Shown here: one piece after another, positions 1 to 64,000 of the stretch
Numbering within the stretch: position 1 is the stretch's first letter
Layout of the letters: each line of letters begins with the position of its first letter
Assembly (NCBI RefSeq): GCF_009811555.1
Contig: NZ_BLIN01000002.1
Span: 1,497,070 to 1,561,069, forward strand
Length of the DNA: 64,000 nt
Source: Streptomyces caniferus
GTDB taxonomy: Bacteria > Actinomycetota > Actinomycetes > Streptomycetales > Streptomycetaceae
Reading direction: 5' to 3'
Position numbers and translations under genes: made by a program
Notes under the pieces: generated by a model
Told to the model about the DNA's origin: nothing
What the model saw: the letters and a program-made list of their open reading frames with translations, nothing else
Databases searched by the model: none

Positions 1-1235
1 ACCTCCTCGGGCTGGCCTGCCTGGAGCACGCCACCGAGCTCGATCCGCGGGTGCGCGCCGAGGTGCACGAGCGGGCCGGGGCGATCCTGCCGCCCCGCAA
101 CCGCGAGGAGGCGAGTCTGCTCGCAGAGGTGGGGCCGCTTGTCCTGGAGCTGCTGCCCGGCCCGGACGACGGGCTGGAGACCGACGAGGCCGCGGAGGTG
201 GTGGCCACCGCCTCGCTGCTCGCCTCGGACGCCGGGCTGGAGGTCCTCAAGCGTTTCCGCCACAGCCCCTCACACGAGCACCAACTCGCCATGGCCTGGC
301 CACTGTTCGATACCGAGCGGTACGCGCAGGAGGTGCTCCGGCACCTCTCGGACAAAGCGACGTTCCCCGTGGGCAGCCCCGAGGACATGCGCGTACTGCG
401 GCGGACCGGTGACCGGCCCCAGATCAGCGCCAACGGCCCGCTCACCGCCCAGGAGCTGCTGGCGGGGCTGCCCACCGAGCAGATCACCCACCTGACACTG
501 ACCGACAACGACGAGATCGGCAGCCTGGACTTCCTCACGGAGTTCCCCGCCCTGCACTCCCTGACGCTGGTGGACTGCCCCGGGATCGGCAGCCTCGCGC
601 CACTCGCCGGAACGCCGTTGGCCATGCTGTCGGTCACGGCACGGGACCGCGCCGGGGTGCGCTGCCCGGACGGACTGCACCTGATGGAGCACCTCCGCCA
701 CCTGAACCTCTGGGTCCCCCTCCCGCCGGAGGGCCTGCGGGCGCTGCCGACGCAGGCCCCACTGGCGACACTGATCCTCGAGCACCCGATCGAGGCCGGG
801 TTCTCCGCGCTGCGCCACTGGTCACAGCTCAGGGTCCTGCAACTGCGGAGCCTGTCCGGAGCGTTCACCGACGACGCCTGGGACGCGCTGGCGCACCTGC
901 CCGGCCTGGAGGAGTTCGCGTTCGGCCTGACGGCCGGGGAGACCCTGCGGATCCCGACGGGTCTCCGGCTGCCGCAGGTGACGACGCTGAGTGCCATCAA
1001 CGCCGCGCGCGGCCCGCTCGCCGACCTGAGCCGTTCCGTACACGCCGCCCTTCCGGCGTTCCCCGCCCTCCGCAGACTCCAGCTCTACGGCCTCTTCGCC
1101 GGCACCGTCGCGCTGCCGCCGCTGTCCGGTCTGCCCCATCTCCAGAAGGTCTTCCTCTCCTACCTCCGCCCGGAGCCCGCCCCCGACCTTCCTCCCCACG
1201 TCGAACTCACCCTCTTCCCCCGCCCCCGCGCCTAG
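1..1235 (+). CDS. Bacterial NACHT-type NLR-like protein, C-terminal part (partial at window start)
   Basis: Only the 3' part is present; the frame is open from base 3 to the stop and encodes about 410 residues. The first 130 or so residues align by eye with the region after the NACHT module of the next gene (both contain [10 protein letters not shown], and a D-T-[ED]-R-Y-A segment about 90 residues later). The remainder is a chain of leucine-rich segments such as LTHLTLTDND and ALHSLTLVDC, which looks like an LRR sensor domain of roughly 250 residues. The ATPase core and N-terminal effector lie outside the window. By family, NACHT plus LRR suggests a phage-sensing defence protein, but no activity can be read here. 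The gene lies 57 bp upstream of its paralogue on the same strand. Confidence 0.8.
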   Translation, partial: LLGLACLEHATELDPRVRAEVHERAGAILPPRNREEASLLAEVGPLVLELLPGPDDGLETDEAAEVVATASLLASDAGLEVLKRFRHSPSHEHQLAMAWPLFDTERYAQEVLRHLSDKATFPVGSPEDMRVLRRTGDRPQISANGPLTAQELLAGLPTEQITHLTLTDNDEIGSLDFLTEFPALHSLTLVDCPGIGSLAPLAGTPLAMLSVTARDRAGVRCPDGLHLMEHLRHLNLWVPLPPEGLRALPTQAPLATLILEHPIEAGFSALRHWSQLRVLQLRSLSGAFTDDAWDALAHLPGLEEFAFGLTAGETLRIPTGLRLPQVTTLSAINAARGPLADLSRSVHAALPAFPALRRLQLYGLFAGTVALPPLSGLPHLQKVFLSYLRPEPAPDLPPHVELTLFPRPRA

Positions 1236-1292
1236 GCTGGCCCGGGAGAAGCCCTCAACACCGTTGTTCCGCACCGCAGTTACGGGGAGCCC

Positions 1293-4001
1293 ATGGATCC
1301 CACGAGCATCGTCGCCCGCCTCACCCCGCATGTCGTCGATCCGCTGATCCGCAGGCTCTTCGTCGCCGACGGCCCGGCCGCCGGACCCGCCGACCGGGCC
1401 GTCCGCATCTCGCGGCTGGTCTCGTTCACCGGCGAGAAGCCGGACCTGACCGAAGAAGAGCTGCACGGCCTCGCCGCGGCGCTCGTGGAGCGGGGGTGGG
1501 GTGCCGCGCCGGGCGTCGGGAAGCCGGCCGTCACCGCCGCGCTGGTCCGCTCGCTGCGGGCGCTCGCCGACCTCGGCATGGACGACGTGGACGCCGCCCG
1601 CCTGCTGCCGGCCGAGTTCGCACGCCGGCTCTGTGCGGCCGTGCCGGGGGTCACCCGGCACCTGACCGCGAACGAGGCCCGGCTGCACGGCCTGCTGCTG
1701 GACGTCGCGGCGCGGCACATCCTGTACTTCTTCACCCGACGGTCGGCCTACGTCGCCGCGACTCTCGTCGAGGAGACCCGCACCCTCGCCGAGCTGCTCC
1801 ACGGGCCGGACGCCGCCGCCCCGTTACCGGCGCCCCGGACGGCCGAGGCCAAAGCCGTACGGGACCACGCCGCACCGGGCCCCGCCGCGCCGGGCCCCGC
1901 CGCGCCGGATTCCGCCGCGGCCGACACCACCGCCGCGCACCCCGCCGACCCCGCGTCCCCCGCCTGCGGCACCACCGCCCAGGACACCGCCTTCGAGGCC
2001 CGCTACGCCGACCGCACCGCCGCCCTCCACAACCACCTCACGATCTTCGGCATCGACCTCGCGCACTCCCCCGACAGCTGGCCGCTCGACGCCGCCTATC
2101 TGGGGCTGGAGTGCGAACCCGGCCCGCAGGACGCCGACGCAGCGGGGCCGGACGAGCCCCCGCTGCCCGCCGAGCAGGCGCTGTCGGGCCGCGGCCAGGT
2201 GCTGGTCCGCGGGGTGGCCGGGTCGGGCAAGACGACCCTGCTGCAATGGCTGGCGGTCGCCACCGCCCGCGACGAGCTGCCCGAGGCGCTGGCGGGGCTG
2301 CGCGGCCGGGTGCCGTTCCTGCTGCCCGTACGCCGCTTCGCCCGGGAGGGGCTGCCCTCGCCCGCCACCTTCCTGCACGCCGTCGGCTACCAGGAGGCCG
2401 GGGCGGCCCCGGACGGCTGGACGGAGCGGGTGCTCGGCGCGGGCCGCGCGCTGCTGTTGATCGACGGGATCGACGAGGCGCCCGAGAGCGACCGCGAGCA
2501 GGTGCGCCGCAAGCTCGGGGAGTGGACCCTGCGCTACCCCGGCAACGTCTGGATCATCACCTCCCGGCCGTCGGCGGTGCCCGGGAACTGGCTCGCGGAC
2601 GACGGATTCGGCGAGGTGTCGCTGGCCCCGATGAACCGCGAGGACGTCGCCGCGTTCATCCAGCGCTGGCACCGTGCCGCGGCCCAGCAGAGCCCGGCCG
2701 ACCTCGACCGGCTCGGCCATTACGAGCGGACCCTCCTCAACGCCGTGCGGATCACCCGCGACCTGGGGCGGCTGGCGACCAATCCGCTGATGTGCGGGCT
2801 GCTGTGCGCGCTGCACCGCGACCGCCGGGGATATCTGCCCAACGGCCGCAAGGAGCTCTACGACGCGGCGCTGTCGATGCTGCTGGAGCGCCGGGACCGG
2901 GAGCGGGCCATGGCGGCCACCGACGGCGTCGAGCTGACCCGGCAGCCCAAGATCCAGCTGCTGCAGAAGCTCGCGCACTGGATGCTGGTCAACGGCCGCT
3001 CGGAGATGGACCGGGCGACCGCGGTCGGCACCCTCGCCCGGCATCTGCCCGCGATCCCGGACGCGGCCCGCCAGGGCGGCCCCGAGGACGTTTTCCGGCA
3101 TCTGCTCAACCGCACCGGGCTGCTGCGCGAGCCGACCCCCGGCACCGTCGACTTCGTGCACCGCACGTTCCAGGACTACCTCGCCGCCCGCGCGACGGTG
3201 CAGCAGCACGATTTCCGGCTACTGCTCGACCATGCCCACCACGCCGACTGGGAGGACGTCATCCGGATGGCCGTGGCCCTGGCCCGGCCCGATGAGTGCG
3301 CGGCCCTCCTGGACGGGCTGCTTGCCCCGCATCCGGGGGTACGGGCCGCCGAGGCCCGGCACCGCAAGCTGCTCGCGGCGGCCTGTCTGGAGCACGCCAC
3401 GGAGCTGGATCCGGCGGTCCGGACGCGGGTGCGGCGCTTCACCCGCGACATGGTGCGGCCCACCACCCCGTCCGCGGCCCGCGCCCTGGGCTGGATAGGG
3501 CCGATCGTGCTGGAGATGCTGCCCGACCCCACGCATGTCTCCGACCGGGAGGCCCAGCTCCTCGCGATCACCGCCACCTCGATCGCCGACGACATGGCGA
3601 TCGACTATCTGACGGGCCTGCGCGACCGGGCGCATCACGAGGTGCGGGCCCAGCTCGCCGGGGCCTGGCGGCACCATGACACCGACCGCTACGCCCGCGA
3701 GATCATCGCCCATCTCGAACCGGCCGAACTGTATTTTCCGGTCTCCGACCTGGCGGAGCTGCATACGCTGCGCCGGCTGGGCGGGCGACCGCAGCTGCGG
3801 ATCGCCGGGCCTTTCACTCCCGACCAGCTGATCGAGGGCATCCGTCCGGCCGAGGGGCTGACCCGGTTGTGGCTCGCTTACGACCTCGGGGTTTCCATGG
3901 AGTGGCTGTCCGCCTTTCCGAATCTGGACACGCTGCGCGTCGGCCGTCGTATTCCGCCGGTGCGGGGTGTTCCGGAAGGAATGAGCGTCGTGCAGATGTA
4001 G
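1293..4001 (+). CDS. Bacterial NACHT domain NTPase (NLR-like), 902 aa, with very short LRR tail
   Basis: ATG preceded by GGGGAG at 1284-1289. The N-terminal ~140 residues are helical and resemble the NACHT N-terminal helical (NNH) domains; residues about 175-240 are an Ala/Pro/Asp-rich linker. The NACHT core has Walker [10 protein letters not shown] (about residue 307), Walker [13 protein letters not shown] (about 387), a sensor-like WIITSRPS, and the [10 protein letters not shown] signature near residue 630. The protein ends after barely one leucine-rich segment ([11 protein letters not shown]), whereas the upstream copy continues about 200 residues further. Either it is a naturally sensor-less paralogue or its 3' end was lost. 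The homologous tandem arrangement suggests duplication. Family role: STAND ATPases, several of which defend against phage; the effector activity is unknown. Confidence 0.85.
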
Positions 4002-4074
4002 CGGGCGGGCATCGTCAGCGTTGTCCAGAAACGGCCGAAAATGACCTAGCAATTACGGAGCTGAATTCCTTCGT

Positions 4075-4131
4075 CGCATACAGAACTGCCCCGGAACCGT
4101 GAGAAACGATTCCGGGGCAGTGCCGTATGCG
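4075..4131. terminator. Bidirectional terminator between NACHT gene and clpC
   Basis: A perfect 12-bp stem (ACTGCCCCGGAA at 4085-4096 with its complement at 4110-4121, 13-nt loop), flanked by a second pair of 7-nt arms (CGCATAC 4075-4081 and GTATGCG 4125-4131). It lies between two convergent genes, so it can stop transcription from both sides. Confidence 0.8.
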
Positions 4132-4149
4132 CGATATACGCGGTGCCGC

Positions 4150-6675
<2,526 letters not shown>

Positions 6676-7174
6676 CGTTAATCGCTCCTCAGAGCGGTCA
6701 GGCAGTTAGGGGTCGGTCCCCTCCCTGTCCTTCCGCATGCTAGTCCCGCGGGGCGGGACAGCTCATTCCAACTGCCGACACCCGTCCGGATCACCCCCGC
6801 TCCGGCGGGGAAATTTACTGCCGAACAGCTGACATCTGCTCCAACTCGATGGTGCGAGACGATGTTCCCGCAGGCCAGGCATATACGCCCTCTGCCACTA
6901 CGCCCGTGGCGAACGCGCCCTGTACCGACACGCCGTCCGCCGCCGGCCCTCAGCCGGGGAGAGGCGCCTCGGGCGCCGGTCACACCGTCTCTTCCCACTG
7001 AGACTGTCTTACCCGCAGGCACTGACACTCCATGCGGCGCAGAGCCCTTCCATCCGCTACGGGCGAACACCCGCACACCACCGGACGCCCCTCGCGCCCC
7101 CCTTGTGCGGGCACGGTGCGTATCAGCGTCTCCACTCAGCGTAACTTCCCGGGTTTCCGGCAGTTGCACGGGGC
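6676..7174. other. Intergenic region upstream of clpC
   Basis: About 500 bp between the divergent clpC and SCO3374-like genes. It must hold the clpC promoter. A palindrome (GTCCCGC-GGG-GCGGGAC, 6743-6759) lies 68-84 bp before the clpC start. I could not identify a convincing ClgR or HspR site by eye. Open frames here have no ribosome binding site or recognisable product. Confidence 0.5.
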
Positions 7175-7882
7175 ATGGCCCGCGTACTTCCGCGCCCCCG
7201 CGGTCCCCTCGTCCCCCGCAGCCCCCTCACCCCTCCCGGCGTGCTTCGCCGCCGGTACGAGGAGGAGCTGGGCTGGCCGACCACCGCAACGGGGCCGGTG
7301 GAGCTGCTGACGGGGTCGCGCTTCGATGTCCTGGAGATGCCGGCCGATGCGGGGGGTGCCGTAATACGGCGACTGCCGCGCACCGGCCCCGTGGCGCTCC
7401 TTCGGGCCGGATGCGACGGGAAACACCCGGGTGATCGGCCGAAATTGCTCATGCTCATCGCGGCCGGTGGCGCGGAAGAAGTTCCGGGAATCCTGGAATG
7501 GCTGGAGTGGGGCGCACTCGCGGCGGATCTCACGACGCGTGGGACCGGAGACCGGATGCCCGCCCCGGCGTTCCCGGGGGGCACGGCACTCTCAAACGGA
7601 TTCGGCTCGCGGGAGGCCGCGGGATGGGTGCGGCCTCCCCGGCCCGGGTACGAGGCGGAGAATTCCCTGCCCACCACGGGGTTCGGGACAGGAATCGGGG
7701 ACGTTGGGGGCGCCCCCGACCTCGTACGGCTCGTGAGCGCGGCAGCGACGGAGTGCCACCGTGCCCGGTTGCGGCGTGCTCGTAATGCCCAATCGGACCG
7801 CGCGTACGGCGATCAGCCGTTGGCCTTCTCGAATGCCTCACGAATGTCGGCGGGGACGCGGCCACGGTCATTGACGTTGTAG
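7175..7882 (+). CDS. Conserved Streptomyces protein (SCO3374-like)
   Basis: 235 residues, function unknown. The conserved core includes RRRYEEELGWPT near the N-terminus, RFDVLEMPADAG, an ILEWLEWG motif and a WVRPPRPG motif. The N-terminal motif resembles the start of bifunctional primase/polymerase-type proteins in actinobacteria, but no catalytic residues are recognisable. As I recall, the same gene sits between clpC and lsr2 in S. coelicolor, which supports it as real. The last 24 codons run into the 3' end of lsr2 on the other strand, a convergent overlap of 70 bp; the tail after the RLRRAR segment is probably unconserved. The ATG has only a weak ribosome site (ACGGGG). Confidence 0.7.
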   Translation: MARVLPRPRGPLVPRSPLTPPGVLRRRYEEELGWPTTATGPVELLTGSRFDVLEMPADAGGAVIRRLPRTGPVALLRAGCDGKHPGDRPKLLMLIAAGGAEEVPGILEWLEWGALAADLTTRGTGDRMPAPAFPGGTALSNGFGSREAAGWVRPPRPGYEAENSLPTTGFGTGIGDVGGAPDLVRLVSAAATECHRARLRRARNAQSDRAYGDQPLAFSNASRMSAGTRPRSLTL

Positions 7883-8151
7883 CCGTTCTCCTTCGCCCAG
7901 GCGCGGATCTTCGCGGTGTCCTGGCTGCCGCCGGAAGCCGCAGCACGCGACTTGCCACGGCCCGAAGAAGCGCGGCCACCGGTGCGGCGACCCGCCTTCA
8001 CGAAGTCGGCAAGCGAGTCGCGCAGCTTCTGCGCGTTGCCCTCGGAGAGGTCGATCTCGTAGGACTTGCCGTCGAGAGCGAACGTCACCGTCTCGTCCGC
8101 CTCGCCACCGTTGAGGTCGTCGACAAGAAGAACCTGAACCTTCTGTGCCAC
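7813..8151 (-). CDS. lsr2: Lsr2-type nucleoid-associated protein (xenogeneic silencer)
   Basis: 112 residues from a GTG start; the upstream AAAGGGA fits this start, and the resulting MAQKVQVLLVDD N-terminus is the family start, so an upstream ATG (8304 region) is rejected. The N-terminal half is the oligomerisation domain (VTFALDGKSYEIDL), followed by a basic Gly/Arg linker and a C-terminal DNA-binding domain with the AT-hook-like RGR in VNDRGRVPADI. Lsr2 bridges DNA and represses AT-rich acquired genes, including specialised-metabolism clusters in Streptomyces. Its 3' end overlaps the convergent neighbour. Confidence 0.95.
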   Translation of the reverse strand: MAQKVQVLLVDDLNGGEADETVTFALDGKSYEIDLSEGNAQKLRDSLADFVKAGRRTGGRASSGRGKSRAAASGGSQDTAKIRAWAKENGYNVNDRGRVPADIREAFEKANG

Positions 8152-8307
8152 CGGTTTCCCTTTCATCGAATGCGGATTACGACGGAAAGCAAACCGCTTT
8201 TCCGGGAAAAACACAAACCCTTGGGTAGGGTTCACTTGCCCGCAGACCGGGGAACGCATGCTTCCGTAGCCATGAGATAGGGGAGCGATTCGGACATAGA
8301 ACACTCA

Positions 8308-8826
8308 TCACAGGTGCAGAAGCATCCGGCTGTTACCCAGGGTGTTGGGCTTCACTCGTTCGAGGCCCAGGAACTCCGCAACGCCCTCGTCATAGGAACG
8401 CAGCAGCTCACTGTAGACATCACCGTCTACCGGAGCTTCGCCGATCTCTACGAAGCCGTGCTTGGTGAAGAAGTCGACTTCGAAGGTGAGACAGAAAATG
8501 CGCCGCACTCCGAGCCAGCTGGCAGTGCGCAGCAGCTTGTCCAGGACTTGGTGGCCGACACCCGATCCCTTCAGGCGCGGATCCACGGCCAGGGTGCGGA
8601 CCTCGGCGAGGTCTTCCCACATGACGTGGAGTGCTCCACAGCCGACGACCTCGGCATCTTCGTCCCGCTCGGCCACCCAGAACTCCTGGATGTCCTCGTA
8701 AAGCGTGACGGTGGCTTTGTCGAGCAGGATCCCGTCCCGTGAGTAGGAGTCGATGAGGCGGCGTACGGCCGGCACATCGGCGGTCCTGGCACGGCGGACG
8801 GTGAGGCCTTTTGAATGCGGAGGCAT
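8308..8826 (-). CDS. Amino-acid N-acetyltransferase (GNAT, N-acetylglutamate synthase type)
   Basis: 172 residues. The GNAT acetyl-CoA site is visible as VDPRLKGSGVGHQVLDKLL near residues 84-102, followed by the β-strand RRIFCLTFEVDFFTKHGF typical of the short actinobacterial N-acetylglutamate synthases (Rv2747 type). It would acetylate glutamate or glutamine for arginine biosynthesis. It starts 9 bp after the BlaI-type regulator stop, so the two are probably one operon. The arg operon itself is not in the window. Confidence 0.85.
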   Translation of the reverse strand: MPPHSKGLTVRRARTADVPAVRRLIDSYSRDGILLDKATVTLYEDIQEFWVAERDEDAEVVGCGALHVMWEDLAEVRTLAVDPRLKGSGVGHQVLDKLLRTASWLGVRRIFCLTFEVDFFTKHGFVEIGEAPVDGDVYSELLRSYDEGVAEFLGLERVKPNTLGNSRMLLHL

Positions 8827-8835
8827 GCGGGGACG

Positions 8836-9351
8836 CTATCGCCCGTTGCCGGTGGCACTCGCCCCGGGTTCGTCCCCTTCGGCCGGTCCGGGTTCCCCGG
8901 CGCCTTCCGGTGCCGCTTGCGGTTCGCCTTCTTGCGCGGGCGCGGCCTCTTCGGGCCGGGGTGCCTGTTGTTCCGCGTCTTCCGCGGGGTCGTCGACTTG
9001 CACCATCCGTACGGCGTCGCGCAGGGCGTGCCGCTGTTCCGGCGACATCATGCCGAAGAAGGCCACAAGGGCGGCCGCGGGGTTGTCACTGGCGGACCAT
9101 GCTTCGTTCATCAGTGCGGCGGCGTAGGCGGCGCGGGTGGAGACGGCCTCATATCGATAGGCGCGGCCTTCTGCTTCGCGGCGCACCCAGCCCTTCTGAT
9201 GCAGGTTGTCCAATACGGTCATGACCGTGGTGTAGGCGATCGACCGTTCCTTCTGCAGATCTTCCAGGACTTCTCGAACGGTGACCGGGCGGTTCCACTC
9301 CCAGACCCGCGTCATGACCGCGTCTTCCAGATCACCCAAGCGTCTCGGCAC
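8836..9351 (-). CDS. BlaI/MecI/CopY family transcriptional repressor
   Basis: 171 residues. The winged-helix domain at residues 1-80 is typical (LGDLEDAVMTRVWEWNRPVTVREVLEDL, then YTTVMTVLDNLHQKGWV), followed by a dimerisation segment and a long acidic, Pro/Glu/Ala-rich tail from about residue 118 that is likely disordered. No BlaR-type sensor protease gene lies next to it. The regulatory target may be the downstream acetyltransferase or a distant gene. Confidence 0.88.
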   Translation of the reverse strand: MPRRLGDLEDAVMTRVWEWNRPVTVREVLEDLQKERSIAYTTVMTVLDNLHQKGWVRREAEGRAYRYEAVSTRAAYAAALMNEAWSASDNPAAALVAFFGMMSPEQRHALRDAVRMVQVDDPAEDAEQQAPRPEEAAPAQEGEPQAAPEGAGEPGPAEGDEPGASATGNGR

Positions 9352-9418
9352 ACAAGAACAATAGTGGGAGATGTCGCGATTGCCCGTTGATCTCGTTGCG
9401 TTTGGGCCGGAAAAAGGA

Positions 9419-9454
9419 GGTACGGCCCGGGGACACTCCCTCCCGGGCCGTACC
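9419..9454 (-). terminator. Rho-independent terminator of the 59-aa membrane protein gene
   Basis: Perfect 13-bp stem (GGTACGGCCCGGG at 9419-9431 with its complement at 9442-9454) and a 10-nt loop. On the minus strand the hairpin is followed by a run containing TTTTT, which fits termination of the gene ending at 9489. Confidence 0.8.
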
Positions 9455-9488
9455 GTGCGCGCGGGCCGCCGGACGGGCGGCGGGCGGC

Positions 9489-9668
9489 TCAGGCGCCGTG
9501 CGCCGTGGGCTCCTGGCCGGCGGATTCGGCGCGGGAGAGCGCGGCGTCCACCGCGGCGTCCTCCTTGGCCTTGTTCGCCCCGCCCTGGCTCTTGACGATC
9601 GTCACGATCAGAGCGGTGAAGGCCACGGCCATCACTACGGGCGGGAGCAGCGCTGCGACGTAATCCAT
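9489..9668 (-). CDS. Small single-pass membrane protein, 59 aa
   Basis: Short gene found by its strong ribosome site (AAAGGAGG at 9678-9685, 9 bp before the ATG) and the terminator just downstream. The product starts MDYVAALLPPVVMAVAFTAL, one hydrophobic segment at about residues 4-26, followed by a charged Ala/Lys/Glu tail (KAKEDAAVDAALSRAESAG). Function unknown; the topology suggests a short membrane anchor with a cytoplasmic tail. Confidence 0.75.
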   Translation of the reverse strand: MDYVAALLPPVVMAVAFTALIVTIVKSQGGANKAKEDAAVDAALSRAESAGQEPTAHGA

Positions 9669-9714
9669 GGCTTTCGGCCTCCTTTGGGGCGTGAGATTCC
9701 AGAGTACGCAGCGC

Positions 9715-10359
9715 TCAGGCGGTGCGGCTCTCGGGGGGCGGGGCGGGCCTGCGGCGGGGCGGGAACACCTCGCCCGGCGTGGGGATCGGCCGGTCCGGCC
9801 GCGGCGTCTTGGGGGGTGACGGCGCGGGCTCCGGCTTGCGCTCCGGCTTGGGCTTCCGCTCGGGCTCCGGTTCCCGCCCGTCGCGGGTGGCCGAGCGGCC
9901 GCCCGGCAGCGCGCGAAGCCGGGTCCGTACGGATTGTTCGGCCAGCTGCTCGCAGTGCCGCAGCAGGGCGCTGCGGCGAGCGCGCTCGGTCCGGCCGGCG
10001 GGCCGCGCGGTCAGGGAGCGCAGGGCGGCGAGGTCGTCGGGGCCGGGGACATGGCCGGCCGCCAGCGCCTCGGCCAGCTGCGCGAGGTAGCCGACGGCGG
10101 AGCCGGGCAGGGCTTCGCGGTATCGGGCGAGGTCGGCGAGCAGGAAGGCACGCAGCCGGCCGCCTTCGCGGACCGCCTCGTCGACCGCCTCGGCCAGCCG
10201 GAGATATTCCTGGATGTCCTGCGACCACTCGGGCCCGAGGGCGCCGAGCGGGGCGGGGTGGGACGTCGTCTGCAGGGCATGGGCGAGGGCGCGACGGAGC
10301 ACACGCAACTCATCGGCGCTGAACGCCATGCCGCCGCGGGTTCCGTTTGGCATTGGCAT
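9715..10359 (-). CDS. Conserved hypothetical protein with Pro/Lys-rich tail
   Basis: 214 residues (or 204 if the internal ATG giving MAFSADELRVL is used). The N-terminal two thirds are Leu/Ala-rich helices (RVLRRALAHALQTT, DIQEYLRLAEAVDEAV), with no catalytic signature seen. From about residue 155 the protein is a disordered stretch with a repeating E-P-E-R-K-P pattern, then a Pro-rich end. It lies 46 bp upstream of the small membrane protein on the same strand. Function not recognised. Confidence 0.65.
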   Translation of the reverse strand: MPMPNGTRGGMAFSADELRVLRRALAHALQTTSHPAPLGALGPEWSQDIQEYLRLAEAVDEAVREGGRLRAFLLADLARYREALPGSAVGYLAQLAEALAAGHVPGPDDLAALRSLTARPAGRTERARRSALLRHCEQLAEQSVRTRLRALPGGRSATRDGREPEPERKPKPERKPEPAPSPPKTPRPDRPIPTPGEVFPPRRRPAPPPESRTA

Positions 10360-10597
10360 GTGGCGACTTTACGACCGTTTTCGACAAAAGCCGCTTAATT
10401 CGTGAACGGTGGCGCGGCAGCGAGCCGCACCACCGGACGCCCGGCGCCGGGAAAGGCCGCACGGGCCGGGCGGTGTCCCGCGACGGCCCGGCGGCTGCTT
10501 CGCCGCGGCCGGCCGGGAGCCCCGCCCCACGACGGGCGATGCCCCCGCGCCCCACGACCGGGGGAAACCGGTCCCCACGGCTGGGAGGAACCCGTCC

Positions 10598-11395
10598 CTA
10601 CGACCGGGCGATGTTCCGCTCGTAGACCAGCCGCAGCCCGATGAGGGTGAGCCACGGCTCGTGCGAGTCGATCACCGAGGACTCGCCGAGCACCATCGGC
10701 GCCAGCCCGCCGGTGGCGATCACGGTCACCTCGTCCGGGTCCTCGGCCAGCTCGCGCGCCATCCGCGTCACCACGCCGTCGACCTGGCCCGTGAAGCCGT
10801 AGAGGATGCCGGACTGCATGGCCTCCACGGTGTTCTTGCCGATGACGCTGCGCGGCCGGGCCAGTTCGATCTTGCGGAGCTGGGCGCCCTTGACGCCCAG
10901 CGCGTCCACGGAGATCTCGATGCCCGGCGCGATCACGCCGCCGACGTACTCGCCGCGCGCGCTGACCGCGTCGAAGGTGGTGGCCGTGCCGAAGTCGACG
11001 ACCACCGCGGGCCCGCCGTAGAGCTCGACGGCCGCCAGGGCGTTGATGATCCGGTCGGCGCCGACCTCCTTCGGGTTGTCCATCAGGATCGGCACGCCCG
11101 TCTTGACGCCCGGCTCCACCAGGACCGCGGGCACGTCGCCGTAGTAGCGGCGGGTCACCTCCCGCAGCTCGTGCAGGACGGAGGGGACCGTGGAGCAGAT
11201 GGAGATGCCCTCGATGCCGTCGCCCAGGTCGTCGCCGAGCAGCGGGTGCATGCCCATCAGGCCCTGGAGGAGGACCGCGAGCTCGTCGGCGGTGCGCCGG
11301 GCGTCGGTGGAGATCCGCCAGTGCTCGACGATCTCCTCGCCGTCGAAGAGGCCGAGCACGGTGTGGGTGTTTCCCACGTCGATGGTCAGCAGCAT
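10598..11395 (-). CDS. coaX: Type III pantothenate kinase
   Basis: 265 residues from ATG at 11395; GGAGG sits 11 nt before it, while a GTG three codons earlier would be only 2 nt from the same site. ASKHA-fold motifs are clear: MLLTIDVGNTHTV (phosphate 1), GADRIINALAA, VVVDFGTATTFDAV (catalytic region), and TGGLAP (adenosine). It phosphorylates pantothenate, the first CoA step, without feedback by CoA in this family. It is the last gene of the pan-nad-coa block, 109 bp after nadC. Confidence 0.96.
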   Translation of the reverse strand: MLLTIDVGNTHTVLGLFDGEEIVEHWRISTDARRTADELAVLLQGLMGMHPLLGDDLGDGIEGISICSTVPSVLHELREVTRRYYGDVPAVLVEPGVKTGVPILMDNPKEVGADRIINALAAVELYGGPAVVVDFGTATTFDAVSARGEYVGGVIAPGIEISVDALGVKGAQLRKIELARPRSVIGKNTVEAMQSGILYGFTGQVDGVVTRMARELAEDPDEVTVIATGGLAPMVLGESSVIDSHEPWLTLIGLRLVYERNIARS

Positions 11396-11504
11396 GCTCC
11401 GCACCGCCTCCGGGTCACGTCACGCACGGCGGTCCCGCCTGGGGTGGCGGGCGGGGCGACGGGTGGGCGGGTGTTCCCTGCGTCGATGGTCGGCAGCATG
11501 GCGG

Positions 11505-12596
11505 TCAGCTGCCCTCGCGCACGTCGTCGTCCGCGCCCTGGGCCGCCTGGCCGTCGTCCTCGCGCAGGTCGAGGCCGATGTCGAGGATCGGGGAGGAGTG
11601 CGTGAGCGCCCCCACCGCGAGGTAGTCGACGCCGGTCTCGGCGTAGGTGCGGGCGTTGTCCAGGGTCAGCCGGCCCGACGACTCCAGCATGGCGCGCCCG
11701 GCGACCAGCTCCACGGCCTCCCGGGTCTGCTCCGGGGTGAAGTTGTCCAGCAGGATCAGGTCGGCGCCCTCGGCGAGGATCGGCGGGATCTGGTCGATCC
11801 GGTCGACCTCCACCTCGATCGGCACACCGGGGAACTCGGCCCGTACGGCCGTGAACGCCTCGGCGACGCCGCCCGCCGCGACCACGTGGTTGTCCTTGAT
11901 CAGCGCCGCGTCCGACAGCGACATCCGGTGGTTGACGCCGCCGCCGCAGCGCACCGCGAACTTCTCCAGGGAGCGCAGCCCCGGCGTCGTCTTACGGGTG
12001 TCGCGGACCCTGGCCCGCGTGCCCTCCAGGGCGTCCGCCCAGGCCCGGGTCGCGGTCGCGATGCCCGACAGCCGGCACAGGATGTTCAGCGCGCTGCGCT
12101 CGGCGGTGAGCAGGTCGCGGGTGCGGGTGGTGACGCTCAGGAGCGGGGTGCCGGCCGCGACCCGGTCGCCGTCCTCGACGTGCCGCTCGACCGCGAACTC
12201 GTCGGTGCACACGATGGACAGCACCGCCTCGGCGATCCGCAGCCCGGCGACCGTACCGGCCTCACGGGCCGTGAAGTCGCCGGTGGCGACCGCGTCCTCG
12301 GGGACGGTGGCCACGGTCGTGACGTCCACGCCCTGGTCGAGGTCCTCCTCGACGGCGAGGTGCGCGATGTCCTCGACCTGTACGGGGTCGAGCCCGGCGG
12401 CCACCAGGAGGGCGGCGAGGTCGGGGTCGAGACCGCAGGTCAGCGGGTCGAGTTCGTAGGTGCCCTCGTCGCCGCCGCAGCCGCAGGCGTCGCCGCAGCC
12501 TCCCCCAGACGCTGTCTGGGGGGACCCCGAGGCGGAGGCACCGCCGGTGGGCCCGCCGATCTGGAGGAGGGGGAGGTCGTCGCGGGTGCTGCTCAC
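11505..12596 (-). CDS. nadC: Nicotinate-nucleotide pyrophosphorylase (carboxylating)
   Basis: 363 residues, longer than the usual ~285. The catalytic core begins near residue 62. Quinolinate-PRTase motifs are present: LNILCRLSGIAT, RDTRKTTPGLR, KFAVRCGGGVNHR, KDNH, and IEVEVDR. It converts quinolinate and PRPP to nicotinate mononucleotide in NAD synthesis. The N-terminal ~50 residues are Gly/Cys-rich (GGGCGDACGCGG) and contain a palindromic repeat translated in frame (see repeat feature), so this region is probably not needed for catalysis. Lies 76 bp after nadB. Confidence 0.97.
   Translation of the reverse strand: MSSTRDDLPLLQIGGPTGGASASGSPQTASGGGCGDACGCGGDEGTYELDPLTCGLDPDLAALLVAAGLDPVQVEDIAHLAVEEDLDQGVDVTTVATVPEDAVATGDFTAREAGTVAGLRIAEAVLSIVCTDEFAVERHVEDGDRVAAGTPLLSVTTRTRDLLTAERSALNILCRLSGIATATRAWADALEGTRARVRDTRKTTPGLRSLEKFAVRCGGGVNHRMSLSDAALIKDNHVVAAGGVAEAFTAVRAEFPGVPIEVEVDRIDQIPPILAEGADLILLDNFTPEQTREAVELVAGRAMLESSGRLTLDNARTYAETGVDYLAVGALTHSSPILDIGLDLREDDGQAAQGADDDVREGS
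12500..12530. repeat. Dispersed palindromic repeat inserted in frame in nadC
   Basis: Contains CCCCCAGAC-GCT-GTCTGGGGG (12502-12522), a 9-bp perfect stem with a 3-nt loop, followed by GACCCCGAG. Its form (C-run, short stem, G-run, then CCCC) resembles the repeat at 62793-62822. It is translated as SPQTASGGG in the nadC extension. Confidence 0.6.
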
Positions 12597-12672
12597 GGGC
12601 TGGGCTCCGTTTTCGGGGAGGAGGGGCTGCGGGGGGCTGTCTTGGCGGGCGGGGAGATCGATGGGCCGGTGG

Positions 12673-14445
12673 TCAGGGGGCCGTGGTCGGCGGGAAATCG
12701 GCGGTCGCCGTCGTATGGAGGGTCAGCGCGCGGTCCGCATCCAGGGTGATGCGGAAGTGCCGGCGCCAGGAGGCATCGTCGCGGTCCGGGTGGTCCTCGC
12801 GCCAATGGCAGCCGCGGGTCTCCGCTCGGCGCTGTGCCGCGGCGACCAGCACCCGGGCGACGCACAGCAGGTTGGTCGCCTCCCAGGCTTCCACGCCGGG
12901 CTCGGGGGACTTGTGGGTGGTGCCGGCGCTCGCCTCCGTCGCCTCGCGGTGGAGGCGGTCCAGTTCGGCGGCGGCGTGGGCGAGGCTCCCGGCGCTGCGC
13001 AGCACGCCTGCGCCGGCGGTCATGGTCCGCTGCACGGCGGTACGGGTTTCGGGGGCGAGGAGCGGGAGGGTGGTGCGCGGCGCGGATGCCGGGGCGGGGT
13101 CCGTGGCGGGCGCCGGGGTGAGCGCCGGATCGGGGTGTGTGGCGGACGCCGGCGCGGGGCCTTCGGCGATGTCCGCGGCGATCCGCTCCGCGAAGACCAG
13201 GCCCTCCAGGAGGGAGTTGGAGGCGAGCCGGTTGGCGCCGTGGACGCCGGTGCAGGCGACCTCGCCGCATGCGTAGAGGCCCGGGACCGTGGTGCGTCCG
13301 CGCAGGTCGGTGCGGACGCCGCCGGAGGCGTAGTGCGCGGCCGGGGCGACCGGTATCGGCTCGGTGACCGGGTCGATGCCGTGGCTGCGGCAGGCGGCGA
13401 GGATGGTCGGGAAACGCGTCTCCCACATCTGCGCACCGAAGTGCCTGCCGTCCAAGTACATGTGCTCGACGCCCTGTTCGTGCGCCCGGCGCATGATCGC
13501 CTTGGCGACGATGTCGCGCGGCGCCAGCTCGGCGAGCTCGTGCTGCCCGACCATGAAGCGGGTGCCGTCGGCGTCGACGAGGTGGGCGCCCTCGCCCCGT
13601 ACGGCCTCGGAGATCAGCGGCTGCTGGCCCTCCGCTTCCGGGCCCAAATACAGGACGGTGGGGTGGAATTGGACGAATTCCAGGTCGGAGATCTCCGCGC
13701 CGGCGCGCAGTGCCAGCGCCACCCCGTCGCCGGTGGAGACCGCCGGGTTGGTGGTCGCGGAGAAGACCTGCCCCATGCCGCCGGTGGCGAGCACCACCGA
13801 GGGGGCGTGTACGGCCCCGACGCCGTCGTGCTGGCCCTCCCCCATCACGTGCAGGGTGACGCCGGACGTATGGCCGTCGGGGTCCGTGAGCAGGTCGAGG
13901 ACGAGGGCGTTCTCGACCGTGCGCAGCCCGGCGGCGCGGACCGCCTCGACGAGCGCGCGGGAGATCTCGGCCCCGGTGGCGTCGCCGCCGGCGTGCGCGA
14001 TACGGCGGCGGTGGTGCCCGCCCTCGCGGGTGAGCGCTATCTCGTCGCTGCCCGGTGCGGTGTCGAAGCGGGCGCCGGTCCGGATCAGCCGGTGCACGGC
14101 GTCCGGGCCCTCGGTGACCAGGGTCCGGACGGCCGCCTCGTCGCACAGTCCGGCGCCGGCCACGAGGGTGTCGGCCAGGTGCTGCTCCGGGGTGTCGCCG
14201 TCGCCGAGAGCCGCCGCGATACCGCCCTGTGCCCAGCGCGTGGAGCCGTCGTCCAGGCGGGCCTTGGTGACGACGACGGTGCGGCGGCCGGCCGCGGCGC
14301 AGCGCAGCGCGGCGGTCAGGCCGGCCACCCCGGAGCCCACGACCACGACATCGGCTTCGATGGACCAGCCGGGGGCGGGGGCCTGCAGGCGTATGCCGGT
14401 GCCTGGGACGGGGCCGGGGCCGGTGCCTGTTCCGGTGGCGGTCAT
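12673..14445 (-). CDS. nadB: L-aspartate oxidase
   Basis: 590 residues, FAD enzyme oxidising L-aspartate to iminoaspartate, first step to quinolinate. The FAD-binding motif [15 protein letters not shown] is at about 34-48; [22 protein letters not shown] and [10 protein letters not shown] are succinate-dehydrogenase-family signatures; the C-terminal helical domain follows. An Ala/Pro/Thr-rich insertion (about residues 425-460) is atypical. Its ATG overlaps the panC stop by 4 bp, indicating translational coupling. nadA is not adjacent here. Confidence 0.97.
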
Positions 14446-15815
14446 CGGGTCGCTCCGAGGGGGCCTTGGGGGGTGGTTGGGGGTGTGGCGGGTGCGGTGG
14501 AAGCGGGTGTGGAGGTGGAAGCGGGGGCGACGGAAGGGGCAGGGGCGGGGGAAGCTGCAGGAGTGGCCGCCGCCGCGTCCGTGGTGGGGCCCTGCGTGGT
14601 GCCGGAGCCCCGGGTGGTGCCGGAGTCCTGCGTGGTGGTGCCGTCCTGGTGGGCGGCCGTCGCCTGCGGTCGTCCGGCTCCGAAAACCAGCCGGATGTTG
14701 TCGATCAGTCGCGTGGTGCCGACCTTCGCGGCGACCGCGAGGATGGCCTCGCCCTCGTACGCGTCCGGGACCTCGGTGAAGTCGGACGGATCGACCAGGG
14801 CCAGGTAGTCCAGCGTGAGCGGCGGGTCGAGGCGGGCGGCGTCCGCCAGCACCGCCCGGGCCGCGGCCCGGGCCACGGAGGGGCCGTGCGGGGGTCCCGC
14901 AGCGGCGTAGGCGACCGCGTGTGCGTCGGCGGCCGCCCGGTCCTCGCCGAGGGCGGCCAGGGCCGCAGAACGGTGCTGGGCCGCGTGGCCCACGGAGGCG
15001 GCGCGGGCGCGCAGCGCCTCCTCGGCGGCGAGCCGGTCACGGGCCGCGAACAGCGCCGCAGACAGTGCGAGCGCGGTGCTCCGCTCCGGGACCGAGAGGT
15101 AACGGTTGCGGCTGGAGAGGGCCAGGCCGTCCTCCTCGCGCACCGTGGGAACGCCGATGATCTCGACGGGGAAGTTGAGGTCGGCGGCCATCCGCGTGAT
15201 GACCGCGAGCTGCTGGGCGTCCTTCTGCCCGTAGAGGGCGAGGTCCGGCGCGGTCAGGTGGAGCAGCTTGGCGACGACGGTCAGGACGCCGTCGAAGTGA
15301 CCGGGGCGGCTGGCGCCTTCCAGGAGGGTCCCCATGGGGCCCGCGGCGATCCGGATCTGCGGTTCCCCGCCCGGGTAGACCTCGTCGACGGACGGGGCGA
15401 AGACGGCGTCCGCGCCCGCCGCGACGGCCAGCTCGACATCCGCGTCCAGGGTGCGCGGATAGCGGTCCAGGTCCTCCCCGGCGCCGAACTGCAGCGGGTT
15501 GACGAAGACCGTGACGACGACCTGGCCCTGCGGGCCGACCCGGCGACGGGCGGCGCGGACCAAGGTGGCGTGGCCCTCGTGGAGTGCGCCCATGGTCATG
15601 ACGACGGCACGGGCGCCGGCACGGCGGGGCAGCGCGCGCAGGGCGGCGGCGGTGTGGACGAGGGGGGTGGGGTGGGCGGGGTGGCTCGCGTCCACGGGCG
15701 GGTCCTGGTGGCTCGCTTCGGTGGACTGCGCCTCGCGGCCCGCGTCCATGGGCTGGGCGTCGCGGCTCGCGTCCAGGGGGCGGGCCGGGTCCGGACTCTG
15801 CGGCGAGGAGGTCAT
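14442..15815 (-). CDS. panC: Pantothenate synthetase with long N- and C-terminal extensions
   Basis: 457 residues, while typical PanC is about 280. Core from about residue 48: [12 protein letters not shown] (ATP/HIGH-like), [25 protein letters not shown] and SSRNRYLS are all intact, so the pantoate + β-alanine ligation should work. The N-terminal extension contains four degenerate 9-residue units (DASRDAQPM and relatives). The C-terminal ~90 residues are Thr/Gly then Ala/Pro-rich and probably disordered. AAGGAGG precedes the ATG. It overlaps the upstream DUF2520 gene and downstream nadB by 4 bp each. Confidence 0.96.
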
Positions 15816-16930
15816 CGGTCGCCTCCTTCGGGGCCGTGGTCGGGGGCGTCGGGGCCGGGCTCCGGGGCGTCGGGACCTTCGGAGGCCGGGCCGGGGGCCT
15901 CGGGGCCCTCAGTGTTCGGGCCGGGGGCGTCCGGGTCCGCGCCAGGTGCGTCGGGGTCCGCGCCGGGTGTATCGGGAGTGGAGGTGCTCGGCGCGTTCCC
16001 GGGCCGGGGGCCGGAGGCGGGGCGTTCGCCGGAGTCCGCGAGGACGTCGAGCAGGTCCTCGGCCAGTTCCGGCTTCAGCAGACCGTGGTCCAGCGCGCGG
16101 TCCGCGGTCGTACGGGCCATGGCGACGTACCCGGCGACGCTCTGCGGCGCGTGCCGGCGCAGCTCCGCGATATGGGCGGCGACCGTGCCGGCGTCACCCC
16201 GTGCGACCGGGCCGGTCAGCGCCGCGTCACCCGACCGCAGCGCGTTGTCCAGGGCGGCGCCGAGCAGCGGCCCCAGCATCCGGTCCGGGGCCTGCACCCC
16301 CGCGTCGCGCAGCAGGTCCATCGACTGGGCCACGAGCGTGACCAGGTGGTTTGCACCGATGGCGAGCGCCGCGTGGTAGAGCGGACGCGCTGATTCCGCG
16401 ATCCACTCGGGCTCCCCGCCCATCTCGATGACCAGCGCCTCGGCGGCCATCCGCAGCTCGTCGGGCGAGGTCACCCCGAACGAGCAGCCCGCCAGCCGCT
16501 GGACGTCCACGGAGGTGCCGGTGAACGTCATGGCCGGATGCAGGGCGAGCGGCAGGGCGCCGGCACGGGTGGCCGGGTCCAGCACCGCGGTTCCGTACCG
16601 GCCCGAGGTGTGCACCAGCAGCTGGCCGGGCCGTACGGCGCCGGTCTCGGCGAGGCCGCTCACCAGGTCGGCCAGGGCGTCGTCGGGGACCGTCAGCAGG
16701 ACGAGGTCGGCGCGGGCGAGCACCTCGGCCGGGGTGACCAGCGGGACGTCGGGCAGCAGCTCGGCGGCACGTCGCACGGAGGCGTCGGAGACGCCCGACA
16801 CGGCAACCGGACGATGCCCTGCGAGCTGCAGCGAAGCGGCGAGGGCGGGCCCGACACGGCCCGCGCCGACGACTCCGACGGTCAGCCGGGCGGGGCGGTC
16901 ATGGGCCTCGGTGGGTGGCATTGCATTCAC
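15812..16930 (-). CDS. Rossmann-like and DUF2520 domain oxidoreductase upstream of panC
   Basis: 372 residues from GTG at 16930, chosen because GGAAGG lies 10 nt upstream; an in-frame ATG three codons later is less well placed. The N-terminal Rossmann fold shows [16 protein letters not shown]; the DUF2520 part holds [10 protein letters not shown] and [14 protein letters not shown]. The fold is that of 6-phosphogluconate dehydrogenase and ketopantoate reductase relatives. Position immediately before panC suggests a role in pantothenate supply, but a ketopantoate reductase role is inference. The C-terminal ~70 residues are repetitive acidic/Pro-rich sequence ([16 protein letters not shown]). 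First gene of the panC-nadB-nadC-coaX block. Confidence 0.88.
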
Positions 16931-17147
16931 GCGGCGATGGCCTTCCGTTCCAGTCCGCGGGGGGTACCGGACGATTCCTCGCCATGCTACGCGAGTGTTT
17001 CCGGCAGCCCTCAGAGCTGTACGGAAGGTGAGACGGGGGTCTCTCGCGAGAGTTATCCACAGGGGTCGCGGCTCGGCGCGGGGCTGAGCCATGCTCGATG
17101 CAGTGACGCGCGGAGAGCGTGCGAGAAGCAGCAGCCAGGGGGGGCAC

Positions 17148-18656
17148 ATGAGGCGCATGCGGGACAGGGAAGCGGACGACGGCAGCAGCAGGGACGCGGG
17201 CTCGCGGGAAGTCCCGGGGCGCGATGCGGGGCGTCTCTCCGACGGGGCTTCGCGGCGTTCTTCCGACGGCCTTTCGGGTCCTCCTTCCGAGAGCACGTCG
17301 GCTGGTCCCTCCGACTCCGACGGCACTTCGGGGCATCCTTCGGACGGTGCTTCCGGGGGCGCTTCCGGGGGCTCGGTGTCCGAGGGTTCGAGCGGTGTCT
17401 GCGGGGAGGCCTCGGGCGGCGCTCCGGGCGAGGGGGATGCCGCGCCGACCGCGAAGGATGCCGCGCCGGCCGCGGGGGATGCCGCCTCGGTCGCGGGGGA
17501 TGCCGCCTCGGTCGAGCGGGCACGGAGACGGGCTGCGTTCCGTGGCGCGGCACGGGTGCTGGCGAGAGACACGTTCCTGGAGACGATCCGCGAGCGGCTG
17601 GACCGCTTGGTGGCCGATGCCCCGGCCGCCCACGACTTGGACGACCGGCTCGACTTCTACGGCAACGACGACGGCATCGTCGGCGAGCTGGAACGCCGGA
17701 CCGCCGACACCCTGGGCACCGAGGCCGCCGCCTTCTTCCCGACCGGCACGATGGCCCAGCAGGTCGCGCTGCGCTGCTGGGCGGGACGTACGGGCAACGC
17801 AACGGTCGCCGGTCATCCTCTGTCGCATCTGGAGGTGCATGAGCGCGACGCCTATGCGGTGGTCAGCGGGCTGCGCATGGTGCATCCGACCAACGCTCCA
17901 CGGCTGCCGACCGCGGCCGAGGTCTACGACCTGGCGGAGCCGTTCGGAGCCCTTGCGCTCGAACTCCCCCTCCGGAACGCCGGATTCGTACTGCCGTCGT
18001 GGGACGAGCTGACGGCAGTGGTGGCGGCGGCACGGGACCGGGATGCGGTGGTGCACTTCGACGGCGCGCGACTGTGGGAGTGCGGCCCGCACTTCGGCCG
18101 TACGCTCCCGGAGATCGCGGCCCTCGCGGACAGCGTGTACGTCTCCTTCTACAAGTCGCTGGACGCCATATCGGGCGCCGCGCTCGCGGGCAGCGAGGAC
18201 TTCATCGAGGAGGCCCGGACCTGGCGCCACCGGTACGGCGGCCAGCTGTTCCAGCAGTGGCCGGCCGCGCTGACGGCCCTGAGCGGCCTGGACCGTGAGC
18301 TGCCACGGCTGCCGGAGTACGTGGCCCAGGCGAAGGTCGTGGCCCGCGCGCTGGGCGAGGGCCTGGCCGAGGCCGGCGTCCCGTGGTTCAGGGTGCACCC
18401 GGAGGTGCCGCACACCCATCAGTTCCAGGTGTGGCTTCCGCACCCGCCCGAGCTGCTCGACGAGGCCGCCGTCCGCCAGGCGGAGGAGACGAAGACAGCA
18501 CTGTTCCAGAGATGGTTCGAGCCCGCCCCGGCCGGACCCCCAGGGGTGGCACTGACAGAGGTGACGGTTGCCGCGTCCGCCATGGACTGGACGGCGGACG
18601 AAGTGCGGTCGGCTGTCAGGGAGTTCGTGACGTTCGTGGACCGCGTCGGGGGGTGA
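17148..18656 (+). CDS. PLP-dependent threonine-aldolase-fold (β-eliminating lyase-related) enzyme
   Basis: 502 residues if started at ATG 17148 (a G-run sits just upstream; GTG/ATG at 17091 and ATG at 17157 are alternatives). The first ~120 residues are Ser/Gly/Asp/Ala-rich with repeats such as AAPAAGDAAS and look disordered. The fold-type I core begins about residue 130: DFYGNDDG, FFPTGTMAQQVALR, HLEVHERDAY, HFDGARLWE, and the PLP lysine in SFYKSLDAISGA. The FYKSLDA form differs from the SLSKGLGAP of classical low-specificity threonine aldolases, so substrate is uncertain. Divergent from the DUF2520 gene. Confidence 0.8.
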   Translation: MRRMRDREADDGSSRDAGSREVPGRDAGRLSDGASRRSSDGLSGPPSESTSAGPSDSDGTSGHPSDGASGGASGGSVSEGSSGVCGEASGGAPGEGDAAPTAKDAAPAAGDAASVAGDAASVERARRRAAFRGAARVLARDTFLETIRERLDRLVADAPAAHDLDDRLDFYGNDDGIVGELERRTADTLGTEAAAFFPTGTMAQQVALRCWAGRTGNATVAGHPLSHLEVHERDAYAVVSGLRMVHPTNAPRLPTAAEVYDLAEPFGALALELPLRNAGFVLPSWDELTAVVAAARDRDAVVHFDGARLWECGPHFGRTLPEIAALADSVYVSFYKSLDAISGAALAGSEDFIEEARTWRHRYGGQLFQQWPAALTALSGLDRELPRLPEYVAQAKVVARALGEGLAEAGVPWFRVHPEVPHTHQFQVWLPHPPELLDEAAVRQAEETKTALFQRWFEPAPAGPPGVALTEVTVAASAMDWTADEVRSAVREFVTFVDRVGG

Positions 18657-19169
18657 TGCGGGCGAGGGAGGCTTGCGTCACCCGGGCGGGCTGGCGCTGA
18701 TCGGGGCGGGCTTGTGTTGCCGGGGCGGGCTCGCGCTGATCGGGTCGGGCTTTTGTTGCCGAGATGGGCTTGTGTTGCCGAGGTGGAAAGGGGTGCTGCC
18801 GGGTGAGGTCTGTGCCACCGGGGTAGCGGGGGTGCCGCCGGGGTTCGGCGTGGTCCTGGGGTGACGGAGGAGGGGCGCGGACTGGGGCGGCGGGTTGCGG
18901 GGCCGGGACAGCGGGCCGCAGGGCCGGGGCGAGTGGGCGCAGACTCGCCACGGCGGGCGGCGGGCGGCGGACGGCGGACGGCGGACGGCGGACGGCGGCG
19001 TACGGAGCTGCGGGCTGCGGGCTGCGGGCTGCGGGCTGCGGGGCGGCATACGACGGGACCGCGGGCTCGACGCCGGCGAGGGGGGCGCGGGCGAGCCCAT
19101 GCCCCTTACGTCGGAGCGGACCCTCGGAGCGGACTACGGCCTCACGTCCGAGCGGCACCTCGGAGCGGG
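18657..19169. other. Low-complexity intergenic region with heptamer and longer degenerate repeats
   Basis: About 510 bp without a convincing gene. It contains two imperfect ~40-bp units starting at GCGCTGATCGG (18693 and 18733), four and a half CGGCGGA heptamers (18965-18998), five GCTGCGG heptamers (19007-19041), then degenerate CTCGGAGCGG-type repeats to about 19200. Frames across it encode only Pro/Ala/Arg runs. Confidence 0.7.
18965..19041. repeat. Two adjacent heptanucleotide microsatellites
   Basis: CGGCGGA repeated four full times plus a partial copy (18965-18998), then GCTGCGG repeated five times (19007-19041). Seven-base units shift any reading frame, consistent with a non-coding spacer. 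Confidence 0.85.
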
Positions 19170-19550
19170 TTATCGCCTCGCGTCGGAACGGAGCCTCGGG
19201 GCGGGCTGAGGGGTGCCGTCGGAACGGGTAGTGGGCGCGGGCGTCGGAGCGTGGGCGGAAGTGGGGGCGGGCTGGGCTGAGGTGGGGGCGGGGGCCTGGG
19301 GCGGGGTGGGGTGGGGCGGGGGGAGGGGGCGGCGGGGAAGACGGAGCAAGGCCGCAACCCCCACCCCCACCCCCCGCCGAACACGCCCCGGAAGCCGATC
19401 GGCGGGGTCCGTGACCACCGCCAGAAAGCGGCGCCACTGCCTGATCTCCCGGGCGGTGCGGACGGTGTGGGTTCCCGGGGCGGGTGGGGCTGCCTCGCCT
19501 CGCTGGGCGGCGCGGTAGGTGTCGAGGAGGTGCTGCTGAGCGGCGTTCAT
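19170..19550 (-). CDS. Small conserved Streptomyces protein, 126 aa, unknown function
   Basis: Starts MNAAQQHLLDTYRAAQRGE at ATG 19550. The first ~60 residues (HTVRTAREIRQWRRFLAVV) look like a genuine globular helical domain; after about residue 65 the chain becomes Pro/Ala/Thr-rich and runs into the low-complexity zone, so the 3' end may be unconserved. Divergently transcribed from the DUF5937-ArsR regulator across a 100-bp gap carrying a strong palindrome, which suggests it is controlled by that regulator. No function recognised. Confidence 0.6.
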   Translation of the reverse strand: MNAAQQHLLDTYRAAQRGEAAPPAPGTHTVRTAREIRQWRRFLAVVTDPADRLPGRVRRGVGVGVAALLRLPRRPLPPPHPTPPQAPAPTSAQPAPTSAHAPTPAPTTRSDGTPQPAPRLRSDARR

Positions 19551-19586
19551 GTCCTTCACTGTGGAGCGGTCCAGCGGACCGTGGCC

Positions 19587-19615
19587 CGTCGATTGACGGG
19601 AGCCGTCAATCGACG
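19587..19615. promoter_or_regulatory. Palindromic operator candidate between divergent genes
   Basis: CGTCGATTGACGG, 3-nt GAG spacer, then its exact complement: 13 of 13 pairs. It lies 36 bp before the regulator start and 37 bp before the divergent small gene, the expected place for an autoregulatory ArsR-type site. Confidence 0.65.
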
Positions 19616-19650
19616 TCCGGGCAGGTGGCGGACTCGCGCATGATGGGCGC

Positions 19651-20760
19651 ATGGCCAACGTCATCGACATCACCGGGCTGCCGCCGGAGCGCATCGTCTT
19701 CTCCCCCTCCCCGTTGGCGGAGCTGGGCGCCGCGCTGCATGCGCTCTCCGAGCCGGGCCACCATCCCGGGCTGCACGGCTGGGTCACCGCCACCAACGCG
19801 GCGCTGGAGACCGACCTGGCCGACCGGCTGTGCGAGGCGGACTTCCTGTGGCGGTCCTCCCGTACCGACATCATGCTGCCGGCCCGCCCCGGGGCGACGC
19901 TGGCCGAGGAGCTGGACGAGCTGGACAAGATCGACGACGAGCGGTTCGTGGCCGCCGCGTTCGAGATCACCTGCTCGGCGAGCTACACCCGCCCCACCCC
20001 GTCGCCCCTCGTCGATGCGGACGAGCGGGCGCGGGTACGGGAGATGGCCGCCGCGCGCGGTCCGCGGCAGGCGGCCTTCACCGACCGGATGCTCACCGAC
20101 CCGGACGGCCTGCGGGTGTGGCTGCGTCGCCTGCTCGAGGACTGCGAGGAGGCGTTCTTCGGGGACATCTGGCGGCGGGTGGGCATCCAGCTGGCGGCCG
20201 ATGCCCGGCACAAGACCGAGCTGCTGCGCCACAAGGGCCTGGCCGAGACGCTGTCCGCGACGTCGAAGGCGTTGTCCCTGGAGGAGGCGCAGGACGGCAG
20301 CGGTGGCATCCGCATCCTGGTCGACAAGCTGGCCCGGGGGCGTACGACGGCCTTCGCGAGCCCCGGGGATCCGGGCGTCACCTTCCTGCCGACGTCGTTC
20401 GGCTGGCCGCATCTGGTGTTCAGCCACGCTCCGGGCTGGCGCCCCGTGCTGCAGTACCCGGTCACCGGGCCGGAGTTGCCGGCGCCGGCCGCGCTGGAAC
20501 TCGTCCAGCAGCGGCTGGAGGCGCTGGCCCACCCGATGCGGATGCAGTTGTGCCGGACGCTGTCGCGGGGGCCGCATACGACGGGGGAGCTGGCGACCGC
20601 GTTCGGCATCACCGCGCCGGAGGTGTCGCGGCACATTGCCCTGTTGAAGAAGGCCGGTCTGATCCAGACGCGGCGTCGGGGCCGCTATGTGCTGCATCAG
20701 CTGGACCTCCAGGTGGTGGCCCGGCTGGGCAGCGACTTCCTGGAAGGCGTACTGCGCTAG
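19651..20760 (+). CDS. DUF5937 / ArsR-type winged-helix transcriptional regulator
   Basis: 369 residues. The N-terminal ~250 residues form the DUF5937-type domain (starts MANVIDITGLPPERIVFSPS), probably a ligand or dimerisation module. The C-terminal ArsR-like winged helix is clear: RLEALAHPMRMQLCRTLSRG, then ELATAFGITAPEVSRHIALLKKAGLI, then RRGRYVLHQLD. No metal-binding Cys motif (ELCVCDL type) is present in the recognition region, so a metal role is unlikely. Likely binds the palindrome at 19587-19615. Confidence 0.85.
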   Translation: MANVIDITGLPPERIVFSPSPLAELGAALHALSEPGHHPGLHGWVTATNAALETDLADRLCEADFLWRSSRTDIMLPARPGATLAEELDELDKIDDERFVAAAFEITCSASYTRPTPSPLVDADERARVREMAAARGPRQAAFTDRMLTDPDGLRVWLRRLLEDCEEAFFGDIWRRVGIQLAADARHKTELLRHKGLAETLSATSKALSLEEAQDGSGGIRILVDKLARGRTTAFASPGDPGVTFLPTSFGWPHLVFSHAPGWRPVLQYPVTGPELPAPAALELVQQRLEALAHPMRMQLCRTLSRGPHTTGELATAFGITAPEVSRHIALLKKAGLIQTRRRGRYVLHQLDLQVVARLGSDFLEGVLR

Positions 20761-20775
20761 GGCCTGTCTCCTCGA

Positions 20776-21486
20776 TCATCGGATCGTGAAGGCGCCGGCG
20801 ATTCCGCACACGCCGCCCAGCGGGCGGGCGGAGAAGTCGTGGGCTGTGCCTTTGAGGTGAGTGTCGGTCTCCGGGTCGAATTCGGTGGGAGCGCAGCGGG
20901 CGGCGACCTGGTCGGGCAGCGGGCCGAAGCAGGTCGATCCCATGCCGAGCGGTTGCCAGGTCCGGGCGGCGGCGGCCTGGTCCAGGGACTGGCTGGAGAG
21001 GTGTTCGGCGAGGTAGCCGAGGATGAGGGCGGCTCGGTCGGTGTACTCGACGGCCTCGCCGGGCGGCCGGTGCAGCTCCTCGTGCAGCACGCCGCGGCGG
21101 ATGGCCTGCGGGTCGGTGCCGTAGAGGTTCTTCATCTGGGCTCGCAGGGGGACGCCGGCGGTGTGGGTGAGCAGCTGCCGGGCGGTGACCTGCCCGAGCG
21201 GGCGGCCCGCGGCTTCGGGCCAGAAGCTGCCCAGCGGCTGGTCGAGGTCGAGGGCGCTGTCCTCCCAGAAGGCTCCGATGGAGGACCAGACGGCGAGGAT
21301 CTTGGTGAGGCTTGCGGCGTCGAAGACGGTGTCGGGCCGCATCGGTGCCTCGGGTTCGTCCGGGTCCAGGACTCCGGTGGTGCCGCTGGCTCGGATGCCG
21401 CCGCTGTCGCCGACGGCCCAGACGGCGCCGGGGTAGACCTTGTCGCGGACGCCTTCGTTCAGGAGTGCTTCGATGCGGTCGATCAT
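20776..21486 (-). pseudogene. Truncated serine hydrolase (class C β-lactamase-like)
   Basis: 236 residues from ATG 21486 (GGGAG upstream); relatives are about 350-400. The catalytic SxxK is present as DAASLTKILAV, with a following tyrosine motif EYTDRAALILGYL. The frame stops at GGVCGIAGAFTIR, just where relatives carry GGVAGHAG and continue with the third motif and roughly 120 more residues. The C-terminal HxG-type motif and final helices are absent, so activity is doubtful. The cut lies only 15 bp after the stop of the DUF5937 regulator, suggesting a deletion or old insertion there. Confidence 0.7.
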
Positions 21487-21569
21487 GGTCTCCCTGTTCG
21501 CTGGGGCTGTCCCGCCGTCAGCGTAGGGACGCGACTCGGTTGGCTGTTGGTGCGGCACGGGCTCAGCGG

Positions 21570-21839
21570 GTGAGCCGAGCCCTGGAGTGTGTGCTGGACC
21601 GGGCCGCCGGCATCGGAGACCAGCCGGGTGCCGTTCGCGCCCTGGGCCGCGCCAACACCGCCTTCGACTACGGAACACCTGGCGAGCAGGCATGGACGTG
21701 CTTCTTCCGGCAGGCTCGCCTGGACAGCCTCAGCCTGTCCGCATACGCAAAGTTGCGGCATCCGGACCTGGTGCCGACCGCAGACACGGCAGCGGCGCGG
21801 GCCCTCGCCGAGGACATCCGCGCCGCACTCGTTGCCTGA
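21570..21839 (+). pseudogene. C-terminal remnant of an XRE/TPR-type regulator
   Basis: The frame encodes about 89 residues: ALECVLDRAAGIGDQPG, then TAFDYGTPGEQAWTCFFRQARLD and LSAYAKLRHPDLVPTADTAA. This resembles the helical C-terminal repeats of long Streptomyces helix-turn-helix regulators (a W-x-x-F-F-D-x-A-x-L-D-x-L-x-x-S-A-Y-A-x-L-R-H-P pattern). No N-terminal HTH, no start with a good ribosome site, so it is a relic. It ends 4 bp before the convergent cutA stop. Confidence 0.5.
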
Positions 21840-21843
21840 CCTG

Positions 21844-22185
21844 CTACTCGGGCTGCGTCTCGGCGTCCACCCACGCCAGATACTCCGCCGAAGCGTGGGT
21901 GATTCGAGTCGCGATGATCTCCGGGGTGTCGTAGTCGTGGTGCTCCCGGATGTGAGCCTCCAGCGCCTCGTAGCGGGCGGCGCTGGTCTTGAACAACACC
22001 TGCCATTCGGGGTCCGTCTGGACCCCGCCCTCCCACCGGTACACGGAAGTGACGGGAGCGCTGATCTGCGCGCACGTCGCTACCCTCGCCTCCACCACGC
22101 CGGACGCCAGCACGCGGGCCTTCTCCTCGGTGTCCGCTGTCGTGGCCCACTCCCCCGGCCCGCCTCCGCCGTGCCCTCCCCGCAC
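21844..22185 (-). CDS. cutA: Divalent-cation tolerance protein CutA, possibly N-terminally altered
   Basis: 113 residues from a GTG. The ferredoxin-like trimeric CutA core is clear: ATTADTEEKARVLASGVVEARVATCAQI, VTSVYRWEG, WQVLFKTSAARYEALEAHIREHHDYDTPEI. Relatives begin with a hydrophobic first strand (a VLTTT-type segment); here the frame reads a Gly-rich MRGGHGGGGPGEW, so the first strand may be lost or the start misplaced. Family role in metal tolerance is loosely defined. Confidence 0.75.
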   Translation of the reverse strand: MRGGHGGGGPGEWATTADTEEKARVLASGVVEARVATCAQISAPVTSVYRWEGGVQTDPEWQVLFKTSAARYEALEAHIREHHDYDTPEIIATRITHASAEYLAWVDAETQPE

Positions 22186-22261
22186 CCGCCCCGTACGCCC
22201 CCGGCCCGCGTCGGCGCTCCTGCCGCGCCCTCTTCCCGCGCCCGCGCCCGCCCTCGTCGCT

Positions 22262-22945
22262 CTACGCCCCCGAGCCCCCGGCCCGCACCAGCCCGGTCTC
22301 GTACGCGAGGACGACCGCCTGGACCCGGTCCCTGAGGCTCAACTTGGTGAGGATGCGGCCCACATGGGTTTTGACGGTGGCTTCCGAGAGCACCAGCCGT
22401 GCCGCGATCTCACCGTTCGACAGTCCCTGGGCGACCAGCAGCAGCACCTCCCGTTCGCGCTCCGTCAGCCGTTCCAGCTCGGGCCGGGACGGTTCGGCGG
22501 AGGTGGCGGGCAGCATGGGGGTGAAGCGGTCGAGCAGCCGGCGGGTGGTGGACGGGGCGACGACCGCGTCACCGCTCTCCACCGCCCGGATCGCGGCGAG
22601 GAGTTCGCCGGGCGGTACGTCCTTGAGCATGAAGCCGCTGGCCCCGGCCTTCAGCGCGGAGAAGGCGTATTCGTCGAGGTCGAAGGTGGTCAGGATGAGG
22701 ACCTTGGGGGCGTCTTCCTTCTGCCCGCCCTCGCAGATCCGGCGGGTGGCCTCCACACCGTCCAGGTGCGGCATCCGTACGTCCATGAGGATCACGTCGA
22801 CCTGGGCGGTGCGCAGCACCTCCAGGGCTTCCACGCCGTTGCCCGCCTCCGCGACGACCTCCATGTCGGGTTGTGCGGCCAGCACCATCCGGAAACCGGT
22901 GCGCAGCAGCACCTGGTCGTCGACGAGCATCACGCGGATGGTCAT
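22262..22945 (-). CDS. NarL/LuxR-family response regulator
   Basis: 227 residues from ATG 22945 with AAAGGA 8-9 nt upstream. Receiver domain 1-120: acidic pair DD at 9-10, phospho-acceptor Asp-55 in VILMDVRMP, and Lys in MLKDVPP. C-terminal LuxR HTH: LTEREREVLLLVAQGLSNGEIAARLVLSEATVKTHV. Partner of the histidine kinase encoded 200 bp upstream on the same strand. Target genes are not evident nearby. Confidence 0.95.
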   Translation of the reverse strand: MTIRVMLVDDQVLLRTGFRMVLAAQPDMEVVAEAGNGVEALEVLRTAQVDVILMDVRMPHLDGVEATRRICEGGQKEDAPKVLILTTFDLDEYAFSALKAGASGFMLKDVPPGELLAAIRAVESGDAVVAPSTTRRLLDRFTPMLPATSAEPSRPELERLTEREREVLLLVAQGLSNGEIAARLVLSEATVKTHVGRILTKLSLRDRVQAVVLAYETGLVRAGGSGA

Positions 22946-23143
22946 GGGAGGGGGTCCTTTCGTGCGGGGGCGGGGGCAGGAGTGGGGGCGGGCCGAGCGT
23001 ACGGGGTGAAGTGCGGCGGGCCGGGCTCCCGGGTGGCGCCGCCGGGCCGGCCGGCCGCGGCGCCGGGCCCGGCGCGCCGCGCACCGGTCCGGTCGTGCGG
23101 CGCGCGGGCCGGCGTGCACCGCGCACCCGCCCGGTCGCGCCGC

Positions 23144-24367
23144 TCACCGCTCCGGTTTGAGCGGCAGGACGGCGCTGACCCGGAAGCCGCCCCCCGGCCG
23201 TGGTCCGGCGGCCAGGGTGCCGCCGACCATGCCGACCCGCTCGCGCATGCCGATCAGGCCGTGGCCGAGGCCGTCCTCCCCGCCCTCCTCGTAGAGCTCG
23301 CGCTGGGCGCCTCGTCCGTCGTCCTCGATGAGGAGATCGAGATCGTCGCCCTTGTAGGAGAGGCGGACGGTCGCGCCGACGGCGGGGCCGCCGTGTTTGC
23401 GGGTGTTGGTGAGCGCTTCCTGGACGATGCGGTACGCGGTGAGTTCGACGCTGCTGGGCAGGTCCCGCGGCTCGCCCTCCACCTGGAAGTCGACCGGCAG
23501 TCCGGCGCCGCGTACCTGGTCCATGAGGTCGCCGAGCTGGTCCACGCCCGGCTGGGGGACGTATTCGCCGCCCTCGGGCTGTTCGCCGGTGCGCAGCACG
23601 CCCAGGAGCCGGCGCATCTCGGCCAGCGCCTGGCGTCCGGTGCCGGAGATCGTCTCCAGCGCCTGGCGGGTCTGCTCGGGCGCGGCGTCGAGGACGTATG
23701 CGGCGCCGTCGGCCTGGACGACCATCACCGACACGTTGTGGGCGACGACGTCGTGCAGTTCCCGGGCGATCCGGGCGCGTTCGGCCGCGACCGCGATCCG
23801 GGACTGCGTCTCGCGCTCCTTCTCCAGCCGGGCGGCCTTCTCCTCCAGTTGCGCCCAGTACGCGCGGCGGGTGCGCATGGAGTCGCCGAGCACCCAGGCC
23901 AGGACGAAGGGCACGGTGAGCAGCACGGTGAAGAACAGGTTCTGCTGGACCGATTGTCTGCCGAAGGCGTCCGTGAAGCGCACGGCGGAGAGGGCGGGGC
24001 CGAACAGGGCACCGGCGAGGGCGCAGCGGGAGGCCCAGCGGGGGACGGCGGGTGCGGACGCGACGGTGTAGGTGATCACGAACATCGCGAAGTCCGCGGG
24101 CAGGGTCGGGATGCCCCAGATCAGTTGGCCGACGCCGATGGCCGCCGTCAGCAGCAGCATTTTCACGGGGCTCTTGCGGCGCAGCGCGACGACGAGGCAC
24201 AGGCCGACCGTGAAGATCGCGACGAGGATCTTCGAGAGGCCTCCGCCTTGGCTCACCACCGACACGCTGCCGACTCCGAGCAGGAGGACGGCCCAGAAGG
24301 TGTCCACTCCCGTCGGATGCCTGCGGAGGAAGTCATAGAGGCGCTGCACGTAACCCAGCGTAGGCAC
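23144..24367 (-). CDS. Two-component sensor histidine kinase (HisKA_3 / NarX type)
   Basis: 407 residues from GTG. The N-terminal half has about five hydrophobic segments (residues 22-60, 68-85, 90-108, 112-128, 145-162), then a coiled linker and HisKA_3 with phospho-acceptor His-205 in ARELHDVVAHNVS. The HATPase domain has EALTNTRKHG and the G-box GLGHGLIGMRERVGMVGG. No extracellular sensor loop of size, so it likely senses the membrane. Followed by its response regulator on the same strand. Confidence 0.95.
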   Translation of the reverse strand: MPTLGYVQRLYDFLRRHPTGVDTFWAVLLLGVGSVSVVSQGGGLSKILVAIFTVGLCLVVALRRKSPVKMLLLTAAIGVGQLIWGIPTLPADFAMFVITYTVASAPAVPRWASRCALAGALFGPALSAVRFTDAFGRQSVQQNLFFTVLLTVPFVLAWVLGDSMRTRRAYWAQLEEKAARLEKERETQSRIAVAAERARIARELHDVVAHNVSVMVVQADGAAYVLDAAPEQTRQALETISGTGRQALAEMRRLLGVLRTGEQPEGGEYVPQPGVDQLGDLMDQVRGAGLPVDFQVEGEPRDLPSSVELTAYRIVQEALTNTRKHGGPAVGATVRLSYKGDDLDLLIEDDGRGAQRELYEEGGEDGLGHGLIGMRERVGMVGGTLAAGPRPGGGFRVSAVLPLKPER

Positions 24368-24499
24368 GGTGAATACGTGTACGAGTCAACCGGAGGAGCG
24401 ATCCTGTACGCCGGGCCTACTCCCCAAGGTGGAGACCCCATGCGCCAAATGTGTCGGAACGGGGGACGGCCTGCGTAGTGCCCCCGTCCGCGCGGGGCG

Positions 24500-25660
24500 G
24501 TGACCGCCCGTACCGTGGGGCAGGTGACGAACGAGTGGTGCGGGTGGCGCGAGGCCACGGAACGGGCGCTGTACGGCCCGGACGACGGCTTCTACACGCG
24601 CCCCGGGGGCCCCGGTCCGGCCGGCCACTTCCGTACCTCCGTGCACGTCTCTCCCCTGTACGCCGGCGCCGTCGCCACCCTCCTGTGCCGTGTGGACACC
24701 GCTCTGGGCCGTCCGGACGAGCTGGCGCTGGTCGATGTGGGCGCGGGGCGCGGCGAGCTGCTGACCGGTGTGCTGGCCGCGCTGCCCGACGAGGTGGCCG
24801 CGCGGCTGCGCCCGTGCGCGGTCGAGCGCGCCGCGCGCCCCCCGGGCCTCGATGCGCGGATCGAGTGGCGGGGCGAGCTGCCCGCCCCGGGGTCGGTCAC
24901 GGGCCTGCTGTTCGCGAACGAGTGGCTCGACAATGTGCCGGTGGACGTCGTCGAGACGGATGCGGACGGGGTGGCACGCCGGGTCCTGGTGCGCGCCGAC
25001 GGCACGGAGCGGCTGGGCGAGCCGGTGGACGGTGCGGACGCGGAGTGGCTCAGCCGGTGGTGGGCGACCTCGGGGGCCGGGGACGCGGCCGCCGGGCCTG
25101 CCCTGGACGCCGATGCCGCCAAGGGCACGGCCCAGGACGCCGGTGCCACCCGAGGCCAGGCACCGGATGCCGATGCCCTCGGAGCCCCCGCCCCCACCAC
25201 CCCCGGCCTGCGCGCCGAGATCGGCCGGCCCCGGGACGAGGCCTGGGCGGAGGCCGTCCGGACGCTGCGCGCGGGGCTCGCCGTCACCGCCGACTATGCG
25301 CACGAGCGGGGCGACCGGCCGCTCTTCGGGACGCTCACCGGCTTCCGCGACGGCCGCGAGGTGGCTCCGGTGCCGGACGGGAGCTGCGACATCACGGCGC
25401 ATGTGGCGCTGGACGCCTGCGCCGGGCCGTCGGCGCGGCGGCTGACCCAGCGCGCGGCGCTGCGCGCCCTGGGGGTGGACGGCCGGCGTCCGCCGCTCGC
25501 CCTGGCCGTCACCGACCCTTCCGGGTACGTACGGGCCCTGAGCGGGGCCGGGGCGGCGGCGGAGCTGACCGATCCGGCGGGCCTCGGCGGCTTCGGATGG
25601 CTGCTGGAGCCGGTGGGCGAGGCCTGTGCGGGCCTGCTCAGGGCGGTGGACGCCGGCTGA
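24500..25660 (+). CDS. MidA/NDUFAF7-family SAM-dependent methyltransferase
   Basis: 386 residues (GTG at 24500; GTGs at 24512 and 24524 are alternatives). N-terminal signature [15 protein letters not shown] site [12 protein letters not shown] near 77-88; [12 protein letters not shown] near 145, the family D-N-[VL]-P-V motif; C-terminal CDITAHV. An Ala/Asp-rich insert at about 190-225 is unusual and likely disordered. Mitochondrial NDUFAF7 methylates an arginine of the complex I 49-kDa subunit, whose bacterial homologue is NuoD; nuoD2 starts 44 bp downstream here. That this enzyme modifies NuoD is inference from context. Confidence 0.88.
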
Positions 25661-25704
25661 GGGCCAGGGCGGCTGCCGCGCGGGCATGCTGCAAGACTGT
25701 TCCC

Positions 25705-26847
25705 ATGACGGAGACGACGGTCGGCATCGGCGGCGCGGCGGAGAGCACCGACATGGTGCTGAACATCGGCCCGCAGCATCCCTCGACGCACGGCGTGCTG
25801 CGGCTGCGCCTCGTCCTGGACGGCGAGCGCATCCAGCACGCCGAGCCGGTGATCGGCTATATGCACCGTGGCGCCGAGAAGCTCTTCGAGGCGCGTGACT
25901 ACCGCCAGATCATCATGCTCGCCAACCGGCACGACTGGCTGTCGGCGTTCTCCAACGAGCTGGGCGTGGTGCTGGCCGTCGAGCGGATGCTGGGCATGGA
26001 GGTGCCGGAGCGCGCCGTGTGGATGCGGACGCTGCTCGCCGAGCTGAACCGGGTGCTGAACCATCTGATGTTCCTCGGCTCGTACCCCCTGGAGCTCGGC
26101 GGCATCACGCCCGTCTTCCACGCCTTCCGTGAGCGGGAGGAGCTCCAGACCGTCATGGAGGAGATCTCCGGCGGCCGGATGCACTACATGTTCAACCGCG
26201 TCGGCGGCCTCAAGGAGGACCTGCCGGCGGGCTGGCTCGGCCGGGCGCGGCACGCCGTCGCCGAGGTGCGTTCCCGGATGGACGTCTTCGACAACCTGGT
26301 GCTGGGCAACGAGATCTTCCGCGGCCGTACCCGCGGGGTCGGTGTGCTCGCGCCGGAGACGGTGCACGGGTACGGCGTCTCCGGGCCGATCGCCCGGGCC
26401 TCCGGCGTGGACTTCGATCTGCGGCGCGACGAGCCGTATCTGGCGTACGGGGAGCTGCAGTCCACGCTCAAGGTCGTCACCCGCGAGGAGGGCGACTGTC
26501 TGGCGCGCTTCGAGTGCCTGCTGGAGCAGAGCCACAATGCGCTCGATCTCGCGGATGCCTGTATGGACCGGATCGCGGAGCTGCCGCCGGGGCCGATCAA
26601 TCAGCGGCTGCCGAAGGTGCTGAAGGCTCCGGAGGGCACGACGTACGCGTGGACCGAGAACCCGCTCGGCATCAACGGCTACTACCTCGTCTCCAAGGGC
26701 GACAAGACGCCCTACCGCCTCAAGCTGCGCTCGGCGTCGTTCAACAACATCCAGGCGCTGGTGGAGCTGCTGCCGGGCACGCTGGTCGCCGACATGGTCG
26801 CCATTCTCGGCTCGCTGTTCTTCGTCGTCGGGGACATCGACAAGTAG
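25705..26847 (+). CDS. nuoD2: NADH-quinone oxidoreductase subunit D (second copy type)
   Basis: 380 residues from ATG 25705. Conserved 49-kDa-subunit motifs: [59 protein letters not shown], and a C-terminal SFNNIQAL followed by a D-hydrophobic-hydrophobic-x-x-x-G-S pattern. It forms the quinone cavity of complex I with NuoB. No other nuo genes are in the window, so it is a stand-alone copy, probably a paralogue of the one in a nuoA-N operon elsewhere. Likely co-transcribed with the MidA-type methyltransferase and ended by the terminator at 26961. Confidence 0.93.
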
Positions 26848-26960
26848 GCCGGGGCGCGGGCAAGCGGGCGCGCGGCGTCCCCTGGCCCGGCGCGGATCAT
26901 CGTCCACACCCTGTGGACGGGCGGGTACCTCCGGCCCGGAAGCCGCCCGACGAACAAAGA

Positions 26961-27002
26961 CAGCCCGGCCCCGGAGGCGATAAAAGCTCCGGGGCCGGGC
27001 TG
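26961..27002. terminator. Bidirectional terminator between nuoD2 and the coiled-coil protein gene
   Basis: Perfect 15-bp stem (CAGCCCGGCCCCGGA at 26961-26975 with its complement at 26988-27002), 12-nt A-rich loop. T-rich sequence follows on the minus-strand side. Confidence 0.85.
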
Positions 27003-27028
27003 CTGTCGGCTCAGCGGTCAGCCGTGGG

Positions 27029-28378
27029 TCAGGAGATGGCGCTGCGCAGCGCCCCGACCTCGAACTGATCGGTCTCGTCGTGCGCGGTCAGGTCGATGAC
27101 CTCGCCGGTACCCGCGGTCGTCTCGCCGACGGACTGCGCCTCGTCCGCGCGTTCACCGGCCGGGTGGTCACCGTCCGGGTGTCCGCCGCCCGCGCGCTCG
27201 CCGTCCCCCTGCTCACTGCTCGCGCGCTCGCGATCCGTCTCTTCTCCGCGGATGTGCGCGCCGTCGGCCTCCGCCTCGGCCTCGGCCTTCTCCGCGCGCG
27301 GCTGCGGGCGGGCGTCCGAACGGGCCGCACGGGCCGTACGCGCCCGCGCACGGGCCGACTGTTCGGCGAGGGCCTCGTCGCCGACGACATCCGCCAGGTC
27401 GTCCTCCAGCGGCGCGGTCAGCTCCCGGGGGCCGGAGGCGGTGGCGTTGCCGAAGAAGTCGAAGCCGCCCAGCGCGCGGGATGCGGCGGGGCGGGACGGG
27501 GCGAGGGCGGCGGCGGTGGCCGGGACCGGGCGGAGCGCGGGTCCGGCGGCGGCTGCCGTACGGGCAGCTGCCTCGCCCGTGCGCTGTGCGGCGGCCGCCG
27601 ACGGGTTCCCCCGGCTGTCCTCACCGTCCTTGCCGCCCCGGGCGTCGCGGCCCGCGGCCGGTGCGGACCGGGTGGACCCCTCGGCGCCGGAGCCGTCCCG
27701 CGGCGTGCGAGCGGCCTTCCGGGCGGTGCGCTGCCGGGCGGCGTTGCGGGCCAGTTGGCGCAGGGCCCGGTCGGCTTCGGCGTAGGTCGCGGTGGACGGG
27801 GCCGGGCCGTCCTGGTGCGGCGCGGCGGGCTCGCGGCGGGCCGGGGCGGCGGTCTCCCCCGCCCGGACGAAGTGGAGGGCCCGGGGAAGGCCGGCGGCGG
27901 CCGGCAGCGCCTTGGCCGGGGTGGCGGCCTCGATGGCGAGCAGCCGGCGGCCCTCCAGGGCGCTGGCCCGTTCGGTCTCCGCGGTGGCGTACCGGCGGAG
28001 CAGCGCGGCGTGTTCGCTGCGCAGCCGGGCCAATTCGGCGCGCTTGGAGCGGAGTTTGGCTTCCAGGGCGGCGCGGAGCTCGCGGGATTCCTCCACGTCC
28101 GTTTCGAGTTCGGCTATCCGCTCCTCGGTGCGCCACTCGTCGCGCACCCGGGCGCGGTCGAGTTCGGCGACCCGTCGGCCGGCCGTACGGTCCCAGGTCC
28201 GCAGAAGGACGGCGCCGGTGAGGGCGGCGGCCGCCGCACCCGCGGCGAGCACCCGTTGCACCAGATCGTCGCCGACAAACCACGCGCCCGCAGCGCAGGC
28301 TATTGACGCACCGGCGACCGTCACGGGAGGAAGCAGCCGGTGGAGGGGTGGTGAATGGCGGTGGCGTCCTCGTGGCAT
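27029..28378 (-). CDS. Membrane-anchored coiled-coil protein with disordered tail
   Basis: 449 residues from ATG 28378 (MPRGRHRHSPPLHRLLPP). Two hydrophobic segments at about 18-36 and 41-57 anchor it; residues about 70-140 are a charged coiled coil (RTEERIAELETDVEESRELRAAL and following heptads). The rest is Ala/Arg/Glu-rich with low complexity, ending in VIDLTAHDETDQFEVGALRS, the only C-terminal part that looks constrained. Probably an envelope scaffold in Streptomyces; no enzyme motif. Convergent with nuoD2. Confidence 0.75.
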   Translation of the reverse strand: MPRGRHRHSPPLHRLLPPVTVAGASIACAAGAWFVGDDLVQRVLAAGAAAAALTGAVLLRTWDRTAGRRVAELDRARVRDEWRTEERIAELETDVEESRELRAALEAKLRSKRAELARLRSEHAALLRRYATAETERASALEGRRLLAIEAATPAKALPAAAGLPRALHFVRAGETAAPARREPAAPHQDGPAPSTATYAEADRALRQLARNAARQRTARKAARTPRDGSGAEGSTRSAPAAGRDARGGKDGEDSRGNPSAAAAQRTGEAAARTAAAAGPALRPVPATAAALAPSRPAASRALGGFDFFGNATASGPRELTAPLEDDLADVVGDEALAEQSARARARTARAARSDARPQPRAEKAEAEAEADGAHIRGEETDRERASSEQGDGERAGGGHPDGDHPAGERADEAQSVGETTAGTGEVIDLTAHDETDQFEVGALRSAIS

Positions 28379-28442
28379 GGCCAGAAACTTACCGTGCGTG
28401 CGGGACCTATGGGGCCCCGCACACCAATCCGTTTCCCGCTGG

Positions 28443-29411
28443 TTACTTCTTGACCAGACCCTTGGACTCCACATAAGCCTGGGCGACATCCGCGGGTTTG
28501 AGTCGCTCGGCATCGACCTTGCGGTTCACGTTGATCAGGTCTTCGGTGGTTAGCGTCCGGGTGAGCTTCCCGAGGGCGGTCTCGATCTCCATGTCACCGG
28601 CGCTCTCGGCATTCACCACCGGCAGCACATTGTCGGCGTTCTGGAGCTTCTTGTCGTCCTTGAGAAGCACCAGTCCGAAGTTGCCGAGCGTGGCGTCCGT
28701 GGTGGTGGTGAGCACCAGTTGGTCGGTGCCGTCCTTGACCGCCTGCTTGGCCTGCGGGGTCCCGACGCCCTTGGGGTCCAGCGCCGTGATGTCGATGCCG
28801 TACGTCTTCTCCAGGCCCGGCTTGCAGAACACCCGGGTCTCGCACTCCTCGCCCGCCGCGATTTTGATCTTCTGCTTCGATGCGCCGAGGTCGGAGAGGG
28901 ACTTCAGGCTGTGCTCCGCGGCGAATTTCCTGGTGACGGCGAACGCGTTCTGGTCCGTCGCCCCGCCTGCCGCCAGCACCTTGAGCCCGCGCGGCCCGGC
29001 GAGCTTCTTCAGGGCCGTCACCGTCTTGCCGATGTCACTGGAGGCGACGGGCTTCGCCTTGGTGCCGTTCTTCTTCGCGTTGAGGAATTCGGCGAGGGTC
29101 GAGGCGTATTCCGGGACGACATCGATCTGGCCCTTCTCCAGGGCCGGTTCATACAGCTCGCGATTGGCCAGGGTCTGCACCCGCGTGCGGTAACCGGCGT
29201 CGGTCAGGACCTTGGAATAGATCTCGGCTAGCACCTTCGACTCGGTGAAACCGGCCGAGCCGATGACGATCTCGTCCCTGCCCGCGCCCTTGCCGTTGCC
29301 GCCGCCCTTCTCCTCCAGGCTCTGGCCACCGCACGCGGCCAGGCCGGCCGCCAGTGTGATCACTGCGCCCGCGGCCACCGCGGTGCGCGCCACACGTGAC
29401 TTGCTGCTCAT
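28443..29411 (-). CDS. Glycine-betaine/choline-type ABC transporter substrate-binding lipoprotein
   Basis: 322 residues from ATG 29411, preferred over ATG 29423 because GGTGG lies just upstream. Lipoprotein signal ending LAACGG gives a lipidated Cys near residue 28. The mature part is an OpuAC/ProX-like solute-binding fold (IVIGSAGFTESKVLAEIYSKVL, VVPEYASTLAEFL). It would deliver an osmoprotectant or quaternary amine to the two permeases encoded just upstream. Substrate specificity cannot be read from the sequence. Confidence 0.9.
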   Translation of the reverse strand: MSSKSRVARTAVAAGAVITLAAGLAACGGQSLEEKGGGNGKGAGRDEIVIGSAGFTESKVLAEIYSKVLTDAGYRTRVQTLANRELYEPALEKGQIDVVPEYASTLAEFLNAKKNGTKAKPVASSDIGKTVTALKKLAGPRGLKVLAAGGATDQNAFAVTRKFAAEHSLKSLSDLGASKQKIKIAAGEECETRVFCKPGLEKTYGIDITALDPKGVGTPQAKQAVKDGTDQLVLTTTTDATLGNFGLVLLKDDKKLQNADNVLPVVNAESAGDMEIETALGKLTRTLTTEDLINVNRKVDAERLKPADVAQAYVESKGLVKK

Positions 29412-29501
29412 GAATGCCACCATTCAGTCCGTTTCGGATCAGGTCTGTCGCGTCGGGCGCGGGGCCGGGCCGAGCGGGATCGGCGCACCATGCGGCGACG
29501 C

Positions 29502-30266
29502 CTACGGAGCGGTTGCCGAGGCCGGTGCCGCCCGGCTCGCCCCCGGCCCCGCGCCCCGGGACGTGTCCGACGCCCCGCGCGAGCCCGTACGCGTCGCGCG
29601 CCGCCGCCCCCGCATCGGGTCGAGGAAGCGCTCCGCCAGGACGAGGACGCCCTCCACGGTCAGGGCGAGCACGGCCACCAGCAGGGCGCCGGCGACCACC
29701 TGCGCGGTGTCGTAGTTGCCGAAGCCCGCGGTGATGATCCGGCCCAGGCCCCCGCCGCCGGCCAGCGCGGCCAGGGTCGCGGTCGCCACCACCTGGACCG
29801 TGGCCGAGCGCAGGCCCGTCATGATCAGCGGATAGGCGAGCGGTATCTCGACCCGCAGCAGGACCTGCGGCCCCGACATCCCCATCCCGCGCGCGGCCTC
29901 GACCACATCGCGGTCCGCCTCCCGCATCCCCAGATAGGCGTTGGTCAGCAGCGGCGGCACCGCGAACAGCACCAGCGCGATGATCGTCGGCCAGTCGCCG
30001 TGGGTCCCCAGCGGACTGAGCGTCAGCAGCACCAGGACCGCGAACGTCGGTATCGCGCGCCCCACGTTGGCCAGATTGACCGCCAGCGCGCCGCCCTTGC
30101 CGAGGTGCCCCAGCCAGAGCGCCACCGGCAGGGCTATCAGACAGGACAGGGCCAGGCACAGCGCGCTGAGCCAGACATGCTCGGCCAGGCGGTGCCACAC
30201 CCCTTTCTCCCCGGCCCAGTTGGCGGCCGTCGTCAGCCACTGCCAGGCACCCGCGATCGCCCCCAT
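29502..30266 (-). CDS. OpuC-type ABC transporter permease (second)
   Basis: 254 residues from ATG 30266, two bases after the stop of the other permease, so translation is coupled. Five to six membrane segments and the EAA-type loop EAARGMGMSGPQVLLRVEIPLA. The last ~35 residues are a basic/Ser-rich tail. A longer upstream reading of the frame is rejected because it overlaps the partner permease. Works with the 30269 permease and the divergently encoded ATPase. Confidence 0.9.
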   Translation of the reverse strand: MGAIAGAWQWLTTAANWAGEKGVWHRLAEHVWLSALCLALSCLIALPVALWLGHLGKGGALAVNLANVGRAIPTFAVLVLLTLSPLGTHGDWPTIIALVLFAVPPLLTNAYLGMREADRDVVEAARGMGMSGPQVLLRVEIPLAYPLIMTGLRSATVQVVATATLAALAGGGGLGRIITAGFGNYDTAQVVAGALLVAVLALTVEGVLVLAERFLDPMRGRRRATRTGSRGASDTSRGAGPGASRAAPASATAP

Positions 30267-30268
30267 CG

Positions 30269-31003
30269 TCAGGCCACCGCCTTCGCCGCACGGGCGCCGC
30301 GCCGCACACGGGCCCGCGCCCCCGTCCGCGCCCTCGTCCAGGGCGTCAGCAGCCGCTGCAGGCCCATGAGCAGCAGATCGGCAAGCAGTGCCAGCAGCAC
30401 GCACAGCACCGAGGCCGTCAGCACCTCCGCCTTGAAGAAGCCCTCCATACCGCTGGCTATGAGGTTGCCGAGTCCGCCGTAGCCGACGACGGAGCCGATG
30501 GTCGTCATCGCCACCGTCGAGACCGTGGCGATACGCAGTCCGGCCACCAGCGCGGGCAGCGCGAGCGGGAGTTCGACTTCGTAGAGCATGCGCGCCGGGC
30601 CGTACCCCATCCCCCGGGCGGCCTCCCGCACCTCGGCGGGCACCGCCTGCAGACCGGCGAGGATGTTGCGCACCAGGATCGTCAGCGAATACAGCACCAG
30701 GCCCGTCACGACCACGGCCGCCGAGACTCCGAAGACGGGTGTCAGCAGCGCGAACATCGCCAGCGAAGGGACCGTGTAGAGCACCGTCGTCAGCCCCAGG
30801 ACCGGTCCGGCGGCGCAACGCCACCGTCGGGCCACCAGCGCCAGCGGGAAGGCGATCAGCAGGCCGATCAGCACCGACACGGCCGTGATGCCGAGGTGCT
30901 GGACCGTCGCGTCCAGCAATTCCTGGCTGCGGGTGCGCAGATACTCACCGCAGATCCAGTCGTTTCTCTCCAGGCAGCCCGGCCCGGCGGCACCGCCGCT
31001 CAT
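30269..31003 (-). CDS. OpuC-type ABC transporter permease (first)
   Basis: 244 residues from ATG 31003. Membrane segments at about 35-58, 68-105, 115-135, 180-200 and 210-225; EAA loop EAARGMGYGPARMLYEVELPLALP. C-terminal tail strongly basic. First gene of the minus-strand permease-permease-binding protein operon; its promoter must lie in the 177-bp divergent region shared with the ATPase gene. Confidence 0.9.
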   Translation of the reverse strand: MSGGAAGPGCLERNDWICGEYLRTRSQELLDATVQHLGITAVSVLIGLLIAFPLALVARRWRCAAGPVLGLTTVLYTVPSLAMFALLTPVFGVSAAVVVTGLVLYSLTILVRNILAGLQAVPAEVREAARGMGYGPARMLYEVELPLALPALVAGLRIATVSTVAMTTIGSVVGYGGLGNLIASGMEGFFKAEVLTASVLCVLLALLADLLLMGLQRLLTPWTRARTGARARVRRGARAAKAVA

Positions 31004-31180
31004 GGCTCGTCACCTCCCCCGCCCCGTTCGCTCACCTTTTCGATGACCGTCTGCGACCCTAAACCCCGCCACTGACAATCGGACCGGTCCCGCAGCTCAT
31101 CGGCCCGCATCGCCATCCAGGCGCAACACCGCGTTCACGACCGCCCGTTCACAATGGGCCGTCCACACCTGGGGGAGAGC

Positions 31181-32524
31181 ATGATCCGCTTCGAGCACGT
31201 CACCAAGAGCTACCCCGACGGCACGACGGCCGTGGACGACCTCACCTTCGAGGTCGCCGAGGGCGAACTCGTCACGCTCGTCGGGCCGTCGGGCTGCGGC
31301 AAGACCACGACGATGAAGATGGTCAACCGGCTCATCGAGCCCACCAGCGGCCGCATCCTCCTCGACGGCGCGGACATATCGGCCCTCGACCCCGTCCAGC
31401 TGCGGCGCCGTATCGGCTATGTCATCCAGCAGGTCGGTCTGTTCCCCCACAAGACGGTCCTGGACAACACCGCCACCGTCCCGCACCTCCTCGGCCGGCC
31501 CCGCAAGCAGGCCAGGGCGCGCGCCGCCGAGCTCCTCGACCTGGTCGGCCTGGACCCGTCGACGTACGGGGACCGCTACCCCGACCAGCTCTCCGGCGGC
31601 CAGCGCCAGCGCGTCGGGGTGGCCCGCGCGCTCGCCGCCGACCCTCCCGTCCTGCTGATGGACGAGCCGTTCGGCGCGGTGGACCCGGTGGTGCGCGAGC
31701 ATCTCCAGAACGAGTTCCTGCGGCTGCAGTCCACGCTCCGCAAGACGGTCCTCTTCGTCACCCACGACATCGAGGAGGCGGTCCGGCTCGGCGACCGCAT
31801 CGCCGTCTACGGGGCGGGCCGCATCGAGCAGTTCGACACCCCCGCGACGGTACTGGGCGCCCCGGCGACGCCGTACGCCGCCGCGTTCGTCGGCGCGGAC
31901 CGGGGCCTGAAGAGACTCTCCGTCACGCCCGTCGAGCCCGGCGACCTCGAACAGCCCCCGGTCGTCCGCCTCGACGACCCGGCGGCCCGCGCCGCCGAGC
32001 GGCTCGCCGCCGACGGCGCCGCCTGGGCCGTCGTCCTGGACTCCGACGGATCGCTGTACGGCTGGGTCCCGGCCTCAGCACTCACGGGCGCCGCTAAGAC
32101 ACCGCGGACGGCAGGGACACCGCAGGCACCGGAAGCCCCGCAGGCCGCGGAAGCGTCACGAGCACCCTGGGCTGCGGAAGCCCCTCAGACACCCATCGGG
32201 ACCGCCGGCGAAGAGCGCGCCGCGCTCTCCCCCCAGGGCGCCACCGTCCGCGCCCACGCCCGCCCGATGGACGCCCACCTGCCGCTCGGCGCGCCGCTCA
32301 AGCAGGCGCTCAGCACGCTGCTGCAGCACGACGCGGGCTGGATCGCGGTCCAGGAGGGCGACCGCTACCTGGGCGTCCTCACCCCCGCCCGGCTGCACAC
32401 CGCCCTGCGCCGCTCCACTACGGCGGACGCCGCGAGGGTCCCGCGCGCGCAGGTGGCGCTCGATACGGTCCCGGACCCGGGCGGCAGGCCCGCCGGCGTC
32501 ACGGCCCCGGTAAGCGGCGCCTGA
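31181..32524 (+). CDS. OpuC-type ABC transporter ATP-binding protein with split CBS region
   Basis: 447 residues from ATG 31181, with GGGGGAG at 31171-31177; an ATG at 31154 lacks a site. Walker A GPSGCGKTT, signature LSGGQRQRVGVARAL, Walker B VLLMDEPFGAVD, switch VTHD. The C-terminal part holds two CBS-like halves (AAWAVVLDSDGSLYGWVP and AGWIAVQEGDRYLGVL) separated by ~75 residues of Ala/Pro/Glu repeats (PQAPEAPQAAEA). CBS domains in OpuA-type ATPases sense ionic strength; the long linker is unusual. Divergent from the permease genes. Confidence 0.92.
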   Translation: MIRFEHVTKSYPDGTTAVDDLTFEVAEGELVTLVGPSGCGKTTTMKMVNRLIEPTSGRILLDGADISALDPVQLRRRIGYVIQQVGLFPHKTVLDNTATVPHLLGRPRKQARARAAELLDLVGLDPSTYGDRYPDQLSGGQRQRVGVARALAADPPVLLMDEPFGAVDPVVREHLQNEFLRLQSTLRKTVLFVTHDIEEAVRLGDRIAVYGAGRIEQFDTPATVLGAPATPYAAAFVGADRGLKRLSVTPVEPGDLEQPPVVRLDDPAARAAERLAADGAAWAVVLDSDGSLYGWVPASALTGAAKTPRTAGTPQAPEAPQAAEASRAPWAAEAPQTPIGTAGEERAALSPQGATVRAHARPMDAHLPLGAPLKQALSTLLQHDAGWIAVQEGDRYLGVLTPARLHTALRRSTTADAARVPRAQVALDTVPDPGGRPAGVTAPVSGA

Positions 32525-32597
32525 CCCCGGAGGCCGCCCCGGCGCGGCGCGGGCCCGGACGGCGGCGCCCCGGCCCGCTCAGGGGCGCGGACCGGCC

Positions 32598-33089
32598 TCA
32601 CACCGTCGCGTCGGCCCCGCCGTTTCCGTTGCCGCCGTCCTCCGGCAGCTTGCACACCCGCTCCAGGAAGATCGCTGCGACGACCACCGCCGCCCCGGCG
32701 ACCACCGACAGACCGGCGTAGATCGTCTGGTCCCGGCGCGGTGCGACATCGAGGCCGGTGGTCAGCAAGAAGACGCCGACACCGCCGTACAGCCCCGCGG
32801 CCAGCGACGCCACCAGCGCACTCGCCTGGCCGAAGACCACCGCGCGGGCGGCCACCAGCGGATCGACGCCCCGGGCGTCCGGACGGCGCTCGCGCTGCGC
32901 GCGCAGCCGCGCCCTGAAGGAGAACGCGGTGGCGGCGAGCACCGCGGCGATCAGCGCCAGCACGACCGGCGCGGCCACCGGCACGCTGGGGAGGGTGCCG
33001 AGGGAGTCCCACAGCCGGGCGCCTCCCCAGGCCAGCACCCCGGCCGCCAGAAACAGCCCGACCAGCACCTTGATGTGTAGCTGCTTCAC
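32598..33089 (-). CDS. DUF3180 membrane protein
   Basis: 163 residues from GTG 33089 (GAGGGG upstream), preferred over an upstream start that adds a His/Gly/Arg-rich leader. Four hydrophobic segments (about 8-28, 38-60, 82-108, 120-145) with a basic cytoplasmic loop (RARLRAQRERRPDARG). Family function unknown. It follows folK at 123 bp, the usual actinobacterial position at the end of the folate cluster. Confidence 0.85.
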   Translation of the reverse strand: MKQLHIKVLVGLFLAAGVLAWGGARLWDSLGTLPSVPVAAPVVLALIAAVLAATAFSFRARLRAQRERRPDARGVDPLVAARAVVFGQASALVASLAAGLYGGVGVFLLTTGLDVAPRRDQTIYAGLSVVAGAAVVVAAIFLERVCKLPEDGGNGNGGADATV

Positions 33090-33212
33090 CGAGCGATCGC
33101 CCCTCGCGCCGTCCTGCCCATGCCTGCCGTGCCGACCTTTTCTGCCGTGATGGCCGCCTTGTCCGTCCCGTACGGATGCCTCCCGCGGGGAACCGACCCG
33201 CAACCCTAACGA

Positions 33213-33860
33213 CTACTCGGGCAGTCGCAGTTCCAGGTCCGAGCGCGGCGCCACCCCGTCGCGGCCGATCGAGGACAGCAGCGCGGCCACCGCACCGTGC
33301 CCCGGAACCTCGGCCTCCGGCTCGATGTCGTACCACGGCGCGAGCACGAACGCCCGCTCATGGGCCCTCGGGTGCGGCAGCGTCAGCCGCGGGTCGTCGG
33401 AGAGCACGTCCTGGTACGCGACGATGTCGACGTCGATCGTGCGCGGGCCCCACTGCTCGTCGCGGACCCGCTCGAAGGCCTCCTCGATGGCGTGCCCGCG
33501 CTCCAGGAGGGAGGCCGGCGGCAGCGTCGTCTTGATCAGCACCACGGCGTTGAAGTACGTCGGCTGCGAACCGGGGGCCACGCCCCACGGCTCGGTCTCG
33601 TAGACCGGGGAGACCGCCTTGACCCGCAGTCCGGGGGTGTCCTCCAGCGCGTCGACGGCACCCTGCAGCGTCTCCAGGCGGTTGCCGAGGTTGCTGCCGA
33701 GCGAGATCACGGCGCGTTTGGGGTTGGAGAGCGTCACATCGGCGGCGTCCACCTGCTCCACGACGGAGGCGGGCACCGGCTGTACGGTCGGGTCACCGGG
33801 CTGGGGGCGCCGCACCGCGGCTCCATCAGGGGTGGCGGTCGGCTGACGGGCGGAATTCAT
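33213..33860 (-). CDS. folK: 2-amino-4-hydroxy-6-hydroxymethyldihydropteridine diphosphokinase
   Basis: 215 residues. HPPK motifs: ISLGSNLGNR, SPVYETEPWG, FNAVVLI, and WGPRTIDVDIVAYQD, plus LPHPRAHERAFVL. It pyrophosphorylates hydroxymethyl-dihydropterin for dihydropteroate synthesis. About 45 N-terminal residues precede the domain and are probably disordered. Overlaps the folB stop by 4 bp. Confidence 0.96.
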   Translation of the reverse strand: MNSARQPTATPDGAAVRRPQPGDPTVQPVPASVVEQVDAADVTLSNPKRAVISLGSNLGNRLETLQGAVDALEDTPGLRVKAVSPVYETEPWGVAPGSQPTYFNAVVLIKTTLPPASLLERGHAIEEAFERVRDEQWGPRTIDVDIVAYQDVLSDDPRLTLPHPRAHERAFVLAPWYDIEPEAEVPGHGAVAALLSSIGRDGVAPRSDLELRLPE

Positions 33861-34216
33861 ACTCGGCTCCGAGTGATGGTGATGGTCACGTCATCGAAGG
33901 GGACGGTGATGGGCGCGTCCGGCTTGTGCACCACCACCTCCACTTCCTGCACGCCCTCGTGCTTGAGGCACTGGCCGGCGATGCGCTCCGCCAGGGTCTC
34001 GATGAGGTCGACGGGCTCGCCCTGGACGACGGCCACCACCTCCTCGGCCACAACGCCGTAGTGCACGGTCTTCGCGAGATCGTCGGAGGCCGCTGCCGGG
34101 CGGGTGTCCAGGCCGAGCACCAGGTCGACGATGAAGGTCTGGCCTTCCTCGCGCTCCCGGGGAAACACCCCGTGGTGGCCTCGGGCCTTCAGCCCACGCA
34201 GCGCGACACGATCCAC
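33857..34216 (-). CDS. folB: Dihydroneopterin aldolase
   Basis: 119 residues from GTG 34216, with GGGAG 8 nt upstream (GTG 34225 would be too close to it). Family motifs RVALRGLKARGHHGVFPRER, DDLAKTVHYG, LIETLAERIA and VEVVVHKPDAPI. It cleaves dihydroneopterin to the FolK substrate. Coupled to folK. Separated from folP by one gene and a hairpin, so folB-folK may have their own promoter in the 34217-34600 gap. Confidence 0.95.
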   Translation of the reverse strand: MDRVALRGLKARGHHGVFPREREEGQTFIVDLVLGLDTRPAAASDDLAKTVHYGVVAEEVVAVVQGEPVDLIETLAERIAGQCLKHEGVQEVEVVVHKPDAPITVPFDDVTITITRSRV

Positions 34217-34630
34217 GCGAATCACTCCCACTGGTCCACGGCGCCTACGGCGCCACTGTTCGTCGGATTCCGGGCAGCCGCCGGAGCGATCCGGCAACAC
34301 TGCCCCGCCGTCGAATCTACCTTCGAGGAACGACAGTCCTCGCCTACGGGGGCTATGGACAAGACCCCGTCCTCCTGCTAGAAGCCGCCCCTCGGCAGCG
34401 TCCGGCAAACCGGGAGATCGTCCGCGCGGCCTCTTACCCCCCTGCCCACGCCCCACCCCTACCCGTACCGCACTTGGCTCGAACGGGTGCGCCCTCGCCC
34501 GGATGGCTGACCCCCACCGCTGACGGCGCACCGCCAACGCCCCGGACGCAAGGGCGGGCGGCATGGCAAGGCTCACACCCCGCCCGCACCCGGACCGCCC
34601 CGCAGGGGCGCTACGCCCCTGGCAGCGGGC
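34217..34630. other. Gap between folB and the NTF2-like gene, with a hairpin
   Basis: 414 bp with no convincing gene or RNA. A short perfect hairpin (CAGGGGCG-CTA-CGCCCCTG, 34603-34621... arms 34603-34610 and 34614-34621) lies 9 bp after the NTF2-like stop and probably terminates or attenuates folP transcription before folB. Confidence 0.55.
34603..34621 (-). terminator. Hairpin after the folP / NTF2-like pair
   Basis: Perfect 8-bp GC-rich stem with a 3-nt loop, directly downstream of the minus-strand stop at 34631. No T-run follows, so it may be weak or act as an RNA end protector. Confidence 0.55.
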
Positions 34631-35125
34631 TCAGAGCGTGTCCTCGTCGCCCTCGCCGGCTCCCCCGGCCTCGTCGGCTCCGTCGTCCTCGTCGTCGTCG
34701 CGGTCCGCGAGCACCGGCGAGCCGTGGTGCGACCACACCCGCCAGCCGTCCTCCGTGCGCCGGAAGACGTTGGTCGCCACGACCAGCTGGCCGATCAGCG
34801 GCCCCACCGAGCCGTCGTCCTCCGCGGGCCCGCCGCTGAGGATGTTCTCCGTGCAGGTCACCAGCGCGGTGTCGCCGACGACGTCGATCTCCACATCCGT
34901 GAGGAAGAACTGGATGTACTCGGTGTTCGCCATGATCAGGGCGTACGAGCGCAGCACCTCGCCGCGCCCGCGCAGCACCGGCCACCCGGGGTGGACCACA
35001 CTCACCTGGCCGTCCAGCCACAGCTCGGACAGCGCCTCGTGATCGCCGCGCTCGATGGTCTCGTACAGGGTGGTGTTCGCCTGCTCGACCAGCTCGATGT
35101 CCGTCTGTGGGCCCAAGCCGCTCAC
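34631..35125 (-). CDS. NTF2-like (SnoaL_3 type) nuclear transport factor 2 family protein
   Basis: 164 residues from GTG 35125, whose GTGA overlaps the folP stop by 4 bp. The cone-shaped NTF2 fold is suggested by DIELVEQANTTLYETIERGDHEALSELW, VSVVHPGWPVLRG, DTALVTCTENI and GWRVWSHHGSPV. The tail is highly acidic (DDDEDDGADEAGG). Consistently tied to folP here, but its ligand or activity is unknown. Confidence 0.85.
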   Translation of the reverse strand: MSGLGPQTDIELVEQANTTLYETIERGDHEALSELWLDGQVSVVHPGWPVLRGRGEVLRSYALIMANTEYIQFFLTDVEIDVVGDTALVTCTENILSGGPAEDDGSVGPLIGQLVVATNVFRRTEDGWRVWSHHGSPVLADRDDDEDDGADEAGGAGEGDEDTL

Positions 35126-36039
35126 ACCGTTCCCGTCGTATCGCTCATCCGACCCGTACCGGCCGTACCGCCGCTGCCGGCCGCTGCCGCGCCCTCCACG
35201 GCACGGGCCACCCGTACCGCGTCCGCGCTCGCCCTGACCTCGTGCACCCGCACCGCCCAGGCCCCCTCTCGCGCCACGATCGCCGACACCGCCGCCGTCG
35301 CGGCGTCCCGTTCCCTGGCCGGCGGTGGGGCGGCTTGTCCGTCGCCTGCCAGCACCCTGCCCAGGAACCGTTTCCTCGATGCCGCCACCAGCAACGGACG
35401 GCCCAGCACCCGCAGCCGCGCGAGCCGGGCGACCAGCGCGAGATCGTGCTCCGCGTTCTTGGCGAAGCCCAGGCCGGGGTCGACGACGATCCGGTCCGGG
35501 TCGATCCCGCCGGCCACCGCGCGCTCCACGCTCCGCCCGAGTTCGTCGACGACCTCCGCGACCACGTCCCCGTAGACGGCGCGGTTGTTCATGTCGATGG
35601 ACTGGCCACGCCAGTGCATCACCACGAACGGCACATGGTGGGCGGCCACCACGGACACCATCGCCGGGTCGGCGGCGCCCCCGCTGACGTCGTTGACCAG
35701 GCATGCCCCGGCCTCCACGGCCTGTTCGGCGACCGAGGCGCGCATGGTGTCGACGGAGACCACGACACCGGCCGCGGCGAGCTCCCGGACGACCGGGACG
35801 ACCCGGCGCAGCTCCTCGGCCTCGTCCACCCGCGCCGCGCCCGGCCGGGTCGACTCGCCGCCCACGTCCACCATGTCGGCGCCCTGCGCCACCAGGTCCA
35901 GACCGTGTTTGACGGCGAGTTCGGTGTCGAACCAGTCGCCGCCGTCGGAGAACGAATCGGGCGTCACATTGACGACGCCCATCACCGCGCAGCGGTCCCA
36001 GTCCGGCAGTCCGGCCACCCGGCCACGCAAGGTACTCAT
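35122..36039 (-). CDS. folP: Dihydropteroate synthase
   Basis: 305 residues from ATG 36039. Both DHPS signatures are intact: MGVVNVTPDSFSDGG, MVDVGGESTRPGA; also LVNDVSGG, VVMHWRGQ, DPGLGFAKNAEHD and the pABA-site AASRKRFLG. It joins pterin-PP to p-aminobenzoate and is the sulfonamide target. The C-terminal ~35 residues are Gly/Ala-rich. First gene of the minus-strand folate run in this window. Confidence 0.97.
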   Translation of the reverse strand: MSTLRGRVAGLPDWDRCAVMGVVNVTPDSFSDGGDWFDTELAVKHGLDLVAQGADMVDVGGESTRPGAARVDEAEELRRVVPVVRELAAAGVVVSVDTMRASVAEQAVEAGACLVNDVSGGAADPAMVSVVAAHHVPFVVMHWRGQSIDMNNRAVYGDVVAEVVDELGRSVERAVAGGIDPDRIVVDPGLGFAKNAEHDLALVARLARLRVLGRPLLVAASRKRFLGRVLAGDGQAAPPPARERDAATAAVSAIVAREGAWAVRVHEVRASADAVRVARAVEGAAAAGSGGTAGTGRMSDTTGTV

Positions 36040-36164
36040 GGCACCAGCGTAGGCCGTGTGCCGACCGGCCGGATTGCGGCCGTCGGCTGCGGGGACCGCC
36101 CCGGCGCCGGCGCCTTTCCCGGGCGGGGCGACGGCCCCTCCGGGCGCCGCGGCCCGGCGGCCGC

Positions 36165-38012
36165 TCAGGCCGCCCGCTCGACCGCGTCCGCCACCCTGAC
36201 CGGCTCCGGCACATGCACGCACGGCCGCGGCTCGGCGGTCTTCCGCCGCCGCAGCACGCGCGGCAGGCTCAGCTCCAGATAGCCCTCGGCCTGCAGCGCC
36301 GCCAGGCCGATCCGCGGGATGTCACGGCTGTTGCGGAAGACCACGAAGCGGGGCTCCCAACGGGGCCGGAACTTGTCGTTGAACTTGTAGAGCGACTCGA
36401 TCTGGTACCAGCGGGACAGGAAGATCAGCATGGCCCGCCAGACCCGGATGACCGGCCCCGCGCCGAGCTTCTCGCCGCGCTCCAGGGAGGAGCGGAAGAC
36501 CGCGAAGTTCAGCGACACCTGCTTGATCTTGAGGTCCGGCGCCGCCTGCAGCGCGGCCACGATCAGCAGCTCGTTCATCCCGGGGTCGGCGCTGCGGTCG
36601 CGGCGCATCAGCTCCAGGGAGATCCCGTCGTCGCCCCACGGCACGAAGTGCTGCATGGCCTTCAGGTCCCCGTACGGGCCGGGCTCCTCGCCCTCGCCCG
36701 CGGGCAGATGAGCGGTGGCGATCACCGCGTCGCCGTCGGCCACCGCATCGATCCGGCCCAGCGCCATGGAGAAACCGCGCTCGGTGTCGGTGTCCCGCCA
36801 GGCGTTCGCGGCCTTCTGGATCTGCGCCAGCTCGGCCGGCTCCAGGTCGCGCACCCGCCGCACCCGGGTCTCGTAGCCGTTGCGCTCGATGCGCTTGACC
36901 ATCTGCCGTACGTTGCGCATCGCGCGGCCGCTGAGGGTGAAGTCGGCCACGTCCACGATCGCCTCGTCGCCGAGCTCCAGCGCGTCCATACCGGTCTCGC
37001 GGGTCCACACCTGGCCGCCGGTCTCGCTGCAGCCGGTGACCGCCGGGGTCCAGGAGTGCGCCTTGGCCTCTTCCATGAAGCGCTCGATGGCGCCCGGCCA
37101 GGCCTCGACGTCGCCTATCGGGTCGCCGCTGGCGAGCATCACCCCGGAGATCACGCGATAGCAGACCGCGGCCTTGCCGGTCGGCGAGAAGACCGCGCCC
37201 TTGTCGCGGCGCAGCGCGAAGTAGCCGAGCGAGTCGCGGGCGCCGTGCCGGGCGAGCAGTTCGCGCAGCTGCCGCTCGTCGTCGTCGGTCAGCCGGGCCG
37301 CCGGGTGCTCGGGGCGGAAGGCGAGGTAGGCGGTGGTGGCCACCGTCAGCAGGCCGAGCGCGCCGAGGGAGTAGCCGACGGTGTAGTCCACCTGGTGGGT
37401 GTAGCCGATCGGGCCCTCGAAGCCGAACAGGCCCCACAGGACGTGCCGGACGCGGTCCCATACGGAGGGCGAGCCGACGATCTTGTGGGGGTGGGAGCTG
37501 ACGACGACCATGCCGATGGCGAAGCTGGCGCCGCCGAGGACGACGAGGTTGGCCACCGCCTTCCAGCGGCTGCGCGGGTCGGGCAGCGCCGCGAACTCCT
37601 TGCGGTGCCATACCAGGAACGCCAGGAGGCCCAGCGAGAGCACCGCACCGAAAACGGAGTGACGGTAGACCAGCTGGGCGGCGGTCCCCACCGGGAGCAG
37701 CGCCACGGCCGCGCCCCAGGCCCGCCGCTTGCGCCGCTTGAGCCCATGGGCCAAAAGGAGCAGCAGGATGCCGACGACGATGGACGCGGCGGCGGCCAGG
37801 GGGCTCACTGCGCCGGGCAGCACCTCGGCGAGGGCGTGCACCCGGCTGTGCCGGAACCGCGGGAACACCCCCGCGGCCAGGTTCAACAGGCCGACGATCA
37901 CGCCGGCCGTGCCGACGCACCTCGGCACCGCTTCGGGCCGCGGGCCGCGGAGCCAGCGTGGCGTTCGCCACGCAACCTTCTCCGACTTTTCGCCATCTAG
38001 CCTGTCAGACAT
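36165..38012 (-). CDS. MprF/LysX-like membrane protein with phosphatidylglycerol lysyltransferase (DUF2156) domain
   Basis: 615 residues from ATG 38012 (GGGAAA upstream; GTG 38015 also possible). Six hydrophobic segments within residues 30-235 (for example PLAAAASIVVGILLLLLAHG), then the DUF2156 acyl-transfer fold: ARHGARDSLGYFALRRDKG, GDPIGDVEAWP, LSGRAMRNVRQMVKRIE, MNELLIVAAL. Family members transfer lysine from Lys-tRNA to membrane lipid, giving resistance to cationic peptides. No LysRS domain is fused, unlike mycobacterial LysX. Divergent from a membrane esterase 141 bp away. Confidence 0.88.
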   Translation of the reverse strand: MSDRLDGEKSEKVAWRTPRWLRGPRPEAVPRCVGTAGVIVGLLNLAAGVFPRFRHSRVHALAEVLPGAVSPLAAAASIVVGILLLLLAHGLKRRKRRAWGAAVALLPVGTAAQLVYRHSVFGAVLSLGLLAFLVWHRKEFAALPDPRSRWKAVANLVVLGGASFAIGMVVVSSHPHKIVGSPSVWDRVRHVLWGLFGFEGPIGYTHQVDYTVGYSLGALGLLTVATTAYLAFRPEHPAARLTDDDERQLRELLARHGARDSLGYFALRRDKGAVFSPTGKAAVCYRVISGVMLASGDPIGDVEAWPGAIERFMEEAKAHSWTPAVTGCSETGGQVWTRETGMDALELGDEAIVDVADFTLSGRAMRNVRQMVKRIERNGYETRVRRVRDLEPAELAQIQKAANAWRDTDTERGFSMALGRIDAVADGDAVIATAHLPAGEGEEPGPYGDLKAMQHFVPWGDDGISLELMRRDRSADPGMNELLIVAALQAAPDLKIKQVSLNFAVFRSSLERGEKLGAGPVIRVWRAMLIFLSRWYQIESLYKFNDKFRPRWEPRFVVFRNSRDIPRIGLAALQAEGYLELSLPRVLRRRKTAEPRPCVHVPEPVRVADAVERAA

Positions 38013-38153
38013 CACTTTCCCGTCGCCCCGGTCGAGAGAACGTGCGAGCCTTGTCGCAGCATCTGGACTTTTTGCGCCCTGTATGACGGCGTTTCAGGGC
38101 TCGGGGTTCCACTAGCGGTACGGATGGCCCGGCCGCCCGGAAGAAAGCACCAC

Positions 38154-39269
38154 ATGGGTCTCACCAGTAAGAAAGTGCTGCTTCTTGCCGTCCTCGTTGC
38201 GGTGGCACTGTTCGTCCTCACCGTTTGGCTCTGGCCCCGCCTCTCCAAGGGGAACTGGCGTGCCGTTCTCGGCCGGGTCGGACTCCTGGTGGCGACCCAG
38301 CTTTCCCTCTTCGCGGTGATCGGCCTCTACGCCAACAATTCCTTCGGCTTCTACGCCTCCTGGGCCGACCTCTTCGGCCAGGAGCAGGAACCGGGCGTGG
38401 TCACCAACTACCAGACCGGGCCGAACGGCACGAAGCTGCAGATGCTGGGCACCGAGCGGGTCAGCGTCCAGAACGGGTCGCGCCCGGCGGTCGGCGGCCG
38501 GATCGACAAGGTGGTGATCCGCGGCGAAAACTCCCAGATCGCCAGCCCCGCGTTCGTCTATCTGCCCCCGCAGTACTTCCAGAAGAAATACGCGAAGCGG
38601 CAATTCCCGGCGGCCCTGGTGCTCACCGGTTACCCCGGCACCGCCGAGGCCCTCTACAAAAAGCTGCATTTCCCGCAGACCCAGCACGAACTGCTCAAGA
38701 AGCACAAGATGCAGCCGACCGTCCTGGTGATGATGCGTCCGACCGTGGCACCGCCGCGCGACACCGAGTGCGTGGACATACCGAACGGCCCGCAGACCGA
38801 GACCTTCTTCACCAAGGACCTGCGCGCGGATATCGCCGGTCACTACCGAATAGGGCGCGAGGCCAGGAGCTGGGGTGTCATCGGCGACTCCACCGGCGGC
38901 TACTGCGCGCTGAAGATGGCCATGCGCCACCCCGACGCGTACTCCTCCGCCGTCGCCCTCTCCGGCGCCTACAAGGCCCCCCTCGACGCCACGACCGGTG
39001 ACCTCTTCGGCGGCAACCCGCAGCTGCAGCGCGAGAACAACCTGCTGTGGCGTCAGCGGCACCTGCCCGCCCCCGACGTGAACCTGCTGGTCACCAGCAG
39101 CAAGCAGGGCGAGGGCAATTACCACCAGACGCTGCGCTTCATCCAGCAGACGAAGTCCCCGAGCCGGATCTCGTCGATCATCCTCGACAGCGGCGGCCAC
39201 AACTTCAACACCTGGCGCCGCGAGATCCCGGCCGCCCTGGAATGGCTGGGCAACCACCTGAAAGCCTGA
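38154..39269 (+). CDS. Membrane-anchored α/β-hydrolase esterase
   Basis: 371 residues from ATG 38154; ten extra upstream codons are probably not translated. Two N-terminal hydrophobic segments (about 8-26 and 38-58) anchor it, then an extracytoplasmic esterase domain of the esterase D/antigen 85 superfamily: nucleophile elbow GDSTGGYCALKMA, a preceding LVMMRPTVAPPRDTEC, and the histidine in SGGHNFNTWRRE. Possible substrates are envelope lipids or glycans. Pairing with the lysyltransferase-domain gene suggests an envelope modification role, which is inference. Confidence 0.85.
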   Translation: MGLTSKKVLLLAVLVAVALFVLTVWLWPRLSKGNWRAVLGRVGLLVATQLSLFAVIGLYANNSFGFYASWADLFGQEQEPGVVTNYQTGPNGTKLQMLGTERVSVQNGSRPAVGGRIDKVVIRGENSQIASPAFVYLPPQYFQKKYAKRQFPAALVLTGYPGTAEALYKKLHFPQTQHELLKKHKMQPTVLVMMRPTVAPPRDTECVDIPNGPQTETFFTKDLRADIAGHYRIGREARSWGVIGDSTGGYCALKMAMRHPDAYSSAVALSGAYKAPLDATTGDLFGGNPQLQRENNLLWRQRHLPAPDVNLLVTSSKQGEGNYHQTLRFIQQTKSPSRISSIILDSGGHNFNTWRREIPAALEWLGNHLKA

Positions 39270-39362
39270 CGGGCGGGTGCCCGTCCCGTAACGGCCAGGC
39301 CCGCGGCCGGGTCCCTCGGCAGCGTCCGGGGGCCCGGCCGTCGGCGTGCCGGGCCGCGCGCC

Positions 39363-39968
39363 TCAGCGGGCGAGTATCAGGCTCATCGCCTCGGCGCGCG
39401 TGGCCGCGTCACGCAGCTGGCCGCGCACGGCCGACGTCGTCGTCTTGGCTCCCGGCTTGCGCACCCCACGCATCGTCATGCACATGTGCTCGCACTCGAT
39501 GACGACGATCACGCCGCGCGGCTCCAGGATCTCCATCAGCGAGTCCGCGATCTGCGTGGTCAGGCGCTCCTGGACCTGCGGACGCCGGGCGTACACATCG
39601 ACCAGCCGGGCCAGCTTGGACAGGCCGGTGATCTTGCCGTCGGCGGACGGGATGTAGCCGACGTGCGCCACCCCGACGAAGGGGACGAGGTGGTGCTCGC
39701 AGCTGGAGACCAGCTCGATGTCCTTGACCAGCACCATTTCGTCATGGCCGAGGTCGAAGGTCGTGGTGAGCACGTCCTCCGGCTTCTGCCACAGCCCGGC
39801 GAAGATCTCCTTGTACGCCCGCGCCACCCGGGCCGGCGTCTCCAGCAGTCCTTCGCGGTCCGGATCCTCTCCCACCGCGATGAGCAGCTCGCGGACGGCG
39901 TTCTCCGCGCGCTTCTCGTCGAATGTGCCGATCTTGCCGTCGACGGCCAGCGTCACAGGGTCGGTCAT
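39363..39968 (-). CDS. folE: GTP cyclohydrolase I
   Basis: 201 residues. Zinc ligands are visible as [10 protein letters not shown] and [12 protein letters not shown]; also [14 protein letters not shown] and [12 protein letters not shown]. It makes dihydroneopterin triphosphate from GTP, first step to folate. Downstream of ftsH but separated by a strong terminator, so it should have its own promoter within the ~50 bp before the start or rely on readthrough. Confidence 0.97.
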
Positions 39969-40018
39969 GTGGTGCCTCGTTCCTTCTGCGCCCGCTCGAA
40001 ATCGCGGTGGAATCGCGA

Positions 40019-40061
40019 AAATGCCGCGCCCCCCAGGCTAAACCTGGGGGGCGCGGCATTT
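40019..40061 (-). terminator. Strong rho-independent terminator of ftsH
   Basis: Perfect 19-bp stem (40019-40037 with 40043-40061; AAATGCCGCGCCCCCCAGG and its complement) and 5-nt loop CTAAA. On the minus strand the stem ends in ATTTT. It separates ftsH from folE. Confidence 0.92.
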
Positions 40062-40086
40062 ATTCCGGGGCCCGAAGGCCTCGGGA

Positions 40087-42099
<2,013 letters not shown>

Positions 42100-42382
42100 C
42101 CATACGGAGCCGTTTGAGGCCCCGTCCCTCCTGCCACAGTGAGGCACAACGCCCTGGGGAGGGCTGGTCGTGCGTACGGTGTATTACTGGCCCGAAAAAG
42201 AACTGCCTTCGGACGGTACCCCAGCATTGTCACCCGGCGCCTGCGCCGACGGTGAACACGAAGCCGAGGATTCCGTTCTCCCTGCTCCAACGGCGGGCGG
42301 CCCCGAAGGGTTCCCGCCGTCCCACGGCAGCCGTTCCGGGCCGCGTCCGGCCACGTCGGCCGGACGGGCACGGGGAGCGCCC

Positions 42383-42946
42383 TCAGCCGCCGTAGACGTG
42401 CGGCGCGAGAGTACCGACGAACGGCAGGTTGCGGTACTTCTCCGCGAAATCGAGGCCGTAACCGACCACGAATTCGTTGGGAATGTCGAAGCCGATCCAC
42501 TTCACCTCGATGGCGACCTTCGCCGCGTCCGGCTTGCGCAGGAGCGTGCAGACCTCCAGCGAGGCCGGCTCGCGCGAGCCGAGGTTCGACAGCAGCCACG
42601 ACAGCGTCAGACCGGAGTCGATGATGTCCTCGACGATCAGGACGTGCTTGCCCTTGATGTCGGTGTCGAGGTCCTTGAGGATGCGGACCACGCCGGAGGA
42701 CTGGGTGCCCGCGCCGTACGACGACACGGCCATCCAGTCCATCGTGACGGGGGTGGACAGCGCGCGCGCCAGGTCCGCCATGACCATCACGGCGCCCTTG
42801 AGGACGCCGACGATGAGCAGGTCCTTGCCCGCGTACTCCGCGTCGATCTTCGCCGCCAGCTCAGCCAGCTTGGCGTCGATCTCTTCCTTGCTGATGAGTA
42901 CCGACTGAAGGTCGGAACCCATGTCCTTGTCGTCCACCCGTGCCAC
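42383..42946 (-). CDS. hpt: Hypoxanthine phosphoribosyltransferase
   Basis: 187 residues. PRPP-binding motif [18 protein letters not shown]; also [19 protein letters not shown] and the flexible loop region AVSSYGAG. Salvages hypoxanthine and guanine to IMP and GMP. Lies 62 bp after tilS on the same strand, the conserved tilS-hpt-ftsH order of Gram-positives. Confidence 0.96.
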
Positions 42947-43008
42947 TCTCGCTCTGTTCGGTGTTCGCGTCAGTCGTGAGACTTCGGATGCGGGGCAGCG
43001 TCTGCGGC

Positions 43009-44016
43009 TCAGCCCTGCCGAATCACCAGTCTGCCACCCTGCCGTCGCACACCCACTCGCCCGGGGAGGTTGATGGCCCCCTGGCCCCGCCAGGCCGTGA
43101 TCAGCCGGTCGACTTCCTCGATGTGGCGGGCGAAGAGCGAACCGGCCGGTGACCCGGCGCCGATGACGGCCCGGCGCAGCACCCGGCGGCGTACGGCGGG
43201 GGGCAGGGCGAACAGGGCGGCGATGTCGAGGGTGCCGGTGTCGTCGAGGACCGTGCCCTCCGCGTCGGCGGCCCAGGCGTCCAGGGCGTCGGCGTCGTCG
43301 CGGGAGAGCTGGGCGGTACGGGCCAGGGCCTCGACGACGCCCTTGCCGAGCGCTTTCTCCAGTGCGGGCAGGCCTTCGTGGCGGAGCCGTGAGCGGGTGT
43401 AGGCGGGGTCGGCGTTGTGCGGGTCGTCCCAGACGGGCAGCGCCTGGATCAGGCAGGCCTTGCGGGCGGTCTGGCGGTCCACGTCGAGGAAGGGCCGGCG
43501 GTAGCGGCCGCCCGTGCCGCTGGTCGCGGCCATCCCGGAGAGCGAACGGGTCCCGGAGCCGCGGGCGAGACCGAGCAGCACCGTTTCCGCCTGATCGTCG
43601 CGGGTGTGGCCGAGGAGGACGGCGGCGGCGCCGTGGCGCTCGGCGGTGGCGTCCAGAGCGGCGTAGCGGGCGTCACGGGCGGCGGCTTCCGGCCCGCCCT
43701 CGCGGCCCACTCGGACGGCGACGACCTCGACGGGGTCCAGCCGCAGGGCCCGCAGCCGCAGGGCGACCTCGGCGGCGCGGAGGTCCGAGCCCTCCTGGAG
43801 GCCGTGGTCGATGGTGACGCCCCCGGCGCGGACGCCGAGCTTGGGGGCCTCGAAGGCGAGAGCGGAGGCGAGCGCCATCGAATCGGCGCCGCCGGAGCAG
43901 GCGACGAGCACGAGCGGGGGCTCGTGCCGGTCCTGCGCGCAGTGATGGGTGAGGACGTCGTGGAGTACGCGGCGGACCGCCAGGCGTATCGCGGCGACCG
44001 CTGGATGGGGACCCAT
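43009..44016 (-). CDS. tilS: tRNA(Ile)-lysidine synthase
   Basis: 335 residues from ATG 44016 with GGAAACGG upstream. N-type ATP-pyrophosphatase P-loop [15 protein letters not shown], then [31 protein letters not shown] and [18 protein letters not shown], all diagnostic for TilS. It converts the CAU anticodon C34 to lysidine so that tRNA reads AUA. Short C-terminal domain as usual for actinobacteria. Confidence 0.95.
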
Positions 44017-44209
44017 GTCCGTTTCCAATCGTTCAGCTGGGGAGCCTCGAGCCGGTGAGGGCAATCTTCGTCACACAGAGTGCCTAGATGGTGACAGAGG
44101 CGAGCGGTTCCCCGAGCATTGCACGCCTATCCATCCGTAACGGTCCCTCAGACGGGTGATTGAAGGGGCGCGCTACTGCCACCCGGCGTGCCCAGCTCAC
44201 GCCGTTCGC

Positions 44210-45358
44210 TTACGGTGCCCCGTCCGCTTTGCGGTGCACCCGCGCGATCCAGTCCGCCGGTTTGGCGATCTCCTGTTTGGTCGGGAGGGTGTTCGGCGAG
44301 GTCCACACGCGGTTGAAGCCGTCCATGCCGACCTCCTCGACGACCGCGCTGACGAACCGCTCGCCGTCGCGGTACTGCCGCAGCTTGGCGTCCAGGCCGA
44401 GCAGCTTGCGCAGCGCCTGGTCCAGCCGCCCGGCCCCACTGGCCCGGCGCTTCTGGAACTTCTCGCGGATCTCGGCGACGGACGGCACGACGTCGGGTCC
44501 CACGCCGTCCATCACGTAGTCGGCGTGGCCCTCCAGCAGGGACATCACCGCGGTCAGCCGGCCGAGGATCTCGCGCTGGGCGGGCGTCTGGACGAGGTCG
44601 ACGAGGGAGCGGCCGCCGTCCTCGTCGCCCTCCTCGCCCTCGGGCTTGGCGCCGGCCAGCGACTGGGCGGCCTCGCGCAGCCGCTCCAGGAGGGCGCCCG
44701 GGTCGATGTCCGTCTCACCGAGGAACGCCTGGATCTCGCCCTCGATGTGGTCCCGCAGCCACGGGACGGCGGTGAACTGGGTGCGGTGGGTCTCCTCATG
44801 GAGGCACACCCACAGCCGGAAGTCGTGCGGTTCCACCTCGAGCTCGCGCTCGACGTGCACGATGTTCGGCGCGACGAGCAGCAGCCGCCCGCCCTGTGCC
44901 GCGGCCGGCAGGTCCCGGGAGGCCGGTGCGAAGGTCTCGTACTGGCCCAGGACCCGCGAGGCCAGGAACGACAGCAGCATGCCCAGCTCCACGCCGGTGA
45001 CCTTGCCGCCCACCGCGCCGAGGACCGCGCCGCCGGGGACCGTCGAGCGGCGGTCCTCCATCTTGGCCAGCAGCGGCTTGAGCACGGCCCGGAAGCCGGC
45101 GACGTTCGCCTTGATCCAGCCGGGCCGGTCCACGACGAGGACCGGCGTGTCGTGCGGCTCGTCGCCCGTCGCGTCGGACTGTGCCATCCGCGTGAAGGCA
45201 CGGACGTGTGCCTCGGAGGACTTGGCGTGCTTGCGCAGCTCGGCGACGATCGCGCGCGCCTCGTCCCGGCTCACCTCTGGGCCCGGCCGAACGAACCGGG
45301 TCGCGGTCGCGACCGCGAGATTCCAGTCGACCATCTCGGTTCCACCGATGCTCGTCAT
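44210..45358 (-). CDS. DUF2342 zinc-dependent metalloprotease
   Basis: 382 residues from ATG 45358. The zincin motif is HEETH in LWVCLHEETHRTQF near residue 178. Other family segments: VDWNLAVATATRFVRPGP, WIKANVAGF, SLLEGHADYVMDGVG, and QYRDGERFV. These actinobacterial proteins are sometimes labelled F420-biosynthesis associated; the substrate is unknown. Located between tilS and dacB, its upstream region is filled by the 82-bp tandem repeat. Confidence 0.85.
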   Translation of the reverse strand: MTSIGGTEMVDWNLAVATATRFVRPGPEVSRDEARAIVAELRKHAKSSEAHVRAFTRMAQSDATGDEPHDTPVLVVDRPGWIKANVAGFRAVLKPLLAKMEDRRSTVPGGAVLGAVGGKVTGVELGMLLSFLASRVLGQYETFAPASRDLPAAAQGGRLLLVAPNIVHVERELEVEPHDFRLWVCLHEETHRTQFTAVPWLRDHIEGEIQAFLGETDIDPGALLERLREAAQSLAGAKPEGEEGDEDGGRSLVDLVQTPAQREILGRLTAVMSLLEGHADYVMDGVGPDVVPSVAEIREKFQKRRASGAGRLDQALRKLLGLDAKLRQYRDGERFVSAVVEEVGMDGFNRVWTSPNTLPTKQEIAKPADWIARVHRKADGAP

Positions 45359-45430
45359 GAGTTCACCGTACGTGGGCGGTCCGCCAGGGGGTAGCCGACC
45401 ACGAATTTGGCTTTGCCTGCGTTTTTCGGG

Positions 45431-45652
45431 TTTCTCGCCGTTGTTGTTGCTCGCCGTTGCGCCTGGCGGCGGGCGGGGTCCGCTGCGCTTGGCTCTGGCC
45501 CACGTTGTCGGCTTTCTCGCCGTTGTTGTTGCTCGCCGTTGCGCCTGGCGGCGGGCGGGGTCCGCTGCGCTTGGCTCTGGCCCACGTTGTCGGCTTTCTC
45601 GCCGTTGTTGTTGCTCGCCGTTGCGCCTGGCGGCGGGCGGGGTCCGCTGCGC
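45431..45652. repeat. 82-bp direct tandem repeat, about 2.7 copies
   Basis: The unit begins TTTCTCGCCGTTGTTGTTGC at 45431, 45513 and 45595, exactly 82 bp apart, and ends in the G-rich ...GGGTCCGCTGCGC. By eye, copies one and two are identical, and copy three diverges after about 58 bp. As 82 is not a multiple of three the repeat is unlikely to be coding. It lies 73-295 bp upstream of the metalloprotease start. Confidence 0.92.
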
Positions 45653-45666
45653 GGGGCCGTGGGTGC

Positions 45667-45743
45667 GGTGACGGGCCTGCGGGGCAGGGGTGTGGGACTG
45701 CTTCGCTTTACGTCCCACACCCCTGCCCCTCCGGCCCGTCACC
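45667..45743 (-). terminator. Large stem-loop after dacB
   Basis: Two 32-nt arms (45667-45698 and 45712-45743) pair at 30 of 32 positions around a 13-nt loop. It sits 36 bp after the dacB stop, so it probably ends dacB transcription. The TGTGGGAC...GTCCCACA core looks like an element I have seen between genes in other Streptomyces genomes. Confidence 0.8.
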
Positions 45744-45778
45744 TCCCGTGGGGGAGTTGGGGGGAGGCCGGTGGGGGC

Positions 45779-47374
45779 TCAGCGGCAGCCGCAGTTGGCC
45801 ACTGCTGAGGCGAGTTTGTCGAGGGCGTTCTGGGCGCCCTGGGGGTCGGTGGTGCCGGTGGTCATGAAGGAGAAGACGAGGAGGCGGCCGTCGGCGTCGA
45901 CGACCGTGCCGGCCAGGGTGTTCACGCCGGTGAGGGTGCCGGTCTTGGCGCGTACGGCGCCGGCTCCGGCGCTCTGGCCCCGGTAGCGGTTGCTGAGGGT
46001 GCCGGTGAAGGCGGCGACCGGGAGGCCGGTGACGACGGGGCGCAGGGCGGGCAGGTCGGGCGACGAGGCCTGCAGCAGGAGGTGGGAGAGCAGCGCGGCG
46101 GTGACCTTGTCGTCGCGGTCCAGGCCGCTGCCGTCCTCGAACACGGCGCCGGTCAGGGGCAGGTGCTGCCGTGCGAGGGCGGCGTGTACGGCCTTTCCGG
46201 CGCCGGCGAAGCTGGCCGGCTGCCGGGCCGCGAGGGCGGTCTGGCGGGCCAGGGCCTCGGCGATGTCGTTGTCGCTGTAGGTCAGCATCCGCTCGACGAG
46301 CGCGGAGAGCGGCAGGGAGCGGACGGTGGCGATCCGTTCGGGCTTCTTGGGGGCCTTGGCGCCGGCGGGCCCGCCGTCGACGGTGATGCCGCGCTCGTGG
46401 AGCAGCCCGGCGAAGGTGCGGGCCGCGGCGCGGGCCGGGTCGGTGTCGCGGGGGGCGGTGCCGTGATCGGAGTCGTCGAGGCGCGCCTCGTCGGTCATCA
46501 GGGCGGCGACGGGGGCGATGTTCTCGTTCGGGCCGATGGGGTGCTCGGCGGGGCCCGCGTACGCGCTGGTGTCGTAGCCCAGGCCGACCTTGGTGAGGTG
46601 GCGCTTCTTGAGGGCGCGGGCGGTGGCGTCGGCGAGGGTGCGCAGGTTCGCGGGCTGTTCCTCGGCGCCGGGCTGTGGGGCGCGGGCGGTGAGGGTGGGG
46701 TCGCCGCCGCCGACCAGGACGATGCGGTTCTTGCCGCCCATGACGACGGTGGTGTCGATGCGGTGGTCGGGGCCGAGCGCGGAGAGCGCGGCGACGGCGG
46801 TGGCGAGCTTGACGGTGGAGGCGGGGGTGGCGGCCTTGCCCTGGCTCTCGCCGAAGACCTCGCGGCCCGCGGCGACATCCAGGACGGAGGCGGTGCGCAG
46901 CGGGCCGAGCGCGGGGTCCTTCAGGAGCGGGGCGAGGGCGTCGGCCAGCCCGGCGTCGGTGGGCACCGGGGCCGCGCCCCGGCCCGCGGAACCGGGCGCG
47001 GCAGCGCCGAGCGCGGGCAGTACGGGCGGGGCGCTGGGGGCCGGGCCGGGGTCGGTGGCGTGATGCTCACCACTGGCACCGTCCATCGAGCCCGCCTCCG
47101 TGCGCTCGGCCGTACGCTGACCCGAGTCCCACGGCCCGGCCGCCGCCACAGCGGCGAGCGCGACCGCCAGGCCGGTGGCTGCGGAGACCGCCGTCAGCCG
47201 CCAGGTCTGCTGGGTATGGCGCGGTGCGGCCTGCCAGGCCTGCCGCGCGGCATCGACCGCACTGCGCGCCCCCTCGAGCGCCGTCTGCGCCGACCGGACC
47301 GCCGCGCGCGTCGCCGCCCGCGCGGACCGTTCCGCCGACTGCCATCTGACCTGCCACTTTCCGGTCTCCGGCAC
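45779..47374 (-). CDS. dacB: D-alanyl-D-alanine carboxypeptidase/endopeptidase (PBP4, S13 family)
   Basis: 531 residues from GTG 47374 with AAGGGG 10 nt upstream. Basic N-terminus, then a membrane/signal segment ([20 protein letters not shown], about 62-82). Penicillin-binding motifs: SxxK in [11 protein letters not shown], SxN in [12 protein letters not shown] in RAKTGTLTG. It trims or opens peptidoglycan outside the membrane. Ends in NCGCR. Divergent from ppa. Confidence 0.93.
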
Positions 47375-47460
47375 TTCGGACCAGCCCCTTTCGCCACCAC
47401 ACACCTGCGTGGGGGACACTTAATCACCAGACGTATGTGTTGATCATGGAGGAGCCACCC

Positions 47461-47955
47461 GTGGAGTTCGACGTCACCATCGAGATCCCGAAGGGTTCGC
47501 GGAACAAGTACGAGGTGGACCACGAGACCGGTCGGATCCGCCTGGACCGTCGACTCTTCACCTCGACCAGCTACCCGGCCGACTACGGCTTTGTCGAGAA
47601 CACCCTGGGCGAGGACGGCGACCCGCTGGACGCCCTGGTCATCCTGGATGAGCCGACCTTCCCCGGCTGCCTCATCAAGTGCCGCGCCATCGGCATGTTC
47701 CGGATGACGGACGAGGCCGGCGGCGACGACAAGCTGCTGTGCGTGCCGGCGTCCGACCCGCGTGTGGAGCACCTGCGGGACATCCACCACGTGTCGGAGT
47801 TCGACCGCCTGGAGATCCAGCACTTCTTCGAGGTCTACAAGGACCTGGAGCCCGGCAAGTCCGTCGAGGGCGCCAACTGGGTCGGCCGCACCGAGGCCGA
47901 GGCCGAGATCGAGGCCTCGTACAAGCGCCTCGAGGCGCAGGGCGGCAAGCACTGA
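47461..47955 (+). CDS. ppa: Inorganic pyrophosphatase
   Basis: 164 residues from GTG 47461, giving the family start [25 protein letters not shown] lies 6 nt upstream, so an ATG at 47446 is rejected. Metal-binding [20 protein letters not shown] and [14 protein letters not shown] identify a soluble family I enzyme. It hydrolyses PPi to drive biosynthesis. Confidence 0.98.
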
Positions 47956-48031
47956 CGAAGCCGTGACGTCCCGGTGTGCGGCGGGGTCTTCCTGACCGTC
48001 GCGCACCGGGATCCGCGCGCTGATTTTCGTA

Positions 48032-48072
48032 CGCGAACGGGCGGCACCCGGTTGGGTTGCCGCCCGTTCGCG
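48032..48072. terminator. Terminator between ppa and thrE-like gene
   Basis: Perfect 15-bp stem (CGCGAACGGGCGGCA at 48032-48046, complement 48058-48072), 11-nt loop. It lies between convergent genes, 77 bp after ppa. Confidence 0.85.
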
Positions 48073-48151
48073 TGTCGGGGGCCGGTCGCGGGACGCCGGC
48101 CGGCGCCGGGCAGGTCCGGGCCCGGCGGCGTTCCCGGGCCCGGCGGACCGC

Positions 48152-49891
48152 CTAGAAGCCGCGGGTGCGCTTGGCGGCGCGGCGGCCGGTGCCGGGCTCC
48201 TCGACACCGGGTGCGCGCAGGAAGAGCCGGGCGACCTCGGCGCCGAGGTTGACCCCCACTGCGATGGCCAGCGCCAGCGAAGCGGCCTGGACCAGGGACG
48301 TCAGGCCCTGCGGCAGGTGCCCCTGGGCGAAGTTGAGCAGGCCGAAGTACGTGGCGCTACCGGGCAGCAGCGGGCCGATGGCCGCGGTGACGTACGGCAG
48401 CGCGGACGCATAGCGGTAGCGGGAGAGCAACTGGCCGAAGAGGCCGACCAGTCCGGCCGCGATGGCGGTGGCGGGCACGGCGTTTATCCCGGCGACGTAG
48501 GTGAGCGCGCCGTACACCACCCAGGCGACGCCGCCGTTCAGGGTCGCAAACGCCACGGTGTGACGTTCCTGCTGGAGCAGCACGCAGAACGCCAGTGCCA
48601 GCAGCATCGCCGCGACCGTCTGCACCAGCGGCTCGTTGTAGTCCCCCAGCGACTCCTCGGGGTTGAGCCGCCGCAGGCCCGGGTTCAGCTGAAGGCCGAT
48701 GTAGAGCACGCTGAGCACGCCGACGACGATGCCGACGATGAGGTAGCCGACCTCCAGCAGACGGGCGGCGGCGGTGATGTAGTAGCCGGTCAGCCCGTCG
48801 TGGACGCCGGCGACCAGGGCCCGCCCCGGGATCAGCGCGAACAGTCCACCGGTGATCACCGCGGACGCCTGCACATTGAGGTGGGCGAGACCGAAGGCGA
48901 CACCCACCGCCGCGGGCGGCATCGCCGCGACCACGAACTGGTAGAACTCCGGCAGCCCGCGCCCGGACGCGAGCCAGGCCAGCCGGTCGCCGAGCATCGA
49001 GCCCACCGCGGCCGCGACGAACACCAGCATGGTGCCGCCGACCAGCATGGAGGCCGCACCGGACAGCAGCCCGGAGGCCACCGTCAGCGCCCAGCTCGGG
49101 TACGGGTGGCGGTTACGGCGGATCTCGGCGAGGCCGCGGTAGGCCTCTTCGAGGGTGATGTCCTCGGAGGCGATGTCGTCGACGAGCCGGAAGACCGCGG
49201 ACAGCCGGTTGTAGTCGACGCCGCGGCGCCGGACCGTACGGCTGGCGGTGACCGGGTCGTCGACCAGCGACGGCTGGTAGGAGATCGACAGCAGGGTGAA
49301 GGTGACGGTCGGCTCGACGCGCTCCAGCCCGTAGGCGTGCGCCACACCGAACATCGCGGCCTCGACGTCCTCGGCGCCCTCGCCGCCGGCGAGCAGGATC
49401 TCCCCGATACGCAGCGTCAGGTCGAGCACGCGGGGCACGGCCGGGCCGGTCTCGTCGTCGGGCCGCTCGGCGCGTTCGGGGACCGGCCGCTCCCCCACCG
49501 GCATCCGGAGCATGGTGCGCATCCGGTCCTGCCAGGGCGCCTCCTTGGTGAGGCGGACGGCGGGGATGCCGTGCGGCGGGGTGAAGGCGTAGCTCAGCGC
49601 GGTGGAGCCGGCGGGCATCGGGGTCTGGCCGGTGGTGCCGCTGGGCGGCGTGAAGGCCGAGCCCTCCTGCTCGGCCGGGGTCTCCGGGCGCATCCCCGAG
49701 GGCAGCGCGAACTCGGAGGTGGGGTGCTCGTCCTCGGGCAGCGGCGGGTAGGGCACGCCCAGCGGCGGGGTGAAGGCACTGTGGGCCTCGTCCGGCTGGG
49801 GCTTGCGCTCCTCGGAACCGCTCTGGTCCGAGGATCCGCTGCTGCCGATGCCGCTCGTGCCGCGCTGGCCGCGGTGTGGGTCCGACGCCAC
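48152..49891 (-). CDS. Threonine/serine exporter ThrE family protein
   Basis: 579 residues. The N-terminal ~135 residues are Pro/Ser-rich with a repeated A-F-T-P-P-x-G motif (three good copies plus a degenerate FALPSG copy). Then the cytoplasmic ThrE domain (LDLTLRIGEILLAGGEGAEDVEAAM) and about ten membrane segments from residue 270 on (DUF1212 followed by DUF3815-like). Family members export threonine and serine. The long repetitive leader is the unusual part. Confidence 0.9.
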   Translation of the reverse strand: MASDPHRGQRGTSGIGSSGSSDQSGSEERKPQPDEAHSAFTPPLGVPYPPLPEDEHPTSEFALPSGMRPETPAEQEGSAFTPPSGTTGQTPMPAGSTALSYAFTPPHGIPAVRLTKEAPWQDRMRTMLRMPVGERPVPERAERPDDETGPAVPRVLDLTLRIGEILLAGGEGAEDVEAAMFGVAHAYGLERVEPTVTFTLLSISYQPSLVDDPVTASRTVRRRGVDYNRLSAVFRLVDDIASEDITLEEAYRGLAEIRRNRHPYPSWALTVASGLLSGAASMLVGGTMLVFVAAAVGSMLGDRLAWLASGRGLPEFYQFVVAAMPPAAVGVAFGLAHLNVQASAVITGGLFALIPGRALVAGVHDGLTGYYITAAARLLEVGYLIVGIVVGVLSVLYIGLQLNPGLRRLNPEESLGDYNEPLVQTVAAMLLALAFCVLLQQERHTVAFATLNGGVAWVVYGALTYVAGINAVPATAIAAGLVGLFGQLLSRYRYASALPYVTAAIGPLLPGSATYFGLLNFAQGHLPQGLTSLVQAASLALAIAVGVNLGAEVARLFLRAPGVEEPGTGRRAAKRTRGF

Positions 49892-50056
49892 GGGTCTTCG
49901 CTCTCCTTGTAAGCCTCCTGACGGATGACAAGGACACGATGCCTGATGGGGGCGGGAGGCGCGTGCTCGGGGGCGTCGTTTTCGGCCCGACGCTTCCCGT
50001 GGCGGATGAGGAAAGAGGTGGTGGGGGGCAGTTGGCCGGGTGGCGCTCGGTAGGTG

Positions 50057-50758
50057 TCAGCGCTTGGCGTGGCGGCCGCGGCGGGTGTCGGGGGCGGGGC
50101 TGTGCGGGCGGTCCGCGGGCGGGGCGGGCTGCTCGTTCCTGGCCTTGCCGCGGGCGCGGAGGTACTCGATGGCGATCGGTACGACGGAGACCAGCACGAT
50201 CGCGACCAGGATCAGCTCGATGTGCTGGTGGACGAACGGGATGTTCCCCAGGGAGGCGCCGAGCAGCGTGACGCCGGCGCCCCACAGGGCGCCGCCGATG
50301 AGGTTGAAGGTGATGAAGGAGCGGTAGTTCATCCGGCTCACACCGGCGATGATCGGCGTGAACGTGCGCACGATCGGCACGAAGCGGGCCAGGATCAGCG
50401 ACTTGGGGCCGTGCTTCTCGAAGAAGGCGTGCGCCTTCTCGACGTTCTCCTGCTTGAAGAGGCGCGAGTCGGGGCGCTTGAACAGCGAGGGGCCGACCTT
50501 GCGGCCGAAGAGATAGCCCGCCTGGTCACCGAGGACGGCGGCCAGCACGACCAGGGTGCACACCAGCCACAGCGGCCGGTCCAGCCTGTTCGTCGTCACC
50601 AGCAGGCCGGTGGTGAACAGCAGCGAGTCGCCCGGCAGGAAGAAGCCGATCAGCAGGCCTGACTCCGCGAAGACGATGACCAGAACACCGACCAGGCCGA
50701 AGGTCGCGATCAAGTAGTCCGGGTCCAGCCACTGGGGGCCGAGCGCGAGAGTATTCAC
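50057..50758 (-). CDS. DedA family membrane protein
   Basis: 233 residues. Hydrophobic re-entrant pattern with the DedA signatures ESGLLIGFFLPGDSLLFTTGLL, LAAVLGDQAGYLFGRKVG, and RFVPIVRTFTPIIAGVSRMNYRSF. DedA/SNARE-associated proteins are linked to lipid flipping and proton-motive-force homeostasis; undecaprenyl-phosphate translocation is shown for some. A basic tail ends the protein. Divergent from the YbjQ-like gene. Confidence 0.92.
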   Translation of the reverse strand: MNTLALGPQWLDPDYLIATFGLVGVLVIVFAESGLLIGFFLPGDSLLFTTGLLVTTNRLDRPLWLVCTLVVLAAVLGDQAGYLFGRKVGPSLFKRPDSRLFKQENVEKAHAFFEKHGPKSLILARFVPIVRTFTPIIAGVSRMNYRSFITFNLIGGALWGAGVTLLGASLGNIPFVHQHIELILVAIVLVSVVPIAIEYLRARGKARNEQPAPPADRPHSPAPDTRRGRHAKR

Positions 50759-50965
50759 GGGGTGAAGGCTCCTGGGTCGAGGGCGCCGGATCGTGCGGTG
50801 CGACGAGCGAAGCGACGAGGGTGCAGGCGCGTGTGCGGCCCAAAACTATCAACGCCGGGTGGCGCCCCTTGGTTCCAGGCGGGCCCCGGGGCCCCACCCG
50901 AGCGCCCCCGACCGCTGGCCGCACCCGGGGGGCCGGGTGATGCTGGCCGGAAGGAGGTGCACGCC

Positions 50966-51334
50966 ATGGGCATCGATGAGTACGGCGGCGGACAGCGCGC
51001 GCAGTCCGACGTGCTGGTGGTGACGACCAACGACGTCCCGGGGTTTCACGTGGAACGAGTGATCGGCGAGGTCTTCGGCCTGACGGTGCGCTCCCGGCAC
51101 CTCGGCAGCCAGATCGGCGCGGGCCTGAAATCGATGATCGGCGGCGAGCTGCGGGGCCTGACCAAGACCCTGGTCGAGACCCGTAACCAGGCGATGGAAC
51201 GGCTGGTGGAGCAGGCCCGCTCGCGCGGTGCGAATGCGGTGCTGATGTTCCGCTTCGATGTCACGGAGGCCGCGGACGTGGGCACCGAGGTGTGCGCCTA
51301 CGGGACGGCCGTGGTGCTCTCCCCGCGGGGCTGA
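50966..51334 (+). CDS. YbjQ/UPF0145-type heavy-metal-binding domain protein
   Basis: 122 residues from ATG 50966; AAGGAGG lies 8 nt upstream. Family motifs VVTTNDVPGFHVERVIGEVFGLTVRSRHLG, NQAMERLVEQARSRGANAVL and FRFDVTEAADVGTEVCAYGTAVVL. These form oligomeric domains of unclear role despite the metal-binding label. Confidence 0.88.
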   Translation: MGIDEYGGGQRAQSDVLVVTTNDVPGFHVERVIGEVFGLTVRSRHLGSQIGAGLKSMIGGELRGLTKTLVETRNQAMERLVEQARSRGANAVLMFRFDVTEAADVGTEVCAYGTAVVLSPRG

Positions 51335-51420
51335 GCCCCGGGCGGGCCGTGCCGGGCATGGCGCGGCCCGGAGGCGAGCATGCCGTACGGGCCGGGGCGC
51401 GCTCCCCCGGCCCGTACGGA

Positions 51421-52179
51421 TCACAGATGGCGGACGGCGTTGGCCAGTATCGCGTCGCGCAGGTAGCCGGCGAGGCCGGGCCTGATGGCCTCGTAGGTGG
51501 CGGTGAACCGCTCGTCCGTGACATACATCTCGCCGAGTCCGCTGTGCCCCTCGTGCGTGCAGTCGTAGTAGGCCTCGCTGATGAACCGCCGGTGCTCCTC
51601 CGCGACCTCCATCGCCGCCTCGGAGTCCGCCGGCACGCCCCGCGCGAGCAGGTCCGCCATCCTGCGGTGCAGGGCGTCGAACCGCGCGGTCAGCCGCTGC
51701 CAGTCGTCCTTGGTGTACGCGGCCGTCCTGCGCCGCGACTCCTCGTAGGCGTCCGTGCCGCCCCAGCGCTCCTCGGCCTCCGCGGCGTGCGCGTCGGGGT
51801 CGAAGTCCCCGAAGACCTCGAACTTCTCCTCGGGTGTGAGCCGTACCTTCATCCTGCGTGCCTCCATCGCGTGTTCGACGGCGGCGGCCATCTCCTGGAG
51901 TCTGCCGATCCGTCCGGTCAGCAGGTCGTGCTGGCGCCGCAGATGCTCCTGCGGGTCGGTGTGCGGGTCGTCCAGGAGGGCCGCGACCTCGTCGAGCGGG
52001 AAGCCGAGCTCCCGGTAGAACAGGATCTGCTGCAGCCGGTCCAGGTCGTCCTCGCCGTAGCGCCGGTGGCCTGCGTGGCTGCGTTCGCCGGGCGGCAGCA
52101 GCCCGATCTCGTCGTAGTGGTGCAAGGTGCGCACCGTGACCCCGGCGAAGGCGGCGACCTGCCCTACCGAATAGCTCAC
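51421..52179 (-). CDS. tipA: TipA: MerR-family regulator with thiopeptide-binding TipAS domain
   Basis: 252 residues (TipAL) from GTG 52179 with AAGGGAG upstream. MerR HTH at 1-70 (YSVGQVAAFAGVTVRTLHHYDEIGLL), a dimerisation helix, then the TipAS antibiotic-recognition domain from LTPEEKFEVFGDFDPD. The cysteine that covalently captures thiopeptides appears as Cys-207 in YYDCTHEGHSGLGEMYV. Internal ATG at 51852 (Met-110) has GGAGG eight bases upstream, so TipAS (143 aa) is probably made separately, as in S. lividans. Thiopeptides activate TipAL and induce its own promoter. Confidence 0.95.
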   Translation of the reverse strand: MSYSVGQVAAFAGVTVRTLHHYDEIGLLPPGERSHAGHRRYGEDDLDRLQQILFYRELGFPLDEVAALLDDPHTDPQEHLRRQHDLLTGRIGRLQEMAAAVEHAMEARRMKVRLTPEEKFEVFGDFDPDAHAAEAEERWGGTDAYEESRRRTAAYTKDDWQRLTARFDALHRRMADLLARGVPADSEAAMEVAEEHRRFISEAYYDCTHEGHSGLGEMYVTDERFTATYEAIRPGLAGYLRDAILANAVRHL

Positions 52180-52205
52180 TTCCGCTCCCTTCTCGGTACG
52201 CACTC

Positions 52206-52249
52206 CACGATGTGACCTCACCTCGCGTGAGGTGCAAGTCCGCATCGTG
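52206..52249 (-). promoter_or_regulatory. tipA promoter and TipAL operator
   Basis: On the minus strand TTGCAC (52232-52237) and CATCGT (52207-52212) are separated by 19 bp, the long spacer of MerR-activated promoters, and the spacer contains the palindrome ACCTCAC-N5-GTGAGGT (52215-52233). This matches ptipA as I remember it. An outer CACGATG/CATCGTG pair flanks the site. Confidence 0.88.
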
Positions 52250-52294
52250 AAAAGCCGGTGAGGCGGCGAACAGGAGGGTGAGATCCTGCCGCAC

Positions 52295-52960
52295 ATGCTG
52301 GGGATAACGGATCTGTCCACGTATCTGGTGGGGCTCGCACTGATCATTCTGCTGCCGGGCCCGAATTCGCTGTACGTCGTCTCGGTGGCGGCCCGGCGCG
52401 GCCCGCGGGTGGCCTACCGGGCGGCGGCCGGGGTGCTGTGCGGCGACACGGTGCTGATGACGCTGTCGGCCGGCGGGGTGGCCTCGCTGCTGCAGACCAG
52501 CCCGGTGCTGTTCACCGTCGTGAAGTTCGCCGGTGCGGGCTATCTGACGTGGCTGGCGGTGGGAATGCTGCGCGGCGCCTGGGCCCTGTGGCGCGGCCGG
52601 GAGGCGCGGCGGGCCGAGCGGCGGGGCGCGGCCCCCGGGGCGCCCAAGGAGACCGTCGAGCGGCCGTACCGCAGAGCGCTGGTGGTCAGCCTGCTCAACC
52701 CGAAGGCGATCCTGTTCTTCATCTCCTTCTTCGTGCAGTTCGTCGATCCGTCCTATGCCCATCCGGTGCTGTCGTTCCTGACGCTGGGCGCCTGGGCGCA
52801 GCTGTTCAGCCTCACGTACCTGTCGGTCCTGATCTTCAGCGGGACGTTTCTGGCGGCCACCTTCCGCCGCCGCAAGCGGCTGACGGCCGGGCTGTCCGCG
52901 GGCGCGGGCGCCGCGTTCCTCGGCTTCGCCGCGAAGCTGTCGCTGGCGAGCGCGAGCTGA
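52295..52960 (+). CDS. LysE/RhtB family translocator
   Basis: 221 residues. Starts with LVGLALIILLPGPNSLYVVS, the family signature, and has about six hydrophobic segments with a basic loop at residues 95-120. The LLNPKAILFFISFF motif is also typical. Probably an amino-acid or small-metabolite exporter. It diverges from tipA with 115 bp between, so it could share the TipAL-controlled region, though no thiopeptide link is known to me. Confidence 0.88.
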   Translation: MLGITDLSTYLVGLALIILLPGPNSLYVVSVAARRGPRVAYRAAAGVLCGDTVLMTLSAGGVASLLQTSPVLFTVVKFAGAGYLTWLAVGMLRGAWALWRGREARRAERRGAAPGAPKETVERPYRRALVVSLLNPKAILFFISFFVQFVDPSYAHPVLSFLTLGAWAQLFSLTYLSVLIFSGTFLAATFRRRKRLTAGLSAGAGAAFLGFAAKLSLASAS

Positions 52961-53157
52961 GCCGGGCCGCGCGGGCGGGCGGTCAGGGCGGGCCGGGCGG
53001 CCGGGCCGGCCGACGGCGCGGCGGCGCGGCACACAGGCGGATACGGGCGGGTGGCGGTCCCTCGGGGCGGCCGCCCGCCCGTTGCGCTTCCACTGGGTGA
53101 ATCCTGGAGGCCACCTACCCCTTATGCCCTTATTGTCGGGTTCCAGGAGGTTCGCCG

Positions 53158-53781
53158 ATGCCCGTGCACGATGTGAAGGTCGCCGTCATCTACTACTCGT
53201 CGACGGGCACCATCGCCGAGCTCGCCCGGCGGATCGCGGACGCCGCCGAGCACGCCGGGGCCGAGGTGCGCCTGCGCCGGACCGCGGAACTCGCCCCGCA
53301 GACCGCGATCGACGCCCATCCGGCCTGGGCCGCGAACGCCGCGGCCACCGCCGACATCATGGAGGCCACCCACGAGGACATGCTCTGGGCGGACGCGGTG
53401 ATCTTCGGAACCCCCACCCGCTTCGGGAACGTGTCCTCGCAGCTCAAGCAGTACCTCGACACCCTGGGCGGCCTCTGGCAGCAGGGCAGACTGGCCGACA
53501 AGATCTACAGCGGCTTCACCGCGAGCGCCACCCGGCACGGCGGCCAGGAGTCCACCCTGCTCGCGCTCTACCAGACCGTCCACCATTTCGGCGGCATCCT
53601 CGTGACACCGGGCTACACCGACCCGGCGAAGTTCACCGACGGCAATCCCTACGGCACTTCCCACGTCGGCGGCCCGGACACCCCGCCCGACGACGATGCG
53701 CGCACCGCCGCCCGCATCCAGGCGGAGCGCGTAGTGAAGTTCACCAAGGCCGTCAAACACGGCCTTTCCTTGGCCAGTTGA
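53158..53781 (+). CDS. wrbA: WrbA-type NAD(P)H:quinone oxidoreductase
   Basis: 207 residues, flavodoxin fold. FMN loop VIYYSSTGTIAELARRIADAA; quinone-reductase motif FGTPTRFGNVSSQLKQYLD; GFTASATRHGGQESTLLALY and the tail PGYTDPAKFTDGNPYGTSHV. Two-electron reduction of quinones protects against redox cycling. The ATG follows GGAGG at 53147-53151. The gad gene starts 16 bp after it. Confidence 0.94.
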   Translation: MPVHDVKVAVIYYSSTGTIAELARRIADAAEHAGAEVRLRRTAELAPQTAIDAHPAWAANAAATADIMEATHEDMLWADAVIFGTPTRFGNVSSQLKQYLDTLGGLWQQGRLADKIYSGFTASATRHGGQESTLLALYQTVHHFGGILVTPGYTDPAKFTDGNPYGTSHVGGPDTPPDDDARTAARIQAERVVKFTKAVKHGLSLAS

Positions 53782-53797
53782 CGGGTAGGGACGAGAG

Positions 53798-55213
53798 ATG
53801 ACTCTGCACAAAGGCGCATCGGCATCCGACCGCAAGCACATCGGACACCCGGTCAACCCGTTCTACGGGGAGGCCGACCCGGTCGCCGGTATGGAGTCCG
53901 CGCCACCGCGGCACACCCTGCCCGACGGCCCGGTCTCCCCGCGCACCGCCTATCAGTTCGTGCACGACGAGCTGATGCTGGACGGCAACTCCCGGCTGAA
54001 TCTGGCGACGTTCGTCACCACCTGGATGGAGCCGCAGGCCGGGGTGCTGATGGCGGAGTGCCGGGACAAGAACATGATCGACAAGGACGAGTACCCGCGC
54101 ACCGCCGAACTGGAGAAGCGGTGTGTGGCGATGCTCGCCGACCTGTGGCACGCCCCCGTCCCGTCCGAGGCCGTCGGCTGCTCCACCACCGGGTCGAGCG
54201 AGGCCTGCATGCTCGCCGGCATGGCGCTCAAGCGGCGCTGGATGCAGCGCAACAAGGACAGGTATCCGGGCCGGGCCCGGCCCAACCTCGTCATGGGCGC
54301 CAACGTGCAGGTCTGCTGGGAGAAGTTCTGCAACTTCTGGGAGGTCGAGGCGCGCATGGTCCCGATGGAGGGCGACCGCTTCCATCTGGACGCGGCCTCC
54401 GCCGCCGGGCTCTGCGACGAGAACACCATCGGTGTGGTGGCGATCCTCGGCTCGACCTTCGACGGGTCGTACGAGCCGGTGGCCGAGATCTGCGCGGCGC
54501 TCGACACGGTCCACAAGGAGAAGGGCTGGGACATCCCGGTCCATGTGGACGGCGCGTCCGGCGCCATGATCGCGCCGTTCCTCGACCCGGACGTGGTCTG
54601 GGACTTCCGGCTGCCGCGGGTCGCCTCCATCAACACCTCGGGGCACAAATACGGCCTGGTCTACCCGGGCGTCGGCTGGGCGCTGTGGCGCGATGCGGAG
54701 GCGCTCCCCGAGGAGCTGGTCTTCCGCGTCAACTACCTGGGCGGCGACATGCCGACCTTCGCGCTCAACTTCTCCCGGCCCGGCGCCCAGGTCGCCGCGC
54801 AGTACTACACCTTCCTCCGGCTCGGCCGGTCCGGCTTCCGCGCCGTACAGCAGGCGACCCGCGACGTGGCCCGCTCGCTGGCCGAACGGATCGGCGCGCT
54901 GGGCGACTTCAGACTGCTGACCCAGGGCGACCAGCTGCCGGTCTTCGCCTTCACCACCACGGACGACGTCACCGCCTTCGACGTCTTCGACGTCTCCCGG
55001 CGGATGAAGGAGCGCGGCTGGCTGATTCCCGCCTACACCTTCCCTCCGAAGCGCGAGGACCTCTCCGTCCTGCGGGTGGTCTGCCGCAACGGCTTCTCGA
55101 TGGACCTCGCCGATCTCTTCATCGCGGACCTGGAGGCGCTGCTGCCCGAACTCCGGCAACAGTCCGAGCCGCTGCAGCGCCCGGCGGAGGTCGCGACGGC
55201 GTTCCACCACTAG
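53798..55213 (+). CDS. gadB: Glutamate decarboxylase
   Basis: 471 residues. PLP-binding lysine in INTSGHKYGLVYPGVGW near residue 283; substrate-site segments TTGSSEACMLAGMALK, VHVDGASGAMIAPFLDPD, and NFSRPGAQVAAQYY. Converts glutamate to GABA, consuming a proton. The C-terminus ends AFHH, similar to GadA/B enzymes whose C-terminal His-containing tail closes the site at neutral pH; this needs alignment. No GABA antiporter is adjacent. Probably co-transcribed with wrbA. Confidence 0.96.
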   Translation: MTLHKGASASDRKHIGHPVNPFYGEADPVAGMESAPPRHTLPDGPVSPRTAYQFVHDELMLDGNSRLNLATFVTTWMEPQAGVLMAECRDKNMIDKDEYPRTAELEKRCVAMLADLWHAPVPSEAVGCSTTGSSEACMLAGMALKRRWMQRNKDRYPGRARPNLVMGANVQVCWEKFCNFWEVEARMVPMEGDRFHLDAASAAGLCDENTIGVVAILGSTFDGSYEPVAEICAALDTVHKEKGWDIPVHVDGASGAMIAPFLDPDVVWDFRLPRVASINTSGHKYGLVYPGVGWALWRDAEALPEELVFRVNYLGGDMPTFALNFSRPGAQVAAQYYTFLRLGRSGFRAVQQATRDVARSLAERIGALGDFRLLTQGDQLPVFAFTTTDDVTAFDVFDVSRRMKERGWLIPAYTFPPKREDLSVLRVVCRNGFSMDLADLFIADLEALLPELRQQSEPLQRPAEVATAFHH

Positions 55214-55343
55214 GGGCCCCCTTCAGCCCCTGCGCGACCCCCTCCGTCGCGAGCCTCCTCCGCCGTCGTCCAGCTCCGCCGGACGCGCCGGGGGCGGGCC
55301 CACCCGACAGCCCGGGCACGCCCCGCCCACCGCCGCGCCGGAG

Positions 55344-56135
55344 CTAGTGCCCCAGCCGCCGGTACCGCCGTACCGCCAGCGGGAAGAACACCGCGAGCAG
55401 CACCAGCGGCCACACCACGGCCAGCAGCAGGCCGTGCCCGGCCGCCCAGCTGTCCCCGGTCCAACGGGGGTTGGCGAACAGCTCACGTACCGCACCCGCC
55501 GTCGCCGACAGCGGGTTCCACTCCGCGACCGCGCCCAGCCAGCCGGGCATCGACGCGGCGGAGACGAAGGCGTTGGAGAGGAAGCCGACCGGCCAGACCA
55601 GGATCTGCACGGCCTGCACCAGCTCCGGCCGGCCCGCCACCAGCCCCACATGGATACCGATCCACAGCATGGCGAACCGCAGCAGGAGCAGCAGGCCCAC
55701 CGCGGACAGCGCACCGGCCGGCCCGCCGTGCCAGCGCCACCCCATCGCCAGGCCCGCTCCGACCATCACCAGCAGGCTCAGCGCGGACTGCACCATGTCC
55801 AGGATGCTGCGGCCGACCAGGACCGCGGACGGCGTCATCGGCATCGACCGGAAGCGGTCGAGCACCCCCCTGCCGAGGTCCTGTGTCACCGCGGTCATCG
55901 TCGTTTCGAGGCCGAACGCCATGGTGAGCGCGAACATCCCCGGGACCAGGTACTCCGTGTAGTCGCCACCGCCCGGCACGGCCATCCCGCCGCCCAGGAA
56001 GCAGCCGAACATCAGCAGCATCATCACCGGGAAGACCAGGCCGACGACGACCTGCACCGGCTGCCGCGCCCAGTGCGCGAACCCGCGCCGGGTCATCGTC
56101 CAGGAATCGGTGACCGCCCACATCGCGCCACTCAT
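55344..56135 (-). CDS. ABC-2 type transporter permease (DrrB-like)
   Basis: 263 residues from ATG 56135, overlapping the ATPase stop by 4 bp. Six hydrophobic segments; DrrB-type features [18 protein letters not shown] and [24 protein letters not shown], and the [15 protein letters not shown] motif near the end. Forms an exporter with the ATPase encoded just upstream. Convergent with gad. Confidence 0.92.
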
Positions 56136-57163
56136 ACCGCCGCGCCCTCCTCGTCCCCGCGCACCGTCGCGGCCGCCGGCACTCCGGGGCCGCCCCTCTC
56201 CTTCGCGCCGTCCCCCGTCAGCTGCAGGAACACCTCGTCCAGCGTCGGGCGCCGCACCGCGAGGTCCACCGCCTCGACGCCCGCCGCGCCCAGCACCCGT
56301 ACGGTCTCCGTCAGCGCCACCATCCGGTCGGCGACCGGCACGCTCAGCCGCCGTGCGTCCGCGTCCACCCCGACCGCACCGCCGCCCGCCACCCGCGCCA
56401 GCGCCTCCGCCAACAGCGCGGCCGCCCGGTCCAGTTGACGGGCCTCGCGCAGGACGACATCGATCCGGTCGCCCCCGGTGGCGGACTTCAGCTCGTCGGG
56501 GGTACCGGCCGCGGCCACCCTGCCGCCGTCGACCACCGAGATCCGGTCCGCGAGCTGGTCGGCCTCCTCCAGGTACTGCGTGGTCAGCAGCACCGTCGTC
56601 CCACCGTCGACCAGCGAACGCACCGCCTGCCACACCTCGGTACGCCCGCGGGGGTCGAGCCCGGTCGTCGGCTCGTCCAGGAAGAGGATCCGCGGCGCCA
56701 GCACCAGACCGGCCGCCAGATCCAGCCGGCGCCGCATCCCGCCGCTGTAGTGGCGTACCGCCTTGCGGCCGGCATCGGCGAGTCCGAACCGCTCCAGCAG
56801 TTCGTCCGCACGCTCGCCCGCCCGGCGCGCCCCGAGGTGGAACAGCCGCCCGAACATCTCCAGGTTCTGCCGCCCGCCGAGCTCTTCGTCGACCGCGGCG
56901 TGCTGCCCGAGCAGCCCGATCCGCCGCCGCACCTCGTCCGGCTGCCGCAGCACGTCGAAGCCGGCCACCTCGGCCCGGCCGGCGTCGGGCCGCAGCAGGG
57001 TGGACAGGATGCGCACGAGGGTGGTCTTGCCGGCGCCGTTGGGGCCAAGGACCCCGTGCACGGTGCCGGGCGGGACGGTCAGATCCAGCCCGTCCAGGGC
57101 CGCTGTGGTGCCGTAGTGCTTGTGCAGTCCTTCGACGACGATCGCCTGATCGCGGTCAGCCAC
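56132..57163 (-). CDS. Daunorubicin-resistance-type ABC transporter ATP-binding protein (DrrA-like)
   Basis: 343 residues. Walker [16 protein letters not shown]-loop [15 protein letters not shown], signature [16 protein letters not shown], Walker [17 protein letters not shown]. The C-terminal regulatory part has [15 protein letters not shown] as in DrrA. Likely drug or lipid export. It lies just after the PadR gene, with PadR-type palindromes between the two. Confidence 0.94.
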
Positions 57164-57178
57164 GACATCTCCCTCCCA

Positions 57179-57242
57179 TAGTCAAGTTTGACTACTTACT
57201 CAGGAAGATAACTCCGCCGTGCGCATTGGTCAAACTTGATTA
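57179..57242. promoter_or_regulatory. Paired palindromes, putative PadR operators of the ABC exporter
   Basis: TAGTCAA-GT-TTGACTA (57179-57194) is a perfect 7-bp palindrome; a second, imperfect copy TGGTCAA-AC-TTGATTA lies at 57227-57242 overlapping the padR stop. They are 48 bp apart centre to centre and 16 bp from the ATPase start. Confidence 0.7.
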
Positions 57243-57959
57243 ATGAGTTTCCGCGGCGGTGACGCCGTGGTCCGTACCGCCGTCGCCCGCACCGTCGCCG
57301 GCCGCCCCCGGACGGTCCGCACGCGAGCGGTCCGGGCGCGCGTCCTTGCTCGCGTACGGGTTCTCCTGCCCGTCGGCCAGCACCCCGACGAACGGCTCGC
57401 CTTCACCGGCGAAGACGTACGCCCCGCCCTCGATCCGCTCGATCAGCCCGTGCGTCCACGCGGCACCGCTGTCCGCCGCGTGCACCCACATGTTCATGAT
57501 CTCGCCGATGTGGCCGAGCCGGCCGGGCCCTTCCTCGGGCGTGTAGTAGTCGGTGACCGTGCTCCGCCACTCCTCGAGCGCCCGCACCCGCTCCTTGAGC
57601 AGCGCCACCGCCTCGGCCCGCGGCAGATCCACGACGAAGCCGATGCCCGCGCTGAGCATGTCGAGCTTCTGGTCGTGCTGGGAGAGCGCCGTGCGCAGCA
57701 GCGCGAAGTACTCGGCCTCGCCCGCCGCGGTCAGCTCGTACTCGGTACGCGGCGGACCGCCGGCGGTGCTGGGCGCGATGTCATGGTCGAGCAGCAGCCC
57801 TTGCTTCGCCATCTGCTTGAGCGCGTGGTAGATCGAGCCGGGCTTGGCGTTGGACCACTCATGGGCGCCCCAGTACTCCAGGTCGTTGCGCACCTGATAG
57901 CCGTGCGCCCGGCCGTGCTGCCGCACGGCGCCCAGTACCAACAGCCGGATCGCCGACAT
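57240..57959 (-). CDS. PadR family transcriptional regulator
   Basis: 239 residues from ATG 57959 with GAGAGGTG upstream; starting at 57977 would add six codons. The N-terminal winged helix is MSAIRLLVLGAVRQHGRAHGYQVRNDL, then KPGSIYHALKQMAKQGLL and the wing GGPPRTEYELTAAG. The C-terminal Vir-type helical domain follows (AEAVALLKERVRALEEWR). A disordered Asp/Arg/Gly tail ends it. Probably represses the downstream ABC exporter. Confidence 0.94.
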   Translation of the reverse strand: MSAIRLLVLGAVRQHGRAHGYQVRNDLEYWGAHEWSNAKPGSIYHALKQMAKQGLLLDHDIAPSTAGGPPRTEYELTAAGEAEYFALLRTALSQHDQKLDMLSAGIGFVVDLPRAEAVALLKERVRALEEWRSTVTDYYTPEEGPGRLGHIGEIMNMWVHAADSGAAWTHGLIERIEGGAYVFAGEGEPFVGVLADGQENPYASKDARPDRSRADRPGAAGDGAGDGGTDHGVTAAETH

Positions 57960-57980
57960 CGTCACCTCTCTGCTCACGCG

Positions 57981-58014
57981 CCCCTGTCGTCAGCCTAGGC
58001 CCTGACGACAGGGG
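57981..58014. promoter_or_regulatory. Inverted repeat between DinB and padR genes
   Basis: CCCCTGTCGTCAG (57981-57993) pairs perfectly with 58002-58014; 8-nt loop. It lies downstream of the DinB stop and just upstream of padR, so it may be a terminator or a second regulatory site; it shares no core with the TCAA-N2-TTGA palindromes. Confidence 0.55.
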
Positions 58015-58041
58015 CCAGGGCGCCCCCGGAGGAGCCCGCGC

Positions 58042-58587
58042 TCACCCCTGCAGCACCCTGCTCTCCTCGTCCACCAGCGCAAAAGCCGTCTTGCCGTCCA
58101 GGGACTCACGGAGGATGTCGGCGTGACCGGCGTGCCGGGCCGTCTCCTCGATCAGGTGCAGCACCAGCCAGCGCATCGACTGCCGGGCCTCCGGCGGGAA
58201 CCACGGCGCCGCGGGCAGCGGGAAGGTGTCGTTCAGGCTCACGGAGCGGATGAACTCCTCCGTACGCCGCGCGACCCCGTCCCAGAACTCCAGCACGTCC
58301 GCCACCCGCCCGCCGTCCGCGAGCTGGAAGCTCAGGTGCCAGTTCTCGGCGTTCCGCTCGATGGAGTGCGGCCGCTCCTGCGCGGTCTCGAGCCAGGTCT
58401 GCTCGGTCTCCGCGACATGCTTGACCAGCCCGGCCAGCGACAGCTCACTGGCGGTCGGGCGCAGGGCCGCCTGGGCCTCGGTCAGCCCCAGGACCGCCCG
58501 CCGCAGCCCGCCCCGCTGGGCCTCCAGGAAGGCCAGCAGCGCGCCGGCCTCGTCGCCGTGGTCCTCGGCCAGAACGTGAGTGGGCAT
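58042..58587 (-). CDS. DinB family protein (DUF664, metal-dependent S-transferase fold)
   Basis: 181 residues from ATG 58587 (AAAGGCGG upstream). Four-helix DinB fold with the metal-ligand histidines visible in LSLAGLVKHVAETEQTW and LIEETARHAGHADILRE. Members include bacillithiol/mycothiol-dependent transferases; in Streptomyces the cofactor would be mycothiol. Substrate unknown. Confidence 0.9.
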   Translation of the reverse strand: MPTHVLAEDHGDEAGALLAFLEAQRGGLRRAVLGLTEAQAALRPTASELSLAGLVKHVAETEQTWLETAQERPHSIERNAENWHLSFQLADGGRVADVLEFWDGVARRTEEFIRSVSLNDTFPLPAAPWFPPEARQSMRWLVLHLIEETARHAGHADILRESLDGKTAFALVDEESRVLQG

Positions 58588-58721
58588 GGGATCCGCCTTT
58601 CCTGACATCCTTCGACGGCCGGCAGTTCGCCGTCCGCCTTTCGACATCACTCAAGGTAGGAGCCCTTGCGGTCAGCTTCTGTCCGCAACTCGCCATCGGG
58701 CGCCGCGGATCCGCGCGAACC

Positions 58722-60179
58722 TCAGAACGGGAACTGCGACCGCCCGTGCTGAATGGAGATCCACTTGGTGGTGGTGAAGGCCTCCACCATCGCGTCGCCG
58801 TTCAGCCGCCCCACCCCGGAGCTCTTGGCGCCGCCGAACGGCACGATCGGCTCGTCGTGCACCGTGGCGTCGTTGACGTGGAACATCCCCGTCTCGATGC
58901 GCTTGGCGAACCGCACACCGCGCTCGATGTCGGCGGTGTGCACGGCACCGCTCAGCCCGTACGGCGTCGCGTTGGTGAGCCGCACCGCCTCGTCGTCCCC
59001 GTCGAACGGGACCAGCACCACGACGGGCCCGAAGATCTCCTGCTGCAGCAGCGGGGAGTCCTCCGGCAGCCCGCTCAGCACGCTCGGCGCCACCAGGGTG
59101 CCGCGGGTCTCGCCGTGCAGGAGCGCCGAGGCGCCGTCGGCGACCGCACGGTCCACCAGCGAGGCGATCGCCTCGGCCTGCCCCTCGTTGATCAGCGGGC
59201 CGATATGGGTCTGCGGATCGGTGGGGTCGCCCACCTTCAGGGCCGCGACCCGGGCGACGAACTTCTCGGTGAACTCCCGCTCCACGGCGCGGTCCACGAG
59301 CACGCGGTTGGCGGCCATGCAGACCTGGCCCTGGTGGACGAAGCGGCTGAAGACGGCGGCGTCCACCGCGTAGTCGATATCGGCGTCGGCGAGGACGACC
59401 AGTGCGCTGTTGCCCCCCAGCTCCAGCACCGAGTGCTTGAAGTGGGACGCGGCGACCGTCGCGACATGCCGGCCGACCTTCTCGGAGCCGGTGAAGGAGA
59501 TCGTCTTGGGCACCGGGTGCTCGATGAGCGCATCACCGATCTCGGCGATGTCGGTGACGACGACGTTGAGCACGCCCGCCGGCAGCCCCGCCTCCTCGAA
59601 GATCCTGGCGACCAGGCCGCCGCCGCACACCGGGGTGTTCTGGTGCGGCTTGAGGACGACGGCGTTGCCGAGCGCGAGGGCCGGCGCGACGGACTTGAGC
59701 GACAGCAGGAAGGGGAAGTTGAAGGGGCTGATGACGCCGACGACACCGACCGGCAGCCGGTAGAGACGGTTCTCCTTGCCGTCGATGGGCGAGGGCAGAA
59801 TGCGGCCCTCGGCGCGCAGCGCGAGCTGGATCGCCTCGCGCAGGAACTCCCTGGCCAGATGCAGCTCGAAGCCCACCTTGACGAGCGTGCCGCCGACCTC
59901 CGCGGCGATCGTCTCGGCCAGCTCCGCCTCACGGTCGTCGATGATCCGCAGCGCGCGCTCGAAGACGAGCCGCCGGGTGTACGGATTGGTGGCGCCCCAC
60001 TCCCGTTGTGCGCGCTCGGCGGCACGGTAGGCCTGGTCGATCTCCTCGACCGTGGCGACGGGTATGGAGGTCAGCTTCTCCCCGTTATAAGGATTGAAGT
60101 CGACGATGTCCCATGAGCCGCTGCCGGACCGCCACTCGCCGTCGATGAACTGATACGCCAACTCGTCGAAGTAGGACAT
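58722..60179 (-). CDS. Aldehyde dehydrogenase (benzaldehyde/vanillin dehydrogenase-like)
   Basis: 485 residues. Catalytic Glu in VLELGGNSALVVL, catalytic Cys in HQGQVCMAANRVLV, NAD-site SFTGSEKVGRH, and ISPFNFPFLLSLKSVAPALALGN. Overall similar to aromatic aldehyde dehydrogenases such as XylC/YfmT, but the specific substrate is inference. Transcribed alone; 134 bp before DinB. Confidence 0.92.
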   Translation of the reverse strand: MSYFDELAYQFIDGEWRSGSGSWDIVDFNPYNGEKLTSIPVATVEEIDQAYRAAERAQREWGATNPYTRRLVFERALRIIDDREAELAETIAAEVGGTLVKVGFELHLAREFLREAIQLALRAEGRILPSPIDGKENRLYRLPVGVVGVISPFNFPFLLSLKSVAPALALGNAVVLKPHQNTPVCGGGLVARIFEEAGLPAGVLNVVVTDIAEIGDALIEHPVPKTISFTGSEKVGRHVATVAASHFKHSVLELGGNSALVVLADADIDYAVDAAVFSRFVHQGQVCMAANRVLVDRAVEREFTEKFVARVAALKVGDPTDPQTHIGPLINEGQAEAIASLVDRAVADGASALLHGETRGTLVAPSVLSGLPEDSPLLQQEIFGPVVVLVPFDGDDEAVRLTNATPYGLSGAVHTADIERGVRFAKRIETGMFHVNDATVHDEPIVPFGGAKSSGVGRLNGDAMVEAFTTTKWISIQHGRSQFPF

Positions 60180-60263
60180 GCCATCCCGATCTGGAGAACA
60201 GGGCGCTCAGGGCGCCGCATTGGGGGGTGCTGACTCCTGATGGTGCGCCATCCTACCGATGCG

Positions 60264-61127
60264 TCACATCAGTTGGAGTAGACCACGCAACAGGTCCCTG
60301 GTCTCGGCCGGATTCGGCCCCTCCTCCTGGAGGCGGTCCATCACCCGCGCGTACTGCGCCACCTCTTCGGGCTTGTCCACATAGAGCGCGCTCGTCAGCT
60401 GCTCCAGGTAGACGACGTCCGGCAGCCCCGACTCCTGGAAGCCGAGCATCGTGAAGGCTCCGCTCTCGCCCGCGTGCCCTCCCAGACTGAAGGGCATCAC
60501 CTGGAGCCGTACGTTCGGTCTCTCGGACACGTCGATCAGATGCTTCAACTGCTCGCGCATGACGGACCGTTCGCCGTAGGGGCGACGCAGCGCGGCCTCG
60601 TCCAGCACACAGTGGAACTGCGCGGACCGCTCGGTCACCAGCAGCTTCTGGCGCTCCATCCGCAGCGCCACGCGACGCTCGATCTCGGCGGGCCCGGCAT
60701 CCGGCATGCCCCGCCTGACGACGGCCTGGGCATAGCTCTCGGTCTGCAACAGCCCGTGCACGAACTGGACTTCGTAGACGCGGAGGAGGGATGTGGCGCC
60801 TTCCAGGCCCACATACGTCTGGAACCAGCCGGGCAGCACATCGGTGTAGCTGTGCCACCAGCCGGCGACGTTCGCCTCGCGCGCCAGGGACAGCAGTGCC
60901 TCACGCTCCTGGGCGTCACCGACGCCGTACAGCGTGAGCAGGTCCTCCACATCCCGTGCCTTGAAGCTCACGCGGCCCAACTCCATGCGGCTGATCTTGG
61001 ATTCGGACGCACGGATCGAGTAGCCGGCCGCCTCACGGGTTATCCCGCGCGATTCACGCAGCCGACGGAGCTGCGACCCGAGCAGGATCCGCCGCACCAC
61101 CGACCCGCTCGACTCACTTGCGGACAC
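60264..61127 (-). CDS. XRE-family HTH regulator with DUF5753 domain
   Basis: 287 residues. HTH at about 14-70: QLRRLRESRGITREAAGYSIRASESKISRMELGRVSFK. DUF5753 follows: YEVQFVHGLLQTESYAQAVVRRG, QFHCVLDEAALRRPYG, and LPDVVYLEQLTSALYVDKPEEV. Such WhiJ-type regulators are coupled to small DUF397 proteins and RsbW-like ATPases in Streptomyces development; both partner types lie within 1.2 kb here. Confidence 0.93.
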   Translation of the reverse strand: MSASESSGSVVRRILLGSQLRRLRESRGITREAAGYSIRASESKISRMELGRVSFKARDVEDLLTLYGVGDAQEREALLSLAREANVAGWWHSYTDVLPGWFQTYVGLEGATSLLRVYEVQFVHGLLQTESYAQAVVRRGMPDAGPAEIERRVALRMERQKLLVTERSAQFHCVLDEAALRRPYGERSVMREQLKHLIDVSERPNVRLQVMPFSLGGHAGESGAFTMLGFQESGLPDVVYLEQLTSALYVDKPEEVAQYARVMDRLQEEGPNPAETRDLLRGLLQLM

Positions 61128-61440
61128 CTCTCAGACCCTCCTGTGACCCCACCCCGTCCAACAGTGGGCCGCAGTCTGCCACGTTCGGGCTTCGTTGAGT
61201 GCTCATCCGGTTACTGATGTGTGAGGCTCCCGCAAGCCCTCCACATGAAGTGGCAGGAAGAATTCGGAAGGAATCGGTCCGGGGTGGCGCAATCACGGCA
61301 CGTGCACGTGCATCTGCCCTTGCATCTGTCCCGCGCATTGGGAACCATAGGCGTCGCACGCATGCACGCTCGTGAAAGATCCGCCAGATCCGGCTGACCG
61401 GCCAGGGTCATGACGTCCGCGAACGCCAGGAGTGCCTCGC
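61128..61440. other. Divergent promoter region of XRE and ATPase genes
   Basis: 313 bp without a gene. It carries the palindrome GCACGTGCACGTGC (61298-61311) and repeated TGCATCTG (61309-61316, 61322-61329), plus a related CGCATGCACGC near 61359. These look like regulator binding sites. Confidence 0.65.
61298..61329. promoter_or_regulatory. TGCACGTGCATCTG element in the XRE/ATPase divergent region
   Basis: The 14-mer TGCACGTGCATCTG occupies 61303-61316 and is embedded in a 14-bp palindrome and a direct repeat of TGCATCTG. The identical 14-mer occurs on the minus strand at 62349-62362 upstream of the DUF397 gene. Confidence 0.7.
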
Positions 61441-61923
61441 ATGGGGACCAAGGTTTTGACCATGCTCGAGCCGTTATGGCAGGGCTTCCCTCCCGTCGAC
61501 CCCTTGGCCGCCTCCGGCTCCGCATCCCGCACGCTCCCGGCACGCTACGAATCGGTGCGCTGCGCACGTGCGTTCACACGCGAGACCCTGCAGGGCTGGG
61601 ATCTTGACGATCTCTTCGACTCGGTCGCCCTCGTGGTCTCCGAGCTCGTCACCAACGCCCTGCGGCACGCGATCCTGGCCGCTCCGGAGCACCACGACGC
61701 CACCCCGCCCGCCCGGCTGCATCTGATGCGCTGGTCCTCCCGGCTGATCTGCGCCGTACGGGACCCGAGCGACGACTCACCGGTCGCCGGCGAGGCGGAT
61801 TCGGCCGCGGAGTCGGGGCGGGGGCTGTACCTCGTGGACTCCTTCAGCGACAGCTGGGGCTGGCATCCGCTGGCCGGTGCCGCCCACGGCAAGATCGTGT
61901 GGGCGCTCTTCCGGCTGCCGTAG
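61441..61923 (+). CDS. RsbW-like ATP-binding protein (anti-sigma-factor type HATPase)
   Basis: 160 residues from ATG 61441; AGGAG lies 7 nt upstream and is too close for the GTG at 61432. HATPase_c_2 features: ARAFTRETLQGWDL, LVVSELVTNALRHA (N-box), RDPSDDSP, and ESGRGLYLVDSFSDSWGW (G-box). Single-domain proteins of this kind are abundant in Streptomyces, often beside DUF397/XRE genes; whether it phosphorylates a partner is unknown. Confidence 0.9.
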   Translation: MGTKVLTMLEPLWQGFPPVDPLAASGSASRTLPARYESVRCARAFTRETLQGWDLDDLFDSVALVVSELVTNALRHAILAAPEHHDATPPARLHLMRWSSRLICAVRDPSDDSPVAGEADSAAESGRGLYLVDSFSDSWGWHPLAGAAHGKIVWALFRLP

Positions 61924-62038
61924 CCGCTCCCTCACACCGGGCGCACCGTCATGTACGGGCGCCCGGTTGCCGTGTGCGCGGACCGCGCCGGCCCTGCGGC
62001 CCGTGTACCGCTACGGCCGCCCGGACACCCTCGGGCGC

Positions 62039-62278
62039 TCAGTCCCGTACGAGATGGTCGAACTCCCCGTCCTTGATGCCGAGCAGCATCGCCCGGACCT
62101 CGGCCGGGGTGTAGACGAGCGCGGGACCGTCCGGGAAGCGGGAGTTGCGTACCGCGATGTCACCCCCGGGCAGCTTGGCGAACTCCACGCAGGAGCCCTG
62201 GGAGTTGCTGTGCCTGCTCTTCTGCCATGCCACATCGCGGAGATCCGTGGCGGCCATGCCGTTGTATGCGTGGAGCAC
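62039..62278 (-). CDS. DUF397 domain small protein
   Basis: 79 residues from GTG 62278 (GGGAG 6-7 nt upstream), giving MLHAYNGMAATDLRDVAWQK; a later ATG (62257) would cut the conserved AYNGM. Core motif WQKSRHSNSQGSCVEFAKL, IAVRNSRFPDGPALVYTPAEV. BldB belongs to this family. It likely binds the cognate XRE regulator, here encoded 0.9 kb away. Confidence 0.93.
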   Translation of the reverse strand: MLHAYNGMAATDLRDVAWQKSRHSNSQGSCVEFAKLPGGDIAVRNSRFPDGPALVYTPAEVRAMLLGIKDGEFDHLVRD

Positions 62279-62692
62279 AGGGGTCTCCCGGTGATAAATG
62301 GTGTCAACTGCCCGGGAGCATAGCTGCGTTCTCATGCGGATGCATGCGCAGATGCACGTGCACGACAGCCGGTGCAGAGCCGGTCACAGCTCGTCGAGCG
62401 CCCCGGCCAGATCCTCCCCCGACACCGGCCGCCGGCCATCGCCCCTGATGAGGCGCGCCCCGTAGCTGGTACGGACCACCCGGCCCGAAGCCCTCACCAC
62501 CGAGGGAGAGACGTGCGCCACGTGCTGCGGGTTCCAGGGGCACGGGCGGACACCCGGCCGGACGGGCGCGCGCACCGGACCGCGTTCGGCCCGTCACAGC
62601 CGGGAGGCACCCGCGCCTCACGCGCAGGGGGCCTCCCGCCGCCACCGGAGGGCACGCGTCACCGGACGGCACCCGTCACCAGGAGGCGGCCG
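62279..62692. other. Gap upstream of DUF397, with a shared motif
   Basis: 414 bp. Besides the element at 62349-62362, nothing secure. A minus-strand frame (62384-62575, 63 aa ending SGEDLAGALDEL) has no recognisable homology and no good ribosome site; it may be a relic from the decayed locus next door. Confidence 0.5.
62349..62362 (-). promoter_or_regulatory. TGCACGTGCATCTG element upstream of DUF397 gene
   Basis: Exact 14-bp match, on the minus strand, to 61303-61316; it lies 71 bp before the DUF397 start and includes the palindrome TGCACGTGCA. Orientation relative to the downstream gene is the same as at the ATPase gene. Confidence 0.7.
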
Positions 62693-62887
62693 TCACCGTG
62701 ACGCATACGGGAGCAGCGCCATCTCCCGTGCGTTCTTGATCGCCCGGGACAGCTGCCGCTGCTGATGCGCACGGACTCGGGTGACCCGGCGACGGGGGCA
62801 CCTCCCGGCCGAAGGCTGGGGGTTACGACTGTTCTTGCGGGTCACGTACGTGACAGGGGCCCCCTTGCTCCGGTCCACCGCCGGCAC
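62693..62887 (-). pseudogene. Chimeric remnant: ribosomal protein L33 fragment joined to S18 C-terminus
   Basis: The 64-residue frame carries [10 protein letters not shown] (residues 13-22), the signature of L33, then about ten residues encoded by a palindromic repeat, then [15 protein letters not shown] and AIKNAREMALLPYASR, the C-terminal half of zinc-free S18. The S18 N-terminal half and the L33 ends are missing. Neither protein can be functional as read. It is a decayed piece of an alternative (Zur-type) ribosomal-protein locus. Confidence 0.8.
62793..62822. repeat. Dispersed palindromic repeat at the L33/S18 junction
   Basis: GGGGGCACCTCCCGGCCG followed by AAGGCTGGGGG; a 7-bp stem (CCCGGCC with GGCTGGG, one G-T pair) and 3-nt loop. 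The same layout as the nadC repeat at 12500-12530. It sits exactly between the L33-like and S18-like segments. Confidence 0.7.
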
Positions 62888-62970
62888 CGTTCCCCAAGAT
62901 CAAGACCGTGGACACGATCGGCATCGAGGCGGCCGTCGCCCGGATCCGCGCACGAGGGGAGAAGGTCTGA
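62868..62970 (+). pseudogene. Joined fragments of L33 (LRSTAGT) and L28 C-terminus (rpmB remnant)
   Basis: Plus-strand 62868-62888 reads LRSTAGT, the L33 segment that normally precedes TYVTRKN. One frame over, 62896-62970 reads [24 protein letters not shown] and a stop, the C-terminal end of L28. The L28 stop overlaps the S14 start (TGATG), preserving the original rpmB-rpsN coupling. All N-terminal L28 sequence is gone. Confidence 0.78.
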
Positions 62971-63197
62971 TGGCCAAGCAGAGCAAGATCACCAAGAACG
63001 GGAGGCGCCGCGCGACCGCCGCCCGCGGCGAGCTCTCCTGCGGGCCGCGGGACGCCAGTACCACCCGGGTGCGCAACCGCGACAGCGTCGACGGGCACCC
63101 GCGCGGCTACCTCCGCGCCTTCGGACTGTCCCGGGGACGGCTGCGCGAGCAGGCGCACGCGGGCCACCAGCCGGGGGTCCGCAAGGCGAGCTGGTAG
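62970..63197 (+). pseudogene. rpsN: Ribosomal protein S14 (zinc-free type) with internal deletion
   Basis: 75 residues; the zinc-free S14 is about 101. The N-terminus [20 protein letters not shown] and the C-terminal [36 protein letters not shown] and PGVRKASW are conserved, but about 26 residues between (the AERRAELK...RELRRQ region of relatives) are missing in frame. The zinc-finger cysteines are absent as expected for this form. Ribosome assembly with this shortened protein is doubtful, but the frame is intact, so it may still be translated (AGGGGAG upstream). Confidence 0.7.
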
Positions 63198-63311
63198 CCG
63201 TGCCGCCGGCCGTCCGGCCCCGGGGGGCGACCCCTGGACCGGACGGCCGGAACGTTCGGGTAATACTGGACAGAACGTCCGCTGACCCTCCCGACGAAAG
63301 CGAGCGCGCCC

Positions 63312-63527
63312 ATGCTCCGCAACGCCTTCGAGCCCTGGCATCTGATCCTGATCATCGCGGTACTCGTGCTGCTCTTCGGTTCGAAGAAGCTGCCCGACAT
63401 GGCGCGCGGCCTGGGCCGCTCGATGCGCATCCTCAAGTCCGAGGCCAAGGCCCTCAAGGGCGACGAGCCGGCCGAGGCGCCCCGCCCGGAGTCCGCCCCC
63501 CGTCCGGAGACCGCCGCCCGCCACTGA
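63312..63527 (+). CDS. tatA: Sec-independent (Tat) translocase subunit TatA, paralogue
   Basis: 71 residues. One N-terminal membrane helix ([20 protein letters not shown]), the [19 protein letters not shown] hinge and amphipathic helix, then a short Glu/Pro tail. Multimers form the pore for folded proteins. tatC is not nearby and the tail is shorter than in main TatA, so this is probably a second copy. Confidence 0.92.
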
Positions 63528-63545
63528 GGCCGGCCCGCCGGCCCC

Positions 63546-64000
63546 TCAGTGGTCGCCGCCCTCGTCGATCAGCCGCCGCACCTCGCGGTCGATCAGCCCC
63601 AGCCGGGCCTCGGCGACCAGCGGCACCGCACGGCGCTGCCGCCGCGCCTCGGCGAGATCGATCTCGACGGTGATCACCGAGGGCTCCCATTTCGGTGCCT
63701 GCGCCACCACCGCGCCGCGCGGGTCCACCACCCGCGAGCCGCCCCAGAACGCCGCGCCGTGCTCATTGCCCACGCGATTGACGAAGACCACCCAGCACTG
63801 CAGCATCCTTCGCCGTATAGGACAGCAGGGTGTCCCAGTAGAGCCGGTGTCCATCGCCTCCGGATCCAGGCTCGCCGCGCTGTTCGTCGGGATGAACAGC
63901 ACCTCGGCGCCGTCCTGCACCGCCAGCCACGGCAGCGTCGGCTGCCAGGCGTCATTGCAGATCAGCGTCGCGCCCCGGCCGCCGCTCCTGGCCCGCTTCA
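63546..64000 (-). CDS. Nitrilase/carbon-nitrogen hydrolase family protein, 3' part, with compensated frameshift
   Basis: C-terminal ~151 residues; the start is beyond the window. The catalytic cysteine is visible in TLICNDAWQPT, followed by VQDGAEVLFIPTNSAA, RMLQCWVVFVNRVG, GGSRVVDPRG and the closing REVRRLIDEGG. Between DPEAMDT and RMLQCW the frame reads GSTGTPCCPIRR, but the next frame reads LYWDTLLSYTAK, as relatives do; one base is missing and one extra base is present about 35 bp later. The rest is in frame. Ends 16 bp from the convergent tatA. Confidence 0.8.
   Translation of the reverse strand, partial: KRARSGGRGATLICNDAWQPTLPWLAVQDGAEVLFIPTNSAASLDPEAMDTGSTGTPCCPIRRRMLQCWVVFVNRVGNEHGAAFWGGSRVVDPRGAVVAQAPKWEPSVITVEIDLAEARRQRRAVPLVAEARLGLIDREVRRLIDEGGDH

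Follow-up and report, generated by a model that had tools for sequence, protein, structure and literature searches.

The closest described systems to the locus presented here are the zinc-free ribosomal protein paralogs of Streptomyces coelicolor. In the available part of one report, rpmE2, rpmF2, rpmB2, rpmG2, rpsN2 and rpsR2 are included in the Zur regulon list and Zur binding to the rpmG2 promoter is tabulated (PMC6103462), and in the available part of another, the cysteine-less paralogs are described as repressed by zinc-bound Zur (PMC5472717). According to the accessible text of another paper (PMC3353972), Actinobacteria and Firmicutes have the largest numbers of paralogs, and the accessible sections of a paper on S4 describe duplication followed by differential gene loss, along with transfer of paralogs from a Streptomyces source (PMC3087516). 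As far as those sections go, this literature follows the same process for whole genes across many genomes, whereas the locus described here shows loss caught half-way, at base resolution and at one site, with near relatives that are intact.

The window, which is the whole stretch of DNA that was analysed, comprises the final 64 kb of contig C2 of the Streptomyces genome G000 (C2:1497070-1561069). The S. coelicolor paralogs regulated by Zur are of the same gene types as the clusters of intact relatives and as a second set on contig C7 of the same genome, whereas the copy in the window contains no complete gene and no palindrome resembling a Zur box. We are highly confident that the 505 bp at 62693-63197 are a pseudogenised copy of a zinc-free ribosomal-protein cluster of the Zur type, the loss of which would have been tolerated because of the second set.

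Ancestral cluster and layout of the remnant

In near relatives the intact cluster occupies 2.6 kb and is divided into two divergent units. S18, a CobW-family GTPase, L31 and L33 share one strand, L28 and S14 occupy the other, and a palindrome lies between the two units. It lies between the same neighbours, which are an HTH/DUF5753 gene, a gene for an ATP-binding protein and a DUF397-type gene on the left, with tatA as the usual right neighbour, along with a nitrilase-like gene (tatA was not found adjoining the cluster in L177). For the window, we take the left neighbour to be DUF397-type and the further flanking genes to be those for the ATP-binding and nitrilase-like proteins. The main comparison locus was L166, from genome G414, in which the left-flank proteins are 98-100% identical to those of the window and the right-flank proteins 88-92% identical. 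By this comparison, the ancestral cluster consisted of two divergent units around a shared control region, with S18-CobW-L31-L33 reading leftwards and L28-S14 rightwards.

Piecewise alignment to the intact cluster of the relatives bore out the original prediction that this is the remnant of an alternative ribosomal-protein locus, and all of the pieces were recovered where they had been placed (Table 1). The prediction had described an operon of L33, L28, S18 and S14; those are indeed the genes, but they belong to two divergent units that also contain L31 and the CobW-family GTPase. The opposite strands of L33/S18 and L28/S14 are the native divergent layout and need no inversion. From the S18 stop codon to the S14 stop codon, L166 spans 2615 bp (4711-7325) compared to 505 bp in the remnant. 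The S18, L33, L28 and S14 genes are all truncated at the site, leaving no complete zinc-free gene, and neither the CobW-family GTPase nor L31 was found in the remnant part of the window.

Table 1. Features of the remnant and its immediate neighbours, in window coordinates
Feature	Position	Strand	Remarks
DUF397-type gene	62039..62335	-	Conserved left neighbour
S18 (rpsR2, zinc-free), C-terminal part, ~32 codons and stop	62693..62791 (end approximate)	-	N-terminal half deleted
Hairpin-forming 29-bp repeat at the S18/L33 joint	62794..62822	+	Pattern search of the genome; fold
L33 (rpmG2, zinc-free) core, TYVTRKN, native orientation	62823..62852	-	27/30 identical to L175
Palindrome GTCACGTACGTGAC	62841..62854	.	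12/14 bases as in the genome's own C7 L33 gene
CAGGGGCCCC, possible leftover of the stretch immediately before the native rpmB2 start codon (L166 6759-6768)	62854..62863	+	10-bp same-strand match
L33 23-bp piece (LRSTAGT), inverted	62867..62889	+	Natively continues the minus-strand L33 core
L28 (rpmB2, zinc-free), C-terminal end, ~23 codons	62899..62970	+	Lacks the start codon and the N-terminal two thirds
S14 (rpsN2) with in-frame 78-bp (26-codon) deletion, 75-codon open frame	62970..63197	+	Pfam S14 4e-20
tatA-like gene	63312..63527	+	Usual right neighbour; Pfam TatA_B_E 9e-15

Pfam was run for five of the six cluster proteins (all but L31). The S18 piece covers positions 21-52 of the 52 in the Pfam S18 model (4e-10), and its DNA matches L166 4675-4809, with the register kept to about 62791. 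The S14 remnant covers positions 5-54 of 54 with a score of 71.7 bits. Pfam did not recognise the L33 and L28 pieces, which were identified through alignment with the relatives; for the L33 core, longer but weaker alignments to other relatives extend into the hairpin repeat.

The remnant thus shares both homology and conserved position with the intact clusters. Its pieces show 86-94% identity to the clusters at this site in G414, G372, G318 and G088, and these matches run on into the DNA beside the cluster. A tree of the flanks places G414, G318 and G372 nearest to G000, with G372 as sister to G414, and the site is intact in G414 and G318. No other genome contained the scrambled form running through the joints (E <= 1e-40, two candidates scored per genome) in two overlapping samples, one of 392 genomes including G000, in which 17 others matched in part, and one of 394 including G000, in which three others did. 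Eight plasmid records gave partial matches, none of which covered 80% of the query.

Deletions, a local inversion and a hairpin repeat

The remnant carries the scars of several rearrangements. Between S18 and L33, ~1.8 kb has been deleted, and a 29-bp hairpin repeat, which the original prediction had missed, now sits at that joint. In all, the site no longer has CobW, L31 or the divergent control region, and S18, L33 and L28 are for the most part missing. Within S14, the predicted loss of about 26 internal residues is exactly 26 codons, with 78 bp missing between 11-bp direct repeats (ACCGYCGCCCG) that are 78 bp apart. The prediction of an inversion, drawn from the presence of L33 on both strands, together with deletions also held in that both occurred, although the inversion is limited to the 23-bp piece encoding LRSTAGT. 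All 23 of its bases equal the reverse complement of L166 6656-6678, which is beyond chance, as 2000 shuffles of a 46-bp stretch reached at most 12 matches.

A gap of 14 bp separates the minus-strand L33 core from the inverted piece on the plus strand. Close to the inversion joint lie GGGGCCCC and CACGTACGTG, which are self-complementary as compared by eye. At the site, native CACGTACGTG was counted in 0 of 20 relatives; four of them (L063, L074, L134 and L173) carry GACGTACGTG. It is possible that CAGGGGCCCC is what remains of the region upstream of rpmB2, a weak match that could also be due to chance. The 14-bp palindrome at 62841-62854, to which the original prediction drew attention, does exist, but the first 12 of its bases belong to the L33 coding sequence and are shared with the intact C7 copy, and 20 perfect 14-bp palindromes occur in the window. 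It is not diagnostic and was rejected as a scar or signal.

The hairpin repeat is found at six distinct places in the genome (seven matches at <=3 mismatches, compared to none for a reversed-pattern control). These six, which include C2:948849-948877, comprise two exact copies and four near ones. It folds with -15.3 kcal/mol, and its first 13 bases alone are unremarkable, with one match in the window against 0.67 expected. The repeat was not found at the site in the fetched relatives, and a looser pattern matched once across 2.15 Mb from the other loci fetched. It is possibly a small REP-like element.

In this lineage, the 2.6-kb cluster was reduced to 0.5 kb through several deletions, including one between the S14 direct repeats and the hairpin-marked one of ~1.8 kb, and through one complex joint that flipped 23 bp of L33 and removed the control region. 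Template switching during replication would produce such a joint. Template-switch mutations, as described in the accessible parts of two papers, carry a flipped spacer or arm where short inverted repeats occur (PMC8604942, PMC7202029), and share with the remnant a short local inversion accompanied by loss of neighbouring sequence. The remnant differs in that flanking inverted repeats explaining both joints were not resolved, and template switching is the mechanism that we infer.

Relaxed selection on S14, the control region and assembly support

Along the branch to G000, S14 acquired ~14 nonsynonymous and three synonymous changes (dN 0.09, dS 0.05, from small counts), or 12.2 and 1.8 with G372 as the partner. 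The three flanking genes have a dN of 0.002-0.006 and a dS of 0.06-0.12 on the same branch, and omega for S14 among four intact relatives is 0.03-0.35. Although the counts are small, the remnant S14 is under relaxed selection, without visible constraint. The S18 tail (30 codons) differs from G414 by two nonsynonymous and six synonymous changes and shows no clear relaxation.

These counts bear on whether the truncated S14 (75 amino acids) could be made, and either enter the ribosome as a shortened zinc-free S14 or interfere with assembly. Its frame is still open, with an ATG start and a purine-rich run upstream, the deletion is in-frame, and Pfam continues to recognise the S14 family. Nevertheless, we consider a working short S14 very improbable given the excess of nonsynonymous changes, the loss of the divergent control region and of the L28 start, and the intact S14 of the same type on C7. 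A sigma-70-like promoter was also not matched in 62336-63320, a point of little weight since shuffles gave no match either. Under the preferred reading of a pseudogenised cluster, transcription would have been lost, and a product of the remnant would be unlikely to be made or to work.

Of 20 relatives, 18 have a palindrome, AAATGN5CATTT, in the sequence upstream of L33. This palindrome is absent from 62336-63311 of the window, in agreement with the original prediction that no Zur-like palindrome is left. The position and conservation of this palindrome, together with the literature, suggest that it is a Zur box, and both the remnant's ancestor and the C7 cluster would presumably have been placed under Zur control. 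With the 21-bp Zur motif given in the available part of PMC5472717, the best score in the remnant is 8/15 compared to 10-12 in five intact regions. The 15-bp motif from the same part of that source scores 8/11 in both the remnant and intact L166, and 62 of 300 background pieces reached a score of at least 8, so that this score was rejected as decisive and weight was placed on the palindrome shared among the relatives.

The site lies at the end of a contig, where a misjoin could conceal a cluster that is really intact: the window runs to the very end of C2, and its final 9.6 kb are also found at the end of C5. This overlap of 9569 bp, in reverse orientation, encloses the remnant and is 99.98% identical with two gaps. 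The only two differences, at 63807 and 63844, are both outside of the remnant, and the two contigs read the remnant identically, though perhaps from the same reads. An artefact would also have to account for the scattered substitutions that the remnant has of its own, and for a clean, in-frame S14 deletion between direct repeats, so we find it hard to credit. The C5 matches for S14 and S18 do not represent a second remnant, because C2 and C5 overlap and are best read as one locus.

At 63807 the window has one extra C relative to C5 and, 37 bp on, one missing C. This pair, within 63546-63998, puts ~12 codons of the nitrilase-like gene out of frame, and is probably a sequence error at the contig end.

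A second intact set and the state of the site in relatives

The original prediction had called for a search for a second intact zinc-free set, and a full one, in the same divergent order, is present in G000 at C7:318191-320682. Over 2.6 kb, its DNA shares 98% identity with that of the second cluster in G372. Between these second sets, dS is 0.057 for CobW and 0.0375 for S14, the latter as rough support only, since that row includes codons upstream of the gene. Core dS between G000 and G372 is 0.17-0.21 for three flanking genes (HTH, ATP-binding and ALDH) and 0.08 for a 51-codon piece of tatA. Since the C7 set has diverged from the second set of G372 much less than the core genes have, it was probably acquired or exchanged horizontally, which fits these values best. 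A second long S14 was not found in G414.

The C7 cluster (L015, C7:310000-329999) lies on a 333-kb contig, ~12.5 kb short of its end. In four relatives, pieces of the DNA around the cluster find their matches at scattered positions, a pattern like that of a chromosome arm or a mobile region.

Second clusters that seem horizontally mobile, one of them in G000 itself, might suggest that the site received a foreign or duplicated fragment from another cluster, but this is almost certainly wrong, as the remnant is closer to the same-site relatives than to C7 (76-85%, pieces >22 bp), the relatives' matches continue into the cluster-adjoining DNA, and the site is intact in 16 of 22 genomes.

That count comes from a non-random sample of 92 loci, from which G000 and 21 distinct relatives were compared at the site. 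For tatA, the best 80 of 167 relatives were used. Loci with neither a cluster gene nor the HTH and DUF397 pair (68 of the 92) were left out of the count, and L059/L173, L064/L171 and L065/L174 were each treated as the same record and counted once. Alignment with the related loci, as the original prediction had proposed, found all six genes intact in the 16 genomes. Among the other relatives, G372 has lost CobW and retains S18 in fragments; G416 (Streptomyces endophytica) has lost S18 and L28 and retains a fragment of S14; G419 (Streptomyces sp. NRRL S-337) has lost L28 and likewise retains an S14 fragment; and CobW is broken in G373. In G423 (Streptomyces sp. H27-H5, L129), the same neighbours surround a site that is empty of cluster genes, and searches of the genome yielded no long or alternative S14, no relative of CobW and no alternative S18. 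Ten more-distant cluster loci (L048-L057) fall outside of the 22; of those inspected (L048-L054), CobW is in two pieces in L049 and L054, and S14 is in two pieces in L050.

A second long S14 is present elsewhere in four of the five genomes with partly eroded sites (G000, G372, G416 and G419, not G373), compared to two of the 16 intact genomes (G318 and G417). Fisher's test gives p 0.011, or p 0.025 with G423 added (4/6), values that are optimistic because the genomes are not independent (G416 is sister to G419, and G000 is close to G372) and the sample is non-random. Redundancy is not required for loss, as G373 and G423 lost genes without a second copy. In G416 the set is split, with L33-L31-CobW at the old site (L058) and L28-S14, with a similar palindrome, elsewhere (L183). 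Only L28 and S14 of the six genes were found at L183, and no alternative S18 was found in this genome.

For G000, we suggest that the second intact cluster on C7 would have permitted decay of the resident one. The timing is awkward, because S14 appears unconstrained along the whole branch, whereas the divergence of the second clusters in G000 and G372 is recent (dS about 0.04-0.06). Decay may have begun before the C7 set arrived, unless the G000 lineage had the set first.

The remnant is an instance of ordinary gene decay, a known kind of event, with scars that are unusually legible, and 62693-63197 should be annotated as pseudogenes rather than as an S14 gene. It provides a base-resolution view of an alternative ribosomal set being dismantled while another set in the genome stays intact. 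Additionally, the related species provide a comparative series at one site, from intact through half-eroded, split and wrecked to empty, which allows the idea that acquired copies replace ribosome parts to be put to the test. It is conceivable, although we lean slightly against it, that zinc-free sets are exchangeable cassettes in Streptomyces, in which a mobile set arrives, the resident set at the fixed site between DUF397 and tatA is worn away one arm at a time, and strains are left with sets that are complementary or, as in S. endophytica, split. This wider pattern of set turnover is only suggested by the present sample; if it is true, the window would represent one stage in a recurrent turnover of ribosome parts.
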